This document shows positions 1-64,000 of a stretch of DNA of 64,000 nt, piece after piece. The position numbers and the translations under genes are program-made. Positions within the stretch are counted from its first letter, which is position 1, and each line of letters opens with the position of its first letter. Source of the DNA: an uncultured Bacteroidota bacterium (GTDB lineage: Bacteria > Bacteroidota > Bacteroidia > UKL13-3); assembly GCA_903910445.1 (NCBI GenBank), contig CAIVZR010000037.1, positions 1 through 64,000 on the forward strand, written 5' to 3'. The notes under the pieces were generated by a model that made no database searches, had not been told where the DNA came from, and worked only from the letters and a program-made list of their open reading frames with translations.

Positions 1-47
1 AGGATAAACAACAATAATATAATTCGAAGTTTCAATGAAAAGTTATT

Positions 48-785
48 TTAGAATCGAAATCCAAGACAAAGCCCACTGCGGAAACCAGGTGAAGGAAATC
101 CAAATTTCAAACTGGCTTCAGTATTTGTCATTCCTGCAGTGAATCCTTTCACTAATGGAACATCTTGGAAGTTTGCTGTTGCATCGGCAATGTATTGGTT
201 CTTATCAGTAGTGCTAAAATCACCACTAGCCGACATGCTAATTTTATTAGCGCCATATTGTAGTCCTAAAATCCACCAGTCGATAGTAAAGCTTTCGCCA
301 ATATGCCACTGATTTCCCATAATGATTCCTACATTAGTTGAAGTCCATGCTCCTTTGAAATCATAATACTTTAACGGAGAGAGATTATCATCTCTATGCA
401 ATGCAGTTGCCTCTAAACTATAACGTGAGTAACGTAAATATGCTCCTAGATAAAACCCATCATTGCCTTCTCCTTTGAAATAATAACGATACTCAGGAGT
501 GATTTGTATTCCTCCTTTAAACTTAGCACTCTGAACTTGGTTATAACTACCATTGGTGGCAATGGTATCGATCTGGAATAATGATCCAGGCATGCTGCGT
601 GGCAAGGTGTATCCAAGGTGTAACAAAGCCGAAGAGTTTTCGTTCAAGGTACGTTCATATTGAAAGGAGAGGGTACGCATTCCCAAACCAAAAAAGTTGA
701 ACTTCACGGTGTTCGCCTTGTCGTCTTGTGCATTAATAGTTGTGAATGCAATTAAACCTAAGAGGAATAAAAAGGATTTTTTCAT
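48..785 (-). CDS. Outer-membrane beta-barrel protein, DUF3575-like
   Basis: A 245-residue protein with a signal peptide (about residues 1-19, ending INAQ) followed by alternating aromatic and polar beta strands and a terminal Phe (GFRF), as expected for a small outer-membrane barrel. The middle (PEYRYYF, then GAYLRYSRYS) resembles DUF3575-type proteins of Bacteroidota; no enzyme motif is visible. Its ATG overlaps the stop of the upstream acyl-carrier-like gene in an ATGA arrangement, so the two are probably translationally coupled. A possible -7 box (TATATTTG on the minus strand, 820-827) inside the upstream gene could give it extra transcription. Function is unknown; the barrel call is fairly safe, the family name less so. 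Confidence 0.7.
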   Translation of the reverse strand: MKKSFLFLLGLIAFTTINAQDDKANTVKFNFFGLGMRTLSFQYERTLNENSSALLHLGYTLPRSMPGSLFQIDTIATNGSYNQVQSAKFKGGIQITPEYRYYFKGEGNDGFYLGAYLRYSRYSLEATALHRDDNLSPLKYYDFKGAWTSTNVGIIMGNQWHIGESFTIDWWILGLQYGANKISMSASGDFSTTDKNQYIADATANFQDVPLVKGFTAGMTNTEASLKFGFPSPGFRSGLCLGFRF

Positions 786-1090
786 GATAATTGGGTGTTG
801 TTTAAAATATTTAATTCGTCAAATATAAAAGTTGTGAATGAATTCACGTTATTAAAGGGGCTATTTTTTTGACTCATGGCCTTCGATGAGGCAATAACCA
901 AGGGAAGTTTGTAAAGATTCCGAAGTTCCTGCTCTATATCTACAATAAGCATTACCAATTCTATACTGCTAAGATGGCCATTCATTGCATAAAGTGAAGT
1001 TTCGTCGGTAATTGGTTCATCCATCGTTTTAATCTGTAAGAATAAACGTATAATGATTGATTTTATTTCCTCTTGGTTAAACATTAACAT
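782..1090 (-). CDS. Acyl-carrier-protein-like protein
   Basis: A 102-residue acidic, helical protein. Residues about 38-56 (GHLSSIEL, then IVDIEQEL) match the helix-2 region of acyl carrier proteins, where the usual DSL is replaced by SSI; Ser42 would carry the phosphopantetheine arm. The N-terminal helix and the DETSLY turn before the motif also fit an ACP. It starts inside the end of the upstream aminotransferase gene (14-base overlap) and its stop overlaps the next start. A phosphopantetheinyl transferase that could activate it is at 4135-4755. It may carry an acyl or aminoacyl group for sugar modification; this is inference. ATGs at 1090 and 1084 are both possible starts. Confidence 0.65.
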   Translation of the reverse strand: MLMFNQEEIKSIIIRLFLQIKTMDEPITDETSLYAMNGHLSSIELVMLIVDIEQELRNLYKLPLVIASSKAMSQKNSPFNNVNSFTTFIFDELNILNNTQLS

Positions 1091-2207
1091 GAGCTAACGA
1101 ATTACGAACGATGGCAGCAATATTCTCAATTTGAGTAGCTGTTAATTGGCTCCCAGATGGTAAACAAATGCCCCCCTCAAAAAGCTTGGCAGCATTGCCA
1201 TTCAAGTATTTTCCATAACGTAAAAAGGCAGGTTGTAAATGCATAGGCTTCCATAAAAATCTACTTTCAATATGCGCCTCTTGCAATGCTTGGTGCGCAG
1301 GAAGAACTAAATTCTCTCCTAAATAAAACGTGCTCAACCAACGATTGCTAAATCCATTAAGAAGTTCTGTTTGCGATTGAATGTCTTTAATTGTATTGCT
1401 GGAAAGCAATGTTTTGTATTGCTGATAATTATTTCTTCGTGAATTAACGCGTTCATCAATTACCTTTAATTGTGCTCTGCCTATTCCAGCAAGTACATTA
1501 CTCATTCTGTAATTAAAGCCCACCGCCTCGTGATGATAGTAAGGAAGATTTTCCTTCGCTTGATTACTAAGGTACTTTGCGCGTTCTACATATTCTTTGT
1601 TTTTTGAAACCAGAACGCCACCTCCAGAAGTGGTTATTATTTTGTTCCCATTAAAGGAGATGATTCCAATATCTCCAAAGGTACCTAACTTCTGCCCATT
1701 ATACGTGGCACCCAAAGCATCTGCGGCATCTTCAACTACCTTAATATCGAATTCTTTGCAGATGGATAGAATCTCTGTAATTTTCGCAGGTACACCATAA
1801 CTATGAACTAAAACCAAGGCTTTGGGCTTACGTTTCTTTTGAATTAAATCTTCAATCGCAGTGCGCAATAATACAGGATCTAAATTCCAGGTATCGAGTT
1901 CCGAATCTAAAAAAACAGGCTCAGCACTGGTATAAATTATTGGATTAACGCAAGCAGCAAATGTGAATGTTGGGACCAGTACAATATCATTTTTTTCGAT
2001 TCCTAATATTACCAACGCAAGATGAATACCGGCGGTGGCCGATGTAACCAAGGCTGCATAAGGAATATCAAGGTACTCCTCTAATTCTTTTTCAAAGGCA
2101 TCGATATTATTTCCGTATGGAGAAACCCAATTGCTTTGCAAAGCTTCCTCAATGAATTTATTCTCAAATCCAGTAAGATGTGGTGGCGATAGATAGATAG
2201 AAAACAA
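1077..2207 (-). CDS. DegT/DnrJ/EryC1/StrS-family PLP-dependent sugar aminotransferase
   Basis: A 376-residue fold-type I aminotransferase. The pattern EDAADALGA (cofactor-binding Asp) followed by SFNGNKIITTSGGG (Schiff-base Lys in GNK) is typical of the LegC/PglE-like branch, which aminates nucleotide-linked 4-keto sugars for surface glycans. The N-terminal SPP and the NWVSPYG segment are also characteristic. The only suitable start is TTG at 2207; there is no upstream in-frame ATG, and the protein has family length. It is the first gene of an overlapping set with the ACP-like and barrel genes. The exact sugar substrate cannot be told, and no sugar dehydratase or acetyltransferase lies beside it. 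Confidence 0.88.
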   Translation of the reverse strand: MFSIYLSPPHLTGFENKFIEEALQSNWVSPYGNNIDAFEKELEEYLDIPYAALVTSATAGIHLALVILGIEKNDIVLVPTFTFAACVNPIIYTSAEPVFLDSELDTWNLDPVLLRTAIEDLIQKKRKPKALVLVHSYGVPAKITEILSICKEFDIKVVEDAADALGATYNGQKLGTFGDIGIISFNGNKIITTSGGGVLVSKNKEYVERAKYLSNQAKENLPYYHHEAVGFNYRMSNVLAGIGRAQLKVIDERVNSRRNNYQQYKTLLSSNTIKDIQSQTELLNGFSNRWLSTFYLGENLVLPAHQALQEAHIESRFLWKPMHLQPAFLRYGKYLNGNAAKLFEGGICLPSGSQLTATQIENIAAIVRNSLAHVNV

Positions 2208-2281
2208 TTTAGTTGTTTGTTAATTGTTTGCTAAGATAATAGGATAATTGTATTTATAAAAATACGAATTGTTTGAAATAC

Positions 2282-3091
2282 TTATGGCTTCACATAATAT
2301 TTCATAGCCTCAGGCATAAATGCTTCGATATCTTTGATTCGTTTATCATCGGTTGGATGCGTGCTTAAGAAGAAGGGTACATTAGCGCCATTTCCTTTTG
2401 CTGCCATTCGTTTCCAAAAGGCTGTTGCCTCATGTGGGTCGTATCCCGCCAAACTCATAAATACCAATCCTAATTTATCGGCTTCCAATTCATGTCCACG
2501 AGAAAATGCTAATTGCCCTAATTGGGAGCTCACACCATAAGCAGTATTGAAAAGCATTTGGGCGGTATCCGATTTGGTTGAAGTAGCTACGTTAACAGCC
2601 ACACCACCCAGGTATAATGCCACTCCCTGACTCATCCGCTCATTACCATGTTGTGCTATGGCATGCGCAATTTCATGTCCCATAACTACAGCAAGGGCTG
2701 TTTCATTTTGGGTGATAGGTAACAAACCTGTATACACCACTACTTTACCTCCAGGCATGCACCAAGCATTCACAGTTTTGTCTTCAACTAAATTAAATTC
2801 CCAAGCATAACCTGCTACACGCTTGCTATAGTTATGTGAATTCATATAAGTAGTAACGGCTTTCGATATTCGTTCACCCACTCTTTTTACCATTACAGTA
2901 TTATTCGCATCGGTAGATACTTTATTGGTACTCAAAAAGGTTTTATACTCGGTGAGAGCCATAGCAGCCATCTGGCTTTCAGGCAATAAGTGTAATTGTT
3001 TACGTCCAGTAATTGGAACCTTAGCACATGAAATAATAAAGGTGATGATTACTAACGCGGCTGAAATTCTTTTGATTGGGAAATGGGTCAT
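2282..3091 (-). CDS. M48-family metalloprotease lipoprotein
   Basis: A 269-residue secreted peptidase. A signal sequence ends in a lipobox (FIISC), so it should be anchored as a lipoprotein facing the periplasm. The zinc motif HEIAH (His139, His143) and the downstream ELEAD, which supplies the third ligand, are intact. It resembles LoiP/YcaL-type M48 proteases that degrade misfolded or misassembled envelope proteins. It follows clpS with a 9-base gap and is probably co-transcribed with plsY and clpS. Start ATG at 3091. Confidence 0.92.
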   Translation of the reverse strand: MTHFPIKRISAALVIITFIISCAKVPITGRKQLHLLPESQMAAMALTEYKTFLSTNKVSTDANNTVMVKRVGERISKAVTTYMNSHNYSKRVAGYAWEFNLVEDKTVNAWCMPGGKVVVYTGLLPITQNETALAVVMGHEIAHAIAQHGNERMSQGVALYLGGVAVNVATSTKSDTAQMLFNTAYGVSSQLGQLAFSRGHELEADKLGLVFMSLAGYDPHEATAFWKRMAAKGNGANVPFFLSTHPTDDKRIKDIEAFMPEAMKYYVKP

Positions 3092-3100
3092 GATTATAAT

Positions 3101-3382
3101 TTATTTTTTATCTTCTACTTTAGCACTTAGCTTTTCATCGAGCAAGGCAACACATTGCTTCTGCATTTCTTTTAACGAACCATCGCTTACTTGGCATCGC
3201 CCCTTGTAATGCACAATATTGGCACATTGCTCAGCCTGAGAGGATATATGTCCGCAAATTTTGATTAAACAGTTAATCACATGTTCGAAAGTATTGACAT
3301 CGTCATTGTAAAGTATAAGTGCATACTTTTGGTCGTTTTCTATTACAACCTCTAAGGCTTCGTCTAATTGGGTTCCCGACAT
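3101..3382 (-). CDS. clpS: ATP-dependent Clp protease adaptor ClpS
   Basis: A 93-residue protein with the ClpS core: the YNDDVNTFEHV stretch (residues about 21-33) contains the conserved Asn-Asp that binds N-degron residues, followed by the helix with HYKGRC. ClpS delivers N-end-rule substrates to ClpAP/ClpCP. The length is typical. It sits between plsY (27 bases upstream) and the M48 protease (9 bases downstream) in a protein-quality-control and envelope operon. No clpA or clpC is in the window; clpB is nearby but is not a ClpS partner. Confidence 0.93.
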   Translation of the reverse strand: MSGTQLDEALEVVIENDQKYALILYNDDVNTFEHVINCLIKICGHISSQAEQCANIVHYKGRCQVSDGSLKEMQKQCVALLDEKLSAKVEDKK

Positions 3383-3409
3383 AACTTATTTTAATTTTAA
3401 AACAGCGTA

Positions 3410-4069
3410 TCAGTCTTGATTTTTCCTGCGGTGTTTTTTTAAGATATTGGCTTTACTCTCATTGCCGCCGAAAAGTCTTACAATATTTTTACGGTGCGTT
3501 AATATCACCATCAGAGCAATACAGATGCCAAAAACAATTAACCATTTTTCATGATTGTGAAAAATAAATAAAATAGATATAGGCAACATTACAGCAGCCA
3601 TCATGCTGCTCAAGGATACAAACCGTGTGGTAAATAAAATTAGTAAGAAGAAGATTACACATACCGCTGCTGCAGGAAGATTCACCGCGAGTATCATTCC
3701 AAATAAAGTCGCGACTCCTTTACCTCCCTTGAAGTTTACGTAGATTGGGAATACATGTCCAATAACGGCCAATAAACCAAACAGTAACTGCAAGTTTACA
3801 AAGCGTTCTTCTCCGTAAAAATAATCTCCAATAAAAAAGGCAAAGTTGGCGGCGGTAAAACCTTTGATAATATCGATAATCATCACAATTACTCCGTATT
3901 TCTTACCTAAAACCCGAAAAGTATTGGTTGCTCCAGCATTCCCACTCCCGTGTTCCCGGATATCAATACCGAAAAATCCTTTGCTCACAATAACTGCAGT
4001 AGGTATTGATCCCACCAAATATGCTAATGCTCCAAAAACGATTATTTTAATTAATTCCAATCCTTCCAA
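3410..4069 (-). CDS. plsY: Glycerol-3-phosphate acyltransferase PlsY
   Basis: A 219-residue polytopic inner-membrane enzyme that transfers acyl from acyl-phosphate to glycerol-3-phosphate, the first step of phospholipid synthesis. The three PlsY motifs are visible: GSIPTA at the start, GSGNAGATN (residues about 41-49) and GGKGVATLFG (residues about 114-123). Multiple hydrophobic segments and a basic tail (KKHRRK) are as expected. The start is TTG at 4069, because an in-frame stop lies two codons upstream and no ATG precedes the conserved N-terminal helix. It precedes clpS on the same strand. Confidence 0.95.
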   Translation of the reverse strand: MEGLELIKIIVFGALAYLVGSIPTAVIVSKGFFGIDIREHGSGNAGATNTFRVLGKKYGVIVMIIDIIKGFTAANFAFFIGDYFYGEERFVNLQLLFGLLAVIGHVFPIYVNFKGGKGVATLFGMILAVNLPAAAVCVIFFLLILFTTRFVSLSSMMAAVMLPISILFIFHNHEKWLIVFGICIALMVILTHRKNIVRLFGGNESKANILKKHRRKNQD

Positions 4070-4134
4070 TATAACTCAATTTTTAATCAAGGGATGCGAA
4101 TTTAAGAAATTTCCCTGAAAACAAGAGGATTACC

Positions 4135-4755
4135 TCAACACCAGGTCAAAACATAGTTATCGAAGGAAATATAGAATAATCGAACACCTAAAATTTGAGG
4201 CGTTTTTAAAACTTCTCCTCTTATTTCTCCCTTATCCGAATAACTAAATGGATGAATACGTAATTCATCTTTAAAAATCACTTCATTGGCAGTATACAAT
4301 TTATAGAGTGTTTCCTTGGCACTCCATATCAAGGTATAATATTTGGTTCGTTCTTCCTCACTAAAAAACTCCTCTACCTCATGTATAAACTTATGAGCAA
4401 CCCGGATAATCCTTTCATCCTTCTTTTCAAGATCGATGGCTACACGTTTTGTTTTACTGATGATGATGGCTGCATAATCATGAGAGTGCGATATCGATAC
4501 ATGTACTCCATTAGAAAGCGGCTCCCCATATTGATTTTTAATAATTGGAAATTTTAATCCAGCATATCTGAATAGTAAAATGCGCGTACTTAAGAATTGG
4601 GTATTATGCAACATCTTTTTGCGCAATTCGGGTTCCACCCCCTCAAGGGCCAAATCGTTATACGGCGCTAAAAGGCCCGCCAATTCAGAGGCATTTTCTG
4701 TTATATGCCATAGGAAAATGGTGCTGTCTACTGTATTTATGATCCGTTCTAACAA
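4135..4755 (-). CDS. 4'-phosphopantetheinyl transferase superfamily protein
   Basis: A 206-residue Sfp-type enzyme that moves the phosphopantetheine arm from CoA to a carrier-protein serine. The magnesium-binding motif appears as VAIDLEKKD, preceded by VSISHSHDYAA and followed by WSAKETLYKLY, which are the hallmark segments of the family. The start is TTG at 4755; no earlier ATG fits. It lies 14 bases downstream of the ABC exporter gene and likely shares its transcript. The ACP-like protein at 782-1090 is a plausible substrate, though this is inference; the main fatty-acid ACP is another possibility. Confidence 0.9.
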   Translation of the reverse strand: MLERIINTVDSTIFLWHITENASELAGLLAPYNDLALEGVEPELRKKMLHNTQFLSTRILLFRYAGLKFPIIKNQYGEPLSNGVHVSISHSHDYAAIIISKTKRVAIDLEKKDERIIRVAHKFIHEVEEFFSEEERTKYYTLIWSAKETLYKLYTANEVIFKDELRIHPFSYSDKGEIRGEVLKTPQILGVRLFYISFDNYVLTWC

Positions 4756-4769
4756 CTGATAGTTTTAAA

Positions 4770-6527
4770 TTAAATGGTTTGAAACTGCATTTCATATAAG
4801 GTTTTATAAGCACCACTCTGAATTAATAAGGATTCATGAGTGCCTCGTTCCAAAATCTCTCCATGATCCATCATCAAAATTTCATTTGCATTTTGAATAG
4901 TACTTAAGCGATGCGCAATGACAATCGCTGTGCGATTCTTCAGGAGCAATTTAATGGCTTTTTGTATCACTTCTTCATTCGCTGAGTCGATAGATGAAGT
5001 GGCTTCATCCAAAATTAAAATGGCTGGATTATTCGCCAATACTCGCGCAAAGGAAATTAGCTGACGCTGGCCAGTAGAAAGGGTAGCCCCACGTTCCATC
5101 ACTTCATATTGATATCCACCGGGTAGCTTTTCAATGAATACATCGGCCCCCACTGCCCTAGCTGCAGCTTCGATTTTTTCTTGACTGATGCGATCATCAT
5201 ACAATGAAATATTTTGTGCAATACTCCCACTAAAGAGAAATACATCTTGGAGCACCATCCCAATATGGCTGCGCAAATGATGCAACGTATATTCATTAAT
5301 GGGTTTGTCATCGATACTTATCAAACCCTTTTGATTTTCATAAAAACGATTGAGCAAATTAATGATGGTTGTTTTACCTGAGCCCGTTGCACCAACAATC
5401 GCTGTGGTGGTTCCTCGGGGAACTTCAAACGAAATGGCGCTCAGCACGGGTTGACCTGCTATATATTCAAAGGATACATTCTCAAACAGAATATTACCAG
5501 TAATTTGAGTAGTAAGTGTTCCTAAATCTTTTTCTAATATTTCTTCATCATCAAGCAATTTAAATACCCGTTCCGATGCTACCATTCCCATTTGCATGGT
5601 ATTGAATCGATCGGCAATAATTCTAATCGGACGATAGAACATATTGATATACATGATAAATGCGGTTATCATACCTGTGGTAATTCCATTCTGTATTAAT
5701 ACCCCCCGAAGCCCAAACCAAATAATTAATGCAACTGACAATGCAGTGATAATTTCAACTAATGGAAAGAATATAGAATATGCCATGATGCCATCGATAT
5801 TCGCTTGGGTATGCTCCTTGTTTATTTTGTTGAATTTATCAAACTCTTGTTTCTCAACTCCAAAAATTTGAACTATTTGCATTCCTTGAATATGCTCCTG
5901 AACAAATGCATTAAGCGTTGATACTGCATTGCGCACTGCTTGAAATGATGCCTTTACTTTGTTCTTAAATACATTGGCAGCAATAAGTAATAAGGGTAAA
6001 ACCGCCAAGGATACCAAACTCATTTGCCAGCTTTGATAAAACATCAAAAACAAAATCAGAACAATCTGTAAAATGTCGCCACTAATTGTTATGAGCCCTT
6101 CTGAGAAATTATCGGCAATGGTTTCAATATCGCTTACCGCTCTGGTTACTACAGTGCCAACAGGTGTTTTGTCGAAATAATTTAATTTGGCCTTTAAAAA
6201 GTAGGAATAGGACTTCGTTCGCAAATCGCGTACTACATTTTGACCTAATACTTGGGTGATATAGCCTTGATAAAATTGGAAAAATGTTTGAACGAGTAAT
6301 AACCCCACCAATAAGAGTGTTAGCCATAAAAGTTTCACTTCATTCTTTCCGGTAATACTATCATCAATTACATATTGCACCAATAAAGGGCGCAATGCAC
6401 CGGTTACTGCCATCAATATTGTGAGAATAATAGCCCACCATACCTGCTTTTTATAGGGAGCGGCCATGCCATACACCCTTCGCATTAATTGCCAATCGAA
6501 AGCCAAGCCTGTTTTAATTTTTGCCAT
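4770..6527 (-). CDS. ABC transporter, fused permease and ATPase, MsbA-like
   Basis: A 585-residue half-transporter with an N-terminal six-helix membrane domain and a C-terminal ATPase. Walker A (GATGSGKTT), signature (LSTGQRQ), Walker B (ILILDEATS) and the H-loop (IAHRLST) are complete, so it is probably an active homodimeric exporter of lipids or drugs. The longest frame extends to 6617, but that extension runs through the clpB terminator hairpin, and the ATG at 6527 (MAKIKTG) begins at the family's usual place. A near-match to a -7 box (TATCTTCG, minus strand) lies just upstream. The phosphopantetheinyl transferase gene follows after 14 bases. Confidence 0.92.
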   Translation of the reverse strand: MAKIKTGLAFDWQLMRRVYGMAAPYKKQVWWAIILTILMAVTGALRPLLVQYVIDDSITGKNEVKLLWLTLLLVGLLLVQTFFQFYQGYITQVLGQNVVRDLRTKSYSYFLKAKLNYFDKTPVGTVVTRAVSDIETIADNFSEGLITISGDILQIVLILFLMFYQSWQMSLVSLAVLPLLLIAANVFKNKVKASFQAVRNAVSTLNAFVQEHIQGMQIVQIFGVEKQEFDKFNKINKEHTQANIDGIMAYSIFFPLVEIITALSVALIIWFGLRGVLIQNGITTGMITAFIMYINMFYRPIRIIADRFNTMQMGMVASERVFKLLDDEEILEKDLGTLTTQITGNILFENVSFEYIAGQPVLSAISFEVPRGTTTAIVGATGSGKTTIINLLNRFYENQKGLISIDDKPINEYTLHHLRSHIGMVLQDVFLFSGSIAQNISLYDDRISQEKIEAAARAVGADVFIEKLPGGYQYEVMERGATLSTGQRQLISFARVLANNPAILILDEATSSIDSANEEVIQKAIKLLLKNRTAIVIAHRLSTIQNANEILMMDHGEILERGTHESLLIQSGAYKTLYEMQFQTI

Positions 6528-6603
6528 GCAGAAAGTGTTGCGAAGATACAAGAATTTGAAAAGGCCTATACCTAAATAATTAAGCGATTGGTTATTCAAA
6601 AAA

Positions 6604-6633
6604 AATACCCACTTCAATTTGAAAGTGGGTATT
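6604..6633 (-). terminator. Intrinsic terminator after clpB
   Basis: An 11-bp perfect inverted repeat (AATACCCACTT and AAGTGGGTATT) with an 8-base loop. Read on the minus strand it is followed by a run of T, so it should end clpB transcripts 20 bases after the stop codon. Confidence 0.88.
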
Positions 6634-6652
6634 GAAAATTGTTTTAGGGGTA

Positions 6653-9250
6653 TTAATTTCTTACTATCAATTTATCTTCAAAGCTATCGAGAACAATAGG
6701 CTTCGACTTATCTACAGTATTGGCTAGGATTTGTTTGCTCAACAAATTCACTACTTCTTTTTGTATCAATCGTTTCAATGGTCTTGCACCGTATTGTGGT
6801 TCATAGCCATGTAAGGTTAAATAATCTAAGGCTTCATCGCTCCATTCCAAATGCATCTCATTCACAGCCAACATTTTCTTTAAACCATTCAACTGCAATG
6901 AAACAATATGACGTATGTCTTTCTTGCGTAAAGGGTTGAACATTATGATTTCATCAACTCGGTTTAAAAACTCAGGACGAATTTGTTGACGCAATACCTC
7001 CATCACCTGAACCTTGGTAGTTTCAATAATTGGGAATAAATCTTGCTCCTCTTTTACATTCTCGAAGTTCTCCTGAATAATATGAGAACCCATATTACTT
7101 GTCATGATGATAATGGTATTCTTGAAATTGGCAACGCGCCCTTTATTATCAGTTAGTCTACCATCATCAAGCACTTGCAATAAAATGTTGAACACATCAG
7201 GATGCGCCTTCTCAATCTCATCAAGCAAGATTACACAGTATGGACGGCGACGAACGGCCTCTGTTAATTGGCCACCTTCGTCATATCCAATATATCCTGG
7301 AGGGGCACCAATCAAACGGCTTACCGTATGCTTTTCTTGATATTCGCTCATATCAATTCGAACCATCGCTTGATCACTGTTGAATAGATATTCGGCCAAT
7401 GATTTAGCCAATTCGGTTTTGCCTACTCCTGTAGTTCCTAAAAATATAAACGAACCAATAGGTTTTTTAGGGTCGTTAAGTCCAGCCCTGCTTCTGCGAA
7501 CGGCATCACTAAGGGCCTCAATAGCTAATTCTTGTCCAACAACCCGTTTGTGTAATTCTTCCTCTAAATTGAGTAATTTTTCTCTCTCACTTTGAAGCAT
7601 GCTACTTACAGGTACCCCCGTCCATTTGCTAATTACTTCAGCAATACTTTCGCTGGTAACTTCTTCATTAATTAACGATGAATTATTTTTTTGACGATCA
7701 ATAAGTAATTGCTGACTTTTCTCCAGTTCTTTTTCAACCTCCTTAATTTTTCCGTAACGGATCTCGGCTACTTTACCATAATCACCTGAACGCTCAGCTT
7801 GCTCAGCCTCAAATTTCAAGTTTTCTATTTCCGATTTTGAGGTTTGTATTTTTTCTACAACCGCTTTCTCTTCTTGCCAACGTGCTTTTAATGCATTGCG
7901 TTCATCATTCTGCTTGCCAATCTCTTTACTCAATTCATCCATCTTCTTTTCATCACCTTCCCGTTTGATTGCTTCCCGCTCAATTTCCAATTGCATGATT
8001 TTGCGCTCAATTTCATCCAACTCTTCAGGCACACTATCAATTTCAAGTCGCAATTTAGCAGCAGCTTCATCAATCAAGTCGATAGCCTTATCAGGTAAAA
8101 AACGATCGGTAATATAACGTTGTGATAACTCCACAGCGGCAATAATGGCTTCGTCTTTGATTCGCACTTTATGATGCGATTCATAACGTTCTTTTAATCC
8201 ACGTAAAATAGCTATGGCGCTTTCGGTATCAGGCTCATCAACATATACTTTTTGGAATCGGCGTTCTAAGGCCTTATCCTTTTCAATATATTTTTGATAT
8301 TCGTTCAATGTAGTAGCGCCAATTGCACGAAGCTCACCACGAGCAAGGGCAGGCTTCAATATATTGGCAGCATCCATAGCACCTTCACCACCACCACCAG
8401 CACCAACTAAAGTATGTATCTCGTCAATGAAAAGCACAATTTCTCCGTTGCTTTGCATCACTTCTTTAACCACACTTTTTAATCGCTCCTCAAATTCGCC
8501 TTTATATTTTGCGCCCGCAATTAACGCTCCCATATCCAAGCTGTAAACTTGTTTTGATTTTAAATTTTCGGGTATATCTCCAATTACAATACGATGTGCC
8601 AAACCTTCTGCAATGGCGGTTTTACCTACCCCAGGTTCGCCAATCAATACTGGATTGTTTTTGGTTCTACGGGATAGTATTTGAAGTACACGACGAATTT
8701 CTTCATCACGACCAATTACGGGATCCAATTTACCCTCGGCCGCCGCCTGATTTAAATTCCGAGCATATTTGTTTAATGCATTGGTGGTATTCTCCGCATT
8801 CTGGTCATTGATACTATTGCCTCCCCGAAGCTCTTTGATGGCTGCTTTTAAAGCCTTTTCGGTAAGCCCCGAATCTTGAAGTATCCTGCTTGTCTTGTCT
8901 TTCTGATTAACCAAGCTCAAGAGCAGATGTTCAATACTTGCGTATTCATCCTTAAACTCTTTTAAATAGTTGGATGCTTTAAATACTGCTTGCTGAGCAT
9001 CATTGCTTAGGAAAGGTTGTGCTCCAGTTACCTTTGGATAACTCTGAATTTGCGCATCTAAAACTTTATTGAGTTGTAACACATTCACCCCCGACTTCTT
9101 TAGTAAAAATGGGGCAGTATTCGCATCTTCAAGTAATATTCCTTTCAAAATATGACCAGTTTCAACGCCTTGTTGATTATTTGAAACCGCCAATTCCACC
9201 CCTTTTTGAATGGCTTCCTGCGCTTTAATTGTGAAATTATTAAGATTCAT
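6653..9250 (-). CDS. clpB: ATP-dependent chaperone ClpB
   Basis: An 865-residue Hsp100 disaggregase that works with DnaK/DnaJ to rescue aggregated proteins. Features in order: N-terminal Clp repeat domain (residues about 1-145), first AAA+ module with Walker A GEPGVGKT, the long coiled-coil M-domain (about 400-530, rich in Lys/Glu) that separates ClpB from ClpA/ClpC, second AAA+ module with GTTGVGKT, and the C-terminal D2-small domain ending with IVRN. There is no ClpP-binding IGF/L loop evident, consistent with ClpB. A minus-strand -7 box (TAGTTTTG, 9284-9291) lies 34 bases upstream of the ATG; a heat-shock operator is not obvious. Confidence 0.97.
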
Positions 9251-9430
9251 GGTTTTAAGATTTATTTATTAAGTATGATTTCTCAAAACTAACTCCAAAG
9301 TGGAATTCGGAAAATATTGCAGGGAAAAAGGTCAATTATCTGACGTCTTGTGATATTAAATATACTAATTGGACGATTATTGGAAATTGTGTCGTATCCT
9401 GGAATGCATTGCACTATACAAATGGCTAGC

Positions 9431-9982
9431 CTATGTAAGGAAAAGTTTTTCTTCCACCTCCTTAAGTACTTGAATGGGGCGGCGATTACGCCAACTTATT
9501 TCGTGATAAAAAAACACATAGGTATTAATTCGCTCCATACTAAACTCACGTGCAACATGGTCGGGAAAATTGATGAAGGCCACAAATCCCGATTCAACTT
9601 CTTCGGCTAGCTCGGCATAATAGTCGTCGCCTCCTGCGTGAAAAATCAAAACATTTTCACCAATAACGAGCAGTTTGGTAATGCCTTCAGCTATTAATGG
9701 TTCAAGTACCTCATGTTTTAATAACATGATATCATTGGTTATGGCATCGTTCCATTCGCCAATACATTCTATGATTGCATAGCTTTTCTCGTAGTCAACA
9801 AAAAGGATTTTGATGTATAAAGTTTCGCTCCCAATATCATCCCATTGAGGATGTATAAAGTAATTGTATACATGTTTATCGTAAGCAAATTCGTTATAAT
9901 TTCTTCTGTAAAAGGGAGAATGCACATCCTCTTCTGCGATATAATAATCGCGCCACTTAAAATAAGGCTCAATATCCTGCAT
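9431..9982 (-). CDS. Uncharacterised cytoplasmic protein
   Basis: A 183-residue acidic protein rich in Tyr, Glu and Asp, with no signal peptide or membrane segment. I do not recognise a family. The first part is aromatic (WRDYYIAEED), the centre looks alpha/beta (LYIKILFVDYEKSYAIIECIG), and the C-terminal part contains WRNRRPIQVLKEVEEKL. It is a long, well-formed frame with its own ATG, between clpB (same strand, 180 bases downstream) and the WD40 gene (46 bases upstream in transcription order), so it may be co-transcribed with the latter. Function unknown. Confidence 0.7.
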   Translation of the reverse strand: MQDIEPYFKWRDYYIAEEDVHSPFYRRNYNEFAYDKHVYNYFIHPQWDDIGSETLYIKILFVDYEKSYAIIECIGEWNDAITNDIMLLKHEVLEPLIAEGITKLLVIGENVLIFHAGGDDYYAELAEEVESGFVAFINFPDHVAREFSMERINTYVFFYHEISWRNRRPIQVLKEVEEKLFLT

Positions 9983-10027
9983 GCTTCTGCGTTACTTGAT
10001 TCACGCGAAGGTACGTATAAAATTAAA

Positions 10028-11221
10028 TTATCGAATGAGTCCAGCTCTAATGGAATCTTGGTGTAGTTTGCGACGTTGCATCAGTAAACTATCTTCGGCA
10101 GTTAATACTCTTTTTGGTCGCACACTGCTTGAATCTTTGGCGTTAGGATCTTTCCAGGCGGTCCAATCTTCATCTTCTTTTTCTTTTCTTTCTCCCGCAG
10201 GTCGTTGACCAGTGGTTCCAGGCTTGGCTGTTCCAGGGTCTTTGCGGGCATTTACGATTTCAATCGCCTTAAATACTCGTGCTCCGTTATTGTTTACATC
10301 TCTAATTTGTGGTGCAATAACTAAAAAGCTAGCATCAATAGCAAAGGCAATATCTGAAATATACATACCGTTATCTTCATAACTGTAGATCACTTTCCCT
10401 GCTTCAATATCCCATAATTTGGCTCTGCCATCAAAGCAAGAGGTAGCTAAGTACTTACCGTCTCGGCTAAATGAAACACCAGTAACACGATTGCCAAAAT
10501 CAGTAAAAGTTTTTACCGACTTGCCACTTATAGGATCCCATAGGATTAAAGTTTTATCAACCGATACAGAAGCGATATACTTATTATTGATTGCCATGGC
10601 TACCGACAATATTGGGCCTTTGTGTCCAACATAGGTTTTGATTAATTTGCCACTCATATCATAAAAAAGCACGTCCGCTTTTTCAGATGCTATAATCATG
10701 GTTCTACCATCGTTGGTTAAGGCAATCTTATTGATATTTACTCCAATTGTGAAACTCTTAATTAAAGCTCCTTTTTTAGTAAGATCCCATAATTTGATTG
10801 TACCATCTCTCGAACCAGTAATGGCAGTTTTATTTTGAAAATCAATGATTCCACAATTTACATTGTCGGAATGTCCTGCTAGTGTGTACAATAATTTACC
10901 ACTATCAGAACTCCATACCATGGCGAAATGGTCGTTAGAAGTGGAGATTAGGTATTTACCGTCTTTATTAAAAGATAATGAGTTTACAACCGTTGCGTGA
11001 CCGATGAGTTTTGCAATTAGCTTAAAACTATCGCCCCCGTAAATATTGATATTCTTATCCCAAGAGCCTGTGGCAATGTATTTTCCATTAGGGGAGATTG
11101 CACAACACACCACCTCATCACTATGCCCACTAAGAATTGCTACTGGTTTTTTAACCACTATTTGCGCATTAGCGAGGAGGAAAACGAAAAGAAATAATGT
11201 AAGTATGGAAAGTTGTTTCAT
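10028..11221 (-). CDS. Secreted WD40-repeat beta-propeller protein
   Basis: A 397-residue protein with a signal peptide (cleavage after about residue 19, LANAQ) and at least seven WD40 repeats. These show as recurring units with GHSDEV, ISPNGKYIATGSWD and VWSSDSGKL-type sequences, which should close one propeller (residues about 25-320). The C-terminal about 75 residues are Lys/Arg/Asp-rich and probably disordered. Such proteins act as binding scaffolds; the partner is unknown and the signal peptide places it in the periplasm or outside. A minus-strand -7 box (TAACTTTG, 11247-11254) lies 25 bases upstream of the ATG. Confidence 0.88.
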   Translation of the reverse strand: MKQLSILTLFLFVFLLANAQIVVKKPVAILSGHSDEVVCCAISPNGKYIATGSWDKNINIYGGDSFKLIAKLIGHATVVNSLSFNKDGKYLISTSNDHFAMVWSSDSGKLLYTLAGHSDNVNCGIIDFQNKTAITGSRDGTIKLWDLTKKGALIKSFTIGVNINKIALTNDGRTMIIASEKADVLFYDMSGKLIKTYVGHKGPILSVAMAINNKYIASVSVDKTLILWDPISGKSVKTFTDFGNRVTGVSFSRDGKYLATSCFDGRAKLWDIEAGKVIYSYEDNGMYISDIAFAIDASFLVIAPQIRDVNNNGARVFKAIEIVNARKDPGTAKPGTTGQRPAGERKEKEDEDWTAWKDPNAKDSSSVRPKRVLTAEDSLLMQRRKLHQDSIRAGLIR

Positions 11222-11368
11222 GTTAGACCTTTTATAAACCTAGAGGCAAAGTTAAAAATATCGAGATACAAAAAAGGAAAAATTTGTTAAGAGGCAGTAT
11301 TAAGTTTCCAAAAGGAATGTTACATTTGAAAACTAGCCCCTTGGCCATTGGAAATAAGAATTAATTTA

Positions 11369-11791
11369 ATGCGTCTTAAACTATTATTTGTTATTTTATT
11401 TACTTCACTTGTAAGTTTTGGTCAGATGGTGTTCCAAAACAAAACAACCGTCCCCATTCAATTGGCATTTGGTTATTTTACTGAATCTACCGAATTTACA
11501 GGTTGGACTACCGAGGGGTGGTACCTTCTAAACCCCGACGAAAAGCTTACCCTGATTGATAAACCTTTGGTTAATGAGTATTTTTATTATTATGCAGCCA
11601 GTATGGATACTGCCGTGGAATTCAAAGGGGATATTTTAATGAAAGTGGGTGATGGAAAGTTTAAAATTCAAGATGCCAATAGCCATGTGAGTATGCGCGA
11701 AGACAACCATCGGTTTTTCAGACAAATTGATACCGAAGAAAAGAAAAATTATATTGTAATCCTGCACGAATCATTTGTAGAAGAGAAGTAA
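11369..11791 (+). CDS. Secreted DUF1036-like protein, copy A
   Basis: A 140-residue protein with a signal peptide (residues about 1-19, ending SFGQ) and one small domain. The core FQNKTT, GYF, GWTTEGWYLLNPDE and the Tyr-rich strand EYFYYYAAS match the pattern of DUF1036-type proteins, whose function is not established. The ATG at 11369 was preferred over the upstream TTG because it directly begins a normal signal peptide. A -7 box TACATTTG is at 11321-11328. It is followed by a paralogue 21 bases downstream and then by a PrsW protease. Confidence 0.78.
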   Translation: MRLKLLFVILFTSLVSFGQMVFQNKTTVPIQLAFGYFTESTEFTGWTTEGWYLLNPDEKLTLIDKPLVNEYFYYYAASMDTAVEFKGDILMKVGDGKFKIQDANSHVSMREDNHRFFRQIDTEEKKNYIVILHESFVEEK

Positions 11792-11812
11792 AAATCCTGA
11801 TAAGAATCATAT

Positions 11813-12310
11813 ATGAAAACTTCTCTTTTGGCAACTATTCTTCTCTTAATCTCATTATCAGGCACTGCACAGCTGTTTTTCAAGAATCAAAGTCAAACGA
11901 ATATCAAACTTTGTGTTGGCTACTATATCGATACCGATACTTTTAAAGGTTGGGTTACCGAAGGATGGTATACCCTAAAAGCCAATGAAATGAAATGTCT
12001 TTACTGCCGGCCGTTAAATAATCGATTTTATTACTATTACGGTTTTGCAGATGATAGCTTGCATAAGGAATATTCAGGAACCAACAATCTGAAGGTTGCA
12101 TCTAAACCATTTAGGATTTTGAATGCCGATCAAGATACCGGTCCACTTCAAAACAAGAAATATTACTACCGTCGATTTCGACAGGTAAATACTAGCGGTA
12201 AACGAACTTTTACGGTAACACTGGGAGGCATTCCTGCAGAAGCTCCAGTTAATTCCGACCCCAATAAAGATACGATAATTACAACACCCTCTATTTCACC
12301 TCCAAAATGA
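11813..12310 (+). CDS. Secreted DUF1036-like protein, copy B
   Basis: A 165-residue paralogue of the preceding gene: signal peptide (ending SGTAQ), then FFKNQSQ, GYYIDTD, GWVTEGWYTL and FYYYYGF in the same order and spacing. It differs by carrying extra cysteines (CVGYY, KCLYC) and a Pro/Asn/Thr tail of about 25 residues. The pair looks like an old tandem duplication. Its stop overlaps the start of prsW (ATGA), implying coupled translation, so a functional link with the protease is plausible. Confidence 0.78.
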   Translation: MKTSLLATILLLISLSGTAQLFFKNQSQTNIKLCVGYYIDTDTFKGWVTEGWYTLKANEMKCLYCRPLNNRFYYYYGFADDSLHKEYSGTNNLKVASKPFRILNADQDTGPLQNKKYYYRRFRQVNTSGKRTFTVTLGGIPAEAPVNSDPNKDTIITTPSISPPK

Positions 12311-13011
12311 ACCTACTCATCATTGCACTTGCTCCAGCAATCGCTCTAATAGTATATGTATACTATCGAGATAAACACGACCGAGAACCCCTTGGCCTGG
12401 TTTTAAGAGTTTTTATTTTTGGAATGCTTAGCACTATCCCTGCGGCTCTTTTGGAACAATACTTAAATGTTGAAGATAAGAATAACTTAATTGTTACAGC
12501 CTATTCAACTTTTCTAATTATCGCTGGTGCCGAGGAAGGAAGTAAGTATTTATTCTTGAGATGGAGTGCATACCGTAAAATAGCTTTTAATGAACCTTTT
12601 GATGGTATAGTATATTCGGTAATTATAAGTATGGGGTTCGCCGCTTTGGAGAATATACTCTATGTTTTTTCATCGAATAACCCGATGCAAACGGCCTTGC
12701 TTAGAATGCTAACAGCTGTACCTGCTCATTTTACTTTTGCAGTCATTATGGGTTATTACGTCGGATTAGCGAAATTCAACTCAGCAAAGGGTTTGCAGTA
12801 TACCGTGATGGGAATAGGAGGGGCTATGTTTTTTCATGGCTTCTATGATTTTTGCTTAATTCAAAATAAATACCCATTCATAGTTACGGGGGCATTGATT
12901 TCACTAGTAGTGGCATTGTATCTTTCATTTAAAGCGCTTAAAATGCAAAGCGCCAATTCAAAAACTTTTATGGAGCTTGCTTCAAATAGAGATCAAATTG
13001 ATGAACAGTAA
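12307..13011 (+). CDS. PrsW-family intramembrane metalloprotease
   Basis: A 234-residue polytopic membrane protein with about seven hydrophobic segments. All family motifs are present: AGAEEGSKYLFLRW (EExxK), GFAALEN, PAHFTF and FFHGFYDF (HxxxD). Members cleave membrane-bound substrates; the Bacillus PrsW cleaves an anti-sigma factor, while most others have unknown substrates. The gene overlaps the DUF1036-like copy B by four bases and the next gene by eleven, forming a tight four-gene operon (11369-13786). No anti-sigma gene is adjacent. Confidence 0.9.
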   Translation: MNLLIIALAPAIALIVYVYYRDKHDREPLGLVLRVFIFGMLSTIPAALLEQYLNVEDKNNLIVTAYSTFLIIAGAEEGSKYLFLRWSAYRKIAFNEPFDGIVYSVIISMGFAALENILYVFSSNNPMQTALLRMLTAVPAHFTFAVIMGYYVGLAKFNSAKGLQYTVMGIGGAMFFHGFYDFCLIQNKYPFIVTGALISLVVALYLSFKALKMQSANSKTFMELASNRDQIDEQ

Positions 13012-13786
13012 AAGTGTAATTGAGTTCATACATCTAAAAAATCATTTAGACCGGCTCGTAGAAAGGTTTAATAACCCGCAGTTTATTGCACTAGATCCTA
13101 TTTCGATTCCTCATCAGTTTAAGAAGAAGCAGGACATTGAAATTGCTGGTTTTTTTGCAGCAACCTTAGCTTGGGGACAGCGTGTTACAATCATCAATAA
13201 TAGTAACAAACTGATGCAATGGATGGATAATTCACCCCATGATTTTATCATCAACCATCAGGAAACCGACCTTCAAAAATTCTTAAAATTTGGTCATCGA
13301 ACATTCAATGCCACCGACACTTTATATTTTATTCATTTTCTAAAAATGCATTATTCCAAGGAAGATAGCTTGGAAACTGCTTTTACGAAAGCTTTGCCAC
13401 GCCACGCTTTAAATATCGAGAATGCATTAATTGGCTTTCATAAATACTTTTTTAGCCTAGAAGATGCACCGCAAAGAACTCGAAAACATATTTCTACTCC
13501 ACTGCGAAAATCGGCCTGCAAACGATTATGTATGTACCTGCGGTGGATGGTTCGTAATGACAAAAAAGGTATTGATTTTGGACTCTGGAATACGATGCTC
13601 CCATCGCAACTCATTTGCCCCATAGATGTGCATGTAGATAGGGTGGCTCGCGAATTGGGGCTCATAACCCGAACGCAAACCGATTGGCAATGCGCGCTTG
13701 AACTTACCTCAAAACTTAAAGAGTTTGACCCCACAGATCCTGTTAAATATGATTTCGCATTATTTGGCGAAAGTGTATCTCGATAA
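13001..13786 (+). CDS. TIGR02757-family protein
   Basis: A 261-residue soluble protein with the features of TIGR02757: FFAATLAWGQRVTI near residue 45, the KRLCMYLRWMVRND segment and the PIDVHVDRVARELGL segment, which looks like the helix-hairpin/endonuclease III-like fold. The family is widespread in Bacteroidota and uncharacterised. The ATG at 13001 is preferred over an in-frame TTG at 12977; it gives family length and overlaps the end of prsW by 11 bases. It is convergent with the epimerase gene, five bases away. Confidence 0.87.
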   Translation: MNSKSVIEFIHLKNHLDRLVERFNNPQFIALDPISIPHQFKKKQDIEIAGFFAATLAWGQRVTIINNSNKLMQWMDNSPHDFIINHQETDLQKFLKFGHRTFNATDTLYFIHFLKMHYSKEDSLETAFTKALPRHALNIENALIGFHKYFFSLEDAPQRTRKHISTPLRKSACKRLCMYLRWMVRNDKKGIDFGLWNTMLPSQLICPIDVHVDRVARELGLITRTQTDWQCALELTSKLKEFDPTDPVKYDFALFGESVSR

Positions 13787-13791
13787 TTCTA

Positions 13792-14772
13792 TCAACTTTT
13801 TGATAAATACGACATCATTCGTTCAACTCCTTGACGAAAGCTAATCTGATATTGAAACCCTAACTGATTTTGTTTGGTGGTGTCTCCCCCTCTTGCAAAT
13901 ACGCCTTCAGGAGTATTACTGGTACCTTTAACTGTAGTATCAAATCCAAGCACTTCAGCTGCGATTTGTGCAAATTCAATGAAGGAAGTATAAATTCCAG
14001 TCGATAAATTAAGTGCGCTTCCATCATCTATTTTATCCATGGTATGAACTACCCCTTCAACGCAATCACTGATATGAATAAAATCACGCATTTGTTTTCC
14101 AGTCCCCCAAACACTAATTTCAGAAGCGCCTTTATTATCGAGTACCCGCTTGCAAATACTTGGGAACGGATAACTCATATCTTGGTCTTCACCATAACCA
14201 CTGAATGGCCTGTAAGTGACCGATTTTAATCCATGCTTTTCATAGGCCAGACGGGCCAAATACTCACATGTAAGCTTGGCCCAGCCATAGCTCATATCGG
14301 GCATCCCAATATCATTATCAAAGGCAATCATGTCCTCCTTCAATAGCAAATATCCTTCACTCCGTTGATGTTTGATAGGGTAAGCAGCACTGCTACTGAA
14401 ATTAATCGTCTTGGCTGGCTTTGCCTTCTTTGCCCACTGCCAATATTCGCTATCAATGCTTAAGTCGTCGGCTACAGCCAATGGATTATTTTCAATCATC
14501 ATCCTACCACCAACCATTGCCGCCAAATGAAATACATAATCAAAATCATCATCATGACGTTGTTTGAAAAAATTCCGGCAATCATCATGATAGAAATGAA
14601 AATTCTTATCGCCTCGAGGATCAAACAATGGCCATCCTTGTTTAATATGTATACCTCCAGTATCAGGGGCAACAATATCTACACAATGAACTTCATATCC
14701 AAGTTGCAACATTTTATGAGTGAAATGCCGTCCAACAAATCCGGCGCCTCCGGTAATGAGAATTTTTTTCAT
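13792..14772 (-). CDS. NAD-dependent nucleotide-sugar epimerase/dehydratase
   Basis: A 326-residue extended short-chain dehydrogenase. The N-terminal ILITGGAGFVGRHF is the NAD(P)-binding glycine motif, the catalytic YxxxK appears as YGWAK, and a Ser-rich strand (INFSSSAAYP) precedes it. The C-terminal part (GTGKQMRDFIHISD) is the substrate-binding region of sugar epimerases such as GDP-fucose synthase or UDP-glucose 4-epimerase relatives. The exact sugar is not determinable. ATG at 14772 (MKKILITGG) is chosen over the TTG three codons upstream. It is monocistronic and convergent with the TIGR02757 gene. Confidence 0.88.
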   Translation of the reverse strand: MKKILITGGAGFVGRHFTHKMLQLGYEVHCVDIVAPDTGGIHIKQGWPLFDPRGDKNFHFYHDDCRNFFKQRHDDDFDYVFHLAAMVGGRMMIENNPLAVADDLSIDSEYWQWAKKAKPAKTINFSSSAAYPIKHQRSEGYLLLKEDMIAFDNDIGMPDMSYGWAKLTCEYLARLAYEKHGLKSVTYRPFSGYGEDQDMSYPFPSICKRVLDNKGASEISVWGTGKQMRDFIHISDCVEGVVHTMDKIDDGSALNLSTGIYTSFIEFAQIAAEVLGFDTTVKGTSNTPEGVFARGGDTTKQNQLGFQYQISFRQGVERMMSYLSKS

Positions 14773-14945
14773 GGGATGCAAAAAAAAGTAATATTTCCAA
14801 TATATATAGGAGAATTAAATTTTAGTTCAAATTTGGGTTAATGGCAACAATTACATTTGCGACTTCATGATTGACTTTTTTAGAAAACCGGATTTCGTGC
14901 ACCACTATGATATGAATCATTTTAGGTGAATTTTATCATTACTTT

Positions 14946-14976
14946 TTTGTTTATGCTAAATTTTAGTTTAGCTTTG
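14946..14976 (+). promoter_or_regulatory. Bacteroidota-type promoter of the PAS/GAF kinase gene
   Basis: TTTG (14946-14949), a 19-base spacer, then TAGCTTTG (14969-14976), an exact match to the TTTG-N19..21-TAnnTTTG consensus. The predicted start site near 14982 leaves a leader of about 20 bases before the ATG at 15003. Confidence 0.72.
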
Positions 14977-15002
14977 ATACATATAAGTTACAAAGACTAA
15001 AA

Positions 15003-16952
15003 ATGTTTTCCGAAGTTAAGCGAAATGAGAAATTGTTCAAGGCGTTGGTGGAAAATCAATATAGCATCACGTTATTAATAAATTCCAAGTTTGAAACAAT
15101 TTATACCAGTCCATCTTCTGAAATCATTACAGGGTGGACGGCAGAGGATAGAACCACCCATCCCATGGAGAAACGCACCCATCCTGATGACTACAATTAT
15201 CTAAAGGAAATTTTTCGGGAAGTATTAAACAATCCAGGCAAACAAATTTCAATTCTTATACGAACCCTTCATAAAAAGGGGTTTACACAATGGCTTGAAG
15301 GAACCATTATCAATCGACTCAACGACGCTGATGTTAATGCCATCGTTACCAATTTAAGGGATGTAACGGATCGAAAACTGGCAGAAGAACAATTATATGA
15401 GAGTGAAAAAAAGTACCGCGACTTATTTGAAAACAACCCGCTTCCCATGTGGGTTATCGATGAAAGCGAACGCGCATTTCTCGACGTGAATGAAGCAGCA
15501 ATTGCAAGTTACGGTTATTCAAGAGATGAATTTCTTTCAATGACGGCCTATGATATCCGACCTGATGATGAACGTGATTCATTTGCCGCTTATGATTGCC
15601 TACCAGGTAAAGGTCTTCATAATACAGGAGTATGGCGCCAGGTTAGGAAAGATGGTAGCATTATTCATGCTGAAGTGAATATTGATGAAATCATATTTAA
15701 TGGTATCCCCGCACGTTTGGTATTAGCTACTGACGTAACCGATAAAGTAAGGGCGGAGGAAAAAATTGTAAAAGCCAATCGACTCTATTTTTTTATCAGT
15801 CAGATAAACCAAATGATTGTTAGAACCTCCGATCAACAAACGCTTTTTAAAGAAGCATGCAGCATTGCGGTTGGATTGGGGCAATTTAAAATGGCTTGGA
15901 TTGGGCTGTTTGAAGAGAATGAAGAAATAATTCAATTGGTTAGTCAGGATGGAATGGCAGATGAAGATATTCGTTTGTTTGAGAAATTTAAATATGATAA
16001 GGAAGGACCTCAAGCCGTTGTTTTAAATACGGGTAAATATTATGTATGCAATGATTTGGAAAATGAATTCAAACTCGAATCATGGCGACTGATCGCCTCT
16101 TTGCGAAATGTTAGATCGGTGATGGTTACCCCAATTCGACGCTTTGGACGGATAATTGGAACCTTTAATTTTTATGCTCCTTCCATCAATTTTTTTGATA
16201 AAGAGGAAATAGAACTACTAGAAGAAGCTGCTGGAGATGTATCATTTGCTTTGGGAGTTTTTGAAAGAGAATTTCTTAGAAAGAAGGCTGAACAAGAGAT
16301 CGTTATAAAAAATGAGGAATTGAAGAAATTGTCAAGTCATCTTCAAAATATTAGAGAAGAAGAACGCACTTATATAGCTCGTGAAATTCATGATGAGCTA
16401 GGGCAAGAGCTTACAGCTTTGAAGATGGATATCGATTGGCTTAAACATACACAACCCGATCAGCTTGTAAATAGTAAGTTGGATGCCATGCTGCAACTTA
16501 CCGATAGAACAATTAATACGGTACGTCGTATAGCCTCCGACCTGCGTCCTGGTATACTCGATGACTTAGGACTCTTGGCCGCCATCGAATGGAAGTGCAG
16601 CGATTTTAGTGAGAAGTCGGGATTTAATTGTGTATTCGACTCCAATATTCCAGAACGGGATTTTGAGAATAATTTCAGTATCAATGTTTTTAGAATTTTG
16701 CAAGAAAGCCTAACCAATATTATTAGGCATGCAAAAGCAAATAGCGTAGTTGTTAAAATCAGAGAAACAGGTACAGAGTTTATAATGGAAATTACTGATA
16801 ATGGGAAAGGAATTGATGAACAAGATTTATCTAAGCGAAAGTCGTTAGGGATTATTGGGATGAAAGAAAGGGCCGCACTTCTAGGTGGCGTTGTATTAGT
16901 AGAAAGTGAATCTGTTGGAACAAAAATTAAATTAATTTTACCACTGAAATGA
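15003..16952 (+). CDS. PAS-PAS-GAF sensor histidine kinase, NarL/NarX type
   Basis: A 649-residue protein without transmembrane segments. Order: PAS (about 10-125), PAS (about 135-250), GAF (about 265-425), coiled-coil dimer helix, HisKA_3 domain with the phospho-accepting His463 in REIHDELGQEL, and an ATPase domain with the N-box FRILQESLTNIIRHA and the G-box DNGKGID followed by GIIGMKERA. It is a complete cytoplasmic kinase sensing a small molecule, light or redox state through PAS/GAF. The next gene, a NarL-type regulator, overlaps by four bases and is the evident partner. The ligand is unknown. Confidence 0.93.
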   Translation: MFSEVKRNEKLFKALVENQYSITLLINSKFETIYTSPSSEIITGWTAEDRTTHPMEKRTHPDDYNYLKEIFREVLNNPGKQISILIRTLHKKGFTQWLEGTIINRLNDADVNAIVTNLRDVTDRKLAEEQLYESEKKYRDLFENNPLPMWVIDESERAFLDVNEAAIASYGYSRDEFLSMTAYDIRPDDERDSFAAYDCLPGKGLHNTGVWRQVRKDGSIIHAEVNIDEIIFNGIPARLVLATDVTDKVRAEEKIVKANRLYFFISQINQMIVRTSDQQTLFKEACSIAVGLGQFKMAWIGLFEENEEIIQLVSQDGMADEDIRLFEKFKYDKEGPQAVVLNTGKYYVCNDLENEFKLESWRLIASLRNVRSVMVTPIRRFGRIIGTFNFYAPSINFFDKEEIELLEEAAGDVSFALGVFEREFLRKKAEQEIVIKNEELKKLSSHLQNIREEERTYIAREIHDELGQELTALKMDIDWLKHTQPDQLVNSKLDAMLQLTDRTINTVRRIASDLRPGILDDLGLLAAIEWKCSDFSEKSGFNCVFDSNIPERDFENNFSINVFRILQESLTNIIRHAKANSVVVKIRETGTEFIMEITDNGKGIDEQDLSKRKSLGIIGMKERAALLGGVVLVESESVGTKIKLILPLK

Positions 16953-17575
16953 ATATACTCATAGCAGAAGATCATGAATTGGTAAGGAGTGGTCTTTCAC
17001 GAATTATTTTAGAGGAGTTTAATAATGCCACCATCGCTGAAGCAGAGAATGGGGCACAAGCAGAGAAAATGGCGAAAATGGGAGGATGGGATATCATTAT
17101 TATGGATGTTACCATGCCCGAAAAAACAGGCTTGGATGTTTTAAAACAGCTAAGAAGTGAATCTATAAAGACACCCATCCTGATTCTGAGTATTCATCCC
17201 GAAAATCAATATGCTTTACGAGTGTTGAAAGCAGGGGGCAATGGCTATATTACAAAAGATTGCCCTAGATCCGAATTTATGAATGCCATCAAAGTAATTC
17301 TAAGTGGGAAAAAGTATATCTCTGCAAGTGTTGCCGATAAATTGGCTTCACAATTTGGTCCCGACCTTGGCAAAGAAAAACATGAACTTATCTCTGATCG
17401 TGAATTACAAGTTTTGAAATTAATCGCATCAGGAAAAACCGTTTCAGAAATTGCAATTGACCTAGTATTGAGTGTCGCAACAGTAAGCACGTATCGCACT
17501 AGGCTCTTGGAAAAGATGCAAATGAAAAACAATGCAGAGCTAACCCTTTATGCTATCAATAATCATTTGGTTTAG
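16949..17575 (+). CDS. NarL/FixJ-family response regulator
   Basis: A 208-residue two-domain regulator: receiver (residues 1-125) with acidic pocket ED at 7-8, phospho-acceptor Asp53 (IIIMDVTMPE) and Lys in YITKDC; then a LuxR-type helix-turn-helix (about 140-205; LISDRELQVLKLIASG and VATVSTYRTRLLEKM). It should bind DNA when phosphorylated by the kinase just upstream, whose stop overlaps its ATG. Target promoters are unknown. A short inverted repeat after the stop (17588-17601) may be a weak terminator. Confidence 0.95.
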   Translation: MNILIAEDHELVRSGLSRIILEEFNNATIAEAENGAQAEKMAKMGGWDIIIMDVTMPEKTGLDVLKQLRSESIKTPILILSIHPENQYALRVLKAGGNGYITKDCPRSEFMNAIKVILSGKKYISASVADKLASQFGPDLGKEKHELISDRELQVLKLIASGKTVSEIAIDLVLSVATVSTYRTRLLEKMQMKNNAELTLYAINNHLV

Positions 17576-17749
17576 TTGCCCGTTGTAGTCGTTTCAACGA
17601 CAGCTGTTTCATGCTTTTAACTATTTAATACATAAGGTTTTCTATCTATTTTTGAATCAATTATTTTTTATAACCCTTGAACAAAAATATAATGAAAGCC
17701 AAAACCCGGTTTTCACTTATCTCTAATACGATAATCGGATATCTATAGC
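17576..17749. other. Intergenic region with short inverted repeats
   Basis: 174 bases between the NarL-type regulator and the atypical receiver. It holds GTCGTT-TC-AACGAC (17588-17601) and AAAACC-C-GGTTTT (17701-17713), both short palindromes. Neither is a convincing terminator, and no clear TTTG/TAnnTTTG pair was found. Confidence 0.4.
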
Positions 17750-18109
17750 ATGATCAATATACTTTTCGCAGATGATGGCTCCTATGCCAATATTGGTGAG
17801 GAATTAAGTGGTATTCCCAATTTTAATTTGGTCTCGGCAAAGGATTCAAAGAATGTGCTCGAAACCCTAAAAAATACTAGACCTGAAATAATATTAATGG
17901 GAAACTTTCTCGATGGAATGGATCGACACACACTTACGCGAATTTTAAAAAATGATAGTGACACTGCCTCAATTAAAATTCTATTTATAGAGATTTCGTT
18001 AGTAGAAAGTGAGCTTATGAAAAACGCCAGTGGTGCCCATCCTATAAAAACGCCAGTGGATATAATTGTGGTAAAGGAAGCACTCTTAAATGCTGCCAAA
18101 GAAAAATAG
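17750..18109 (+). CDS. Degenerate receiver-domain protein without phospho-acceptor
   Basis: A 119-residue stand-alone protein with the CheY fold pattern: the acidic pair Asp8-Asp9 after the first strand (INILFADD), then PEIILMGNFLDGMD, which aligns with the usual acceptor strand PDIILLDxxLPGMD. Gly51 replaces the phospho-acceptor Asp. The conserved Thr/Ser and Lys of strands 4 and 5 are also missing or shifted (PIKTPVD instead of xxTKPxD). It is therefore probably a pseudo-receiver signalling by binding rather than phosphorylation. It lies alone between the NarL-type pair and the PAS-only gene. The fold is inferred from pattern only. Confidence 0.7.
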   Translation: MINILFADDGSYANIGEELSGIPNFNLVSAKDSKNVLETLKNTRPEIILMGNFLDGMDRHTLTRILKNDSDTASIKILFIEISLVESELMKNASGAHPIKTPVDIIVVKEALLNAAKEK

Positions 18110-18153
18110 ATCTTGTCAGTGATTCTATGACATGCAAATCAGATTCTGAACTA

Positions 18154-18184
18154 TTGTGGTCGACCTTTTTTGAATGTACTTTTG
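18154..18184 (+). promoter_or_regulatory. Bacteroidota-type promoter of the PAS-only gene
   Basis: TTG (18154-18156), a 20-base spacer, then TACTTTTG (18177-18184), fitting the TTG-N19..21-TAnnTTTG pattern. It predicts a start near 18191 and a leader of about 40 bases before the ATG at 18230. Confidence 0.62.
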
Positions 18185-18229
18185 AGTCAAATATATTTTT
18201 TATTTCTTAACTCTCAAAATCTGTGCGAC

Positions 18230-18826
18230 ATGAACAATACGATAAGTCAGGTTTCTGATTCAGTAATTTTGAACCCTATGAATGAGGTGAATTCTCCGAG
18301 TTCCAATTCAAAAGGATTTAATGAGAAGAAGGAGCACTTCAATATTTCGATTGACAAGAATTTCCAAAATTTTAAAAATGATATTATCGTAAAGTTCAAA
18401 TCATTTTTTGAATCGAAGCCGCTACCTGAAAATAATCCCACGAATACACCTCTTTCAACCAGCGAAATTGCAATGCGTGCAATGCAGCTTGATGTCAATT
18501 ATAAGGCCTTCGTAGAAGAGGCTATTTTTGCAATTCTTATCGCAGATGAAAATGGTGGAAACCTTCATGCGAATGATATAGCATGCCAGTTATTTGGTTA
18601 TTCAAAAGAAGAATTTTTACACCTTAATCTTACCCATCTGATGTTCCCTGAAGATGTTCAAGATGTGACTTCACGAATCATGCAACTATCATCAGGGAAA
18701 CCCGCACCTATAAGAAATCGTTATCGCCGCGAAGATGGAACACCCATATTTGTGAACGTCAATGCAAAGACTTTAGCTAATGGGCTTAATATCATTTTTA
18801 TCAAGGAAATAGTCGAATTTAACTAG
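18230..18826 (+). CDS. Single PAS-domain protein without output domain
   Basis: A 198-residue soluble protein. The first about 90 residues are polar and probably disordered; residues about 95-198 form a PAS domain (AIFAILIADENGGNLHANDIA, cut here into family landmarks: a DENG turn, GYSKEEF and RYRREDGTPIFVNV). No kinase, cyclase or DNA-binding domain follows. ATG at 18230 is preferred over the TTG at 18170, which lies inside the predicted promoter. It sits between the pseudo-receiver and a membrane kinase and may act as a sensory subunit for one of them; that is inference. Confidence 0.78.
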   Translation: MNNTISQVSDSVILNPMNEVNSPSSNSKGFNEKKEHFNISIDKNFQNFKNDIIVKFKSFFESKPLPENNPTNTPLSTSEIAMRAMQLDVNYKAFVEEAIFAILIADENGGNLHANDIACQLFGYSKEEFLHLNLTHLMFPEDVQDVTSRIMQLSSGKPAPIRNRYRREDGTPIFVNVNAKTLANGLNIIFIKEIVEFN

Positions 18827-18935
18827 TCCACTCCGAACAATTAAGTCCATCTTTATCAATTTGATGGCTTTCTAGCGCAAAAAAAATATTTTTCATTCAC
18901 CTAGTTTTGGTTTTGTTTCTTATGTTTGCTTAACT

Positions 18936-20639
18936 ATGACTAAGGAAAACAATAAGGAACCGGCGATTGAATTGGTATTTAAAAATGCAATGAAAAGCCG
19001 AGTGTATGATGCCGAGAAAAATTTGGTCCACCTTCGTTCCGTTATAATCTTTTTCAATATTACTTGCTATTTAGTTTTAGATGATATCAGTAGGACACCT
19101 CTTTTAGCCTATTCTGTTATTGCCTTAGCAGGCATATACACACTCTATCTTGAGATATTTCGGCCATATGAAAAATACGAGATATTTACTACTGCATACT
19201 TTACAGCGATTACCGATGGCTTGCTAATCTGCCTTTGGATATATGTAACTGGAGGATATGTTTCTCCATTTTATATCATCTGGTATATTTCTATTATCGC
19301 AGTGGCCTTTCGTTTTAACTCCACGGTAACAATGATTACTGCGCTGTTTTATGCATTTTGTTATTTCTTAGTGATAGCATTATCAGGAACCGTTGAACTC
19401 CTCACCCATGCAACCGATATCCTAATTCGTATTGTATATATCATCTTAACAGGATTTGCTGGGGTTCTTATTACTCGAGAAAATATCATCCAAACAATTC
19501 AGAAGGTAAAGTTAGAGTTGCTCACAAAGCAAGTGGAGTTAGTAAATAATCAACTCTCCGATCAAACCATTTTATATGAGAATATGCTTCAGGCACAAAG
19601 TGAAATGGGAGAAGGGGTTGCCATTTTATCGGATGATACCTTAAGTTATGTGAACGACGCACTCTGCCTACTCACTGGTTATAGCAGGGAAGAGTTAATA
19701 GAAATGAAAGGAGTTGTAAATCTTATTGTTGAAGAAGAAAGAGAGAAAATGAATGAAGCTACTCAAAAACGTTGGGATGGAGATATAACAGAAAGTTATG
19801 ATGAAACATGGCTGGTAAGAAAAAATGGAGAGAAAAGGGCCGTTGGATTTTCCTCTAGTGTTTTTGAAATCAATCAAAAGAAAAATATGTTTTTCATTAT
19901 GAAAGACATCACCGAACAAAAGCAAAAAGACGAAGAATTACTATCCAAAACAAAAGACCTTGAATTGCAAAATGCGGAGCTGCAACAATTCGCCTACTTT
20001 GCTTCTCACGATTTGCTCGAACCACTGCGAATGGTGAATAGCTTCTTAACATTGCTTGAAAAGAAATACATTGACCAATTGGATGAAACGGCACATCAGT
20101 ATATCAATTTTGCAACTGATGGGGCGGTAAGAATGCGTAAAACCATTCTTGATCTTCTCGATTATTCACGGGTAGGTACGCAAGCCTGGGAAAAAGAATT
20201 GGTGGATATGAACTCGCTCATGAATGAGATAATGATTGCACTTAGCTCATCTATTGCCGAAACAAACGCAAAAATTACCTGGGGGAAACTACCGCAAATT
20301 AAGGGTGGAAGAACACATCTTCAACTCGTACTTCAAAATTTAATTAGCAATTCACTAAAATATAAGTCGCCCGATTTAGCTCCATTCATCGAAATTTTAA
20401 GCACTGAAACCGAAACCCATTGGCAATTTTCTGTGAGTGATAATGGACTTGGAATCGACCCCAAATTTTTTGATCGTATTTTCATCTTGTTTCAACGCTT
20501 ACATAGTAAGGACGAATATGCAGGATCGGGAGTAGGACTAGCTATTGCTAAAAAGATTGTGGAAAATCACGGGGGTAAAATTTGGGTAGGCCCGGGAAAA
20601 GGAAAAGGAAGCATCTTTTATTTTAACATCCATAAATAA
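18936..20639 (+). CDS. Membrane PAS sensor histidine kinase
   Basis: A 567-residue complete kinase. The N-terminal about 185 residues hold five or six transmembrane helices in an MASE-like sensor (for example YVTGGYVSPFYIIWYISI), then a coiled coil, one PAS domain (about 215-335), HisKA with His358 in FASHDLLEPLRMV, and a HATPase domain with LQNLISNSLKY (N-box), DNGLGID and GSGVGLAIAKKIVENHGG. The SHDLLEPLR type resembles bacteriophytochrome-class kinases. A -7 box TATGTTTG (18921-18928) ends eight bases before the ATG. No regulator overlaps it; downstream receivers in the same block are possible partners. Confidence 0.92.
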   Translation: MTKENNKEPAIELVFKNAMKSRVYDAEKNLVHLRSVIIFFNITCYLVLDDISRTPLLAYSVIALAGIYTLYLEIFRPYEKYEIFTTAYFTAITDGLLICLWIYVTGGYVSPFYIIWYISIIAVAFRFNSTVTMITALFYAFCYFLVIALSGTVELLTHATDILIRIVYIILTGFAGVLITRENIIQTIQKVKLELLTKQVELVNNQLSDQTILYENMLQAQSEMGEGVAILSDDTLSYVNDALCLLTGYSREELIEMKGVVNLIVEEEREKMNEATQKRWDGDITESYDETWLVRKNGEKRAVGFSSSVFEINQKKNMFFIMKDITEQKQKDEELLSKTKDLELQNAELQQFAYFASHDLLEPLRMVNSFLTLLEKKYIDQLDETAHQYINFATDGAVRMRKTILDLLDYSRVGTQAWEKELVDMNSLMNEIMIALSSSIAETNAKITWGKLPQIKGGRTHLQLVLQNLISNSLKYKSPDLAPFIEILSTETETHWQFSVSDNGLGIDPKFFDRIFILFQRLHSKDEYAGSGVGLAIAKKIVENHGGKIWVGPGKGKGSIFYFNIHK

Positions 20640-20761
20640 TTAGCTACTTTTGTCTGCCACACAACGAAGTATTCAAAAATATTAAGTTGTTCCTTGGCGT
20701 AAAAAACATAGAACTTTGTTAAAAGCATTTTAGAACATATATCTGCAATCTTAATTTTGAA
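20640..20761 (+). promoter_or_regulatory. Probable promoter region of the receiver-PAS gene
   Basis: The gap contains TTG (20687-20689), 21 bases, then GAACTTTG (20711-20718), one base from the TAnnTTTG box. A start near 20724 would give a leader of about 38 bases. The match is imperfect. Confidence 0.4.
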
Positions 20762-22918
20762 ATGCCTTTTTCTGTAAAAGAGTTACATCTGCTTGTTGTC
20801 GAGGATAATATCGGTGACTTTGTGTTGATTGAAAGTCATCTCAAGGAGGAGATAGAGATTCCTGTTATCCATCATGCGAAATCATTTGCGAAAGCCAAAG
20901 AAATTTTATTACAAGGTATTAGAATCGATGTTATTCTACTCGACCTCACACTGCCCGATGGAACAGGGGATGGTTTAGTTAATGAAATCTCAAAATTAAA
21001 GGGTTTAATTCCGGTGGTAGTGCTTACCGGATTTGTTGATCGTGATTATGGTATAAAAACTTTATCGCTAGGCATCTCCGACTATCTACTTAAGGACGAT
21101 TTAAATGCCTCACAACTTTATCGAAGTATTACTTACAGTATTGAGCGGAAACGAATTGAAATGAAACTTCGGGAATCGGAGTTGAATTATCAAAATTTAT
21201 TTCACCTCAGTCCAATGCCCATGTGGGTATACGATATCGACACGCTGAAATTCCTGAGTGTGAATGATGCCATGGTGAAAATATATGGCTATTCAAGACT
21301 TGAACTGCTAACAAAGACCATACGAGAAATCAGGCCTGAAAATGAAGTTCCCGAGATGGAGGACAGGGTAAGAACTAATTTCGATACGAATGTTTTATAC
21401 GAAGAAGCCATTACACATCAACGTAAAAATGGGGAGCTAATGTATGTTGAATTGCAAAGCAATATCATACAATTTGAAGGCCGTAAAGCAAAGCTTGTAA
21501 TTGCTTCCGATATCACCGAAAAAATCAAATTTGATCTTTCCTTAAAAGCAAGTGAGGAAAGATTTAAGCTCTTAGTACAGGAGGGTGCCGACCTCATAGC
21601 TATTGTTGATGCTAGCGGAAATCAGAAATACCTTAGCCCAAATTCGCTCTCTATAATTGGTATTGCTTCAGAAGATTTTGTTGAAACAAACTTTTTCAAT
21701 TTAGTTCATGAACAAGATCGTGAGGAAGTAATTGCCGAGTTTAAAGCCTTACCTTCCCAAGGACGACTCATGATGCAGCCCTATAGAGTAGTTATAGGCA
21801 GTAAGGTGAGGTGGCTCGAAACCATTCTCTCCGATATGACTGCCGACGCTTCAATTGGTGGAATCGTTGCTAATTCTCGTGATATTACCGCTTCAGTTGA
21901 AAATGAAAATAAATTAAAAGAGAGCGTTGACCGCTATAATATCGTGGCAAAAGCAACCAGCGATATCATCTGGGATCGCGATTTAATTAATGATAAAATT
22001 ATCTGGAATAAAGGATTGCAGGGTATTTTTGGATATCGCGATCGTGATGCGATGACTACCGTCGATTGGTGGTATAGCAAGATTCATCCAGAAGACAAAG
22101 GAAGAGTGACAGGAGTTGTCAATCATAACCTAAATAAAAAAAATACCCGGTGGCAAGATGAATACCGATTTCAAAGTGTTGATGGAACCTACAAGGATGT
22201 TTTCGATCGGGTATTTCTAGTAATTGATGATGCGGGGAAGCCCATTCGAATGATTGGTGCCATGCAGGATATCACTCGAAAAAAAGAGGAAGAAAGAAGA
22301 TTAAAACTTTTAGAATCGGTAATCACAAATACTAATGATGCCATCGTAATTACCGAAGCGGAATCATTTGATCCTTCGGGGCCTAAAATTGTGTTTGTGA
22401 ATGATGCCTTCACCAAAATGACAGGCTACTCAAAAGAGGAGATTGTCGGAAAAACCTCAAATATTTTGCACGGTCCTGAAACTGACCCTGATCAGCTTCG
22501 GCTGCTCGCCACAGAGATGGAGAAATGGAAATCGGCAGAAACTGAACTCATTTACTACAAGAAAAACAGAGAAAAATTTTGGGTAAATATGGAAATTGCC
22601 CCCGTATCAGATGGTAAAGGATGGTTCTCGCATTGGATTACAATTCAGCGAGATGTGAGCGAAAGAGTCAATTATATGAAGGCCATCGAACAGCAAAATA
22701 TTAAGTTTAGAGACATTGCCTGGATGCAATCGCATATGGTTAGAGCTCCTTTAGCTCGTATCATGGGTGTTTTGGAGTTATTAAGATTTAATTCAAAAGA
22801 AGAATCAGAAAACACCGATTTAATAACTTATCTTTTATCTTCGGCCACCGAACTTGATGAAATTATTCGTACTATTGTTAAGAAAACAGAACAAGTTGAA
22901 AATCGAAATAACAAATGA
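20762..22918 (+). CDS. Receiver-PASx4 protein ending in a DHp-like domain, no ATPase
   Basis: A 718-residue soluble protein: receiver (1-125; acidic ED, acceptor Asp61 in ILLDLTLPDG, Lys in YLLKDD), then four PAS/PAC units (about 140-260, 265-385, 390-510, 520-645), then a short domain with His658 in MQSHMVRAPLARIMG, which matches the H-box of histidine kinases. The protein stops 60 residues after that His, so the ATP-binding domain is absent. This is not a visible frameshift, because the next gene starts in the ATGA overlap and encodes a full receiver. Proteins of this shape recur in Bacteroidota and may serve as phosphotransfer or receiver-docking scaffolds. Confidence 0.85.
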   Translation: MPFSVKELHLLVVEDNIGDFVLIESHLKEEIEIPVIHHAKSFAKAKEILLQGIRIDVILLDLTLPDGTGDGLVNEISKLKGLIPVVVLTGFVDRDYGIKTLSLGISDYLLKDDLNASQLYRSITYSIERKRIEMKLRESELNYQNLFHLSPMPMWVYDIDTLKFLSVNDAMVKIYGYSRLELLTKTIREIRPENEVPEMEDRVRTNFDTNVLYEEAITHQRKNGELMYVELQSNIIQFEGRKAKLVIASDITEKIKFDLSLKASEERFKLLVQEGADLIAIVDASGNQKYLSPNSLSIIGIASEDFVETNFFNLVHEQDREEVIAEFKALPSQGRLMMQPYRVVIGSKVRWLETILSDMTADASIGGIVANSRDITASVENENKLKESVDRYNIVAKATSDIIWDRDLINDKIIWNKGLQGIFGYRDRDAMTTVDWWYSKIHPEDKGRVTGVVNHNLNKKNTRWQDEYRFQSVDGTYKDVFDRVFLVIDDAGKPIRMIGAMQDITRKKEEERRLKLLESVITNTNDAIVITEAESFDPSGPKIVFVNDAFTKMTGYSKEEIVGKTSNILHGPETDPDQLRLLATEMEKWKSAETELIYYKKNREKFWVNMEIAPVSDGKGWFSHWITIQRDVSERVNYMKAIEQQNIKFRDIAWMQSHMVRAPLARIMGVLELLRFNSKEESENTDLITYLLSSATELDEIIRTIVKKTEQVENRNNK

Positions 22919-23325
22919 GTTTAGAAATAGCCATCGTTGACGATGATAAAATTATCATTTTCCTTCATAAAATTATGATGGAAAAAAGCGGCTTGTCATC
23001 CAATCCACTATGTTACTTAAGTGCTAGAGATTTATTGAATGAGCTGAAAACTATATCCAATAACAAACAAAAGTATCTGATTTTTTTAGATATTAATATG
23101 CCGGAAATGAATGGTTGGGAGTTCTTAGATGCAGTGAGCACCGCTGCATTTGCCAATCAGGTTTATGTAGTTATTGTTACCTCGTCAATCGACTCTGCCG
23201 ACCGTGAAATGGCGATGAAATATAAATGTGTAATTGACTATTACGAGAAACCGATAGATACAAGTAGTTGCAATCGGATTAAATACATTCCCGATATTGC
23301 TCCATTTTTTCAAAGTTTAAATTAA
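22915..23325 (+). CDS. CheY-like response regulator
   Basis: A 136-residue single receiver: DDD near residue 9, acceptor Asp59 in FLDINMPEMNGWEF, Thr/Ser in VIVTSSID and Lys in YYEKPID. The sequence is the Bacteroidota 'MNGWEFLD' class, often found directly after PAS proteins that end in an H-box. It overlaps that gene by four bases here. It has no DNA-binding domain and so acts through protein contact. The last about 20 residues (KYIPDIAPFFQSLN) are outside the standard fold. Confidence 0.93.
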   Translation: MSLEIAIVDDDKIIIFLHKIMMEKSGLSSNPLCYLSARDLLNELKTISNNKQKYLIFLDINMPEMNGWEFLDAVSTAAFANQVYVVIVTSSIDSADREMAMKYKCVIDYYEKPIDTSSCNRIKYIPDIAPFFQSLN

Positions 23326-23331
23326 TTCCAT

Positions 23332-23352
23332 ACTTACTTCTTAGTAAGTTTA
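23332..23352 (+). terminator. Possible weak terminator after the CheY-like gene
   Basis: ACTTACT-TCTT-AGTAAGT forms a 7-bp stem, followed by only TTTAATA. It is placed correctly between the regulator and rluF, but the T-run is short. Confidence 0.35.
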
Positions 23353-23368
23353 ATACCGTTTAAAAGGA

Positions 23369-24127
23369 ATGCATACCCAGCCTTCTTCAGATGTTTCAAT
23401 TAGATTAAACAAAGCAATTAGTGATACTGGTTTTTGTTCCCGACGTGAAGCAGATAAACTCATTGAACTTGGAAAGGTTATGGTTAACGATGTAAAAGGA
23501 AAACTGGGTGATCGCGTATTTGCTAACGATCAACTAAAAGTTAATGGGCAGTTATTAACTCGCCCCGAAGAAACCATCTATATCGCATTCAATAAACCAG
23601 TAGGAATTACTTGTACCACAGAGCTGAAAATTGAAGGCAATATCATCGATTATATTCGACATCCCCAACGCATTTTTCCAATCGGCCGACTCGACAAAGC
23701 CTCGGAAGGTCTTATTTTTCTCACAAGCGACGGGAATATTGTAAATAAGATTTTAAGAGCAGGTAACAATCACGAAAAGGAATATTTAGTTACCGTAAAT
23801 AAACCCATTAGCCCCGATTTTATTGAACAAATGGCAAGTGGAATTCCTATTCTCGATACGGTAACCAATAGGTGTTTCGTGAAGATGGAAAGTAAATATG
23901 TGTTTCGTATCATACTTACCCAAGGACTCAATCGTCAAATTAGGCGGATGTGCGAATACCTCGATTATGATGTAACAAAACTGAAGAGAATTAGAATCAT
24001 GAATATTCATTTGAAAGATATTCCAGTAGGAGGTTGGCGCAATTTAACTTCTAGCGAACTCGATGAAATAAACCGCCTCATTGCCGACTCAAGCAAAACG
24101 GAAGAAGCATCCTTTATTAAAAAATAA
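23369..24127 (+). CDS. rluF: 23S rRNA pseudouridine synthase RluF-type
   Basis: A 252-residue protein with an N-terminal S4 RNA-binding domain ([21 protein letters not shown]) and an RsuA/RluF catalytic domain. The catalytic motif is [16 protein letters not shown], with the Asp in RLD. The later segment [10 protein letters not shown] and the [18 protein letters not shown] motif fit RluF, which modifies U2604 of 23S rRNA, better than RluB. ATG at 23369 follows an AAAAGGA-like ribosome-binding site. The carbonic anhydrase gene follows after nine bases. Confidence 0.9.
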
Positions 24128-24136
24128 AAAGAACTC

Positions 24137-24766
24137 ATGGCGAACATCACAAAAATATTTGAGAATAATAAAAAATGGATTCAAGAGAAATTGGAAATCG
24201 ATGCCGATTATTTCACAAAACTCTCTCAAGGGCAAGCTCCTGAATTCCTTTATATTGGTTGTTCGGATAGCAGGGTAACTGCCGAAGACCTAATGGGCGT
24301 AAAACCTGGAGAGGTTTTTATTCATAGGAATATTGCCAACCTAGTAAATAATGTCGACTTAAATGTAATGTCGGTACTCAACTATGCCGTGCGACACCTA
24401 AAAGTAAAGCATGTTGTGGTATGTGGTCACTATAACTGCGGTGGTATTAAAGCAGCAATGAAACCGGAAGATATGGGATTGCTAAACCCATGGCTCCGTA
24501 ATATTCGAGATGTTTATCGCCTTCATCGCGATGAGCTCAATGCTATAGCCAATGAAGAGGATAGATATAATCGCTTGGTTGAATTAAATGTGCAAGAACA
24601 ATGTGTGAATTTAATTAAGACGGCAGCGGTTCAAAAAGCTTATAAAGAATGGGGATTAACCGTTCATGGATGGGTTTTCGATATCCATACAGGGAACCTT
24701 ATTGACTTAAAAATCGATTTCCCTAAAATACTAGAAGGAATCATGGAAATTTATAAGATCAATTAG
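24137..24766 (+). CDS. Beta-class carbonic anhydrase
   Basis: A 209-residue enzyme interconverting CO2 and bicarbonate. Zinc ligands are visible as Cys in IGCSDSRV (with the Asp-Arg dyad) and as HYNCGG (His and Cys). FIHRNIANLV and GWVFDIHTGNL are also characteristic. It is the length of the beta-CA 'Can' type. It sits nine bases after rluF on the same strand and probably shares its transcript, although there is no evident functional tie. Confidence 0.95.
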   Translation: MANITKIFENNKKWIQEKLEIDADYFTKLSQGQAPEFLYIGCSDSRVTAEDLMGVKPGEVFIHRNIANLVNNVDLNVMSVLNYAVRHLKVKHVVVCGHYNCGGIKAAMKPEDMGLLNPWLRNIRDVYRLHRDELNAIANEEDRYNRLVELNVQEQCVNLIKTAAVQKAYKEWGLTVHGWVFDIHTGNLIDLKIDFPKILEGIMEIYKIN

Positions 24767-24922
24767 TCAACTTCAATCCCACTATCAACAATATTCGTTG
24801 CTAGCAATCTGTTTTTATGATTTTCAGCAGTTTTGTAAGCTGCAACTCAATCTTCATGTATCTTCGTGTGGTAATATCGGTATACTAAAGCCGATTCCTC
24901 GCTAACAACAAAAGAAATTGAC

Positions 24923-24930
24923 TATTTTTG
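24923..24930 (+). promoter_or_regulatory. TATTTTTG box four bases before the NifU-like start
   Basis: An exact TAnnTTTG box, then CGAT and the ATG at 24935. No clear -33 TTG is placed upstream. If real, the transcript has almost no leader. Confidence 0.45.
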
Positions 24931-24934
24931 CGAT

Positions 24935-25168
24935 ATGAACCAAGAGATAACAAAACGCGTACAATTGGCCCTGGATTCTGTACGTCCTTTTCTGAAGGCC
25001 GATGGAGGCGATGCCCAGATTTTGGATGTAACCAGCGATATGTATGTGCATATAAAACTATTGGGTACATGCAGCACATGCGAATTAAGCAATATGACCA
25101 TGAAAGCTGGCATTGAACAGGCAATCATAAAAGCTGTTCCAGAAATAAAAGCCGTGGTGGCAGTTTAA
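24935..25168 (+). CDS. NifU C-terminal-domain protein
   Basis: A 77-residue protein consisting only of the NifU C-terminal (Nfu) domain, with the conserved CSTC motif (CxxC, about residues 48-51) that holds a [4Fe-4S] cluster in the homodimer. RPFLKADGGDAQILDV is the characteristic N-terminal segment. It is an Fe-S cluster carrier. It stands alone here, with no SUF genes in the window. A TAnnTTTG box ends four bases before its ATG, suggesting a very short leader. Confidence 0.93.
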   Translation: MNQEITKRVQLALDSVRPFLKADGGDAQILDVTSDMYVHIKLLGTCSTCELSNMTMKAGIEQAIIKAVPEIKAVVAV

Positions 25169-25211
25169 TCAATATCGCACCACACATTACCAACTTTCTT
25201 ATTTATATTTC

Positions 25212-26234
25212 ATGAAATTAGTAACGTTCGTTCAAAATCAATCCAATCACTTAGGTATTATTATTAATGATCTCGTTTATCCATTAAACGTTCTCGATTC
25301 AAGAATACCCAATTCATTACTAGAATTATTACAAGGAGGTGATGAATTGTTAGCCATGGTTCGCGAAGTGGAACAATCATTAATTGCCGGTAAATCACAA
25401 GTTTCGGGAACATCATATCAAGAATTATATAATTCACTTCTTGCTCCAATAACAAATCCTACAAGTTGCCGCGATGGATACGCATTTCGCCAGCACGTTG
25501 CTTCAGCCCGCAGAAATAGAGGAGTTCCAATGATTCCCGAATTTGATTCATACCCTATTTTCTATTTTACCAATCATAACGCCATTCAAGGGCCTGGCGA
25601 AATTAGTTGTATGCCTGATCATTTTCAAAAGCTGGATTTTGAACTCGAAGTTGCGATTGTTGTTGGAAAAAAAGGGCGCAATATTAAAGCGGCAGAAGCC
25701 GATAATTATATCGCAGGTTATATGATCATGAACGATATGAGCGCACGTACCCTTCAAATGGAAGAGATGCTGCTCAACCTAGGTCCTGCAAAAGGAAAAG
25801 ATTTCAGTACCGTGATAGGTCCTGTGTTTGTTACACCCGATGAATTGTCTTCATACCTTGTGAATGCTAAAGAAAATCATATTGGCAATGCTTATAATCT
25901 CTCTATGAAATGTTGGGTGAACGATGTATTGGTATCCGAAGGAAATATGGCCGACATGGATTGGACTTTTGCAGAAATTCTAGAACGTTGTGCTTATGGA
26001 GTTGATATTTTTCCAGGAGATGTAATTGGAAGCGGTACAGTTGGTACAGGTTGCTTCTTAGAATTAAATGGCACCGGCTTGCTCAACGATAAAGGATATA
26101 AAACCCAATGGTTACAACCAAATGATGTGGTGAAAATGGAAATCACGGGGTTGGGTACCTTAATCAATACAATAAAAAAAGAAACAACTGATTTTAGTAT
26201 TCTTGCATTGAAGAAAAAATCTTTGAGTAATTAA
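25212..26234 (+). CDS. Fumarylacetoacetate hydrolase-family protein
   Basis: A 340-residue FAH-superfamily enzyme. Metal-binding residues are seen in FELEVAIVVG and the downstream MNDMSARTLQMEE, with RDGYAFRQHVASARRNRG before and PGDVIGSGTVGTGCFLE near the end. Members hydrolyse C-C bonds in acyl-pyruvates or 2-hydroxyhepta-2,4-dienedioate. The length and 'RDGYAFRQH' type are nearer the fumarylacetoacetase-like branch used in tyrosine catabolism, but other tyrosine genes are not nearby. It is followed by trmD. Confidence 0.85.
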   Translation: MKLVTFVQNQSNHLGIIINDLVYPLNVLDSRIPNSLLELLQGGDELLAMVREVEQSLIAGKSQVSGTSYQELYNSLLAPITNPTSCRDGYAFRQHVASARRNRGVPMIPEFDSYPIFYFTNHNAIQGPGEISCMPDHFQKLDFELEVAIVVGKKGRNIKAAEADNYIAGYMIMNDMSARTLQMEEMLLNLGPAKGKDFSTVIGPVFVTPDELSSYLVNAKENHIGNAYNLSMKCWVNDVLVSEGNMADMDWTFAEILERCAYGVDIFPGDVIGSGTVGTGCFLELNGTGLLNDKGYKTQWLQPNDVVKMEITGLGTLINTIKKETTDFSILALKKKSLSN

Positions 26235-26290
26235 ATTTCTTTTTCAAAATCTATCTTAGTTAGTTCAATTTTCTTGTTCAACTATCCCTT

Positions 26291-26971
26291 ATGCTTCGTT
26301 TCGATATACTAACGCTACATCCACAACTGCTCGAAGGACCATTTGCGGTGAGTATCATCAATCGCGCTATTGAGAGAGGCTTAGTTGAAATTCATATACA
26401 TAATCTGCGCGACTATTCTACCTCTCGTCAAAAGCAAGCTGATGATTATCCGTTTGGAGGTGCTGCAGGAATGGTGATGATGATACAACCCATCGATGAT
26501 TGCATTACGAAACTTAAAAGCGAACGCAAATACGATGAAATAATTTATCTGTGTCCGGATGCACCAGTATTAAAACAAGCTGAAGTAAATAAACTTTCAA
26601 TGGGTGAGAATTATATTTTATTATGCGGACATTATAAAGGGATTGATCAACGGGTGCGAGATCATTTTATTACGAAAGAAATATCTATTGGCGATTATGT
26701 ATTGAGTGGAGGCGAATTGCCTGCAGCGATATTGGTAGACGCCATGGTGCGACTCATTCCCGGAGCAATATCCGACGCCACCTCTGCACTCACCGATTCA
26801 TTCCAGGACGAGCTATTAAGTCCGCCAGTATATACTCGCCCAGCCGAATACAAAGGCTGGAAAGTACCCGAAGTATTGATGAATGGCAACCATAAATTAA
26901 TTGAAGAATGGTTACATGATCAAGCAATCGAAAAAACTAAAAATATCCGCCCCGATTTATTGAATTCGTAA
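26291..26971 (+). CDS. trmD: tRNA (guanine-37-N1)-methyltransferase TrmD
   Basis: A 226-residue SPOUT-class enzyme that methylates G37 next to the anticodon using AdoMet. The trefoil-knot motifs [25 protein letters not shown] and [14 protein letters not shown] are intact, together with an N-terminal FDILTLHP and the C-terminal P-rich [14 protein letters not shown]. It is complete and not within a rimM-rplS operon as in many genomes; it ends three bases before the convergent lamin-tail gene. Confidence 0.96.
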
Positions 26972-26974
26972 TTT

Positions 26975-29900
26975 TTATTTCATTAGTAAATCTACTACGT
27001 GTTTATTTGAATGTGAATTTCCTTGGCCATCAATAATTGAAATCAGGAATATATAATGTCCTGTATTGGCAAGTTCTCCTTCCATCATTCTACCATCCCA
27101 TCGGTAATAATTCTTCGTTCCTCCAATATCATTTTTCGCCAAAGTATTAACTAATCTTCCCGCTAAATCATAGATACTGATATTGATTGCTTGAGAACCT
27201 GTTGGCAAGGCAATAGTAAAATTTATTTCATCGTCAACGCCATCATTGTCGGGTGTGAAATAGTCCTTATTGAAATGCACCCAGTTATTGGGAGCAATAC
27301 TGCTATTGTATTTTGAATTCACTAAACCCGGCGTTCCATAACCAATATTAGAAGAAGCTGAACTCCAATTTAGTGGCGAAGTTCCAATTCGATCCATGCT
27401 AATTCTCTCTAAGCTGATACCTTCTGTATTATTAATAAATGGATGATGCCATTTTGCTGAATAGATAGCTGAGTCAATAGCAATAGTTGAATTGATAAAT
27501 TGCAAAATCAATATGCCTGAATCATCATCTAGTGATTTCCAATTTGAAGCTTGAATAATGTTCTCATCTTTGCGATGAGAATAATCTTTTTCAAGCGCAC
27601 TTTTATTATTGCAAATCACCAAATATGTTTTTGGAAGAAATTGCCACTCAATATCCGATGCATCTATCGTTGCATGTAATAAACCTTCCTTATCAAAACA
27701 GGTGATTGACAATTCATGTAAGTCAAATATCTTATCAGTATTATTATAAAACTCAATAAACTCACTGCCATTGGAATAAGCATCAAATACAATTTCATTA
27801 ATCGAAATATCATTTTCAATGGGTATACTAGGCAACCCAAAGTAAATTGTAGCAGGTTGAATTAGATGCCCACTGCAGTCGCTTAAGCCACGTATATTCA
27901 TACTGTATATAAATCCATGACCCCATGTAGAGGATTTTACTATTAGGTAAATTTCATTGAGATGCTGTTCATAATAGCCAATTTCGAAGCCACCTACACT
28001 AGCATTTGTAAATTGAAAAATGGCACTATCGAGCGAATTGATATCTATCGATTTATTGAATAGGAAAATAACAGAAGTATCAGCTAGGGTATAAGCCCGA
28101 ATTAGCTTTAAAGGCAACGTATCGATAAGGTTTGCTTGCACCGAATTGATTGCGCTGGGAGTGCCTCCTTTACTATCGATACTGAATTGCCAATTATTTT
28201 GGGTGATGCAAGGCAGTTTTTCGTCAGCCATTTCAAGGCTCCAACCTCCTTTAACTTTTGGATTATTCGGGAATGCTTCCATTTCATAATGTGCCTGATG
28301 AACAATCGCGGAGTTAGAATCAAGTAGCCATAAATTATCTGCTTCTTGATTTAAATAAGGGAAAGAATTAATGCCAATAGCGGGAATTTTTAATGCCATA
28401 AAAATGGGTAATTTTAATGCAGAAACAAGAACGATATGACTATCGTTTTTTAAAATATAATTAGGTAGGACTGCGGTACTATTTCCATCAGTTATTTTCA
28501 TCCCTTTTAAATTTATTGTGTATCCAGAACGATTGCTTAATTCAATATATTGACATCCGGGCCAATAATTATTACCTGTTGCATTGATGAATAATTCAGT
28601 AATGATAACACCATTAAATCGACAGCTAAAAGCCTTGTCATATATGCCTTGAAAACTAACAGGAATCATTTTTTTACCACTGCAATTTTTCGAATCGGAA
28701 AAATTGAAACTATATAATACTTTATTTGTTAATGGCGAAAACTCAAGAAGGATACTATCCGCACTTTTATTCAAAATTGATACTTGTTTAATGAATTGAG
28801 AAGATGCTGTTGCTATAGTGGACACCATTGTACTATCCATAGTACTATTGAAAATCAAAAGTGCGCTTGAATCATTGAATATTTGAAAACTTATTAACCT
28901 TGGAGAGATGGTATCCGCAACAGCATTATAGATAGAATTAGGCATTCCAGGTGTTCCTCCAAGCTTTAAATTTTCGGATGCACTCCAATTGTATTTTCCC
29001 TTGCAACGCAAGCGGGGGTTAATAAGCTCAAGTGCCCATCCACCTTCGCTTTTAAGGGGGTTATTGTACCAGCTTATCTGGTAGTTTACTTCGTCAATTA
29101 CACTGCCATCTATCCTCAATAATTTTAATTGATCGGCGTCATTATTCAAACTTGGGAAATTGCTTACAACAACACTGTTTCCATAGGTAGCATATATATT
29201 AGATGACGATGTAGTACTAACAACTACAAAACTATCAGGTTGTAAAATGTAGTTGGGTAAAATTGCGGTGCTACTTCCATCTGTAATTGAAAAATCTTGT
29301 AAGTTGATTTCATCTGAAGAAGTATTCCATAGTTCAATAAATTCATAATTAGGTAATCCAATCGATGGTGATGGGTCGGCAAAAATTTCATTGATTACAA
29401 GATCTCCATTTTGCACAACACGGAATTTGAAATTGGCGGTATCAAGCCATCTTTGATTGCCAATTAAATCTTTCTGATTTCTTACCTCAAGAAATTGCAA
29501 AGTATTGGGCTCGAAAGGGACGCTAAAAGAGAGTGTGATTTGAGTTCGATTATTAGAATTAAGAGTTGAAATAATGGGGTTAATTTTTTTATTCAACAAA
29601 TAATTAGAACAATTTATAGCCATCATCGAATCAAGAGGCTCATTATATTGTAATCGACAATGAATACTATCTAATACCAAAATACTATCAAGAATAGGTG
29701 AAGTGGTATCAGGTGTAATGGTTTGTATTACAAAATCATCAAAGAAAAATTTCTGTAAGTTGGAACTGGAGTAATGAATTGCCATTCCAAAATATGGCAA
29801 AAAGCTCCAAAATTTGGAAGGATAGTTGTTTTCATGCACCGTACCTTCTAAGACAAAATTATTTCCTGTTCCAGAGGCATCATCATAAAGTTCATACAGG

Positions 29901-30382
29901 TTGTTTAAATCCCGACTAACTCGAATTTTAAAGCTATTAGAGCTCGTGCTGGCCAATCTTCCATCAATTCCATCGATCAGCTTGGTAATAGCCCCTGTAT
30001 CCTTTCTATACAGGCTTATCTCATCATTTGTATTTCCAATTCTTACAAAAATACCTGAATTCAGGCCCATTAAGTTGGCCGAATCACTTATTAAGAAGAT
30101 ATCCGTATAATTTACTGACGATGTGGCAAACTTGAGGTTGACATAAAATTCCCAAACCACATTTTGTGACAGGTTATTGCGGGTGCATAATTGCGCGCTG
30201 CTGCTCGTAGGAGGCGCATTGCTATTGAGTTGTTGCCCAACAATCTTCCAGTAGGAAGTATCGCCAATCCAAGTTGGGTTAGTCGTGAAATTGCCATCGC
30301 TAAACGATTCGTGAAGTTGGGCATTGGACGAAATTCTGACTAATCCGATGAATATCAGAACCAAGATACTGTTTTTAAGCAT
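26975..30382 (-). CDS. Large secreted lamin-tail-domain protein
   Basis: A 1135-residue secreted protein with a signal peptide (ending SSNAQ). Three lamin-tail-like domains are recognisable by INEIFADP-, ITELFINA- and INEIVFDA-type starts and 'FIELWN/YIELSN/FIEFYN' strands (about 330-490, 600-760, 870-1030). They are separated by Big_5-like domains. The end (FTPDNDGVDDEINFTI, then RYDLAGR-like IYDLAGRLV and YYRWDGRM) is a FlgD/CHU_C-type Ig domain typical of surface proteins. It probably acts as an adhesin or surface scaffold. The gene is monocistronic and starts near the sigma-54 region at 30383-30628. Confidence 0.85.
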   Translation of the reverse strand: MLKNSILVLIFIGLVRISSNAQLHESFSDGNFTTNPTWIGDTSYWKIVGQQLNSNAPPTSSSAQLCTRNNLSQNVVWEFYVNLKFATSSVNYTDIFLISDSANLMGLNSGIFVRIGNTNDEISLYRKDTGAITKLIDGIDGRLASTSSNSFKIRVSRDLNNLYELYDDASGTGNNFVLEGTVHENNYPSKFWSFLPYFGMAIHYSSSNLQKFFFDDFVIQTITPDTTSPILDSILVLDSIHCRLQYNEPLDSMMAINCSNYLLNKKINPIISTLNSNNRTQITLSFSVPFEPNTLQFLEVRNQKDLIGNQRWLDTANFKFRVVQNGDLVINEIFADPSPSIGLPNYEFIELWNTSSDEINLQDFSITDGSSTAILPNYILQPDSFVVVSTTSSSNIYATYGNSVVVSNFPSLNNDADQLKLLRIDGSVIDEVNYQISWYNNPLKSEGGWALELINPRLRCKGKYNWSASENLKLGGTPGMPNSIYNAVADTISPRLISFQIFNDSSALLIFNSTMDSTMVSTIATASSQFIKQVSILNKSADSILLEFSPLTNKVLYSFNFSDSKNCSGKKMIPVSFQGIYDKAFSCRFNGVIITELFINATGNNYWPGCQYIELSNRSGYTINLKGMKITDGNSTAVLPNYILKNDSHIVLVSALKLPIFMALKIPAIGINSFPYLNQEADNLWLLDSNSAIVHQAHYEMEAFPNNPKVKGGWSLEMADEKLPCITQNNWQFSIDSKGGTPSAINSVQANLIDTLPLKLIRAYTLADTSVIFLFNKSIDINSLDSAIFQFTNASVGGFEIGYYEQHLNEIYLIVKSSTWGHGFIYSMNIRGLSDCSGHLIQPATIYFGLPSIPIENDISINEIVFDAYSNGSEFIEFYNNTDKIFDLHELSITCFDKEGLLHATIDASDIEWQFLPKTYLVICNNKSALEKDYSHRKDENIIQASNWKSLDDDSGILILQFINSTIAIDSAIYSAKWHHPFINNTEGISLERISMDRIGTSPLNWSSASSNIGYGTPGLVNSKYNSSIAPNNWVHFNKDYFTPDNDGVDDEINFTIALPTGSQAINISIYDLAGRLVNTLAKNDIGGTKNYYRWDGRMMEGELANTGHYIFLISIIDGQGNSHSNKHVVDLLMK

Positions 30383-30495
30383 TTATATTACGAAGATAAA
30401 TAGCGGTAACTAAATCTGAAAACAGAAAATGCAAAAGCTAATTAAATTCAGAAAAAGCTATTGAAAGACAAGGGATAAAAATTTTGTAAATTATT

Positions 30496-30511
30496 TGGCA
30501 CGGAACTTGCA
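30496..30511 (+). promoter_or_regulatory. Sigma-54 (-24/-12) promoter
   Basis: TGGCAC (30496-30501) then TTGC (30507-30510), preceded by T and followed by A, so the whole YTGGCACG-N4-TTGCW consensus is matched. The GG and GC doublets are 12 bases apart, as required. The predicted start is near 30522. It points to the plus strand, where no protein gene begins until 33908. A partial housekeeping-like pair (TTTG at 30494-30497, CGACTTTG) also overlaps, so the sigma-54 assignment needs the presence of rpoN in the genome. Confidence 0.72.
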
Positions 30512-30521
30512 AAATCGACTT

Positions 30522-30626
30522 TGAATGTGAGGTCTCTGTTTGATTTTCATTAATCAAACGTCTCCATTCACTTTTTTTTCATTAGTTTTTGTTTCATTAA
30601 AGGGGAATTGACTTTCCCCTTTTTTG
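30522..30626 (+). ncRNA. Candidate small RNA, about 58 or 105 nt
   Basis: From the predicted sigma-54 start, the RNA opens at once with a long hairpin. GAATG/CATTC (30523-30527 with 30565-30569) extends through GAG/CTC to an inner GTTTGATT/AATCAAAC stem (30538-30545 with 30552-30559) closed by TTCATT. A run of eight T (30572-30579) follows, so this hairpin could itself end the transcript. A T-rich single-stranded stretch then leads to the terminator at 30599-30626. No open reading frame of note exists in it. The RNA would lie between two minus-strand genes. Target and role are unknown. Confidence 0.55.
30599..30626 (+). terminator. Intrinsic terminator, plus-strand
   Basis: AAAGGGGAA-TTGAC-TTCCCCTTT is a perfect 9-bp stem with a 5-base loop. 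On the plus strand it runs into TTTTT. Minus-strand readout is also possible but with a poorer T-run; the gene ending at 30629 may use it. Confidence 0.8.
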
Positions 30627-30628
30627 TT

Positions 30629-31468
30629 TTATAACTTCATCAAAACTAAAGCCTCCTTATTATCTTTCAATAACTCTTTAAGCTCCATCATGGTTTGCTT
30701 GTTATTATTGTTATTCTTTAGTAAACGGTATGCCATGGAATAAAATCTGTTTTCGATGCAGTATTCGATACTTATTGCCAAAATTGATGCTGATAATGGT
30801 TCTTTGGCCTGGCAAATTTTCCTTAGATTCTCTAACGCATCGGTTTTGGTCATTCCTACTAAATACCATTGAAGCACCCGATCAGAACCCACTTTTACTG
30901 TAGTATATTCGTTCAGTATCAAAAGATTAGCTGGCAGAATTAACAGTGTATCTTGGTAAACAATTATTGAGTAGTTGCCAATGCTTATTTTGACTGGATA
31001 TTGGGTTCTTGCCAAGTCGATATTGAACGCAAAGGTATCCTCAGTTATAATAGCACTATCCCAAGGAAAGACAGTACCCTCGCCCCGATAAACGGCCCCC
31101 TTGGCCTTTTGTGTATTTGTATTTGAATTCGCTGAAAATGTTTGTTCTACGAAAAACTTCACGGCCTTTTGCATTTCCTTAGTATTGTTCTGAGTCCCCG
31201 ATTGAATAGAGTTTTTAATTAAAAATTCCCCATTTTGTTTTACTTCAAAAATCTGGTATTTTGAATCAAAAATAATGAGCGCTGAATTACTTACACATTT
31301 GATTTTTGTATTGGAATTGACGGAGTCTTTTGGTCGCAATGTTTCCCACTGCTTTGACTTCGAGGAGAAATACTGAATATTACCTACCGTTTTAAAAACA
31401 GTATAGTTGGCCTGAGTAAATGCATTCAAATACCCTAGAAGCAATAGAATCAATAAATTATTCTTCAT
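30629..31468 (-). CDS. Secreted FecR-like protein paired with CHASE2 gene
   Basis: A 279-residue protein with a signal peptide (ending NAFTQ). The first half (residues about 20-110; KTVGNIQYFSSKSKQWETL and SNSALIIFDSKYQIFEVKQNG) looks like a FecR/SLH-like beta domain that often follows secreted sensors. The C-terminal 70 residues are helical (ALENLRKICQ, then AYRLLKNNNNNK). ATG at 31468 replaces a TTG one codon earlier. The start overlaps the end of the CHASE2 gene by 11 bases, so the two proteins are likely made together and act together. Function unknown. Confidence 0.7.
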   Translation of the reverse strand: MKNNLLILLLLGYLNAFTQANYTVFKTVGNIQYFSSKSKQWETLRPKDSVNSNTKIKCVSNSALIIFDSKYQIFEVKQNGEFLIKNSIQSGTQNNTKEMQKAVKFFVEQTFSANSNTNTQKAKGAVYRGEGTVFPWDSAIITEDTFAFNIDLARTQYPVKISIGNYSIIVYQDTLLILPANLLILNEYTTVKVGSDRVLQWYLVGMTKTDALENLRKICQAKEPLSASILAISIEYCIENRFYSMAYRLLKNNNNNKQTMMELKELLKDNKEALVLMKL

Positions 31469-32690
31469 CAATAAAAATGCTTTTAAAACTATATACTTTA
31501 CTCAAATAATGAATGATGATTCGGTAAAACCCCACCAGTGGTTCGGCCAAGGCAATGGCCGCAATCATTTCACCAATATTCCATTTGATGCCAAATGAAG
31601 AGAAAAAGTAAATAGCCAAGATTAAAATTATTAACCCAAAGAAAAGTTGCAATAAGATTTCTACTACATTTTGCCACACATGTTCCTGGCTTTCCGAGTA
31701 GAGGTACAGGAGGAGAAATAGTGCGATGAATAGTATACAGGCAATAATTTGTAAGATGCGGGAAGGGGCTTGTATTTTGAAATTATTCAGATACCCCGAA
31801 ATAATATTCGCATGTATATAAATCCCATACATATCGGGCAGCGATTTGCCTGCATAATTTTCATTTAATGGTGTGAAATGCTTATCATCAATAACGGTCA
31901 TTCCGTTTTCACTTCCACAAAAGCCAATAAGTACAATTTTTCCTTTTAGTAGATTTAAATCCACACTTGCATTTAATATCTCTTGTGTTGACAGGGTAGT
32001 GTAATGCTCGGAATAAGCCTCGTAGGGTATGATACTTTCAACACTTGTGTTTAATTCCTTGTAAACATTTGATTTTTCTGAATTTTTAAATTTGATAAAA
32101 TTATTAAATGCGAAAGAAGAAATTTTTCTTTCTCTGAAATTTTGAATCTTATAATAGCTTCGAATGGTTTGATTTTCATCACCAATAAAATTTACATAAC
32201 CGAGGTTATCATCATCACCAAGTTTAGGGATGGCATGAGGTTGAATACTATAAATATTGTTTCCAAGTGTGGAATCGGCATAGCAGGCAACCACAATTTG
32301 CTTCCCAAAACATTGAATTGCACTATCGAGAAGTTTATCGGTGGCACTGTCCTTATCAGTATTGAAAATAATATCCAAGCCGAGTACTGCAGGGGCATAT
32401 TCCTTAATTTTCAGAAGGGTATTCGCGATGGTTTCTCGGTCGGCATCCCCGATATTTACAACAACTATTTGCTGGTCTTGTATATTTTCACCTGCAACAT
32501 TTTTAATTTGGGAATAATAAATATCACTCCAGTCAAAGTCTTTAAAAGCATTGCTGGCTGGCTGAAACCAATTGGAATTGAATGGCAGTAACTGAATACC
32601 TAATAGTACAAAGTATATGAATGAAGCACAGAGTAGGGCGTCTCTTAGCAGCACTTTTACGAAACTCCAATTTTTTTTCTTCACATCCAT
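31458..32690 (-). CDS. CHASE2-domain membrane protein without output domain
   Basis: A 410-residue protein. One transmembrane helix (about 15-35) is followed by a periplasmic CHASE2 sensor (about 50-295; QQIVVVNIGDADRETI, APAVLGLDIIFN and GKIVLIGFCGSENG are family landmarks) and then three hydrophobic segments (about 305-395). The chain stops about 20 residues after the last helix, so there is no kinase, cyclase or phosphatase domain. It is translationally overlapped with the secreted FecR-like gene. It may pass a signal through a partner; the partner is unknown. Confidence 0.82.
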   Translation of the reverse strand: MDVKKKNWSFVKVLLRDALLCASFIYFVLLGIQLLPFNSNWFQPASNAFKDFDWSDIYYSQIKNVAGENIQDQQIVVVNIGDADRETIANTLLKIKEYAPAVLGLDIIFNTDKDSATDKLLDSAIQCFGKQIVVACYADSTLGNNIYSIQPHAIPKLGDDDNLGYVNFIGDENQTIRSYYKIQNFRERKISSFAFNNFIKFKNSEKSNVYKELNTSVESIIPYEAYSEHYTTLSTQEILNASVDLNLLKGKIVLIGFCGSENGMTVIDDKHFTPLNENYAGKSLPDMYGIYIHANIISGYLNNFKIQAPSRILQIIACILFIALFLLLYLYSESQEHVWQNVVEILLQLFFGLIILILAIYFFSSFGIKWNIGEMIAAIALAEPLVGFYRIIIHYLSKVYSFKSIFIDEE

Positions 32691-32751
32691 TACGAATAAT
32701 AAAAGTATTCTATAAATTTATGTTTTGTTTTCAGAGTAAGTAAAGATAGTA

Positions 32752-33789
32752 TTATTTGATATTATGATCTTCTAAATAATGCTGATACTTTTTAGCATTT
32801 ACCCGATGATCATTATAATTTTCTGCGAAGTCGCTGTAACCACTTCCATCATTGCGCGCGCAGAAATATATGAAATGATGCTGCTGGTAATTTAATACCG
32901 CATCAATCGATTGTATTGCCGGAATACAAATAGGTCCGGGTGGCAATCCTTTATACATATAAGTATTATATGGCGAATCATAATCAAGCATCTTACTATA
33001 TACCCGTTTGGAGGTATTATCATGCATGGCAAAAAGAACAGTAGGGTCGGCTTGGAGTTTCATCCCTTTGGCCAATCTATTAATATATACACCAGCAATG
33101 ATGGGCATATCCGAATCCTTATCAGTTTCCTTCTCAATTATACTCGATAATGTTATCACTTCTGTGCGAGTTAATCCTGCATCTTTACATTGTTGAACCC
33201 TTTTTTCGGTCCAAAACTTATCGTATGCATCGTGCATCTTTAGCATGAAATTTTCCAATGAGATATTCCAATACAATTCATATGTATTAGGGATGATTAA
33301 GCAAGTAGCCGTTTCTGGTGTCAGGTTGTATTGCTTTAAATACTCGGCATCATTGAGTTTAGAGTTTAAAGCATCAAGAGTAATTTCCAAATTATCGGCT
33401 ACATATTCTAAGAAGTTCTGCATGCTCTGTGAGCCTTTAATAATGAGCTTCACGGGTTCTTGCTTGCCAGATCTCAACAATCGAACGAGCTCAAAATTGT
33501 TCATATTGTTTTTTAAACGATAACGACCAGGAAGCACCGCATTATTGTATCCAACACTCTTTGACAATAATGTAAAGGCGGTGATGTCTTTGATTATTTT
33601 TTTATTCTCTAGAATAGCGATAACATCTTCAAACTTTGCTCCTGTAGGAATGTATAAATATTCTTTCTCTTTGTTTTTTGGAAATACGATATTTTTTTTC
33701 AAGAAAAGATAATAGGCTACACCAAAAATCGCAAAGAATATTATTCCAACGATGATAAGAATTCGTTTCGACTTCTTTTTCAATTTCAT
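32752..33789 (-). CDS. mltG: Endolytic murein transglycosylase MltG
   Basis: A 345-residue YceG-like protein with an N-terminal membrane anchor (IIVGIIFFAIFGVAYYLF) and a periplasmic catalytic domain. The family signatures ITLSSIIEKET and DSPYNTYMYKGLPPGPI are visible, with the catalytic Glu in SSIIEKE. It cleaves nascent peptidoglycan glycan strands. The ATG at 33789 (MKLKKKSKR) is chosen over a GTG six codons upstream. It is followed on the same strand by the CHASE2 gene, 61 bases downstream. Confidence 0.94.
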   Translation of the reverse strand: MKLKKKSKRILIIVGIIFFAIFGVAYYLFLKKNIVFPKNKEKEYLYIPTGAKFEDVIAILENKKIIKDITAFTLLSKSVGYNNAVLPGRYRLKNNMNNFELVRLLRSGKQEPVKLIIKGSQSMQNFLEYVADNLEITLDALNSKLNDAEYLKQYNLTPETATCLIIPNTYELYWNISLENFMLKMHDAYDKFWTEKRVQQCKDAGLTRTEVITLSSIIEKETDKDSDMPIIAGVYINRLAKGMKLQADPTVLFAMHDNTSKRVYSKMLDYDSPYNTYMYKGLPPGPICIPAIQSIDAVLNYQQHHFIYFCARNDGSGYSDFAENYNDHRVNAKKYQHYLEDHNIK

Positions 33790-33896
33790 AAGCTGTAAAA
33801 ATAACACATCATTTTAGAATGCCGAAAAAATAATAAAGAAATAAGAGGTTCAAAATGATCCTTTGATTTGAATGCGGTTAATCACTATTTATTGAA

Positions 33897-33904
33897 TAAA
33901 TTTG
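33897..33904 (+). promoter_or_regulatory. TAAATTTG box three bases before the thioesterase start
   Basis: An exact TAnnTTTG box followed by CAC and the ATG at 33908. The nearest upstream TTTG is 26 bases away, outside the usual 19-21 spacing. Confidence 0.42.
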
Positions 33905-33907
33905 CAC

Positions 33908-34315
33908 ATGTTTCAGGCAACGACTACAGTTAGGGTTCGATATAGTGAAACCGATCAAATGGGGGTAGTATATCATGGAAATTATGCTGCTTTTTTTGAA
34001 ATCGGTCGCACCGACGCATTGCGGGAGATGAATTTAAGCTATAAACAATTTGAAGAGGAGGGTGTGATGATGCCAGTTCTTGATTTGAGCATGAATTTTC
34101 ATAAATCGGCCTATTATGACGATTTACTCATAATAAAAACGTCCATTCATGCCATGCCATCAATACGCACTCGATTTGACTATGAAATCTATAATCAAAA
34201 CAATGAATTGATTACCACAGGTCATGTTACCTTGGTATCGGTAAATACCATGACTCGTAAACCATGTAAAAGCCCGACTGTTTTACTCCAAAAGTTACAA
34301 CCCTATTTTAAATAA
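33908..34315 (+). CDS. Hotdog-fold acyl-CoA thioesterase, YbgC/FadM-like
   Basis: A 135-residue single hotdog domain. VRYSETDQMGVVYHGNY contains the Asp catalytic residue and the HGNY loop of the 4-hydroxybenzoyl-CoA thioesterase/YbgC class. FEIGRTDALREM follows on the central helix. It hydrolyses acyl-CoA thioesters; the substrate is not determinable. The ATG at 33908 is preferred over the TTG at 33902. It is 14 bases upstream of the BrkB-like gene on the same strand. Confidence 0.9.
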   Translation: MFQATTTVRVRYSETDQMGVVYHGNYAAFFEIGRTDALREMNLSYKQFEEEGVMMPVLDLSMNFHKSAYYDDLLIIKTSIHAMPSIRTRFDYEIYNQNNELITTGHVTLVSVNTMTRKPCKSPTVLLQKLQPYFK

Positions 34316-34329
34316 GGCCCCGAAAAATT

Positions 34330-35358
34330 ATGAAATGGCTTCACCAGTTTTTATTAAGGTTTGTGTTCTACCGTAAATTTATCGGATTTACACAACGTGT
34401 TTCGTTTCCTGGTTTTCAAGGTGAGTCCATTTATAATGTGATGCATTTTTTCTTCAAGCAAATTTTAAATGAAGATTTGAATATGCGTTCATCGGCATTG
34501 GCATTTAGTTTTTTTATTGCCTTGTTTCCAGCCATCATTTTTCTATTTACACTCATCCCCTTTATCCCTATTAATGATACTAAAGATGAAGTCTTGAAAT
34601 TTTTTGAACAGATACTCGATAAGTCAACCTATGAAACAATCAAGGTGACGATCAATGATATTCTCAGAAAGAAACATAGTGGAGTTTTATCATTTGGATT
34701 TTTATTAGCACTCTATTTTGCAAGCAATGGATTTTTTAGTTTAATGCAGTTGTTCAATAAATATGCTCATACCAAGGAAACAAGAACAGTGATCAAACAA
34801 AGGATTGTTTCTATTTTTCTTGCTTTATTTTTTAGTGTATTGCTAATTAGTGCAGTAGTGCTTATTACTGCGGGAGAATGGGGGACCAACTGGCTATTAG
34901 CGCATCATTGGATTAAAGGTAAATCGGTAGTTGTTATACTCACCGTTGTGCGATGGATTGTTTCTGTTGCGTTGTTTTTTTCAACCATTTCATCCTTATT
35001 TTATTTTGCACCATCACGCAAGCATAAATGGAAATTTATTACAACAGGTTCTACGCTTGCAGTAATTCTGTCTTTGAGTTCAACAGTTTTGTTTTCTTAT
35101 TATGTAAATAATTTTGCTTCATACAATAAACTATATGGATCTATCGGAACCCTTATTGTAGTGCTTCTTTTATTGCAATTCAATTGTTTAATACTTCAAA
35201 TAGGATTTGAATTGAATGTAAGTATTGAAAATGCCGTAAGAAAAAGATTAAAGGAAGTAAATTTATATCAGGAGCTTAAAGCAGAACTGCAAGCCAATCA
35301 CCCTAAAAATGAAATTAATTTCTTGAATAACGATGATTCAAAAACGAGTCCTCATTAA
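34330..35358 (+). CDS. YihY/BrkB-family membrane protein
   Basis: A 342-residue polytopic inner-membrane protein with about six hydrophobic helices. The YihY/UPF0761 landmarks RSSALAFSFFIALFPAIIFL near residue 57 and ASYNKLYGSIGTLIVVLLLL near residue 275 are present. The C-terminal 50 residues are polar and cytoplasmic. The family was once called ribonuclease BN, but that name arose from a misassignment; a transport or envelope role is likelier. It is convergent with dnaB with no gap. Confidence 0.9.
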   Translation: MKWLHQFLLRFVFYRKFIGFTQRVSFPGFQGESIYNVMHFFFKQILNEDLNMRSSALAFSFFIALFPAIIFLFTLIPFIPINDTKDEVLKFFEQILDKSTYETIKVTINDILRKKHSGVLSFGFLLALYFASNGFFSLMQLFNKYAHTKETRTVIKQRIVSIFLALFFSVLLISAVVLITAGEWGTNWLLAHHWIKGKSVVVILTVVRWIVSVALFFSTISSLFYFAPSRKHKWKFITTGSTLAVILSLSSTVLFSYYVNNFASYNKLYGSIGTLIVVLLLLQFNCLILQIGFELNVSIENAVRKRLKEVNLYQELKAELQANHPKNEINFLNNDDSKTSPH

Positions 35359-36891
35359 CTAAAATGGATCATCCTCCATTTCATTAATTTTCGAACTAAA
35401 AGTAATTGTACCCGAATTTCCGTCAGGAGGGCTAGTATAATTCCCACCACCCGAATAATTACTCTCCTCGTAGCCATGTAATCCACTATCGGTAAAGAGC
35501 GCGTATTCCTTAATGAATCTTGTACGAATTTCTCCTAATGCACCATTACGATGTTTTTGGATAATAATTTCGGCCATTCCCTCTGTTGGAGTACCATCAT
35601 CAAAGGTGGCAAGCTGATAGTATTCGGGACGATACAAGAACATTACCATATCCGCATCTTGCTCGATACTTCCCGACTCTCTTAAATCGCTCAGTACAGG
35701 TTTCTTGCTATTGGTTCGTTTCTCTACATCACGACTCAATTGAGAGAGTGCAATCACGGGTATTTCCAATTCCTTGGCAAGTGCTTTTAGTGATCGTGAG
35801 ATATAACTAATTTCTTGTTCACGGGTACCATTCTTGTTGTTCGATTGGTCGGCTCTCATGAGTTGAAGATAATCGATTACTATAAGAGATACATTAGATT
35901 GTTGCTTTAATCGGCGAGCCTTTGCACGCAATTCAAACACCGATAACTGTGGGGTATCATCAATAAAAATAGGGGCCTGATTTAATCGAGTAATTTTACT
36001 CATGAGCTGCTCCCATTGTGCTTTATCAAGTTTTCCATCACGAATTACCTGACCTGGAATTTGTGATTCGATACTTAGCATACGATTTACCAACTCAATA
36101 CTACTCATCTCTAATGAAAAGATGGCCACCCCTCTTTTATAATCCACTCCCATATTGCGTGCTAGTGAGAGTACAAAGGCGGTTTTACCCATACCCGGAC
36201 GAGCCGCGATGATGATTAAATTTGATTTTTGAAACCCAGAAGTCATCTTGTCAAGCTCGGCAAACCCTGTAGGAACGCCAGTTAGGTCGTTGGGGTTCTC
36301 CTTTACTTTCTCAAGCTCTTTGATCGATTGAATTAATAAATCGGCGATACTCCGGTTTTGTTTATTCATCAAGCCATTGGTAAGCTCAAACATACTCCGC
36401 TCGGTCTTATCGAGCAATTCAAATACATCGCTCGTATCTTCATAAGCAAATCGTATGGTTTCGTTCGAAATGCGAATGAGCTGGCGTTGAATATACTTTT
36501 CTTGAATAATACGTGCATGAAACTCAACATTGGCAGCCGAGGTGAGTCGGGTAGTAAGTTGGGTTATATAGTAAGCGCCACCAACGATATCCAAGCTTCC
36601 TTGTTCGCGAAGCTCTTGCGTTACAGTAAGTAAATCTATTGGCTCTGACTTCGTATACAAACTAATCATGGCCTTGAAAATAGTAAGATGTGCGTCTTTA
36701 TAGAAGCTCTCGGGCTGTAAAATTTCAACGACAGTATTGATCGCCTCCTTATCCAACATGATGGCGCCAAGTACACTCTCTTCTAATTCTAAAACTTGTG
36801 GTGGCAGCTTCCCCTCAGTATTTGGCCCTACCTGTATCTGCTTATTCTTAAGGGTAGTACGAATATTCGTCGATTTTATTATATCATCCAT
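35359..36891 (-). CDS. dnaB: Replicative DNA helicase DnaB
   Basis: A 510-residue hexameric helicase that opens the replication fork. The N-terminal DnaB domain begins PPQVLELEESVLGAIM; the RecA-like core has Walker A ARPGMGKTAF, FSLEMSSIEL, VIDYLQLMR and the DLRESGSIEQDADMVMF motif. No intein is inserted. The C-terminal tail is Gly/Ser-rich (YSGGGNYTSPPDG). The ATG at 36891 (MDDIIKS) is chosen; the frame extends 13 codons further but from an unconserved segment. It shares its 3' end with the brkB-like gene. Confidence 0.96.
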   Translation of the reverse strand: MDDIIKSTNIRTTLKNKQIQVGPNTEGKLPPQVLELEESVLGAIMLDKEAINTVVEILQPESFYKDAHLTIFKAMISLYTKSEPIDLLTVTQELREQGSLDIVGGAYYITQLTTRLTSAANVEFHARIIQEKYIQRQLIRISNETIRFAYEDTSDVFELLDKTERSMFELTNGLMNKQNRSIADLLIQSIKELEKVKENPNDLTGVPTGFAELDKMTSGFQKSNLIIIAARPGMGKTAFVLSLARNMGVDYKRGVAIFSLEMSSIELVNRMLSIESQIPGQVIRDGKLDKAQWEQLMSKITRLNQAPIFIDDTPQLSVFELRAKARRLKQQSNVSLIVIDYLQLMRADQSNNKNGTREQEISYISRSLKALAKELEIPVIALSQLSRDVEKRTNSKKPVLSDLRESGSIEQDADMVMFLYRPEYYQLATFDDGTPTEGMAEIIIQKHRNGALGEIRTRFIKEYALFTDSGLHGYEESNYSGGGNYTSPPDGNSGTITFSSKINEMEDDPF

Positions 36892-37300
36892 TTTATTATG
36901 CTCTCCTGTATTGGTTCCTTTATACTTCAAATAAACTTTTTTATATGCATCTATGCAACATAATTATAGATACCCACATTTTGCAAATTTTTGTGATAAA
37001 CTTGTGCAGAAATTACAAAAAATATCTGGAATCTACACTGCTATTATAATGCACTCTGTTCATAACTTACAGAAACAGACTCTTGTAAAATTTCAAACTC
37101 AATCAAACTGCACCTACACTAAACGATAGGATTTAATTTCCTAACGAAAACATCTTCATAAGTTAATTTGCAATAAGTTGGATTGTTGTATTATAAAAAA
37201 ATGTTAGGTTCATTATCCTCACCTTCGAATTCTTGATTCAATGTGGCAAAAAAAAGCCACCCTTATATGAATAAGGATGGCTTTTTTATTTATCAGTTAA
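36892..37300. other. Intergenic region upstream of dnaB
   Basis: About 410 AT-rich bases between dnaB and the lipoprotein gene, both on the minus strand. The only clear structure is the terminator at 37251-37286. A single near-DnaA-box (TTATCCTCA) occurs but is not clustered, so I do not call an origin. No open reading frame or promoter pair convinced me. Confidence 0.5.
37251..37286 (-). terminator. Intrinsic terminator after the lipoprotein gene
   Basis: AAAAAGCCACCCTTAT-ATGA-ATAAGGATGGCTTTTT: a 16-bp stem with one mismatch, flanked by A and T runs so it can work in both directions. It ends 15 bases after the stop of the lipoprotein gene at 37301. Confidence 0.9.
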
Positions 37301-38164
37301 TTACTGAGCTAGTTTGTATGAGAAGAAAGTGTAGTCTTCGTTAGAAGCAGCACCGTCATCAACTAATGATTTAATTTTAACTACTGCGTAAGTGTTAGAA
37401 TTTTTGATATTAACAATGATGAAATCACCAGCAACAAAAGTAATCAAGTCGCTAGCAGTTCCAGCTTTGTATGCATCAAGAATCAACTTCGGAGAAGCAT
37501 TGGCAAAATCAAAGGTAGAAGGTGCCTTTACAAATTTACAACCATCACGTGATCCCCAACGACCTGCAAAAGGATTTGCAGCTGAAGCGGAGTCACGAAT
37601 GTCTTTTGTAGTGTTTGCATCAGCAGCCAATTTAGGTTGTCTGTTTTGTAAATCCCATGCTGAATTATTAGTAGCCCCAGATGAATAACGGCTATATACT
37701 CTAGGTGCTACTGCGTTTTCAACCAAGTATAATAAATCATCAAGCTTAATAGTAGAAGCTCCAACAGTTAATGTTAAAGTTTTAGTTTCAGAAGCTGCAT
37801 CTTTACAATCGCTAGTTGCTGTTACCGTGTAAGTAATCACTGAACCAATGGCAGTATTTGCAGGAACTGAATCAGTTAATACAACTGTTTTTCCTTTTTC
37901 GCCAACGCTGGTCAATGAAAGGAACGCAGGATCAGTAACACCGTTAGATGATTTTGAAACAACGATTGATTTAATGTTGTCTGCATCACCAGTTACTACA
38001 ACATTCATTGTGAATTTCTCACCAGGAGCTTTTGATAATGTGCCACCTGATGGATCAAAAGTGATTGTTGGAGCAGTACATGTGCTACCACAGCTAGAAG
38101 AGGTTAATACAAAAGCTCCAATGATAAAGAGAGCAAGAATGGAAAGTGATTTTAAAGATCTCAT
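37301..38164 (-). CDS. Secreted lipoprotein with an Ig-like domain
   Basis: A 287-residue protein with a lipoprotein signal (LTSSSCGSTC; Cys at about residue 25). Residues about 30-135 look like an immunoglobulin-type beta domain (TITFDPSGGTLSKAPG and ITYTVTATSDC). The C-terminal half (RVYSRYSSGATNNSAWDL, then RWGSRDGCKF) is unfamiliar. It has an exact promoter, a short leader and a strong terminator, so it is a monocistronic and probably well-expressed surface lipoprotein. Function is unknown. Confidence 0.78.
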   Translation of the reverse strand: MRSLKSLSILALFIIGAFVLTSSSCGSTCTAPTITFDPSGGTLSKAPGEKFTMNVVVTGDADNIKSIVVSKSSNGVTDPAFLSLTSVGEKGKTVVLTDSVPANTAIGSVITYTVTATSDCKDAASETKTLTLTVGASTIKLDDLLYLVENAVAPRVYSRYSSGATNNSAWDLQNRQPKLAADANTTKDIRDSASAANPFAGRWGSRDGCKFVKAPSTFDFANASPKLILDAYKAGTASDLITFVAGDFIIVNIKNSNTYAVVKIKSLVDDGAASNEDYTFFSYKLAQ

Positions 38165-38195
38165 ATGTGAAAGGTAAATAAATTAGTTTAAACAG

Positions 38196-38226
38196 CAAAA
38201 ATAATCTTTTTTGGCCAACCCCCAAA
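38196..38226 (-). promoter_or_regulatory. Bacteroidota-type promoter of the lipoprotein gene
   Basis: On the minus strand: TTTG (38226-38223), a 19-base spacer, TATTTTTG (38203-38196), an exact consensus match. The predicted start is near 38189, about 25 bases before the ATG. Confidence 0.75.
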
Positions 38227-38311
38227 AAACAATTATCGTGCCAAAGGAAAGTGATAAATTTTTTATTCTTGAATCGTTTTTTCAAGTTGTTTTGAAACTC
38301 TAACCGAATTT

Positions 38312-39547
38312 ATGCGCACCCTATTTATTAATATCAAAACCTTATATGCCAATAAGGAAAATCCACTTAAACCATTACGCGGCAAGGCACTACGCAATAT
38401 AAATTCACTTCATAATGCTTGGGTGCTTTGTGAAAATGGGATCATTTCAAGCTTCGGCTTGATGGAAAACCTGGAAAATATGAATGCAGAGGAATCGATA
38501 GATTGTAACGGAAAGCTAATGCTCCCTGCCTTCGTGGATAGTCATACCCATATTGTATTTGCCGCGACACGGGAATCGGAATTCGTTGACAAAATCAATG
38601 GTTTAACCTATGAAGAAATAGCACAAAGAGGGGGTGGAATTCTAAATTCGGCCAAACGATTACAAAATTCCTCAGAAGATCAATTGTATACCGATGCCTT
38701 TGCAAGAGCACTGCAACTGATGAAACAAGGTACTGGAGCCATTGAAATTAAGAGCGGTTACGGACTTACAATAAGCGATGAAATAAAAATGCTTCGAGTT
38801 ATTGCTCGTTTAAAAGACTCCTTGCCAATTCCTGTAAAGGCCACTTTTTTGGGTGCACATGCCTTTCCTCAGGAATTCAAACAAAATCATGAAGGGTATA
38901 TTCAACAAATTATTTCCGAAATGCTCCCGATAATTGGAGCAGAGCACCTGGCCGATTATGTAGATGTATTTTGTGATAAGGGCTTTTTTAGTGTAGAAGA
39001 AACCGCACGCATTTTAGATGCGGCTAAGAAATACCAATTGAAACCGCGAATTCATGGCAATGAGTTGGGTATTACCGGAGGGGTGCAGGTTGCCATCGCC
39101 CACAAGGCCTTAAGTGTAGATCACCTAGAAGAAATAGGCCCGGAGGAAATTGAGTTATTGTCGAATTCTGAAACCATTGCCACAGTATTGCCAGGCACTT
39201 CTTTTTTCTTGGGTATTCCTTATGCTCCCGCTCGAAAATTGGTTGATGCTGGTGCTGCCCTCTGTATCGCTTCTGATTATAATCCAGGTACCTGCCCCAA
39301 TGGCCGTATGAGTTTTTTACTCTCACTGGCATGTATTAAAATGAAACTCTTGCCTGAAGAGGCACTCAATGCCTGCACTATCAATGCCGCATTCGCCTTA
39401 GAATTGCAAGAAGAGGTGGGCAGCATCAGTCCAGGAAAACGCGCCAATTTAATCTTAACCAACCCCATGGATTCATTAGCTCGTATACCCTATACATTCG
39501 GGGAAGACATGATTTCTCAGGTTTATATCAATGCCAAGCCCGTTTAA
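38312..39547 (+). CDS. hutI: Imidazolonepropionase HutI
   Basis: A 411-residue amidohydrolase of histidine degradation (imidazolone propionate to formiminoglutamate). Metal-binding motifs are seen: DSHTHIVFA, then EIKSGYGLT, HGNELG, VDHLEEIG and ASDYNPGTCPNG, all family landmarks. It is full length with ATG at 38312. hutH, hutU and hutG are not neighbours, so this is a lone copy of the pathway here. The divergent lipoprotein promoter lies in the 147-base gap upstream. Confidence 0.96.
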   Translation: MRTLFINIKTLYANKENPLKPLRGKALRNINSLHNAWVLCENGIISSFGLMENLENMNAEESIDCNGKLMLPAFVDSHTHIVFAATRESEFVDKINGLTYEEIAQRGGGILNSAKRLQNSSEDQLYTDAFARALQLMKQGTGAIEIKSGYGLTISDEIKMLRVIARLKDSLPIPVKATFLGAHAFPQEFKQNHEGYIQQIISEMLPIIGAEHLADYVDVFCDKGFFSVEETARILDAAKKYQLKPRIHGNELGITGGVQVAIAHKALSVDHLEEIGPEEIELLSNSETIATVLPGTSFFLGIPYAPARKLVDAGAALCIASDYNPGTCPNGRMSFLLSLACIKMKLLPEEALNACTINAAFALELQEEVGSISPGKRANLILTNPMDSLARIPYTFGEDMISQVYINAKPV

Positions 39548-39639
39548 ATTGCACCATCCAACGATTTTTTATAGGCCTTAATGCCATGCAAGTCCACATC
39601 GGTGCTCTTAATTTTTTGTGTTAAATTCGCGCTTCCTTT

Positions 39640-41154
39640 ATGAATTTATTAAGAAGAGTTAGAGTGCGCTTTGCACCCAGCCCAACAGGGCCATTGCATA
39701 TTGGCGGTGTTCGCACGGCGCTTTACAATTATTTGTTTGCAAAAAAACATCACGGAGATTTTATTCTCCGAATTGAAGATACCGACCAAAACCGTATGGT
39801 TGCTGGCGCAGAACAGTATATCATTGAATCACTAAAATGGGTTGGAATTAGCCCGAATGAAGGGGTAGGCTTTGGAGATGGAACGCATGCTCCTTATCGC
39901 CAATCAGAAAGAAAGGACTCTTATCGTCAGTATGCCGAAAAACTTATAGAATCGGGGTTTGCATACTATGCATTCGACTCAGAGGAAGACCTTGACAGGC
40001 TCCGCACGGATAATGCAAATGCCAAATACGATAGCACAACCAGGCTTAACCTAAAAAATTCATTAACATGCTCACCAGAGGTGGTTGCCGAAAAACTAGC
40101 AGCACACGAGCCCTATGTTATACGATTGAAAATACCTGCCGATGAGGAGGTGATTTTTAATGATGAAATTCGTGGAACGGTAACGGTGAATACCAACGAG
40201 ATGGATGATAAGGTATTACTTAAAAGTGATGGAATGCCAACCTATCATTTGGCCAATGTATGCGATGATTACGTAATGCAAATTTCACATGTTATACGTG
40301 GTGAAGAATGGTTGCCAAGCGCTCCTTTGCATGTATTACTATACCGATATTTAGGATGGGAAGGAGTGATGCCTAAATTTGCACATCTACCATTATTATT
40401 GAAACCTGACGGTAATGGTAAGCTTAGTAAGCGGGATGGCGACCGACTTGGATTTCCGGTTTTCCCATTGCAATGGACGGATCCTAAGACCAACGAGATG
40501 AGCAGTGGTTATAAGCAAAATGGGTATTTGCCTGAGGCTGTAATTAATATGCTGGCCTTTTTAGGATGGAATCCTGGTGGAACTCAAGAAATTTATTCTC
40601 TTGATCAGTTGATTGAAGCGTTTACAATTGAAAGAATTAGTCATGGTGGCGCGAAATTCGATGCTGAGAAAGCCAAGTGGTTCAATCATGAATATATTAA
40701 AGCATGTAGCAATGAAACCATTGCAAATTTAGTTGCACCAATAGTACAAGAGAAATTTGGAAATATTGATTCATCATACCTAATTGCTGTGGTTGGATTG
40801 ATAAAAGACCGTATGGTATTAATCAATGATATCAATGCATTCGGGTATTTATTTGGAGCTACCGAAACGTATTTAGAAGCCAATTTGGCCAAGGTAAGCG
40901 GGGTGAGAGAAATTTTTAATGCAGACGTATTCGAAGCCACATTAAAGGCGCTAACAACATTTGATGGGGCGAATGTAGAAATTGCCTTCAAGGAATTTGC
41001 CGCTGCACAGAATATTAAAACAGGCGACCTAATGAAATTTCTTAGGGTGAGCTTAGTTGGTGAATTATCAGGTCCTGCCATACACGATTTGGTTGTACTA
41101 TTTGGGATTGATCAAAGTTTGATACGTATTAGAAATTGTTTCCAGCAACTCTAG
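39640..41154 (+). CDS. gltX: Glutamyl-tRNA synthetase
   Basis: A 504-residue class I synthetase. The HIGH-type motif is in FAPSPTGPLHIGG, the KMSKS-type loop is KLSKRDGDRLG, and the IEDTDQNR segment is present. It charges tRNA-Glu. The Bacteroidota-type insertion after KLSKRDGDR (FPVFPLQWTD) is present. ATG at 39640. The glutaminyl-tRNA synthetase gene follows 78 bases downstream, so the organism charges tRNA-Gln directly rather than needing GatCAB alone. Confidence 0.97.
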   Translation: MNLLRRVRVRFAPSPTGPLHIGGVRTALYNYLFAKKHHGDFILRIEDTDQNRMVAGAEQYIIESLKWVGISPNEGVGFGDGTHAPYRQSERKDSYRQYAEKLIESGFAYYAFDSEEDLDRLRTDNANAKYDSTTRLNLKNSLTCSPEVVAEKLAAHEPYVIRLKIPADEEVIFNDEIRGTVTVNTNEMDDKVLLKSDGMPTYHLANVCDDYVMQISHVIRGEEWLPSAPLHVLLYRYLGWEGVMPKFAHLPLLLKPDGNGKLSKRDGDRLGFPVFPLQWTDPKTNEMSSGYKQNGYLPEAVINMLAFLGWNPGGTQEIYSLDQLIEAFTIERISHGGAKFDAEKAKWFNHEYIKACSNETIANLVAPIVQEKFGNIDSSYLIAVVGLIKDRMVLINDINAFGYLFGATETYLEANLAKVSGVREIFNADVFEATLKALTTFDGANVEIAFKEFAAAQNIKTGDLMKFLRVSLVGELSGPAIHDLVVLFGIDQSLIRIRNCFQQL

Positions 41155-41232
41155 TCGTTATAACCTCGTATCAATTATTATTTATCAATTACAAATTACT
41201 ACCTTGATTAGGTATAAAATCATAAAACACAC

Positions 41233-42900
41233 ATGGAACCCATTAAAGAAGAAAAGTCATTAAACTTCATTGAAGAAATTATAGAGGCAGATTTAGCATC
41301 TGGCAATTATAAGTCGATCCTTACACGTTTCCCTCCCGAACCCAATGGTTATTTACATATAGGACACGCATCCTCTATCTGGTTGAATTTTGGCGTCGCG
41401 CAGAAGTTTGGTGGTAAAACGAATTTGCGATTTGATGATACCAATCCGGTTACAGAAGATACCGAGTATGTAGAAAGTATCAAAGCGGATATTAAATGGC
41501 TTGGGTATAGCTGGGCGAACGAATTTTATGCCAGCGATTATTTCGAAAAATTATTTTCATTGGCAAATCAGCTCATTGAACAAGGCGATGCTTATGTTGA
41601 TGATTTAACTCCCGAAGCAATTGCACAACAAAAAGGTACCCCAACAGAACCGGGTATCAATAGCCCTTTCAGAGATAGAAGCGTAGCAGAGAATCTCGAG
41701 TTGTTCCAACAAATGCGTGCTGGGAAATTTGCCGAAGGTGCAAAAATCCTGAGAGCGAAAATTGATATGGCTTCTCCTAATATGTTATTACGGGATCCAA
41801 TCTTATATCGAATTAAATTTGCACATCATCATCGCACGGGTGATGCTTGGTGTATTTACCCAATGTACGATTTTGCACATGGGCAAAGTGATGCTATGGA
41901 AAATATCACTCATTCGATATGTACACTGGAGTTTATTCCACACCGCGCAATTTATGATTGGTGTATTGCCAAACTTGGATTGTATCCGTCGCATCAATAT
42001 GAATTTGCACGACTGAATGTGAGTTATACCGTAATGAGCAAGCGCAAATTACTTCAACTAGTGAACGAGAAACATGTATCAGGATGGGATGATCCACGCA
42101 TGCCAACTATCTCGGGAATGCGACGCAGGGGATATACCGCCAATTCAATACGCGAATTTTGTGAGCGTGCAGGTATTGCTAAACGTGATAAATTGAATGA
42201 TATTTCATTACTCGAGTTTTGTGTTCGTGAAGAGTTAAATAAAACATCTTATCGCCGAATGGTAGTATTTGATCCTGTAAAAGTAGTCATCACTAATTTT
42301 GAAGGAGCAGATATCATTTTGGAAGGAGAGAATAATCCTGAAGAGGAAAATTCAGGAATTCGCATCATTCCATTTAGTAAGGAATTGTATATAGAACGTG
42401 AAGATTTTATGGAGAACCCTCCTAAGAAATTCTTCCGTATGGCAGTAGGACAGAGTGTACGCTTGAAGAGCGCATTTATTGTTACATGCACCAATGTGAT
42501 AAAGGATGAAGCGGGAAATATTACTGAAATTCACTGCACATATATACCTGAAAGTAAAAGCGGATCCGATACCACTGGACTCAAGGTTCAAGGAACCCTT
42601 CACTGGGTGAGCATTAAGCATGCTATTCAAGTAGAATTGCGTGAATATGATCGATTGTTCAAATCGGAGAACCCAGCTATGGAAGAAGGCGATTTCAAGG
42701 AATATATCAATACCGATAGCCTTCATGTTATATCAAATGCATTTGCTGAACCCGCGCTTAAAGAGGCTACTGAGTCGCAACGATTCCAATTTCTTCGCAA
42801 AGGATATTTTTGTAAGGACAAAGATTCTTCGGATGAGAAATGGGTCTTCAATCGTACGGTAACACTAAAGGAAAGCTTCTCTAAAGAAGTAAAGAAATAA
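41233..42900 (+). CDS. glnS: Glutaminyl-tRNA synthetase
   Basis: A 555-residue class I synthetase with RFPPEPNGYLHIGHASS (HIGH motif), RFDDTNP, and VMSKRKLLQLV (KMSKS motif). The C-terminal anticodon-binding beta barrels (from about residue 340) are complete. It charges tRNA-Gln. It is of the GlnRS type derived from eukaryotic GluRS lineages and common in Bacteroidota. The gltX-glnS pair is likely co-transcribed or functionally grouped. Confidence 0.97.
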   Translation: MEPIKEEKSLNFIEEIIEADLASGNYKSILTRFPPEPNGYLHIGHASSIWLNFGVAQKFGGKTNLRFDDTNPVTEDTEYVESIKADIKWLGYSWANEFYASDYFEKLFSLANQLIEQGDAYVDDLTPEAIAQQKGTPTEPGINSPFRDRSVAENLELFQQMRAGKFAEGAKILRAKIDMASPNMLLRDPILYRIKFAHHHRTGDAWCIYPMYDFAHGQSDAMENITHSICTLEFIPHRAIYDWCIAKLGLYPSHQYEFARLNVSYTVMSKRKLLQLVNEKHVSGWDDPRMPTISGMRRRGYTANSIREFCERAGIAKRDKLNDISLLEFCVREELNKTSYRRMVVFDPVKVVITNFEGADIILEGENNPEEENSGIRIIPFSKELYIEREDFMENPPKKFFRMAVGQSVRLKSAFIVTCTNVIKDEAGNITEIHCTYIPESKSGSDTTGLKVQGTLHWVSIKHAIQVELREYDRLFKSENPAMEEGDFKEYINTDSLHVISNAFAEPALKEATESQRFQFLRKGYFCKDKDSSDEKWVFNRTVTLKESFSKEVKK

Positions 42901-42980
42901 TAATTGGACCGGCAATTCAACCCTTTTAGGGGGTATGGAAATTGTGTAACATCCTTATTTTTGTTTTGCAACAAAACCAC

Positions 42981-45167
42981 ATGACTAAATATTGTATTTT
43001 ATTCTTTTGCTTATTTTATTCGGTAAATACCAATGCTCAAACAACGGGCAGGTCAATTCATATAAAAAAAATTCACGAAGAAATTAAGATAGATGGTATC
43101 GATGATGAAGCGGCTTGGAAAACAGCCGAAATAGCTACTCAATTTCGTGAAGTAACCCCCTATGATACCTCCGAAGCCAAAACAAAAACAGAGGTTCGAC
43201 TATTGTTTGATGAGAATAATATCTATGTTTTTGCAGTGTGCTATGATGATATTAAAAAGGATTATGTTATTCAATCATTGAAGCGCGATTATAGCTACCC
43301 AGCAAGTGATGCATTTGCCATTGTATTTGATCCTTTCAATGATAAAACCAATGGCTTCAATTTTGGAGTAAATCCAATGGGAGCGCAACGTGAAGGTTTA
43401 GTTGCCAATGGTGGTAATTTTGGAGTGAGTACCGATTGGGATAATCTTTGGTATAGCGATGTGAAACATTACGAGGATCGTTGGACTTGTGAATTTGCCA
43501 TCCCATTTAAATCTATTCGTTTTAAAGAAGGGCTTACCAATTGGGGTGTTAATTTCGTTCGTAATGATATGAAGCGTTTCGAGAGTACTTCATGGACGGC
43601 TATTCCAAGAACCTATAATATTTCTGTTCTGAATTTTTGTGGCAACCTTATTTGGGATGATGCACCGCCTAAAACTAAACATAGTATTTCGGTAATTCCG
43701 TACTTAAGTACCAACCTTAATAGTGATTATAAGAAATCGGATAAAATAAATTTCAGGCCAGGAATTGGAACGGATATCAAATATGCTGTTTCTTCGTCAC
43801 TCAATTTAGATATCACCATAAACCCCGATTTTAGTCAGGTGGAAGTCGATAGGCAGCAAGTAAATCTTACAAGTTATAGTTTGTTTTACCCTGAGCGAAG
43901 ACAGTTCTTCATAGAGAATAGTGATTTGTTTTCATCCATCGGATTTTCGCAAATTAGGCCATTTTTCTCAAGGCAGATAGGCCTTCGCAATGGTTCACCA
44001 ATACCAATACTTGGAGGTGCCAGGCTCAGTGGCAAGCTCAATGAAAAATGGCGTATCGGGGCTATGAATGTAGTTACCGCTGAAGATGCAGCCCTTAAGA
44101 TGAAATCGCAGAACTATAGTGTAGTGGCCTTGCAACGCCAAATTTTCAAAACAAGTAGTGTTCAATTTACCATGGTGAATCGTGATGCGCTCCAACCCGA
44201 TGCCAATGCGTATAATAGAGTAGTTTGCTTTGATTACTTTTTACTTTCTCCAAATAACCGTTGGAGAGGTAAGGCATTTTATCATCAATCATTCTCTCCC
44301 GATTCAAAACGAGGGGCTTCTGCCAATGCTACTTTTCTACAATATAGCATCCCTACTTGGGATATAAACTGGAATCATGAATATGTGAGCAAAGATTATA
44401 ATGCGGAAGTAGGCTTTGTTCCGCATCAATCGCAGTTTGATGCAGTTTCGAAAACCTTTATTAAACAAACATATTATCGACTTGAGCCTTCTATCACCCA
44501 TCGTGTATACCCAAAATCACAGCGTATAAATTATCATGCGTATACACTTTATTGGAATTATTATACTGATATGAATTTCAAAACGCAATCGTCATATTTG
44601 AATCCTTCATACAGTATCTTGTTTCAAAATAGTGCCATCTTTGTTGCAAATGTTAATATCAATTTTGTGAATCAACTTACTTCTTTGAAGTTAAGTAAGA
44701 ACTTAATAGATATTATTATGCCGGGCCGTTATCAATATAACAATGCGGATATAACCTATACAAGCAATAAACGTCGTAAGTTCAACTACTCTGTTTATAA
44801 TAATTTTGGGAATTATTATAATAGCCTTCGTAACAGTACCACCCTTGATATAAATTACAGATATCAACCTTGGGGTATATTTAATTTGAATTATGCAGTA
44901 AATTATTTCAGCTGGGAATCGGGCAATCGGTCGGCATTGCATTTAATGGGAGCAAAGGCCGAACTTTCATTCACAAAGGCACTCTACTTCACAGCATTTT
45001 TTCAATACAATACACAGGCAGAGAATGTTAATCTCAATTTAAGATTACAATGGCGTTTCAAGCCAATGAGTGATTTATTCATTGTATATACTGATAACTA
45101 TGATCCTTACTTAGGAATAAAAAATAGGGCATTAGTAGCCAAACTTATTTGGTGGTTATTATTATAA
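42981..45167 (+). CDS. DUF5916-family outer-membrane protein with CBM9-like domain
   Basis: A 728-residue secreted protein. A signal peptide (ending VNTNAQ) is followed by a CBM9-like sandwich (about 20-230; IKIDGIDDEAAWKTAE and ASDAFAIVFDPFNDKT) and a long beta-barrel C-terminal region (DUF5916; FYPERRQFFIENSDLF is characteristic). The end WWLLL is barrel-like. The ATG at 42981 starts a normal signal peptide; the frame extends 13 codons upstream. A TATTTTTG box lies at 42956-42963. The binding substrate is unknown; carbohydrate is a guess from the CBM9-like fold. Confidence 0.88.
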   Translation: MTKYCILFFCLFYSVNTNAQTTGRSIHIKKIHEEIKIDGIDDEAAWKTAEIATQFREVTPYDTSEAKTKTEVRLLFDENNIYVFAVCYDDIKKDYVIQSLKRDYSYPASDAFAIVFDPFNDKTNGFNFGVNPMGAQREGLVANGGNFGVSTDWDNLWYSDVKHYEDRWTCEFAIPFKSIRFKEGLTNWGVNFVRNDMKRFESTSWTAIPRTYNISVLNFCGNLIWDDAPPKTKHSISVIPYLSTNLNSDYKKSDKINFRPGIGTDIKYAVSSSLNLDITINPDFSQVEVDRQQVNLTSYSLFYPERRQFFIENSDLFSSIGFSQIRPFFSRQIGLRNGSPIPILGGARLSGKLNEKWRIGAMNVVTAEDAALKMKSQNYSVVALQRQIFKTSSVQFTMVNRDALQPDANAYNRVVCFDYFLLSPNNRWRGKAFYHQSFSPDSKRGASANATFLQYSIPTWDINWNHEYVSKDYNAEVGFVPHQSQFDAVSKTFIKQTYYRLEPSITHRVYPKSQRINYHAYTLYWNYYTDMNFKTQSSYLNPSYSILFQNSAIFVANVNINFVNQLTSLKLSKNLIDIIMPGRYQYNNADITYTSNKRRKFNYSVYNNFGNYYNSLRNSTTLDINYRYQPWGIFNLNYAVNYFSWESGNRSALHLMGAKAELSFTKALYFTAFFQYNTQAENVNLNLRLQWRFKPMSDLFIVYTDNYDPYLGIKNRALVAKLIWWLLL

Positions 45168-45184
45168 AGTTTTAGTGAAAAAAT

Positions 45185-45221
45185 AAAAAAGCCATTGCAA
45201 TATTTATGCAATGGCTTTTTT
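45185..45221. terminator. Bidirectional terminator between convergent genes
   Basis: AAAAAAGCCATTGCA-ATATTTA-TGCAATGGCTTTTTT is a perfect 15-bp stem, flanked by A and T runs on both sides. It separates the plus-strand DUF5916 gene from the minus-strand TPR gene. Confidence 0.92.
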
Positions 45222-45243
45222 TTATTGAAGTAATGAGTACCTG

Positions 45244-46926
45244 TTATTTAGGCTTTACTGTAGTTGTAGGCTTTGTTGTTGGTGCAGCTGGCTGTGGTTT
45301 CATTGCCTTGTCAATTTTTGCACGTAAATCAATTAATGATTTATTGTTCGGGTCATCAATTAAAGCTTCATCAAGCTCGGCGATGGCTGCTTTCAAATTT
45401 TTCTTCTTAATATAATGAAAGCAAATTTGTTGGTGAGCTTCGGTTTTCTCACTTACCAAAACTTGTTTAGAGAAAGCAGTGTCGGTAGTTTTACCAAGAT
45501 ACACTTTGTACATATCTGCGGCGGCTTTACGATCATTGATGGTATCGGTATAATACAATGAACGCGCTTTATACAGATAGCCTAAAGGGTTGCCATTGTT
45601 TCCTGAAATAAACGAATCAGATGCAATGCCTAGGTCTTTCCATTTTTTCGACAAATAGTAGGCATCCATCAATTTATACTGGGTATTAGGAGTTGGATAT
45701 TTAACCATTAGCTTATTGAAAATCTCAATGGCCCTATCAAACTTTTTAGCACTATAAAATCCATTGGCCATTTCTTTCAATATGGCTTGTTCTTTAGTTG
45801 AATCCAAACCAATGATTTGATTGTAATACCTGATGGTAGCCGAATCATTACCTACACCTCTATTGGCTTTTGCCAAATAGGTATAGTCTTCAATTCTCAT
45901 TTTTTCGCCACTGCATTTTGTTTGGTAAGTAGTGAAATAACCCAATGCAGCTTCATTATTACCCAATTCAGTATTGGCATGAGCAAGCACACGGATATAG
46001 TCGCAATTATCAGGAAATTGGGCATTCATTTTTTGAGCCAACTCTAAAGTGCCTTTCCAATCTTTCAATTGATATAAAATATTGATCATACGATCGGCTG
46101 ACTTCACCTTGTCTTCGCTTCCTGCCATATAAATTCCGAGTTCATTCTTCGACTTATCATATTGACCGCTAATTTCATAGATTGATGCATATACGCTGTG
46201 CATTGGCAGGTAATCAGCATCTGCAGCCTTTGCTTTTTCAAGTGCCTCAATACAGTTACGGTAGCTAAGATCAGTTCGTGTGGTACTCCAAATTTTACCG
46301 ATACGAGTCATTGCGTATGGTGATTTTGTGTTTAATTGATACGATTTCTCATAGTTAGAAACTGCCAAACCAATATCACGATCTTCACCGTTACCACTAT
46401 AATGTTTCTCGAAATATACGTCACCTAATGCATTGAATGCATTGAAATCAGATTTGCCTCTAGGAGTTAGCAAACCCTTTTGAGCGTAATCAATAGCTTT
46501 ATTCCAGTCTTTATTTTTTGTGCTTGTATACATTTCGGCAGAAAAGCTATAAATGTCGGGGTCTTTGCTTTTTGTGCCTTTTAATGCGGCCATTATTTTC
46601 TTTTCAGCACCGGCGGCATCACCAGCATCAAGCATACATTTTGCTTGTCCTACCATACACCAAAATTCAGTTGGTCGAGCAGCAGTGCCTTTGTCGAAGG
46701 CTGCTTTAGCACCATTTACATCACCAGTTTTAAACAATGATTGACCGTAATAAAACAAGGCCATTGCATTGGTGGGTTCAGCATCGGTTACTTTTTTGAA
46801 AATATCACGAGCGGTGTTGAAATTCTCATTCCTCCATGCTTTTAAACCATCTTCCATGGTTTGCGCGTGAAGATTCACGCTACTAAATAAAACAATTGCT
46901 AATACGATCCTCTTTAAACTTCTCAT
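45244..46926 (-). CDS. Secreted tetratricopeptide-repeat protein
   Basis: A 560-residue protein with a signal peptide (ending NLHAQ) and about ten TPR units, for example NFNTARDIFKKVTDAEP and NEAALGYFTTYQT. The C-terminus is Pro/Thr/Lys-rich (PTTTVKPK). In Bacteroidota this kind of protein commonly ends a TonB/PstS cluster, as it does here (same strand as both). It should act as a periplasmic or outer-membrane assembly factor; its partners are unknown. Confidence 0.87.
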   Translation of the reverse strand: MRSLKRIVLAIVLFSSVNLHAQTMEDGLKAWRNENFNTARDIFKKVTDAEPTNAMALFYYGQSLFKTGDVNGAKAAFDKGTAARPTEFWCMVGQAKCMLDAGDAAGAEKKIMAALKGTKSKDPDIYSFSAEMYTSTKNKDWNKAIDYAQKGLLTPRGKSDFNAFNALGDVYFEKHYSGNGEDRDIGLAVSNYEKSYQLNTKSPYAMTRIGKIWSTTRTDLSYRNCIEALEKAKAADADYLPMHSVYASIYEISGQYDKSKNELGIYMAGSEDKVKSADRMINILYQLKDWKGTLELAQKMNAQFPDNCDYIRVLAHANTELGNNEAALGYFTTYQTKCSGEKMRIEDYTYLAKANRGVGNDSATIRYYNQIIGLDSTKEQAILKEMANGFYSAKKFDRAIEIFNKLMVKYPTPNTQYKLMDAYYLSKKWKDLGIASDSFISGNNGNPLGYLYKARSLYYTDTINDRKAAADMYKVYLGKTTDTAFSKQVLVSEKTEAHQQICFHYIKKKNLKAAIAELDEALIDDPNNKSLIDLRAKIDKAMKPQPAAPTTKPTTTVKPK

Positions 46927-47027
46927 TTTAATAATTATGAAATAAATTAATTTTACTGACGTTTCTTTATAAGTATGCTATCAAATATTTTGCCTCGATT
47001 TCTATTTGGCTGTTAAGGAATGCGAAT

Positions 47028-47933
47028 TTATTGTGCGTTCCATTTTACACTTCTAACCGGAGGAGTATAGGGCATCATCCCAAATTTCAATACAATGGTT
47101 TGACCTTTCTCTTCATATAAGAAGTGCTGCAAGCCGGTTCCCAACCCCATTTTCCCATCTCTTTGTATGCAATAAATCGTTCTTCTAAAGGCATAAGTTC
47201 CCGTTTCTATTTCCGTTTGAAATGGTTCTAGAAAGTCATTGCTTTTTTCGGCAGCAATACGGGCTCTCTTAATTTTCCGAAGTCTTACAGTGACATTGCT
47301 ATCATCTTTATCGCTAATCCAACTTGTACCAATTATACCAATCGCATTTTCATGCAAACCGATATAATCGATAACCTCCTGATTGCTGTGCAAAGCAAAA
47401 CAGTTTTTTGCTAATGGTTCTTTTTTTAATAAAGAATCGCGAAGCAATCTTACCGTGCTTGAAGCTGAATTGTCGAATACCACTACAGTCTCGGTGGCTG
47501 ATTTTCCTGAAAGAATCAGTTTCAAGTCGTTGGAACGAAAACTATCTAATGCCGCATTCTTGTTGACGATAATTGATATCCCATCGAGTGCAAACGGAAC
47601 GGCTTTCGGAATATATTGAATACTCTTAAAATACTCGAATTCATTGGTGGTTAATTCACGAGAGAGTATTATTGCTCTGGCACTATCGTTTTTAAAGTCG
47701 TTCATTACCTCCAATTCCGGTTTGTAACTCACAATAAGGTGGGCCTCGGGATATTGGTATGCGAAAACATTAAATTCGGCTTCCATTAAAGGTTTGAGCG
47801 TTTCATCCACAGTTACGCGAATGGTTCCCGAGGTCATGGTATCTTCTTCTTTCTTCACAGTATTATCATTCTGATTACAAGAAAAGATTTCGAATAAGAA
47901 GAAAAGAGAAACTAGAAACTTGAAGAGATTCAT
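47028..47933 (-). CDS. PstS-like substrate-binding lipoprotein
   Basis: A 301-residue periplasmic-binding-protein-fold lipoprotein (lipobox FEIFSC). GTIRVTVDETLKPLMEAEF, FDNSASSTVRLL and IGLHENAIGIIGTSWI correspond to the PstS pattern of phosphate binding proteins, but no pstCAB genes are near. In Bacteroidota this gene typically lies between tonB and a TPR gene, so it may recognise something imported through an Exb-TonB system rather than serve an ABC importer. It is 117 bases downstream of tonB. Confidence 0.85.
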   Translation of the reverse strand: MNLFKFLVSLFFLFEIFSCNQNDNTVKKEEDTMTSGTIRVTVDETLKPLMEAEFNVFAYQYPEAHLIVSYKPELEVMNDFKNDSARAIILSRELTTNEFEYFKSIQYIPKAVPFALDGISIIVNKNAALDSFRSNDLKLILSGKSATETVVVFDNSASSTVRLLRDSLLKKEPLAKNCFALHSNQEVIDYIGLHENAIGIIGTSWISDKDDSNVTVRLRKIKRARIAAEKSNDFLEPFQTEIETGTYAFRRTIYCIQRDGKMGLGTGLQHFLYEEKGQTIVLKFGMMPYTPPVRSVKWNAQ

Positions 47934-48001
47934 AAAATCGGGGATGCGAAAATAGGGATTTTAGGTTTTATTTTAACAATGAATTCATGTTATCTTATTA
48001 T

Positions 48002-48033
48002 AAAATGAGCCCTTCTCCTGAAAGGCTCATTTT
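48002..48033 (-). terminator. Intrinsic terminator after tonB
   Basis: AAAATGAGCC and GGCTCATTTT form a 10-bp stem around a 12-base loop, 18 bases after the tonB stop on the minus strand. Confidence 0.78.
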
Positions 48034-48050
48034 CAATTCTGTAGCGGCTA

Positions 48051-48839
48051 TTAATGGAATTTTATATGAATTGGAATCTGGAACCTTACTTTCACCTTGT
48101 GTCCATTCATTTCTCCGGGTTTCCAGGCAGGCATGCCCGAAACCACCCGGATGGCCTCATTATCCAATTTTTGGCCAGCACTTCTAACGATATTTATTTT
48201 TGATATTCTTCCTTCTTCATCTACAGTAAAGCTTAAACTTAGCTTAACATTACCTTCCTCCATGTCCTGTGGGATTTTAAAATTAGTAGTAATATAATTC
48301 ATTAAAGCAGCCTCTCCACCATAGAATTCGGGCATTTTTGAAGCATAGGATAGTTCTTCTCCTTCAACTTCTTTTTCTTTTTTTGTTTCCCCACCAGGTA
48401 TTCTACCTCCAATAATGAGCTTGCCTCCAATTCCTGTACCCTCAATTTTAGAAACAATGGAGCTTACATTTTCATTTTTACTAGGGGTAGTCTTTTCTGG
48501 TACTTCTACCTTGGTCACCGCTTTAAAATTATCAGGAATATCGGTATGGTTAGTTTTCGGAGCTGCTGCCTTTGGCTCGTCCGATTTTTCAGGAATGATT
48601 TCATAATCAATCATAATACATGTAGTGTCGTAGTCATTCAATATCTTAGGATCTATAACAGGTTTAAAAGCGAAGTGTGAAACTAAAAATATTATAGTAA
48701 CGAAGCTACCTAAAGCAATAGAAAATGCCTCTTTTACTGAGGTATTATAAGTGTTTCGCATATAGTATGCGCCATAGGATTTGTTGCGATTTTCAAAAAT
48801 CAAATCGTCCAAGGTTTCTTTGTTTGCAAGTGGTTTCAT
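48051..48839 (-). CDS. TonB-family energy transducer
   Basis: A 262-residue protein: a cytoplasmic start, one transmembrane helix (about 37-57; FSIALGSFVTIIFLVSH), a Pro/Lys/Glu-rich periplasmic spacer and a TonB C-terminal domain (about 170-262; FYGGEAALMNYITTNFKIP, then GRISKINIVRSAG). The N-terminus LDDLIFENRNKSYGAYYMR is the Bacteroidota form. It would couple the proton gradient to outer-membrane receptors. No exbB or exbD is next to it, so it must use ExbBD encoded elsewhere. Confidence 0.92.
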   Translation of the reverse strand: MKPLANKETLDDLIFENRNKSYGAYYMRNTYNTSVKEAFSIALGSFVTIIFLVSHFAFKPVIDPKILNDYDTTCIMIDYEIIPEKSDEPKAAAPKTNHTDIPDNFKAVTKVEVPEKTTPSKNENVSSIVSKIEGTGIGGKLIIGGRIPGGETKKEKEVEGEELSYASKMPEFYGGEAALMNYITTNFKIPQDMEEGNVKLSLSFTVDEEGRISKINIVRSAGQKLDNEAIRVVSGMPAWKPGEMNGHKVKVRFQIPIHIKFH

Positions 48840-48989
48840 ATTCTTAAGTATTAAAGGTTATTTCTCATTAATCGTTGATGCTTTCTAAATGGTAAATGAA
48901 ATGACGTATATATGACAATTATTGAACTATCCTAAAAAAGCATTGAGATTAGATTAGAAAAATAGATTCAATCAAGTGAGGAATTACTT

Positions 48990-48997
48990 TATTTTTG
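48990..48997 (+). promoter_or_regulatory. TATTTTTG box six bases before the S41 start
   Basis: An exact TAnnTTTG box followed by CGATAC and the ATG at 49004. No good -33 element is visible. Confidence 0.45.
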
Positions 48998-49003
48998 CGA
49001 TAC

Positions 49004-50596
49004 ATGAAACAGGTATTACAACCGCTGCGTTTTGCCTTGATATTGGCATTGGGAATCCTTATTGGTATATGGTTTGTACCATACCGAACCTCTGGAGGGA
49101 ATAAGTTCTCACAGATTTTACAACTCATAAAAAACAATTATGTAGATACAGTCAATACCGAAACAATAGAAAAGGAATCTATCAATGATTTATTGCATAC
49201 ACTCGATCCGCATAGCAACTATTTTACTGCCACCGAAGCGCAACAAGTAAATGAGCCGCTAGAAGGGAGTTTTGAAGGAATAGGAATCGAATTTCTTTTA
49301 TGGAAAGACACGATAATAATTGCCAATATTATTCCAGGAGGTCCAAGTGAAAAGGCCGGAATGAAACTAGGAGATAAGATTGTGAAAGTAGATGGGAAGG
49401 TGCTTAATGGGATGAATTTGAAAAATGATGATGTTTTTAAATTATTGAAAGGCAAGGGAGGCACCGTGGTACATCTGGGAATTTATAGAATGTTTGATAA
49501 GCAGAATCTGGACTTCGATATAACTCGTGGAAGCGTTGCAATTAAAAGTGTCGATGCATTTTTTATGGCAGATGATAAAACAGGTTATATAAAAATTTCA
49601 CGTTTTGCTGCAAATACCTTCGATGAATACCAGGATGCCTTTAAGCAATTAAAGGAATTGGGGATGAAGAATTTAATTATTGATCTTAGGGATAATGGTG
49701 GAGGGTACTTAAATACAGCCCAAAAATTAGCTGATGAATTTCTGGAAGCCAATCAGAAAATTTTGACTACCAAAGGTGTACATACTGCTGATGAAAGTTT
49801 TGAAGCTACTGGGAATGGAATTTTTGAAAACGGCAAACTGATAGTTTTGGTAAACGAAAACAGTGCAAGTGCTAGCGAAATATTGAGTGGTGCATTGCAG
49901 GATAATGATCGTGCTTTAATTATTGGAAGAAGGACTTTTGGTAAAGGATTGGTTCAAAAATCATTTTCACTGAGCGACGGGTCCTCAGTTAGGCTTACCA
50001 TTCAAAGGTATTATACACCAAGCGGACGCAGTATTCAAAAGCCATATAATTTAGGCTACAGCGAATACGAAGAGGATTACCAGAATAGATATACAACAGG
50101 TGAATTATTCTTCGAAGACAGTATTAAAAATAATACCACCCAACGCTACTCAACCCTTGGCGGACGCACGGTTTATGGAGGCGGAGGAATCGTTCCAGAT
50201 ATCTTCGTTCCAATGGATACCTCAGCCCGATCAGCACTTTATACAAGTATTCAAACCAAAAATATTCTTCGACAAGTTGCAAGCAGGTATGTAGAGATGA
50301 ATCAGGAAGTGCTAAAGAAATTCAGCAATCCAGTGGCTTTCAGAAATGGCTTTGCAATCGACAGGTCGTTAATGGAACTAATGAAATCCATGACCCAAGA
50401 ATCCCAAATTATTTGGTCGGATGCAGATTTTAATCGTTCTAAATTGGAAATAGAACATTTCTTGAAGGCGGATATTGCGAAACTCTTATTTAAGAATAAT
50501 GGGTATTATTATATAGATAATTTAGATGATAAAACTTTTCTAAAAGCCTTATCATGCATGGCTTCTGATTCATTTTTCGAAAAATTAAAGCATTAA
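49004..50596 (+). CDS. S41-family C-terminal processing protease
   Basis: A 530-residue periplasmic protease with an N-terminal membrane anchor (FALILALGILIGIWF), PDZ domain (about 85-170; GIEFLLWKDTIIIA, GPSEKAGMKLGD) and the S41 catalytic core. NENSASASEILSGALQDN and FGKGLVQKSF supply the Ser-Lys pair. It degrades or trims envelope proteins. ATG at 49004 is chosen; the TTG three codons earlier is inside a promoter-like box. It is divergent from tonB and lies upstream of the sigma factor gene (118 bases), probably as its own unit. Confidence 0.94.
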   Translation: MKQVLQPLRFALILALGILIGIWFVPYRTSGGNKFSQILQLIKNNYVDTVNTETIEKESINDLLHTLDPHSNYFTATEAQQVNEPLEGSFEGIGIEFLLWKDTIIIANIIPGGPSEKAGMKLGDKIVKVDGKVLNGMNLKNDDVFKLLKGKGGTVVHLGIYRMFDKQNLDFDITRGSVAIKSVDAFFMADDKTGYIKISRFAANTFDEYQDAFKQLKELGMKNLIIDLRDNGGGYLNTAQKLADEFLEANQKILTTKGVHTADESFEATGNGIFENGKLIVLVNENSASASEILSGALQDNDRALIIGRRTFGKGLVQKSFSLSDGSSVRLTIQRYYTPSGRSIQKPYNLGYSEYEEDYQNRYTTGELFFEDSIKNNTTQRYSTLGGRTVYGGGGIVPDIFVPMDTSARSALYTSIQTKNILRQVASRYVEMNQEVLKKFSNPVAFRNGFAIDRSLMELMKSMTQESQIIWSDADFNRSKLEIEHFLKADIAKLLFKNNGYYYIDNLDDKTFLKALSCMASDSFFEKLKH

Positions 50597-50713
50597 TTTC
50601 CTTTTGATTCACTCTATAGTGCTCTGTAATCCACGCAGAATAGCTGGAAATAATTATATTTGATGCAACCTGACTAGGTTTCAACCGACAAAAGCATAAA
50701 TCAGGCTCACCGC

Positions 50714-51268
50714 GTGGAAGAAATTATTCAAGAATGTATACATGGCAATGCCAGTGCTCAAAGCAAACTCTATAAGATGTTTGCTAATAAGATGCTGGGT
50801 GTATGTATGCGTTATTGCAATAGTATCGATGATGCGAAAGATGTAATGCAGGAGGGATTCGTTAAAGTTTTCACCACATTACATAAATTCAAAGGCAATA
50901 GCAGCGTAACTACCTGGATTACCCGAATTATGATGAATACCGCTATTGATCATTTTCGTAAGAACCGCAAATTGCAATTCACCGAGTCATTTGAAAAGCA
51001 TAGTAACGAAGTAATTGATTTCGAGGATACCCCTGAGGTTGTAAATGAACCACTAAGTGTTGATGAATTAATGTCGCTTGTGCAACAGCTCCCTACTGGA
51101 TATCGGGTGGTATTTAATATGTATGCAATTGATGAGATGAGCCATCGTGATATTGCCAATTATTTAGGCATAAGTGAAGGAACAAGTAAATCGCAATTGG
51201 CACGCGCAAGAAAGCAATTGCAAGTTTGGGTAAATGAAAAACAATTGAAACAGTCATTAAATCAGTAA
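50714..51268 (+). CDS. ECF-type RNA polymerase sigma factor
   Basis: A 184-residue sigma-70 family member. Region 2 (about 17-85) holds LYKMFANKMLGVCMRY, AKDVMQEGFVKVF and VTTWITRIMMNTAIDHFRK; region 4 (about 120-175) holds LPTGYRVVFNMYAIDEMSHRDIA (shown in part) and EGTSKSQLARARKQL. Region 3 is absent, as in ECF sigma factors. The start is GTG at 50714. The next gene begins three bases after its stop and carries anti-sigma-like repeats, so the two form a regulatory pair. The target genes are unknown; T9SS cargo genes just downstream are candidates. Confidence 0.93.
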   Translation: MEEIIQECIHGNASAQSKLYKMFANKMLGVCMRYCNSIDDAKDVMQEGFVKVFTTLHKFKGNSSVTTWITRIMMNTAIDHFRKNRKLQFTESFEKHSNEVIDFEDTPEVVNEPLSVDELMSLVQQLPTGYRVVFNMYAIDEMSHRDIANYLGISEGTSKSQLARARKQLQVWVNEKQLKQSLNQ

Positions 51269-51271
51269 GTA

Positions 51272-52960
51272 TTGGAACCGAATAAAATAAATATTGACAA
51301 TTTCTTTAAATCCTTGCAAGATGCAGAAGGACAGGCTGAAGATGCCATGTTCGATGCTATTAAAAGCAAATTGGATAAAGGGAAAATCTCTGTTGATGAT
51401 TATTTTAAACAAGCCATTGTAAATGCTGAAATAAATGCAGAAGATATTTCATTCGATAATATCAAGCAAAAAATAGATGCCCCGAAAACGAATATCGATA
51501 GCTACTTCAGAGAAGCACTTGTAGATTATAACTCAAATGCTACTGGGGTTCCATTTACGTCAATCCAAGATAAATTAGATAAGGATAGGGTTGTAGATGC
51601 TCCTTTTAAAGACGCATTACAAAATTATGAAGGCAAAGCTTTGGATGAGGAATTTGCATTGATTCGCAGGAAAGTACTCCAATTGCAAAGAGTAGCCAAC
51701 AGAAAACGTTATGCATGGATGTTACTTTTATTACTTCTTCCATTAAGTTATGTAGGGTATCATTTTTATAATAGCCCAGCAACGTCTAAAATTGTTTCTA
51801 TATCCAAACCTTCAATAAACAATTCTGAAAAAGTTCAGAGTCAAGATCAAGAAAAGATCAATGCTAGAAATAATGAGCGCAGTAAGAAGTCGAAGTTGAA
51901 TGAAAATGGTGCAGCAACCAATGAGAAAAAGGCACAACCAAGAAGCATTAAAAATTATGCCACTCCTTTAATGCCTAATGCGAATGTAAGTGCTAGTGTT
52001 AACGATAATGCAAGTTCAAATGCATCGGTTAATTCGGGAAATACAATATCAGTAAACAACTCAGGCACTGTTGAAAATACAATTCGGGAAAATTCAACAG
52101 TTCCGGTAATTGAAAATTCAGAGCCTTCCGTAATAAACAATAAGGAAGAAAAACCTGAAGAAATATCAACTCCAAATACAAAGGCATCCAATAGTACTGC
52201 CAGCACCGCTAACGGCAATAACAATGCCCCAGGAAATACCGAGAGTACTAATATACGTAAGCCTAAATCACCTTATACACTTGAGGTAATGGGCGGTTTG
52301 GCACTGAATGATCGTTACTTGCATACCGATACCCATTCGGCGCAATATTTTGCTACAAGAAGTGCATCGGATAAGCAAACAACACGATTTAATTTCGGAA
52401 TTGACCTAATCAAAAATATTAATAAATTTAATATTGGATTGGGCTTGCATGAAAGCCAATATGGTCAACAAGGTATTTATCAATTAACTCGTAACATCGC
52501 TGATTCAGTGATTTTATGGCATGACTCAACCCATACTAAAATAGATGGAATATTTTATTTTAATCAACGCGATACTACATTCCATACGCCGTATAATAAT
52601 ATTTTCAATTCAGTTGAGTTGCCTGTGCTTTTGAGTTATCAGGTATGTACTACCGCCAAGTGGGATTTTCAGGCAGGTGCTGGAATTATGCTCACTTACT
52701 TATCAAGCGCAAAAGGCATAATGCCTAATAGTATTTCAAGTGAAGCCTTGCAAATTCAAAATAATCTTGCATCATTTAGACGATTTGGTTCGGCTGTTTC
52801 AGTGAATATGAAATTTCATTACTACCTTACGAAGCATATTCAACTCGGATCTGATTTATTTATAAAAACAAATATTTCATCAATTTACAAACAAACTACT
52901 GGAATTACTGAGTTGCCATACGCCTTTGGGTGGAGGTTAGGACTCGGTTATAAATTTTAA
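51272..52960 (+). CDS. Dual-membrane-spanning anti-sigma-like protein with four N-terminal repeats
   Basis: A 562-residue protein starting at TTG 51272. Four tandem repeats fill residues 8-36, 41-69, 75-103 and 108-136, each of pattern [IV]D-x2-[FP]FK-x-[AL]-(about 12)-[FI]-x2-[IL]. They resemble the short cytoplasmic segment that binds sigma in Bacteroidota anti-sigma factors, normally one copy. One transmembrane helix follows (about 148-166, WMLLLLLLPLSYVGYHF), then about 170 residues rich in Ser, Asn and Thr, then a beta-rich domain (about 336-562) ending GLGYKF like an outer-membrane barrel. This matches dual membrane-spanning anti-sigma factors reported in Bacteroides. The four-fold repeat is unusual. 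Confidence 0.75.
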   Translation: MEPNKINIDNFFKSLQDAEGQAEDAMFDAIKSKLDKGKISVDDYFKQAIVNAEINAEDISFDNIKQKIDAPKTNIDSYFREALVDYNSNATGVPFTSIQDKLDKDRVVDAPFKDALQNYEGKALDEEFALIRRKVLQLQRVANRKRYAWMLLLLLLPLSYVGYHFYNSPATSKIVSISKPSINNSEKVQSQDQEKINARNNERSKKSKLNENGAATNEKKAQPRSIKNYATPLMPNANVSASVNDNASSNASVNSGNTISVNNSGTVENTIRENSTVPVIENSEPSVINNKEEKPEEISTPNTKASNSTASTANGNNNAPGNTESTNIRKPKSPYTLEVMGGLALNDRYLHTDTHSAQYFATRSASDKQTTRFNFGIDLIKNINKFNIGLGLHESQYGQQGIYQLTRNIADSVILWHDSTHTKIDGIFYFNQRDTTFHTPYNNIFNSVELPVLLSYQVCTTAKWDFQAGAGIMLTYLSSAKGIMPNSISSEALQIQNNLASFRRFGSAVSVNMKFHYYLTKHIQLGSDLFIKTNISSIYKQTTGITELPYAFGWRLGLGYKF

Positions 52961-52978
52961 TCTCAAAAAAACAACCCT

Positions 52979-55456
52979 ATGGTAAAAAGGCTGCTATTTA
53001 TAATTACTCTTGTTATTGCAAGCTTTCAAATGGATGCTCAGGTGCTGAAGCCATTAGGACAGGGCGTAGCGGATGAAGTAATTGCGTCAACAACAGACAA
53101 TATTTTTTTATATGTTGCCACACGTCATAATAATGGAGGGCTTGGCAAAGGGTACACTATATTAGTGAATAAATGGAATGGCTTCTACTGGCAACAACTT
53201 CCAGGTATAGGATTTTCTGATAGCTCGCAGGTCAAGTGTATTGCTATATATAAAAATCAGGTGTATTTGGCAGGAAATTTTGTGGTTAAATCACCAGCGT
53301 CAATAATTACCAAAACATTAGTTCGTTTTAATCAAACAAGTAATTCATGGGAATCTGTTTTGGTAAATGGAAGCTTAGGATTTAGCTTTTTAGGTGGCTC
53401 ATTTGGTGCAATCAATTGTATGAGTGTATACAGGAATCAATTGTTTATTGCAGGTGCATTTTATACGCTGGTAAATGGAGATACTACTCAAAACATAATA
53501 ACATATAATGGTACAAATTTTAGTAAGTGTGGAGCTGGAACGCTTGGTAATACAGGAACCAACGGAGCAGTGAATAGCCTTTATGTTCTTAATGACTCTT
53601 TATTCATAGGTGGTTCATTTAATAGGGCAGGGCCACTAACAACTCAAAATTTAGCAGCTATTGATAGTAACTTTAGTTGGAAGTCATTTACTATATCATC
53701 TACCGCTGGCATTTCAAAAATTACTTCTTTTCAAAATAATTTAGTGATTCTAACACAAGATTTACAAAACAAAATTATTAGTAGAGTTGGAAATGCTTTC
53801 CTTTTATTAAGTGCTAATTTAGTAAATGCTCAAGTCACCGATATTGAAGAATTCAATGGAGAGCTCTGGGCAAGTGGAAGCTTTTTTTCAGGTTCCGCCT
53901 CTGTAGTAAAATATTCAAACGTATGGTCAACAGCCGGTTTGCCATTGGTTTCAGGGTACGACCTACTGAAATTTAGAGCAGGATTGTATATAGTAACTTC
54001 CAATGAATTTGTAGGCGCATTTAGAATTAATCGCTTGGCACAAATATTATTAGCCACCTCTCGAATTAGTGGGCATGTTTATCAAGACCTCAATCACAAT
54101 TGCAAATTTGATAACACAGATCGCCCATTTGCTAATAAGCAAATTCGCATAGGCGTTAGTGATTTTTTTAATGTACTTACTGATAGCGATGGATTTTATT
54201 CAGTGACTGTTCCTACAGGATCTTTAGCCTATAACATCTCGTTGGTGAAATTTAAAAACTGGGAAATTGATTCTCCATGTACTAAAAGTATTTATTCAGT
54301 TTTAAGCACTAATGCTGCCATCATTGATTCACTCGATTTTGGTGTAAAGCCTGTAGGAAATGGTGCCGATCTTAAAGTTAGAATTACTCCCAATAGCGGA
54401 TTTACTTCTCATCGCGATATGATGGAAGTATATACCATAACTTATACCAATAATGGCACACAAGACTTAAGCAGCCCTGCAGGTATTAAAGTTGTATTTA
54501 ATAATAAACTAGCTAATTTTTCATCTACTCAAAATTTTGTACTTAATGGCAATGAGGCTTCATGGGCTATTTCGAATTTAAAGGTTGGTGAAGAAAAAAG
54601 AATCACCTTCACAGTAAAGGCAAAAGCAGATTCTTTTAGTTTATATGATAAAATTAATTTTGTTGCTTCATCAGCGCTTGCCGATTTAGACGCAAGTGAT
54701 AATTCGGATACGTTGGTTCAACGCATCGCACAAGGCAGTAATTCGCCTGTCACAAAAGATGTTTATCCTCTGCCTGCCGTAAATGATACTATGAGTTTGG
54801 TAACTGCTGCTAAGAATGAAATCAGTTATGTGATACATTTTGAGAATACATCAACGACTGATTCAATTCACAATATTATCGTAATTGATACTATAGATAT
54901 TAATTCATCAATACAGTACTTAGAAGAAACAGGTGCATCTCACAGTTATACTGTGAAAGCCTACAGTTGCCCGCCAGCACTAGGCAAGGGGGTTATTGTA
55001 TGGACTTTTTCTAATATTAATTTACCTCCAAACGAAGGCAATGACGATGTGAGTAACAGAGGCCATGTAGGATTTAAAATTAAGTTTAATAGTAATTTAC
55101 CACTGGGTACTGTAATTAAAAACAAAGCAGATGTAGTATTCGATTATTACGAGCCAATAAAAACTAATAATACCTATTCAAAGGTTGCAAATGCATTAAT
55201 CGGAATTGATAATAATCTTATTAAAACTCCATCTAAATTATTGCTTTGCTCGAACCCTGTGCATGGTACAATTCACTTATTTAATGAGGCCACTGCAGCA
55301 TCTAACTATAAGATTTTCAGCGCAGCAGGAGTCTGTGTTCAAGAGGGCATTGTAAGTTCTAAATTTATTGATGTAAGCATGCTTGCAACAGGAATTTATT
55401 ATTTTCAAATTACTTCAGAAAACCAATTAAATTCGCAAAAAATTATTGTTCAATAG
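52979..55456 (+). CDS. T9SS surface protein with beta-propeller and SdrD-B-like domain
   Basis: An 825-residue secreted protein with a signal peptide (ending QMDAQ). Residues about 25-355 are propeller-like repeats (ATRHNNGG, FNQTSNSWESVL and similar). An SdrD-B-like domain (about 362-440; ISGHVYQDLNHNCKFDNTD) follows, then DUF11/DUF7619-like domains (about 450-750; ISYVIHFENTSTTDS) and a T9SS type A tail (about 755-825; CSNPVHGTIHLFNE, then DVSMLATGIYYFQI). It begins 18 bases after the anti-sigma-like gene, so it is probably in the same transcript and may be a surface product of that sigma pair. Confidence 0.85.
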   Translation: MVKRLLFIITLVIASFQMDAQVLKPLGQGVADEVIASTTDNIFLYVATRHNNGGLGKGYTILVNKWNGFYWQQLPGIGFSDSSQVKCIAIYKNQVYLAGNFVVKSPASIITKTLVRFNQTSNSWESVLVNGSLGFSFLGGSFGAINCMSVYRNQLFIAGAFYTLVNGDTTQNIITYNGTNFSKCGAGTLGNTGTNGAVNSLYVLNDSLFIGGSFNRAGPLTTQNLAAIDSNFSWKSFTISSTAGISKITSFQNNLVILTQDLQNKIISRVGNAFLLLSANLVNAQVTDIEEFNGELWASGSFFSGSASVVKYSNVWSTAGLPLVSGYDLLKFRAGLYIVTSNEFVGAFRINRLAQILLATSRISGHVYQDLNHNCKFDNTDRPFANKQIRIGVSDFFNVLTDSDGFYSVTVPTGSLAYNISLVKFKNWEIDSPCTKSIYSVLSTNAAIIDSLDFGVKPVGNGADLKVRITPNSGFTSHRDMMEVYTITYTNNGTQDLSSPAGIKVVFNNKLANFSSTQNFVLNGNEASWAISNLKVGEEKRITFTVKAKADSFSLYDKINFVASSALADLDASDNSDTLVQRIAQGSNSPVTKDVYPLPAVNDTMSLVTAAKNEISYVIHFENTSTTDSIHNIIVIDTIDINSSIQYLEETGASHSYTVKAYSCPPALGKGVIVWTFSNINLPPNEGNDDVSNRGHVGFKIKFNSNLPLGTVIKNKADVVFDYYEPIKTNNTYSKVANALIGIDNNLIKTPSKLLLCSNPVHGTIHLFNEATAASNYKIFSAAGVCVQEGIVSSKFIDVSMLATGIYYFQITSENQLNSQKIIVQ

Positions 55457-55510
55457 ACAACCTTTTTTATACATCGCGACTATTAATATAACATCAAACA
55501 TTTTTCAATT

Positions 55511-58057
55511 ATGAAACGCATATACTCCCTAAACAAAAACATTGCGATAATTATTGCGGCATTTATGTTGCTCTTGCTCGCAGCTCCAGCCAAGGCAAAT
55601 TGTGACTTTCACGCGAATTTCACTTTCTCTGCTACTTCTGCAAATTGCAAAACATTCGTATTTACCAATACATCTTATGTCACAAATGGCACCGATTCAG
55701 GTGTTAGCTATATTTGGAGAAACGGATCTGCGGCTATTGGTTCAACAAAAAATTTAACCTATACTTTCTCGGCAAATGGAACGTATAATATTTGTTTGAT
55801 TATGTTCAAACAAACCAATGTCGGAATATGCAGCGATACAATTTGCAAAACAGTTACAGTAAATTGTGGCACTTGCAATTTTGGAAATGTGGGTTGGAAT
55901 TGGACTTACAATTGCTCAAACCGCACGGTAACATTTACTGGATCGAATTCGGATACTGCGGGAACCTATCGTTATACCTGGGGCTTTGGCGACCAACATT
56001 ATGATACTTTGAATCACAAATCAACAACCCACCAATATCCAAACAATGGAACATACACTGTATGTTTAAACATTAAAAAGTATGATGGTGGTAATGTTTG
56101 TAGAGATACTACCATTTGTAAAACAGTAACTGTTGGTGGTGTATTGGCTCCAAATTTTACGGCCACACAATCTACTGCAAATTGCAAGGAATTTGTTTTT
56201 ACTATTCAAGATTCTAACTCTTGTGGTATTTATTTATGGTCGTGGGGTGATGGTTCAACATCTACGCAAACCAACAAGAACAGTACTATTGGACATAATT
56301 ACGCATCTAACGGAACGTATACTGTTTGCCTTAAAGTGGTATCATGTAATGATTCAAATTGTTTCCAGTATACATGTAAAACGATTACAGTAAATTGTGG
56401 AGGTTGTTCAACTTATGCGAATTGGGGCTTTAGTATTTCTTGCCCAACACGAACTGTAACATTTACTTCAGGCGTGGGTGATAGTACCGGTACCTATAAT
56501 TACGTTTGGACCTTTGGCGACAACACTACTGCAACCACTAAGAATGCAACACATACTTACTCGGCCAACGGTACTTATACAGTTTGCTTAAATATAAAAC
56601 GTTATACCAATAGCAATACACCTTGCTTTGATACTACCATCTGTAAAACAGTGGCGGTAAATTGTACATCAACATCATGTTCTTTATATGCAGGTTGGAG
56701 CTACAATATTGCTTGTCCTTCAAGAGTTGGAACCTTTAGTTCATTTGTTGGCGACAGCACAGGTTCGTATGAATATCAGTGGACATTTGGTGATAATACA
56801 GGGCCATACAGCGGACACGCTCAAACCCATACATTCTTAAATAATGGCACTTACACAGTATGCTTAAGTGTGAAACGTTTTATTCCAGGAACAACAACAG
56901 TTTGTAAGGATACTACTATTTGCAAAACAGTTACTGTAAGCTGTTCAGGTTGTAACTTAACTTCAAACTTTGCTTTCGGTGTGAATTGTTCACTAAGAAA
57001 GGTGGAAGTGCAAAATTCAACTACTGGCGATAGCTGCTTCACTTCTAAATGGGCTTGGGGCGATGGCACCTATAGCAATGATAAGAACCCTGCACCACAC
57101 GTATATGCGCAAGCAGGAACTTACTCAATTTGCTTGATCGTAAGAAAATGTACGGATACCACTTGCGTGAATTATATATGCAAGACTGTTGTAGTACCTA
57201 ATTCATGCTGCAACTCTCATGCATATTTCGGGGCAACCGTTAAATGCGCTGATAAGAAAGTAGAGGTAATGAATTATAGCTATGGCGATAGCTGTATGAC
57301 CTACAAATGGACATGGGGAGATGGATCTTCTAGCAATGATAAAACCCCGGTTAAACATATTTATAATGCTGCAGGTACTTATACAATTTGTTTGAAGGTT
57401 ACTAAATGTAATGATTCAACTTGCTTCAATACTTTCTGTAAAACGATAGTAATTCCTAGTACCTGCTGCCCTACACCTAATTTCTACTGGTATAATTTCT
57501 GTAATACCTTCCGTTTCATTAATACAACTGTTGGTGGAACTTCATACTGGTGGTCGTTTGGCGACAGTAGCTTCTCATCGGCTAAAAGCCCTTACCATGC
57601 CTTCTTCCAAAAACGCACTTATAATGTTTGCTTGACTGTATTTGATAGCGTGAAACATTGCTCAACTACCGTTTGTAAAACTGTAACAGTGAATTGCAGA
57701 TGGTTTGGAAATCATTTCGAAGTACCTTTAGGTGATGATAATATTGGTAATAATGATGCGCTTGAACAAGCTGATGGCAGCATGAATACCGATTTAACTC
57801 CATCAAAAGGATTGCAGGTAAATGAAAGCGCTGGAATCACAGCTTATCCTAATCCTACGAACAGCTATTTGAATATTGTACTTCCTGCAAGCAATGCAAC
57901 GGTGAAGATTACCGATATTACTGGTGCTGTTTTGATGCAATTTGAAAATGTATCATCATTTATGAAAGCAGATGTTTCAAAATTAGCTGCCGGTGTGTAC
58001 TTCGTAAATGTTGTGAATGAGAACGGATTGCAAAGTGTACGCTTCATGAAGAACTAA
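55511..58057 (+). CDS. T9SS cysteine-rich PKD-repeat surface protein
   Basis: An 848-residue secreted protein with a signal peptide (ending PAKA) and eight PKD-like modules of about 85 residues. Landmarks are WSWGDGS/WTFGDN and YxxNGTYTVCLK; each module ends with a Cys then KTV/KTI strand (CKTVTV and variants). Conserved cysteines at the start (CNxxxNF), middle and end of each module suggest disulfide-linked units. The end (about 785-848; AYPNPTNSYLNIVLPAS, then DVSKLAAGVYFVNVV) is a T9SS type A tail. It probably forms a long adhesive or matrix fibre. It follows the propeller protein by 54 bases and is ended by the terminator at 58081. Confidence 0.9.
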   Translation: MKRIYSLNKNIAIIIAAFMLLLLAAPAKANCDFHANFTFSATSANCKTFVFTNTSYVTNGTDSGVSYIWRNGSAAIGSTKNLTYTFSANGTYNICLIMFKQTNVGICSDTICKTVTVNCGTCNFGNVGWNWTYNCSNRTVTFTGSNSDTAGTYRYTWGFGDQHYDTLNHKSTTHQYPNNGTYTVCLNIKKYDGGNVCRDTTICKTVTVGGVLAPNFTATQSTANCKEFVFTIQDSNSCGIYLWSWGDGSTSTQTNKNSTIGHNYASNGTYTVCLKVVSCNDSNCFQYTCKTITVNCGGCSTYANWGFSISCPTRTVTFTSGVGDSTGTYNYVWTFGDNTTATTKNATHTYSANGTYTVCLNIKRYTNSNTPCFDTTICKTVAVNCTSTSCSLYAGWSYNIACPSRVGTFSSFVGDSTGSYEYQWTFGDNTGPYSGHAQTHTFLNNGTYTVCLSVKRFIPGTTTVCKDTTICKTVTVSCSGCNLTSNFAFGVNCSLRKVEVQNSTTGDSCFTSKWAWGDGTYSNDKNPAPHVYAQAGTYSICLIVRKCTDTTCVNYICKTVVVPNSCCNSHAYFGATVKCADKKVEVMNYSYGDSCMTYKWTWGDGSSSNDKTPVKHIYNAAGTYTICLKVTKCNDSTCFNTFCKTIVIPSTCCPTPNFYWYNFCNTFRFINTTVGGTSYWWSFGDSSFSSAKSPYHAFFQKRTYNVCLTVFDSVKHCSTTVCKTVTVNCRWFGNHFEVPLGDDNIGNNDALEQADGSMNTDLTPSKGLQVNESAGITAYPNPTNSYLNIVLPASNATVKITDITGAVLMQFENVSSFMKADVSKLAAGVYFVNVVNENGLQSVRFMKN

Positions 58058-58080
58058 AAGAGGTTATAAAGTATTTTCGT

Positions 58081-58113
58081 AAACCCGCAGGCTTTTGGCT
58101 TGCGGGTTTTTTA
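58081..58113 (+). terminator. Intrinsic terminator after the PKD protein
   Basis: AAACCCGCA/TGCGGGTTT with an inner GGC/GCT-type extension forms a roughly 12-bp stem, followed by TTTTTT on the plus strand. It also shows that the frame opening at 58100 is not the true start of the next gene. Confidence 0.88.
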
Positions 58114-58201
58114 TTTTACAAGGTTTAATTGTCATTGCAAAATGACAATGATTACGAGGCGATTAGCTGTTTTTTTAGGATGTATCAATTATTTTAGCAA
58201 C

Positions 58202-58555
58202 ATGAAATATCGTATTATTCCCGCGATCATCTTTGGTTTGTCTCTGTTTGTTTATTCATGTACAAAAGAGAATTATGAAACAAAATTTAAAGTTATTATT
58301 GGCCCCTGCGATTCAATTACTTTTTCTAAAAATATAAAACCAATAATTAATTTGAAATGCGCATCAGCCAGTGGCTGCCATGATGGAAATTCACCTAATG
58401 GCGATTTCACTGCTTATGATTTAATGGCCCCAAAAATTTCTAAATTTAATCAACGGGTTTTAATCACTAAAGATATGCCCAAAGGTGATATCTTAACGGT
58501 GGATCAATTAAGTATGATTACATGCTGGCTCAATAAAGGAGCTAAGAATGACTAA
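58202..58555 (+). CDS. Small lipoprotein with a CX5CH heme-like motif
   Basis: A 117-residue protein with a lipobox (FVYSC; Cys at about residue 19) and a compact domain. The stretch KPIINLKCASASGCHDG resembles Bacteroidota surface cytochrome-like lipoproteins, where 'II..KC..CH' begins a heme site. Here the motif is CX5CH, not CX2CH, so heme attachment is uncertain. The ATG at 58202 begins a normal lipoprotein signal; the longer frame starts inside a terminator. A very small gene and a DUF5777 gene follow on the same strand. Confidence 0.7.
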   Translation: MKYRIIPAIIFGLSLFVYSCTKENYETKFKVIIGPCDSITFSKNIKPIINLKCASASGCHDGNSPNGDFTAYDLMAPKISKFNQRVLITKDMPKGDILTVDQLSMITCWLNKGAKND

Positions 58556-58576
58556 TTACAATGCAATAACGAAGCA

Positions 58577-58735
58577 ATGAAAAGGAATAAGAAAATAAAA
58601 GTGAAGATTGATAATTTAAAACTATCCAAACAAATCTCCCGACTTCTCTTTAAAGATGTTCCAATGATAGAAAAAGTAATGAAAGATAAAACCCAGTATA
58701 CCCGTAAAAAGAAACATATAGACCCTTTGGATTAA
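58577..58735 (+). CDS. Small basic protein, 52 residues
   Basis: An ATG frame of 52 codons rich in Lys/Arg. The start is MKRNKKIKVKID, the middle is LLFKDVPMIEKVM, and the end is YTRKKKHIDPLD. It is preceded by 20 bases from the lipoprotein stop, and its TAA overlaps the next ATG in TAATG form, so it is likely translationally coupled. No signal peptide or metal motif is seen. I infer a real gene from position, coupling and composition; similar Lys-rich tails ending in KKKH occur in small Bacteroidota proteins. Function unknown. Confidence 0.55.
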   Translation: MKRNKKIKVKIDNLKLSKQISRLLFKDVPMIEKVMKDKTQYTRKKKHIDPLD

Positions 58736-59604
58736 TGAAAAAATATATACTAATAACCGTCCTGTTTTTTGCATTCGCCGCCGCAGCTCAAACAAAAACA
58801 AGCACGGAAGATTCTCTTTTGTTGGCTTCTGGTTCGGGGGTAAGTGAAGAGGTGGAAGCAACCTTTAAATCGACAAGAATAGTTAATGCACATTCGGTGC
58901 AAACTGTTGGAAGACATTCACTAGACTTTAGAATCATGCACCGTTTTGGAGCACTCAATTCGGGTTTATACAATTTATTTGGGCTAGATATCGCCTCCAT
59001 GCGTATGGGATTTGAATATGGACTTTCCCACCGATTAATGGTAGGATTGGGGCGCAGCACCGAAGGAAAAACTTATGATGGTTTTCTGAAATACCGTATT
59101 TTTATTCAACACCGTGGAATAAAAAACGCAACACCATTGAGTGTTACAATTCTTGGAAGTACTTCCTATAAAACCTTAAAATATGGCAATCCACGCGACA
59201 CCTTCTGGCAAGGAAAGGTTGATTATAATTTACAATTGCTTGCTGCACGCAAGTTCAATGAGAGATTCTCTTTGCAATTAATGCCCACCTGGGTACATCG
59301 AAATTTAGTAGAAACTATAGATCAAAAGAATGACATCATAGCCATTGGAATAGGTGGACGTGTTAAGTTAAATAAACGAGTGGCAATTAATTTCGATTAC
59401 TTTTATACCTCAACGAATCAGCTTGGCAAAGGGTATACAAACCCTTTAAGTATTGGAATTGATATTGAAACCGGTGGGCATGTATTTCAGCTGCACTTCA
59501 CCAATTCGAGAGGAATGATTGAAAAACAATTCATTGGTGAAACGAATGGTAAATGGTCTAAAGGCGATATCCTATTTGGATTTAATCTCTCTCGGGTATT
59601 CTAG
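58735..59604 (+). CDS. DUF5777-family beta-barrel protein
   Basis: A 289-residue secreted protein: signal peptide (ending FAAAAQ), then a barrel-type chain. TFKSTRIVNAHSVQTVGRHSLDFRI (in part) and GLDIASMRMGFEYGLSHRLMVG are typical of DUF5777, often coupled to cytochrome-like or YceI-type genes in Bacteroidota. That fits the heme-like lipoprotein just upstream, an inference from neighbourhood. It ends VF as outer-membrane proteins do. Its start overlaps the small basic gene's stop. Confidence 0.84.
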   Translation: MKKYILITVLFFAFAAAAQTKTSTEDSLLLASGSGVSEEVEATFKSTRIVNAHSVQTVGRHSLDFRIMHRFGALNSGLYNLFGLDIASMRMGFEYGLSHRLMVGLGRSTEGKTYDGFLKYRIFIQHRGIKNATPLSVTILGSTSYKTLKYGNPRDTFWQGKVDYNLQLLAARKFNERFSLQLMPTWVHRNLVETIDQKNDIIAIGIGGRVKLNKRVAINFDYFYTSTNQLGKGYTNPLSIGIDIETGGHVFQLHFTNSRGMIEKQFIGETNGKWSKGDILFGFNLSRVF

Positions 59605-59610
59605 TGCAAA

Positions 59611-61920
59611 CTAATGATTAATTACTATTTTACGGGTAGTTAATCCATCGATACATAGAAAGTAAATACCACTTGGTAACGATGAAATATTAAGCTCGAT
59701 TTCTGAATTTGATATAATTCCATGATAAATTTTTTGACCTAAATTATTTAGTAAGTGATACTGAAATTCTTTACAGTTATTTTGTAATTTAAATTGAATT
59801 GAATTGTTGGCAGGGTTCGGGAATATATCCAATGATTTATAGTCATTGTCAATCCATAATCCATAGCTGTTCCCCTGATTGCTATAACCCGGAGTGCGAT
59901 TTCCAAGCCAAATAAAGGATCCGAGTCCATCGGTAATTCTACCATAAGAAATATTATCATTCGCATTTAAATAACTGACGCTATCAATAAGCAATCCTTT
60001 TGCATCGAATAATCCAACCCATTCGCCACCAGCGCTCAATTTGAAGTTTACATGATAAATACCTTGTGCTGTTTGATTATCGCACCAAAACAAGGAGAAC
60101 TTATTTGCAGGTAAGGTAACAGCGGGTAATTTAAATTTTGTGGGATTAGTTAGACTATTGCTCAAGTAAAGGGTGCTTAGATCAATTGCATTATTATCCA
60201 AATTGTATACCTCTAACCAATCGTCAAATTCGCCAAACTCATCGGCAATCACAGAAGTATTTTTAGGCATCAGTTCATTAATACGCAGTTTTAAATTACT
60301 CCGAATACCAAGGTAAAGAGAAAGATTTTCATAGGATGGATAACGCGCTACCTGCCCCGAAGGGGAAGTAGCAGTATAAAAGAATATGCAGGTATCAATA
60401 TTGCCATGGGCGGGTAATGAAAATCCATAATAACCGTCACCGGCAATTCCGTCCTGATGCAAGCCATCATCAAAAAGGAAGGCTTTGGTGAACCCGCCTG
60501 CCAAATCGAAAGAATAAAATAAACTCAATGCCAATGGACTTTCATCATCGAATCCTGAAATAGTAAAATGCAATAAATCAGTAATTGATCCGAATTCTGG
60601 TTGATGTCTTTCATTCAATAAAACAGGAATAATATTATTATGACTAATTTGTTGTTTGATGGAAGTATTACGTGCTGTGAAAAATGGTTTTAAACCATAT
60701 TTTACGTGGGCTACACCAATAGTCTGACTGTATGAATTATGAAATTGTCCAACAGTAAATCCATAATCTTTTGTTCGCAAGGTATCGGCAACAGCGGCGC
60801 CCCAAATAAGGTTATGCAGGGAATCGATGCGAGGAAATATAATGGAAGTATCATAAGTGGTGGAAACGAACTTGTACAAATAATAGTCATATTTGGTTTT
60901 AAACTCAGGTATTGCTAAAAGCTTAGTAAAGAGGGGGCGGGTCTTACCAGCATTAAACTGATACACGTTTTTAGTTCCCCAGTCGTCACTACTCCATCCG
61001 ATGCCAAAGGTATTATCGGCATCATAGCTTATATACTCCATTTGATTTGTATAGGTATTTTGATAAAGGAAGAAATTATTATTATTCCAAACATAGTTAT
61101 CCCAATGACCCGACGCAACTTCTAATGCCATCATTTGTAAATAGGATTCAACATTAAAATACTTCTTTATTTTAGCTGCATAAGTAGTATCCGCTGGCAA
61201 ATTATTTAAAGCGTTAATAAAGTCGGCCAAGGATTGGTAATTGTCGGCCACAATATTATTTTGCAATTCATATACACGCTGTATCTTATTACAAAAATTC
61301 CCAGTCATTTTGTAGGAATTCCCATTCACCCCTTTATAGGTTAAATCGGCCCCATAATAGCATTTGTACAAATTGCCATCACTATTTCCAAAACGCGTTT
61401 GGGTGAAGATTTCATCCAAATCTTCTATGTTGATATAGATGCCATAGTAAGCTCCATTGATAAACACTTTGACATAATTACAACGAAGTGCTGGCAAATT
61501 ATTTTGATACATCGCATCCCAAAATAATTTTTCACGAATTACAGAAGGGTCATTATGTTCACCATTGAAATTGAGTTTCTCTACATCATAAAAATTCCTC
61601 CCCGATTTAAAAGTATTAAATGAAAGTTTAAATGATTTCTTTTTAGCAAATCGAGAGGTATTTCCTTTAAATCGGATGCCAACATTTAGCACCGTATCAT
61701 TGGGTAATATTCCATCACTCCAAATAAATGTTACAGGATACTCGTGATCGCTGCATTCGTTTCCAGGTAAATAAAGTGCACTGAGCGAATCGACAGGTAG
61801 ATTTATATTAACAGTGATTAAAACACTATCATTATAAACTCTTCCTCGAGGTGGGTTTACATATTGAGAATAACCAAAAAATGGTATCAGCACAAATAGT
61901 AGTAAACCTATAAAACGCAT
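59611..61920 (-). CDS. CotH-kinase-like, lamin-tail, T9SS surface protein
   Basis: A 769-residue secreted protein with a signal peptide (ending FGYSQ). A CotH-like domain (about 85-360) is marked by IRFKGNTSRFAKKKSFKLSF, EKLNFNGEHNDPSVIREKL and EYISYDADNTFGIGW; CotH relatives can phosphorylate proteins. A lamin-tail domain (about 560-680; RINELMPKNTSVIADEFGEF) and a T9SS type A tail (about 695-769; IFPNPANNSIQFKL) follow. A -7 box (TATCTTTG on the minus strand) lies four bases upstream of the ATG. It is convergent with the DUF5777 gene, six bases apart. Confidence 0.9.
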   Translation of the reverse strand: MRFIGLLLFVLIPFFGYSQYVNPPRGRVYNDSVLITVNINLPVDSLSALYLPGNECSDHEYPVTFIWSDGILPNDTVLNVGIRFKGNTSRFAKKKSFKLSFNTFKSGRNFYDVEKLNFNGEHNDPSVIREKLFWDAMYQNNLPALRCNYVKVFINGAYYGIYINIEDLDEIFTQTRFGNSDGNLYKCYYGADLTYKGVNGNSYKMTGNFCNKIQRVYELQNNIVADNYQSLADFINALNNLPADTTYAAKIKKYFNVESYLQMMALEVASGHWDNYVWNNNNFFLYQNTYTNQMEYISYDADNTFGIGWSSDDWGTKNVYQFNAGKTRPLFTKLLAIPEFKTKYDYYLYKFVSTTYDTSIIFPRIDSLHNLIWGAAVADTLRTKDYGFTVGQFHNSYSQTIGVAHVKYGLKPFFTARNTSIKQQISHNNIIPVLLNERHQPEFGSITDLLHFTISGFDDESPLALSLFYSFDLAGGFTKAFLFDDGLHQDGIAGDGYYGFSLPAHGNIDTCIFFYTATSPSGQVARYPSYENLSLYLGIRSNLKLRINELMPKNTSVIADEFGEFDDWLEVYNLDNNAIDLSTLYLSNSLTNPTKFKLPAVTLPANKFSLFWCDNQTAQGIYHVNFKLSAGGEWVGLFDAKGLLIDSVSYLNANDNISYGRITDGLGSFIWLGNRTPGYSNQGNSYGLWIDNDYKSLDIFPNPANNSIQFKLQNNCKEFQYHLLNNLGQKIYHGIISNSEIELNISSLPSGIYFLCIDGLTTRKIVINH

Positions 61921-61924
61921 AATG

Positions 61925-61932
61925 CAAAGATA
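61925..61932 (-). promoter_or_regulatory. TATCTTTG box four bases before the CotH-like start
   Basis: An exact TAnnTTTG box on the minus strand, ending four bases before the ATG at 61920. Confidence 0.42.
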
Positions 61933-61965
61933 CGAATAAGCAATGCTTGAATTCGGATTGAGAAA

Positions 61966-62592
61966 TTAATAATGAAGTATACTTTGTCCTATCCCATTTA
62001 CAAATCGATTTACGGGTGTGCAATAATAAAAAAGCATTGGAATACCAATACCTAAAACCATACCACCAATTACATCCGTAGGGTAATGCTTGCCCAAATA
62101 CATCCTTGAATAGGCTACTGTGCAGGCCCAAGCATAAGCTGGAATGGTTACATACCACTTGTGATAATATAAAGCCATGCTTGTAGCGCTGCAAAAAGCT
62201 GCAGTAGTATGTCCCGATGGAAATGAATAGGTTTTTGATGGTTTATCAATGATAAGCTCGTTGGGATAAGTTACATAAGGTCGATCGCGCTTGCCAATCA
62301 ATTTAATTGAATAACTTAGAATGCAAGCAGTAGCTAAAGAGGAGGCCGAAAAAAAACTTTCCTGAACGAGGGGACTGGATTTCTTTATTTTACCAAATGT
62401 AAAGCTGAAAGCTGGATAGGCAAAAGGAACTACATAAGCACTATTACTAGTGATTTTGAAAAACTTTGTTGCATTGGGAGTTTGCGGGCTGTTGATTTTC
62501 TTCAATAGATTGATATCCCAATTTTGTGCAAGGCTTCCAATTCCAGTGCAAAGCCATAGAATAGTGAAAATTGTTTTTTGGAAATAAAACAT
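61966..62592 (-). CDS. PAP2-family membrane phosphatase
   Basis: A 208-residue protein with a signal or anchor segment and several hydrophobic helices. The three PAP2 motifs are complete: KLIGKRDRPY, PSGHTTAAF and SRMYLGKHYPTDVIGG, with catalytic His in the last two. It dephosphorylates lipids such as undecaprenyl pyrophosphate, phosphatidate or phosphatidylglycerol phosphate; the substrate is not determinable. It lies 45 bases upstream of the CotH-like gene on the same strand and is divergent from the acyltransferase. Confidence 0.92.
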   Translation of the reverse strand: MFYFQKTIFTILWLCTGIGSLAQNWDINLLKKINSPQTPNATKFFKITSNSAYVVPFAYPAFSFTFGKIKKSSPLVQESFFSASSLATACILSYSIKLIGKRDRPYVTYPNELIIDKPSKTYSFPSGHTTAAFCSATSMALYYHKWYVTIPAYAWACTVAYSRMYLGKHYPTDVIGGMVLGIGIPMLFYYCTPVNRFVNGIGQSILHY

Positions 62593-62674
62593 GATTAATT
62601 TATGGGAAAGAATGAAAGATTTAATCCCTCGAAATACCTTTGCAATTTAAAAAAATCAAAACGTAAAATAAAGT

Positions 62675-62682
62675 TATTTTTG
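62675..62682 (+). promoter_or_regulatory. TATTTTTG box two bases before the acyltransferase start
   Basis: An exact TAnnTTTG box, CC, then ATG at 62685. If used, the transcript would be nearly leaderless from the second ATG (62691). Confidence 0.42.
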
Positions 62683-62684
62683 CC

Positions 62685-63848
62685 ATGGACATGGATAAAC
62701 CTGGAATCTTTTTCCCCTCACTCAATGGAATTCGCGCATTAGCAGCTAGTATGGTTATTGTGCATCATATTGAAATGGTGAAGAGTAATATGGGCATAAG
62801 TGTTTACAAGCTTCCTGGAGATATTGGTGGGCTTGGTGTTACCTTGTTTTTTGTGTTAAGTGGATTCCTTATTACTTACTTGCTTTTTGCCGAACAACAA
62901 CAGACGGGTACAATCCAGATTAAGAATTTTTATATACGTCGTATACTCCGAATTTGGCCGCTTTATTATTTGATAGTAATCATCTCTTTTTTTGTTTTCT
63001 CTCAATTTATATATCACGAAGGATTGGCTGAATTACAAAAACACTATTGGATTAAATTTGTTTTGAATATTTTCTTGATGGCCAATGTGTCACACGCGTG
63101 TATCGGTAAAGTGCCATTGGGTAGTAATTTATGGAGTGTAGGTACAGAGGAGCAATTCTATTTAATTTGGCCTTGGCTGGTAAAGAAACTCAAAAACAAT
63201 GGTGTTACATTACTAATTGTTATTATGGTCGTTCTCGGCTTATCTCGCATCTTGCTTTCTCAATATGTATATTCTGGTGAGCTTGAAGGAACAAGAAGGT
63301 ATTTGTTTTTCTTACTTCAGTTTTTAAACTTATTCCGTATCGACTGTATGGCGATGGGTGCTTTGGGAGCATGGATTTTATTTTTCAAGAAAGAGCAAAT
63401 TTTAAATATTGTTTTTCATAAGGCAACGCAGGTAATCGTTTGGATTGCTTGTATCACTTCTTTTGTATTGGGCATCACTTATTTTGATACGATGAATCAT
63501 ATTTTTTATTCGTTCTTTTTCATCCTTATACTAATGAATCTTGCAGCGAATAAATCAACGATGGTGAGCCTAGAAAATAGGGTCCTAAATTTCCTTGGAA
63601 AGATTTCCTATGGACTTTATGTGTATCACTTTATCGCCGTCATCGTGATCTTGAAATTATTGAATAAGTATATTCAATTCGATAGTGCCGTAATCCAAAA
63701 CGTAGTGATCTATGTATTCGTTTTTGGCTTATCAATCGTCATTAGCAGCCTATCATACCGATTTATGGAAAAGCCGCTCTTAAAAATGAAAAGCAGATTT
63801 GCCAATATAATCAGCGGGGATGCTGTAAACGAAAAACAGAATTCGTAA
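62685..63848 (+). CDS. Acyltransferase 3 (OafA/YrhL type)
   Basis: A 387-residue membrane protein with about ten hydrophobic helices and the conserved N-terminal start FPSLNGIRALAASMVIVHH (catalytic His region) followed by GVTLFFVLSGFLITYLL and FYIRRILRIWPLYY. WSVGTEEQFYLIWP is a further family landmark. It transfers acyl groups to surface sugars or lipids. ATG at 62685 or 62691 (MDKPG) are both possible. It is divergent from PAP2 and convergent with pfkA. Confidence 0.92.
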   Translation: MDMDKPGIFFPSLNGIRALAASMVIVHHIEMVKSNMGISVYKLPGDIGGLGVTLFFVLSGFLITYLLFAEQQQTGTIQIKNFYIRRILRIWPLYYLIVIISFFVFSQFIYHEGLAELQKHYWIKFVLNIFLMANVSHACIGKVPLGSNLWSVGTEEQFYLIWPWLVKKLKNNGVTLLIVIMVVLGLSRILLSQYVYSGELEGTRRYLFFLLQFLNLFRIDCMAMGALGAWILFFKKEQILNIVFHKATQVIVWIACITSFVLGITYFDTMNHIFYSFFFILILMNLAANKSTMVSLENRVLNFLGKISYGLYVYHFIAVIVILKLLNKYIQFDSAVIQNVVIYVFVFGLSIVISSLSYRFMEKPLLKMKSRFANIISGDAVNEKQNS

Positions 63849-63851
63849 GGT

Positions 63852-64000
63852 TTAGGTAGAAAGCACCTCCACCAATTTTAATAGCTCATCATTAATTGTT
63901 GGCTCTTGCTTATTGGCTTGGGAGAGTGGAGTGTAAGCAATCTTATCATTAATTACTCCTACCATATAATTGTGTTTGCCCTCCAGGAGTGCCACCACAC
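63852..64000 (-). CDS. pfkA: 6-phosphofructokinase, C-terminal end (partial)
   Basis: The frame enters at the window edge and reads, on the minus strand, about 49 codons to the TAA at 63852-63854. ALLEGKHNYMVGVINDKIAY followed by TPLSQA matches the PfkA C-terminus, where GK..MVG and the Y-[VT]-P segment line the fructose-6-phosphate site. The enzyme converts fructose-6-phosphate to the 1,6-bisphosphate in glycolysis. Only this end is visible; it is convergent with the acyltransferase, three bases apart. Confidence 0.82.
   Translation of the reverse strand, partial: VVALLEGKHNYMVGVINDKIAYTPLSQANKQEPTINDELLKLVEVLST

Follow-up and report, generated by a model that had tools for sequence, protein, structure and literature searches.

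A predicted sigma-54-driven small RNA gene and its paralogues in one genus of Bacteroidota

A gap between two minus-strand genes of an uncultured Bacteroidota bacterium carries a complete sigma-54 promoter on the plus strand, which raises the question of what this promoter transcribes. The window, that is, the whole 64,000-nucleotide stretch of DNA under analysis, contains TTGGCACGGAACTTGCA as its sole full match to YTGGCACG-N4-TTGCW, exactly where a preliminary description had placed it, and no full match arose in 100 dinucleotide-preserving shuffles of the window, in agreement with the rarity which that description had estimated. Every gene in 26975-33789 is encoded on the minus strand, as also described, so that the nearest plausible plus-strand gene downstream starts only at about 33902. 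The gap very probably holds instead a gene for a regulatory RNA of about 105 bases, switched on by RpoN (sigma-54). Its predicted features are as follows.

30495-30511, plus strand: sigma-54 promoter TTGGCACGGAACTTGCA, full consensus match with no mismatch
30495-30500, plus strand: -24 element TTGGCA, part of the sigma-54 promoter
30507-30510, plus strand: -12 element TTGC, part of the sigma-54 promoter
30522-30629, plus strand: small RNA gene, predicted start at 30522/30523, end within the terminator T-run
30522-30570, plus strand: 5' hairpin of two stacked stems with 19 pairs, minimum free energy -16.9 kcal/mol, z -4.6
30571-30598, plus strand: single-stranded U-rich linker CUUUUUUUUCAUUAGUUUUUGUUUCAUU, the core common to all subfamilies
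30599-30629, plus strand: intrinsic terminator from a terminator scan, a 9-bp stem (30599-30622) followed by a T-run, -14.9 kcal/mol, z -3.2

Anatomy and conservation of the locus

The -24/-12 promoter (TGGCAC-N5-TTGC) at 30495-30511 is correctly spaced, and the hairpin said to open at about 30522 does fold there, with the energy listed above also for 30522-30571. The eight T reported behind it occupy 30572-30579, and the linker in which they lie presents two tandem CAU motifs resembling anti-start sequences. The terminator was recovered as a 9-bp stem with a T-run, with two overlapping matches in the scan of the region against 0.3 per region in shuffles; its originally proposed end needs a small correction, the stem occupying 30599-30622 and the element running to about 30629. 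The whole RNA (30522-30630) folds at -31.8 kcal/mol with a z of -5.8, lacks a usable ATG reading frame (ATG TGA), and reaches with its T-run the stop codon of orf280 (30629-31468), which runs convergently. RNA polymerase with sigma-54, under one of three activators, would begin transcription at about 30522, and the intrinsic terminator would stop it at about 30629, yielding a free-standing non-coding gene of about 105 nt. Comparative evidence gives good support to a sigma-54-driven small RNA gene at 30495-30629.

All five genomes of the genus carry promoter and RNA at the equivalent position, between the gene for an LTD/CHU_C exported protein and the mltG side, and the anticipated conservation of promoter plus hairpin in relatives is thereby confirmed. 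Expressed as mean pairwise DNA identity among the four diverged genomes, with the close relative G003 left out, the promoter boxes are 100% (TTGGCA) and 88% (TTGC) identical, the N6 spacer between them 36%, the 13 columns after the -12 element 42%, the flank 46%, and the RNA itself 83%. The neighbouring proteins in the diverged genomes are 43–49% (orf280 and LTD) and 68–70% (mltG) identical. A conserved block beginning GAATG starts 12 nt after the GC of the -12 element in four of the five genomes and 13 nt after it in the fifth, and sigma-54 begins transcription 12-13 nt past this GC. A conserved non-coding RNA with its terminator is hence laid out from about +1 behind the promoter.

The predicted helices are maintained across the five genomes, with 90-91% of cells paired in the 5' hairpin, partly through one-sided G-U changes, 96% in the terminator, and 92% overall. 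The covariation analysis proposed for the hairpin found no compensatory double changes across the five genomes, whose close similarity leaves room for few of them, so that conservation of the structure rests on conservation of the sequence. The linker is identical in four of the five genomes, and the fifth, G004, is without one of its two repeats. This window-type copy in G004 (L034 / L182:7478-7632) combines the shortened linker with a weaker terminator, the subfamily 3 copy described below was not detected in the same genome, and the window-type RNA of G004 is perhaps a decaying copy.

A transcript acting in cis, as an antisense or 3'-UTR transcript on orf280, CHASE2, mltG or the divergent LTD-domain gene, would fit the terminator tail touching the end of orf280 and the opposite orientation of all neighbours. 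We regard it as very improbable, since the overlap with neighbours amounts to a few nucleotides at most, the same core occurs at unrelated loci, and promoter and RNA are kept in G002 and G004, whose locus showed neither orf280 nor CHASE2. The window RNA is accordingly independent of these two genes.

A paralogous family confined to one genus

A DNA search and two covariance models (R1 and R2) reveal three to six related copies per genome, which fall into three subfamilies sharing the linker, with small changes among paralogues, and the terminator. Subfamily 2, with at least two copies per genome and located in the source genome (G000) at C65, C73 and C60, carries its own 5' hairpin, usually GTTAAGCGCAAGCTTAAC, followed by a closely similar linker and a terminator. 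Directly before this hairpin lies a TAnnTTTG element, the -7 box recognised by the housekeeping sigma factor of Bacteroidota. A diverged member of this subfamily on C34 (L057:410-483) shows the hairpin GTTAGGCAGAAGTTTAAC and continues as TTTTTTTTCCTAAGGTTTTATTCATATGAGGGGC.

Subfamily 3 occurs at C46:113.5 kb in the source genome and in three further genomes, with conserved synteny near guaA. A sigma-54 promoter of its own, for example TTGGCACAATGTTTGTA or TTGGCATAATGTTTGCA, precedes an RNA of only about 57 nt that consists of the repeated linker motif and then the terminator. Among its three diverged genomes, TTGGCA is 100% and TTGY 83% identical, the following 11 nt 45%, and the RNA 99%, which makes this an independent second locus with a layout like that of the window RNA. 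Since the subfamily 3 RNA is composed almost entirely of the shared core, this core, and within it most likely the linker, is probably the working part of the RNAs.

Further upstream of the subfamily 3 promoter, a block around TATCTGTAG..TATTCTG.GCATT, about 20-45 nt before the -24 element, is conserved in four genomes (L127, L185, L184 and L183), with 75% identity over alignment columns 158-182. Subfamily 3 is alone in having such a block, which is possibly a site for an activator or an architectural protein. A search for upstream activator sites found no 9-mer or inverted repeat common to unrelated sigma-54 promoters.

The distribution of promoters is best explained if the window RNA and its paralogue at C46:113.5 kb answer to sigma-54 and the other copies to the housekeeping sigma factor. 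That one core stands behind both housekeeping and sigma-54 promoters is the most distinctive feature of the family. The preliminary description had considered the window RNA by itself; it is one of several family members, of which a second likewise stands behind a conserved sigma-54 promoter and the others behind TAnnTTTG promoters.

The recurrence of the family bears on two further explanations. The hairpins might be nothing but the terminator region of the minus-strand operon, with the sigma-54 motif present by chance; the region does lie directly behind orf280, and its stem is partly symmetric (AAAAAAGGGG...CCCCTTT). This is highly improbable, however, given that the scan detected a terminator and its T-run on the plus side only, that the -24/-12 boxes are selectively conserved at fixed spacing in five genomes, and that further family members stand at other loci, again behind recognisable promoters. 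Three to six related copies per genome could also suggest a small mobile or REP-like repeat in place of RNA genes, but the orthologues keep their loci (the window RNA is syntenic in five genomes, subfamily 3 in four), each subfamily is bounded by a promoter in front and a terminator behind, outside which the flanks are unrelated, and viral contigs gave no match, all of which makes a repeat element scarcely credible. Small RNA genes are thus the reading retained.

A search pattern written to include the cores of the three subfamilies gave 16 matches among 84,980 species, represented by one genome each, and every match lies in four metagenome-assembled genomes, which correspond to the four other genomes of the genus and whose sample names suggest a lake origin. 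The same search returned no match in other genera, and the pattern was also without a match in viral contigs. The R1 and R2 models gave no convincing relatives outside the genus in 64 genomes of the family, which are also all the genomes that a search at the level of the order yielded. Rfam 15, searched with the window at the gathering threshold and with the loci at permissive E-values, returned spurious eukaryotic matches only. Judged by these sequence searches, this is a previously undescribed RNA sequence family, found in one genus of Bacteroidota only.

RpoN, its activators and the wider regulon

The source genome (3.43 Mb in 107 contigs) encodes one RpoN, in which the activator-interacting, core-binding and DNA-binding domains are all present. 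Strong sigma-54 activation domains occur in three of its proteins, encoded at C76, C56 and C93. The rpoN gene that the preliminary description had called for is therefore present, and its reading of the locus as a sigma-54 small RNA gains support from rpoN, the activators, and the conserved promoter and hairpin. The pattern YTGGCAYN5TTGCW has only three perfect sites in the 3.43-Mb genome, at the window RNA, at window position 3515 (minus strand) and at C60:4959. The relaxed regulon pattern TTGGCAYN5TTGYW, run on 1.26 Mb (37% of the genome), gave six matches, four of which are intergenic, where intergenic DNA makes up 14% of bases. Two of the four intergenic matches belong to small RNAs of the family (the window RNA and the subfamily 3 RNA); the other two precede the exported-protein gene 37301-38164 and a histidine-kinase/response-regulator pair on C60. 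The former is the following feature.

38228-38244, minus strand: candidate sigma-54 promoter TTGGCACGATAATTGTT, intergenic, relaxed consensus, 63 nt upstream of gene 37301-38164

This candidate is also present in G003 and is possibly a fellow member of the regulon, separate from the small RNA. The interval up to the gene contains a TAnnTTTG-like element.

The full site on C60 (G000:C60:4959-4975, minus strand, L133) lies 230 nt upstream of the histidine kinase/response regulator pair, and its intergenic region together with a similar site was found in G003, G002 and G001; owing to this recurrence in three relatives, the long 5' leader may have a function. Beyond the C60 promoter in the opposite direction, 173 nt (L082:1583-1755) are closed by a long stem (AACATCCG...CGGATGTT), with a fold z of -4.3 and no Rfam match, upstream of a 1266-aa exported protein; this segment is possibly a structured RNA or leader.

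One-mismatch sigma-54 sites occur 38 nt before dnaK (L160:8474-8490, G000:C4) and 31 nt before an exported-protein gene, and the sigma-54 regulon here probably includes dnaK. Mapped sigma-54 promoters of Flavobacterium psychrophilum precede dnaK, other chaperone genes, exported-protein and gliding genes, and the putative regulatory RNA Rfp36 (PMC9723704). The sites found here and this parallel place the window RNA probably within a protein-quality and envelope regulon.

Mode of action and comparison with known systems

We put the probability that the locus is a sigma-54 small RNA gene with trans action of some kind at about 0.78. The linker reads UUUUUUUUCAUUAG-UUUUUGUUUCAUUAAAG, and its complement, CTTTAATGAAACAAAAACTAATGAAAAAAAA, corresponds to two A-rich start-codon contexts in tandem; Bacteroidota starts generally have no Shine-Dalgarno lead. 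The RNA would act in trans by pairing with mRNAs close to start codons in an A-rich context (AUGAAA(C)AAAA...), and such pairing would lower the translation of proteins that are exported or belong to the envelope when stress activates sigma-54. By analogy with FopS/GibS of Bacteroides, the members of the family are most likely trans-acting small RNAs; start-codon pairing as their mode of action is put forward tentatively, at a little short of even odds.

The target tests covered about 1.2 Mb of stretches, with gene starts from a simple longest-ORF caller, which makes the tests weaker. Duplex energies of the linker against 970 start regions showed no excess over shuffled linkers. Uninterrupted pairing of the window RNA exceeded expectation at one threshold only (20 versus 7.2 +/- 3.8), with p of 0.07-0.17 at the other thresholds, and the paralogues showed no excess in this test. 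The core word AACAAAAACTAT was no commoner than a control in the five genomes. Start-codon targeting is therefore kept as an inference. One long match to the core word (L140) was rejected as a target, as it lies within a local inverted repeat.

The RNA may instead act by binding a protein, for example as a decoy for an RRM protein, without pairing to mRNA; this is a serious rival to pairing, judged unlikely on balance. As would be expected of a protein-binding site, the conserved core is single-stranded, rich in U, repeated and of low complexity, the target tests gave no robust excess of pairing, one RRM_1 protein is encoded in the genome at C2:11523 and Hfq was not detected in it, and RbpB binds FopS small RNAs in Bacteroides (PMC11697453). 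Against it, the FopS RNA itself still works through base-pairing, and CAU triplets in a start-codon-complementary context stand in the shared core of all three subfamilies.

Rather doubtful is the fuller proposal that sigma-54 stress adds extra doses of a constitutive anti-start-codon RNA, giving a graded, Hfq-free shutdown of exported proteins. If true, one core would have been duplicated to housekeeping and sigma-54 promoters, down to a minimal form of 57 nt, and its role would be comparable to that of the E. coli sigma-E small RNAs RybB and MicA. With a shortest member that is little more than the core, the seed lends itself readily to testing.

Sigma-54-dependent small RNAs of Proteobacteria, such as GlmY and CrcZ, are likewise short and intergenic, with a -24/-12 promoter under an activator. 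They act with Hfq, RapZ or Crc; in the present genome Hfq was not found. A similar likeness in description holds for the quorum regulatory RNA of Vibrio fischeri, which is short and intergenic and has an activator-dependent -24/-12 promoter (PMC10162802).

The paralogous FopS/GibS small RNAs of B. thetaiotaomicron prevent translation of their targets through pairing next to the start codon (PMC11697453). They resemble the present family as multi-copy paralogues sharing one stretch in a genome that encodes an RRM-domain protein, and most stand behind a sigma-ABfr promoter and GibS behind another type, just as two promoter types occur here (PMC11697453). Several paralogues per genome are found here as well, but the alternative promoter, that of the window RNA and subfamily 3, can be recognised as a sigma-54 site, and the shared core adjoins the terminator, whereas theirs lies at the 5' end. 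As to sequence, the comparison was made with the core pattern of the present family, which had no match in Bacteroides among the 84,980 species.

Also close by description is Rfp36 of F. psychrophilum, which is tabulated as a putative regulatory RNA with a sigma-54 (SM4) promoter and no stated function, in a host that likewise has three PF00158 activators (PMC9723704, Table 2A). The core pattern has no Flavobacterium match among the 84,980 species. The earlier statement that no such RNA had been described in Bacteroidota was accordingly too strong, and a sigma-54 small RNA in this phylum is not wholly without precedent (PMC9723704). Beside Rfp36, the only other entry found in the literature searched, the two independent loci described here provide comparative-genomic evidence for direct sigma-54 control of small RNAs in Bacteroidota.
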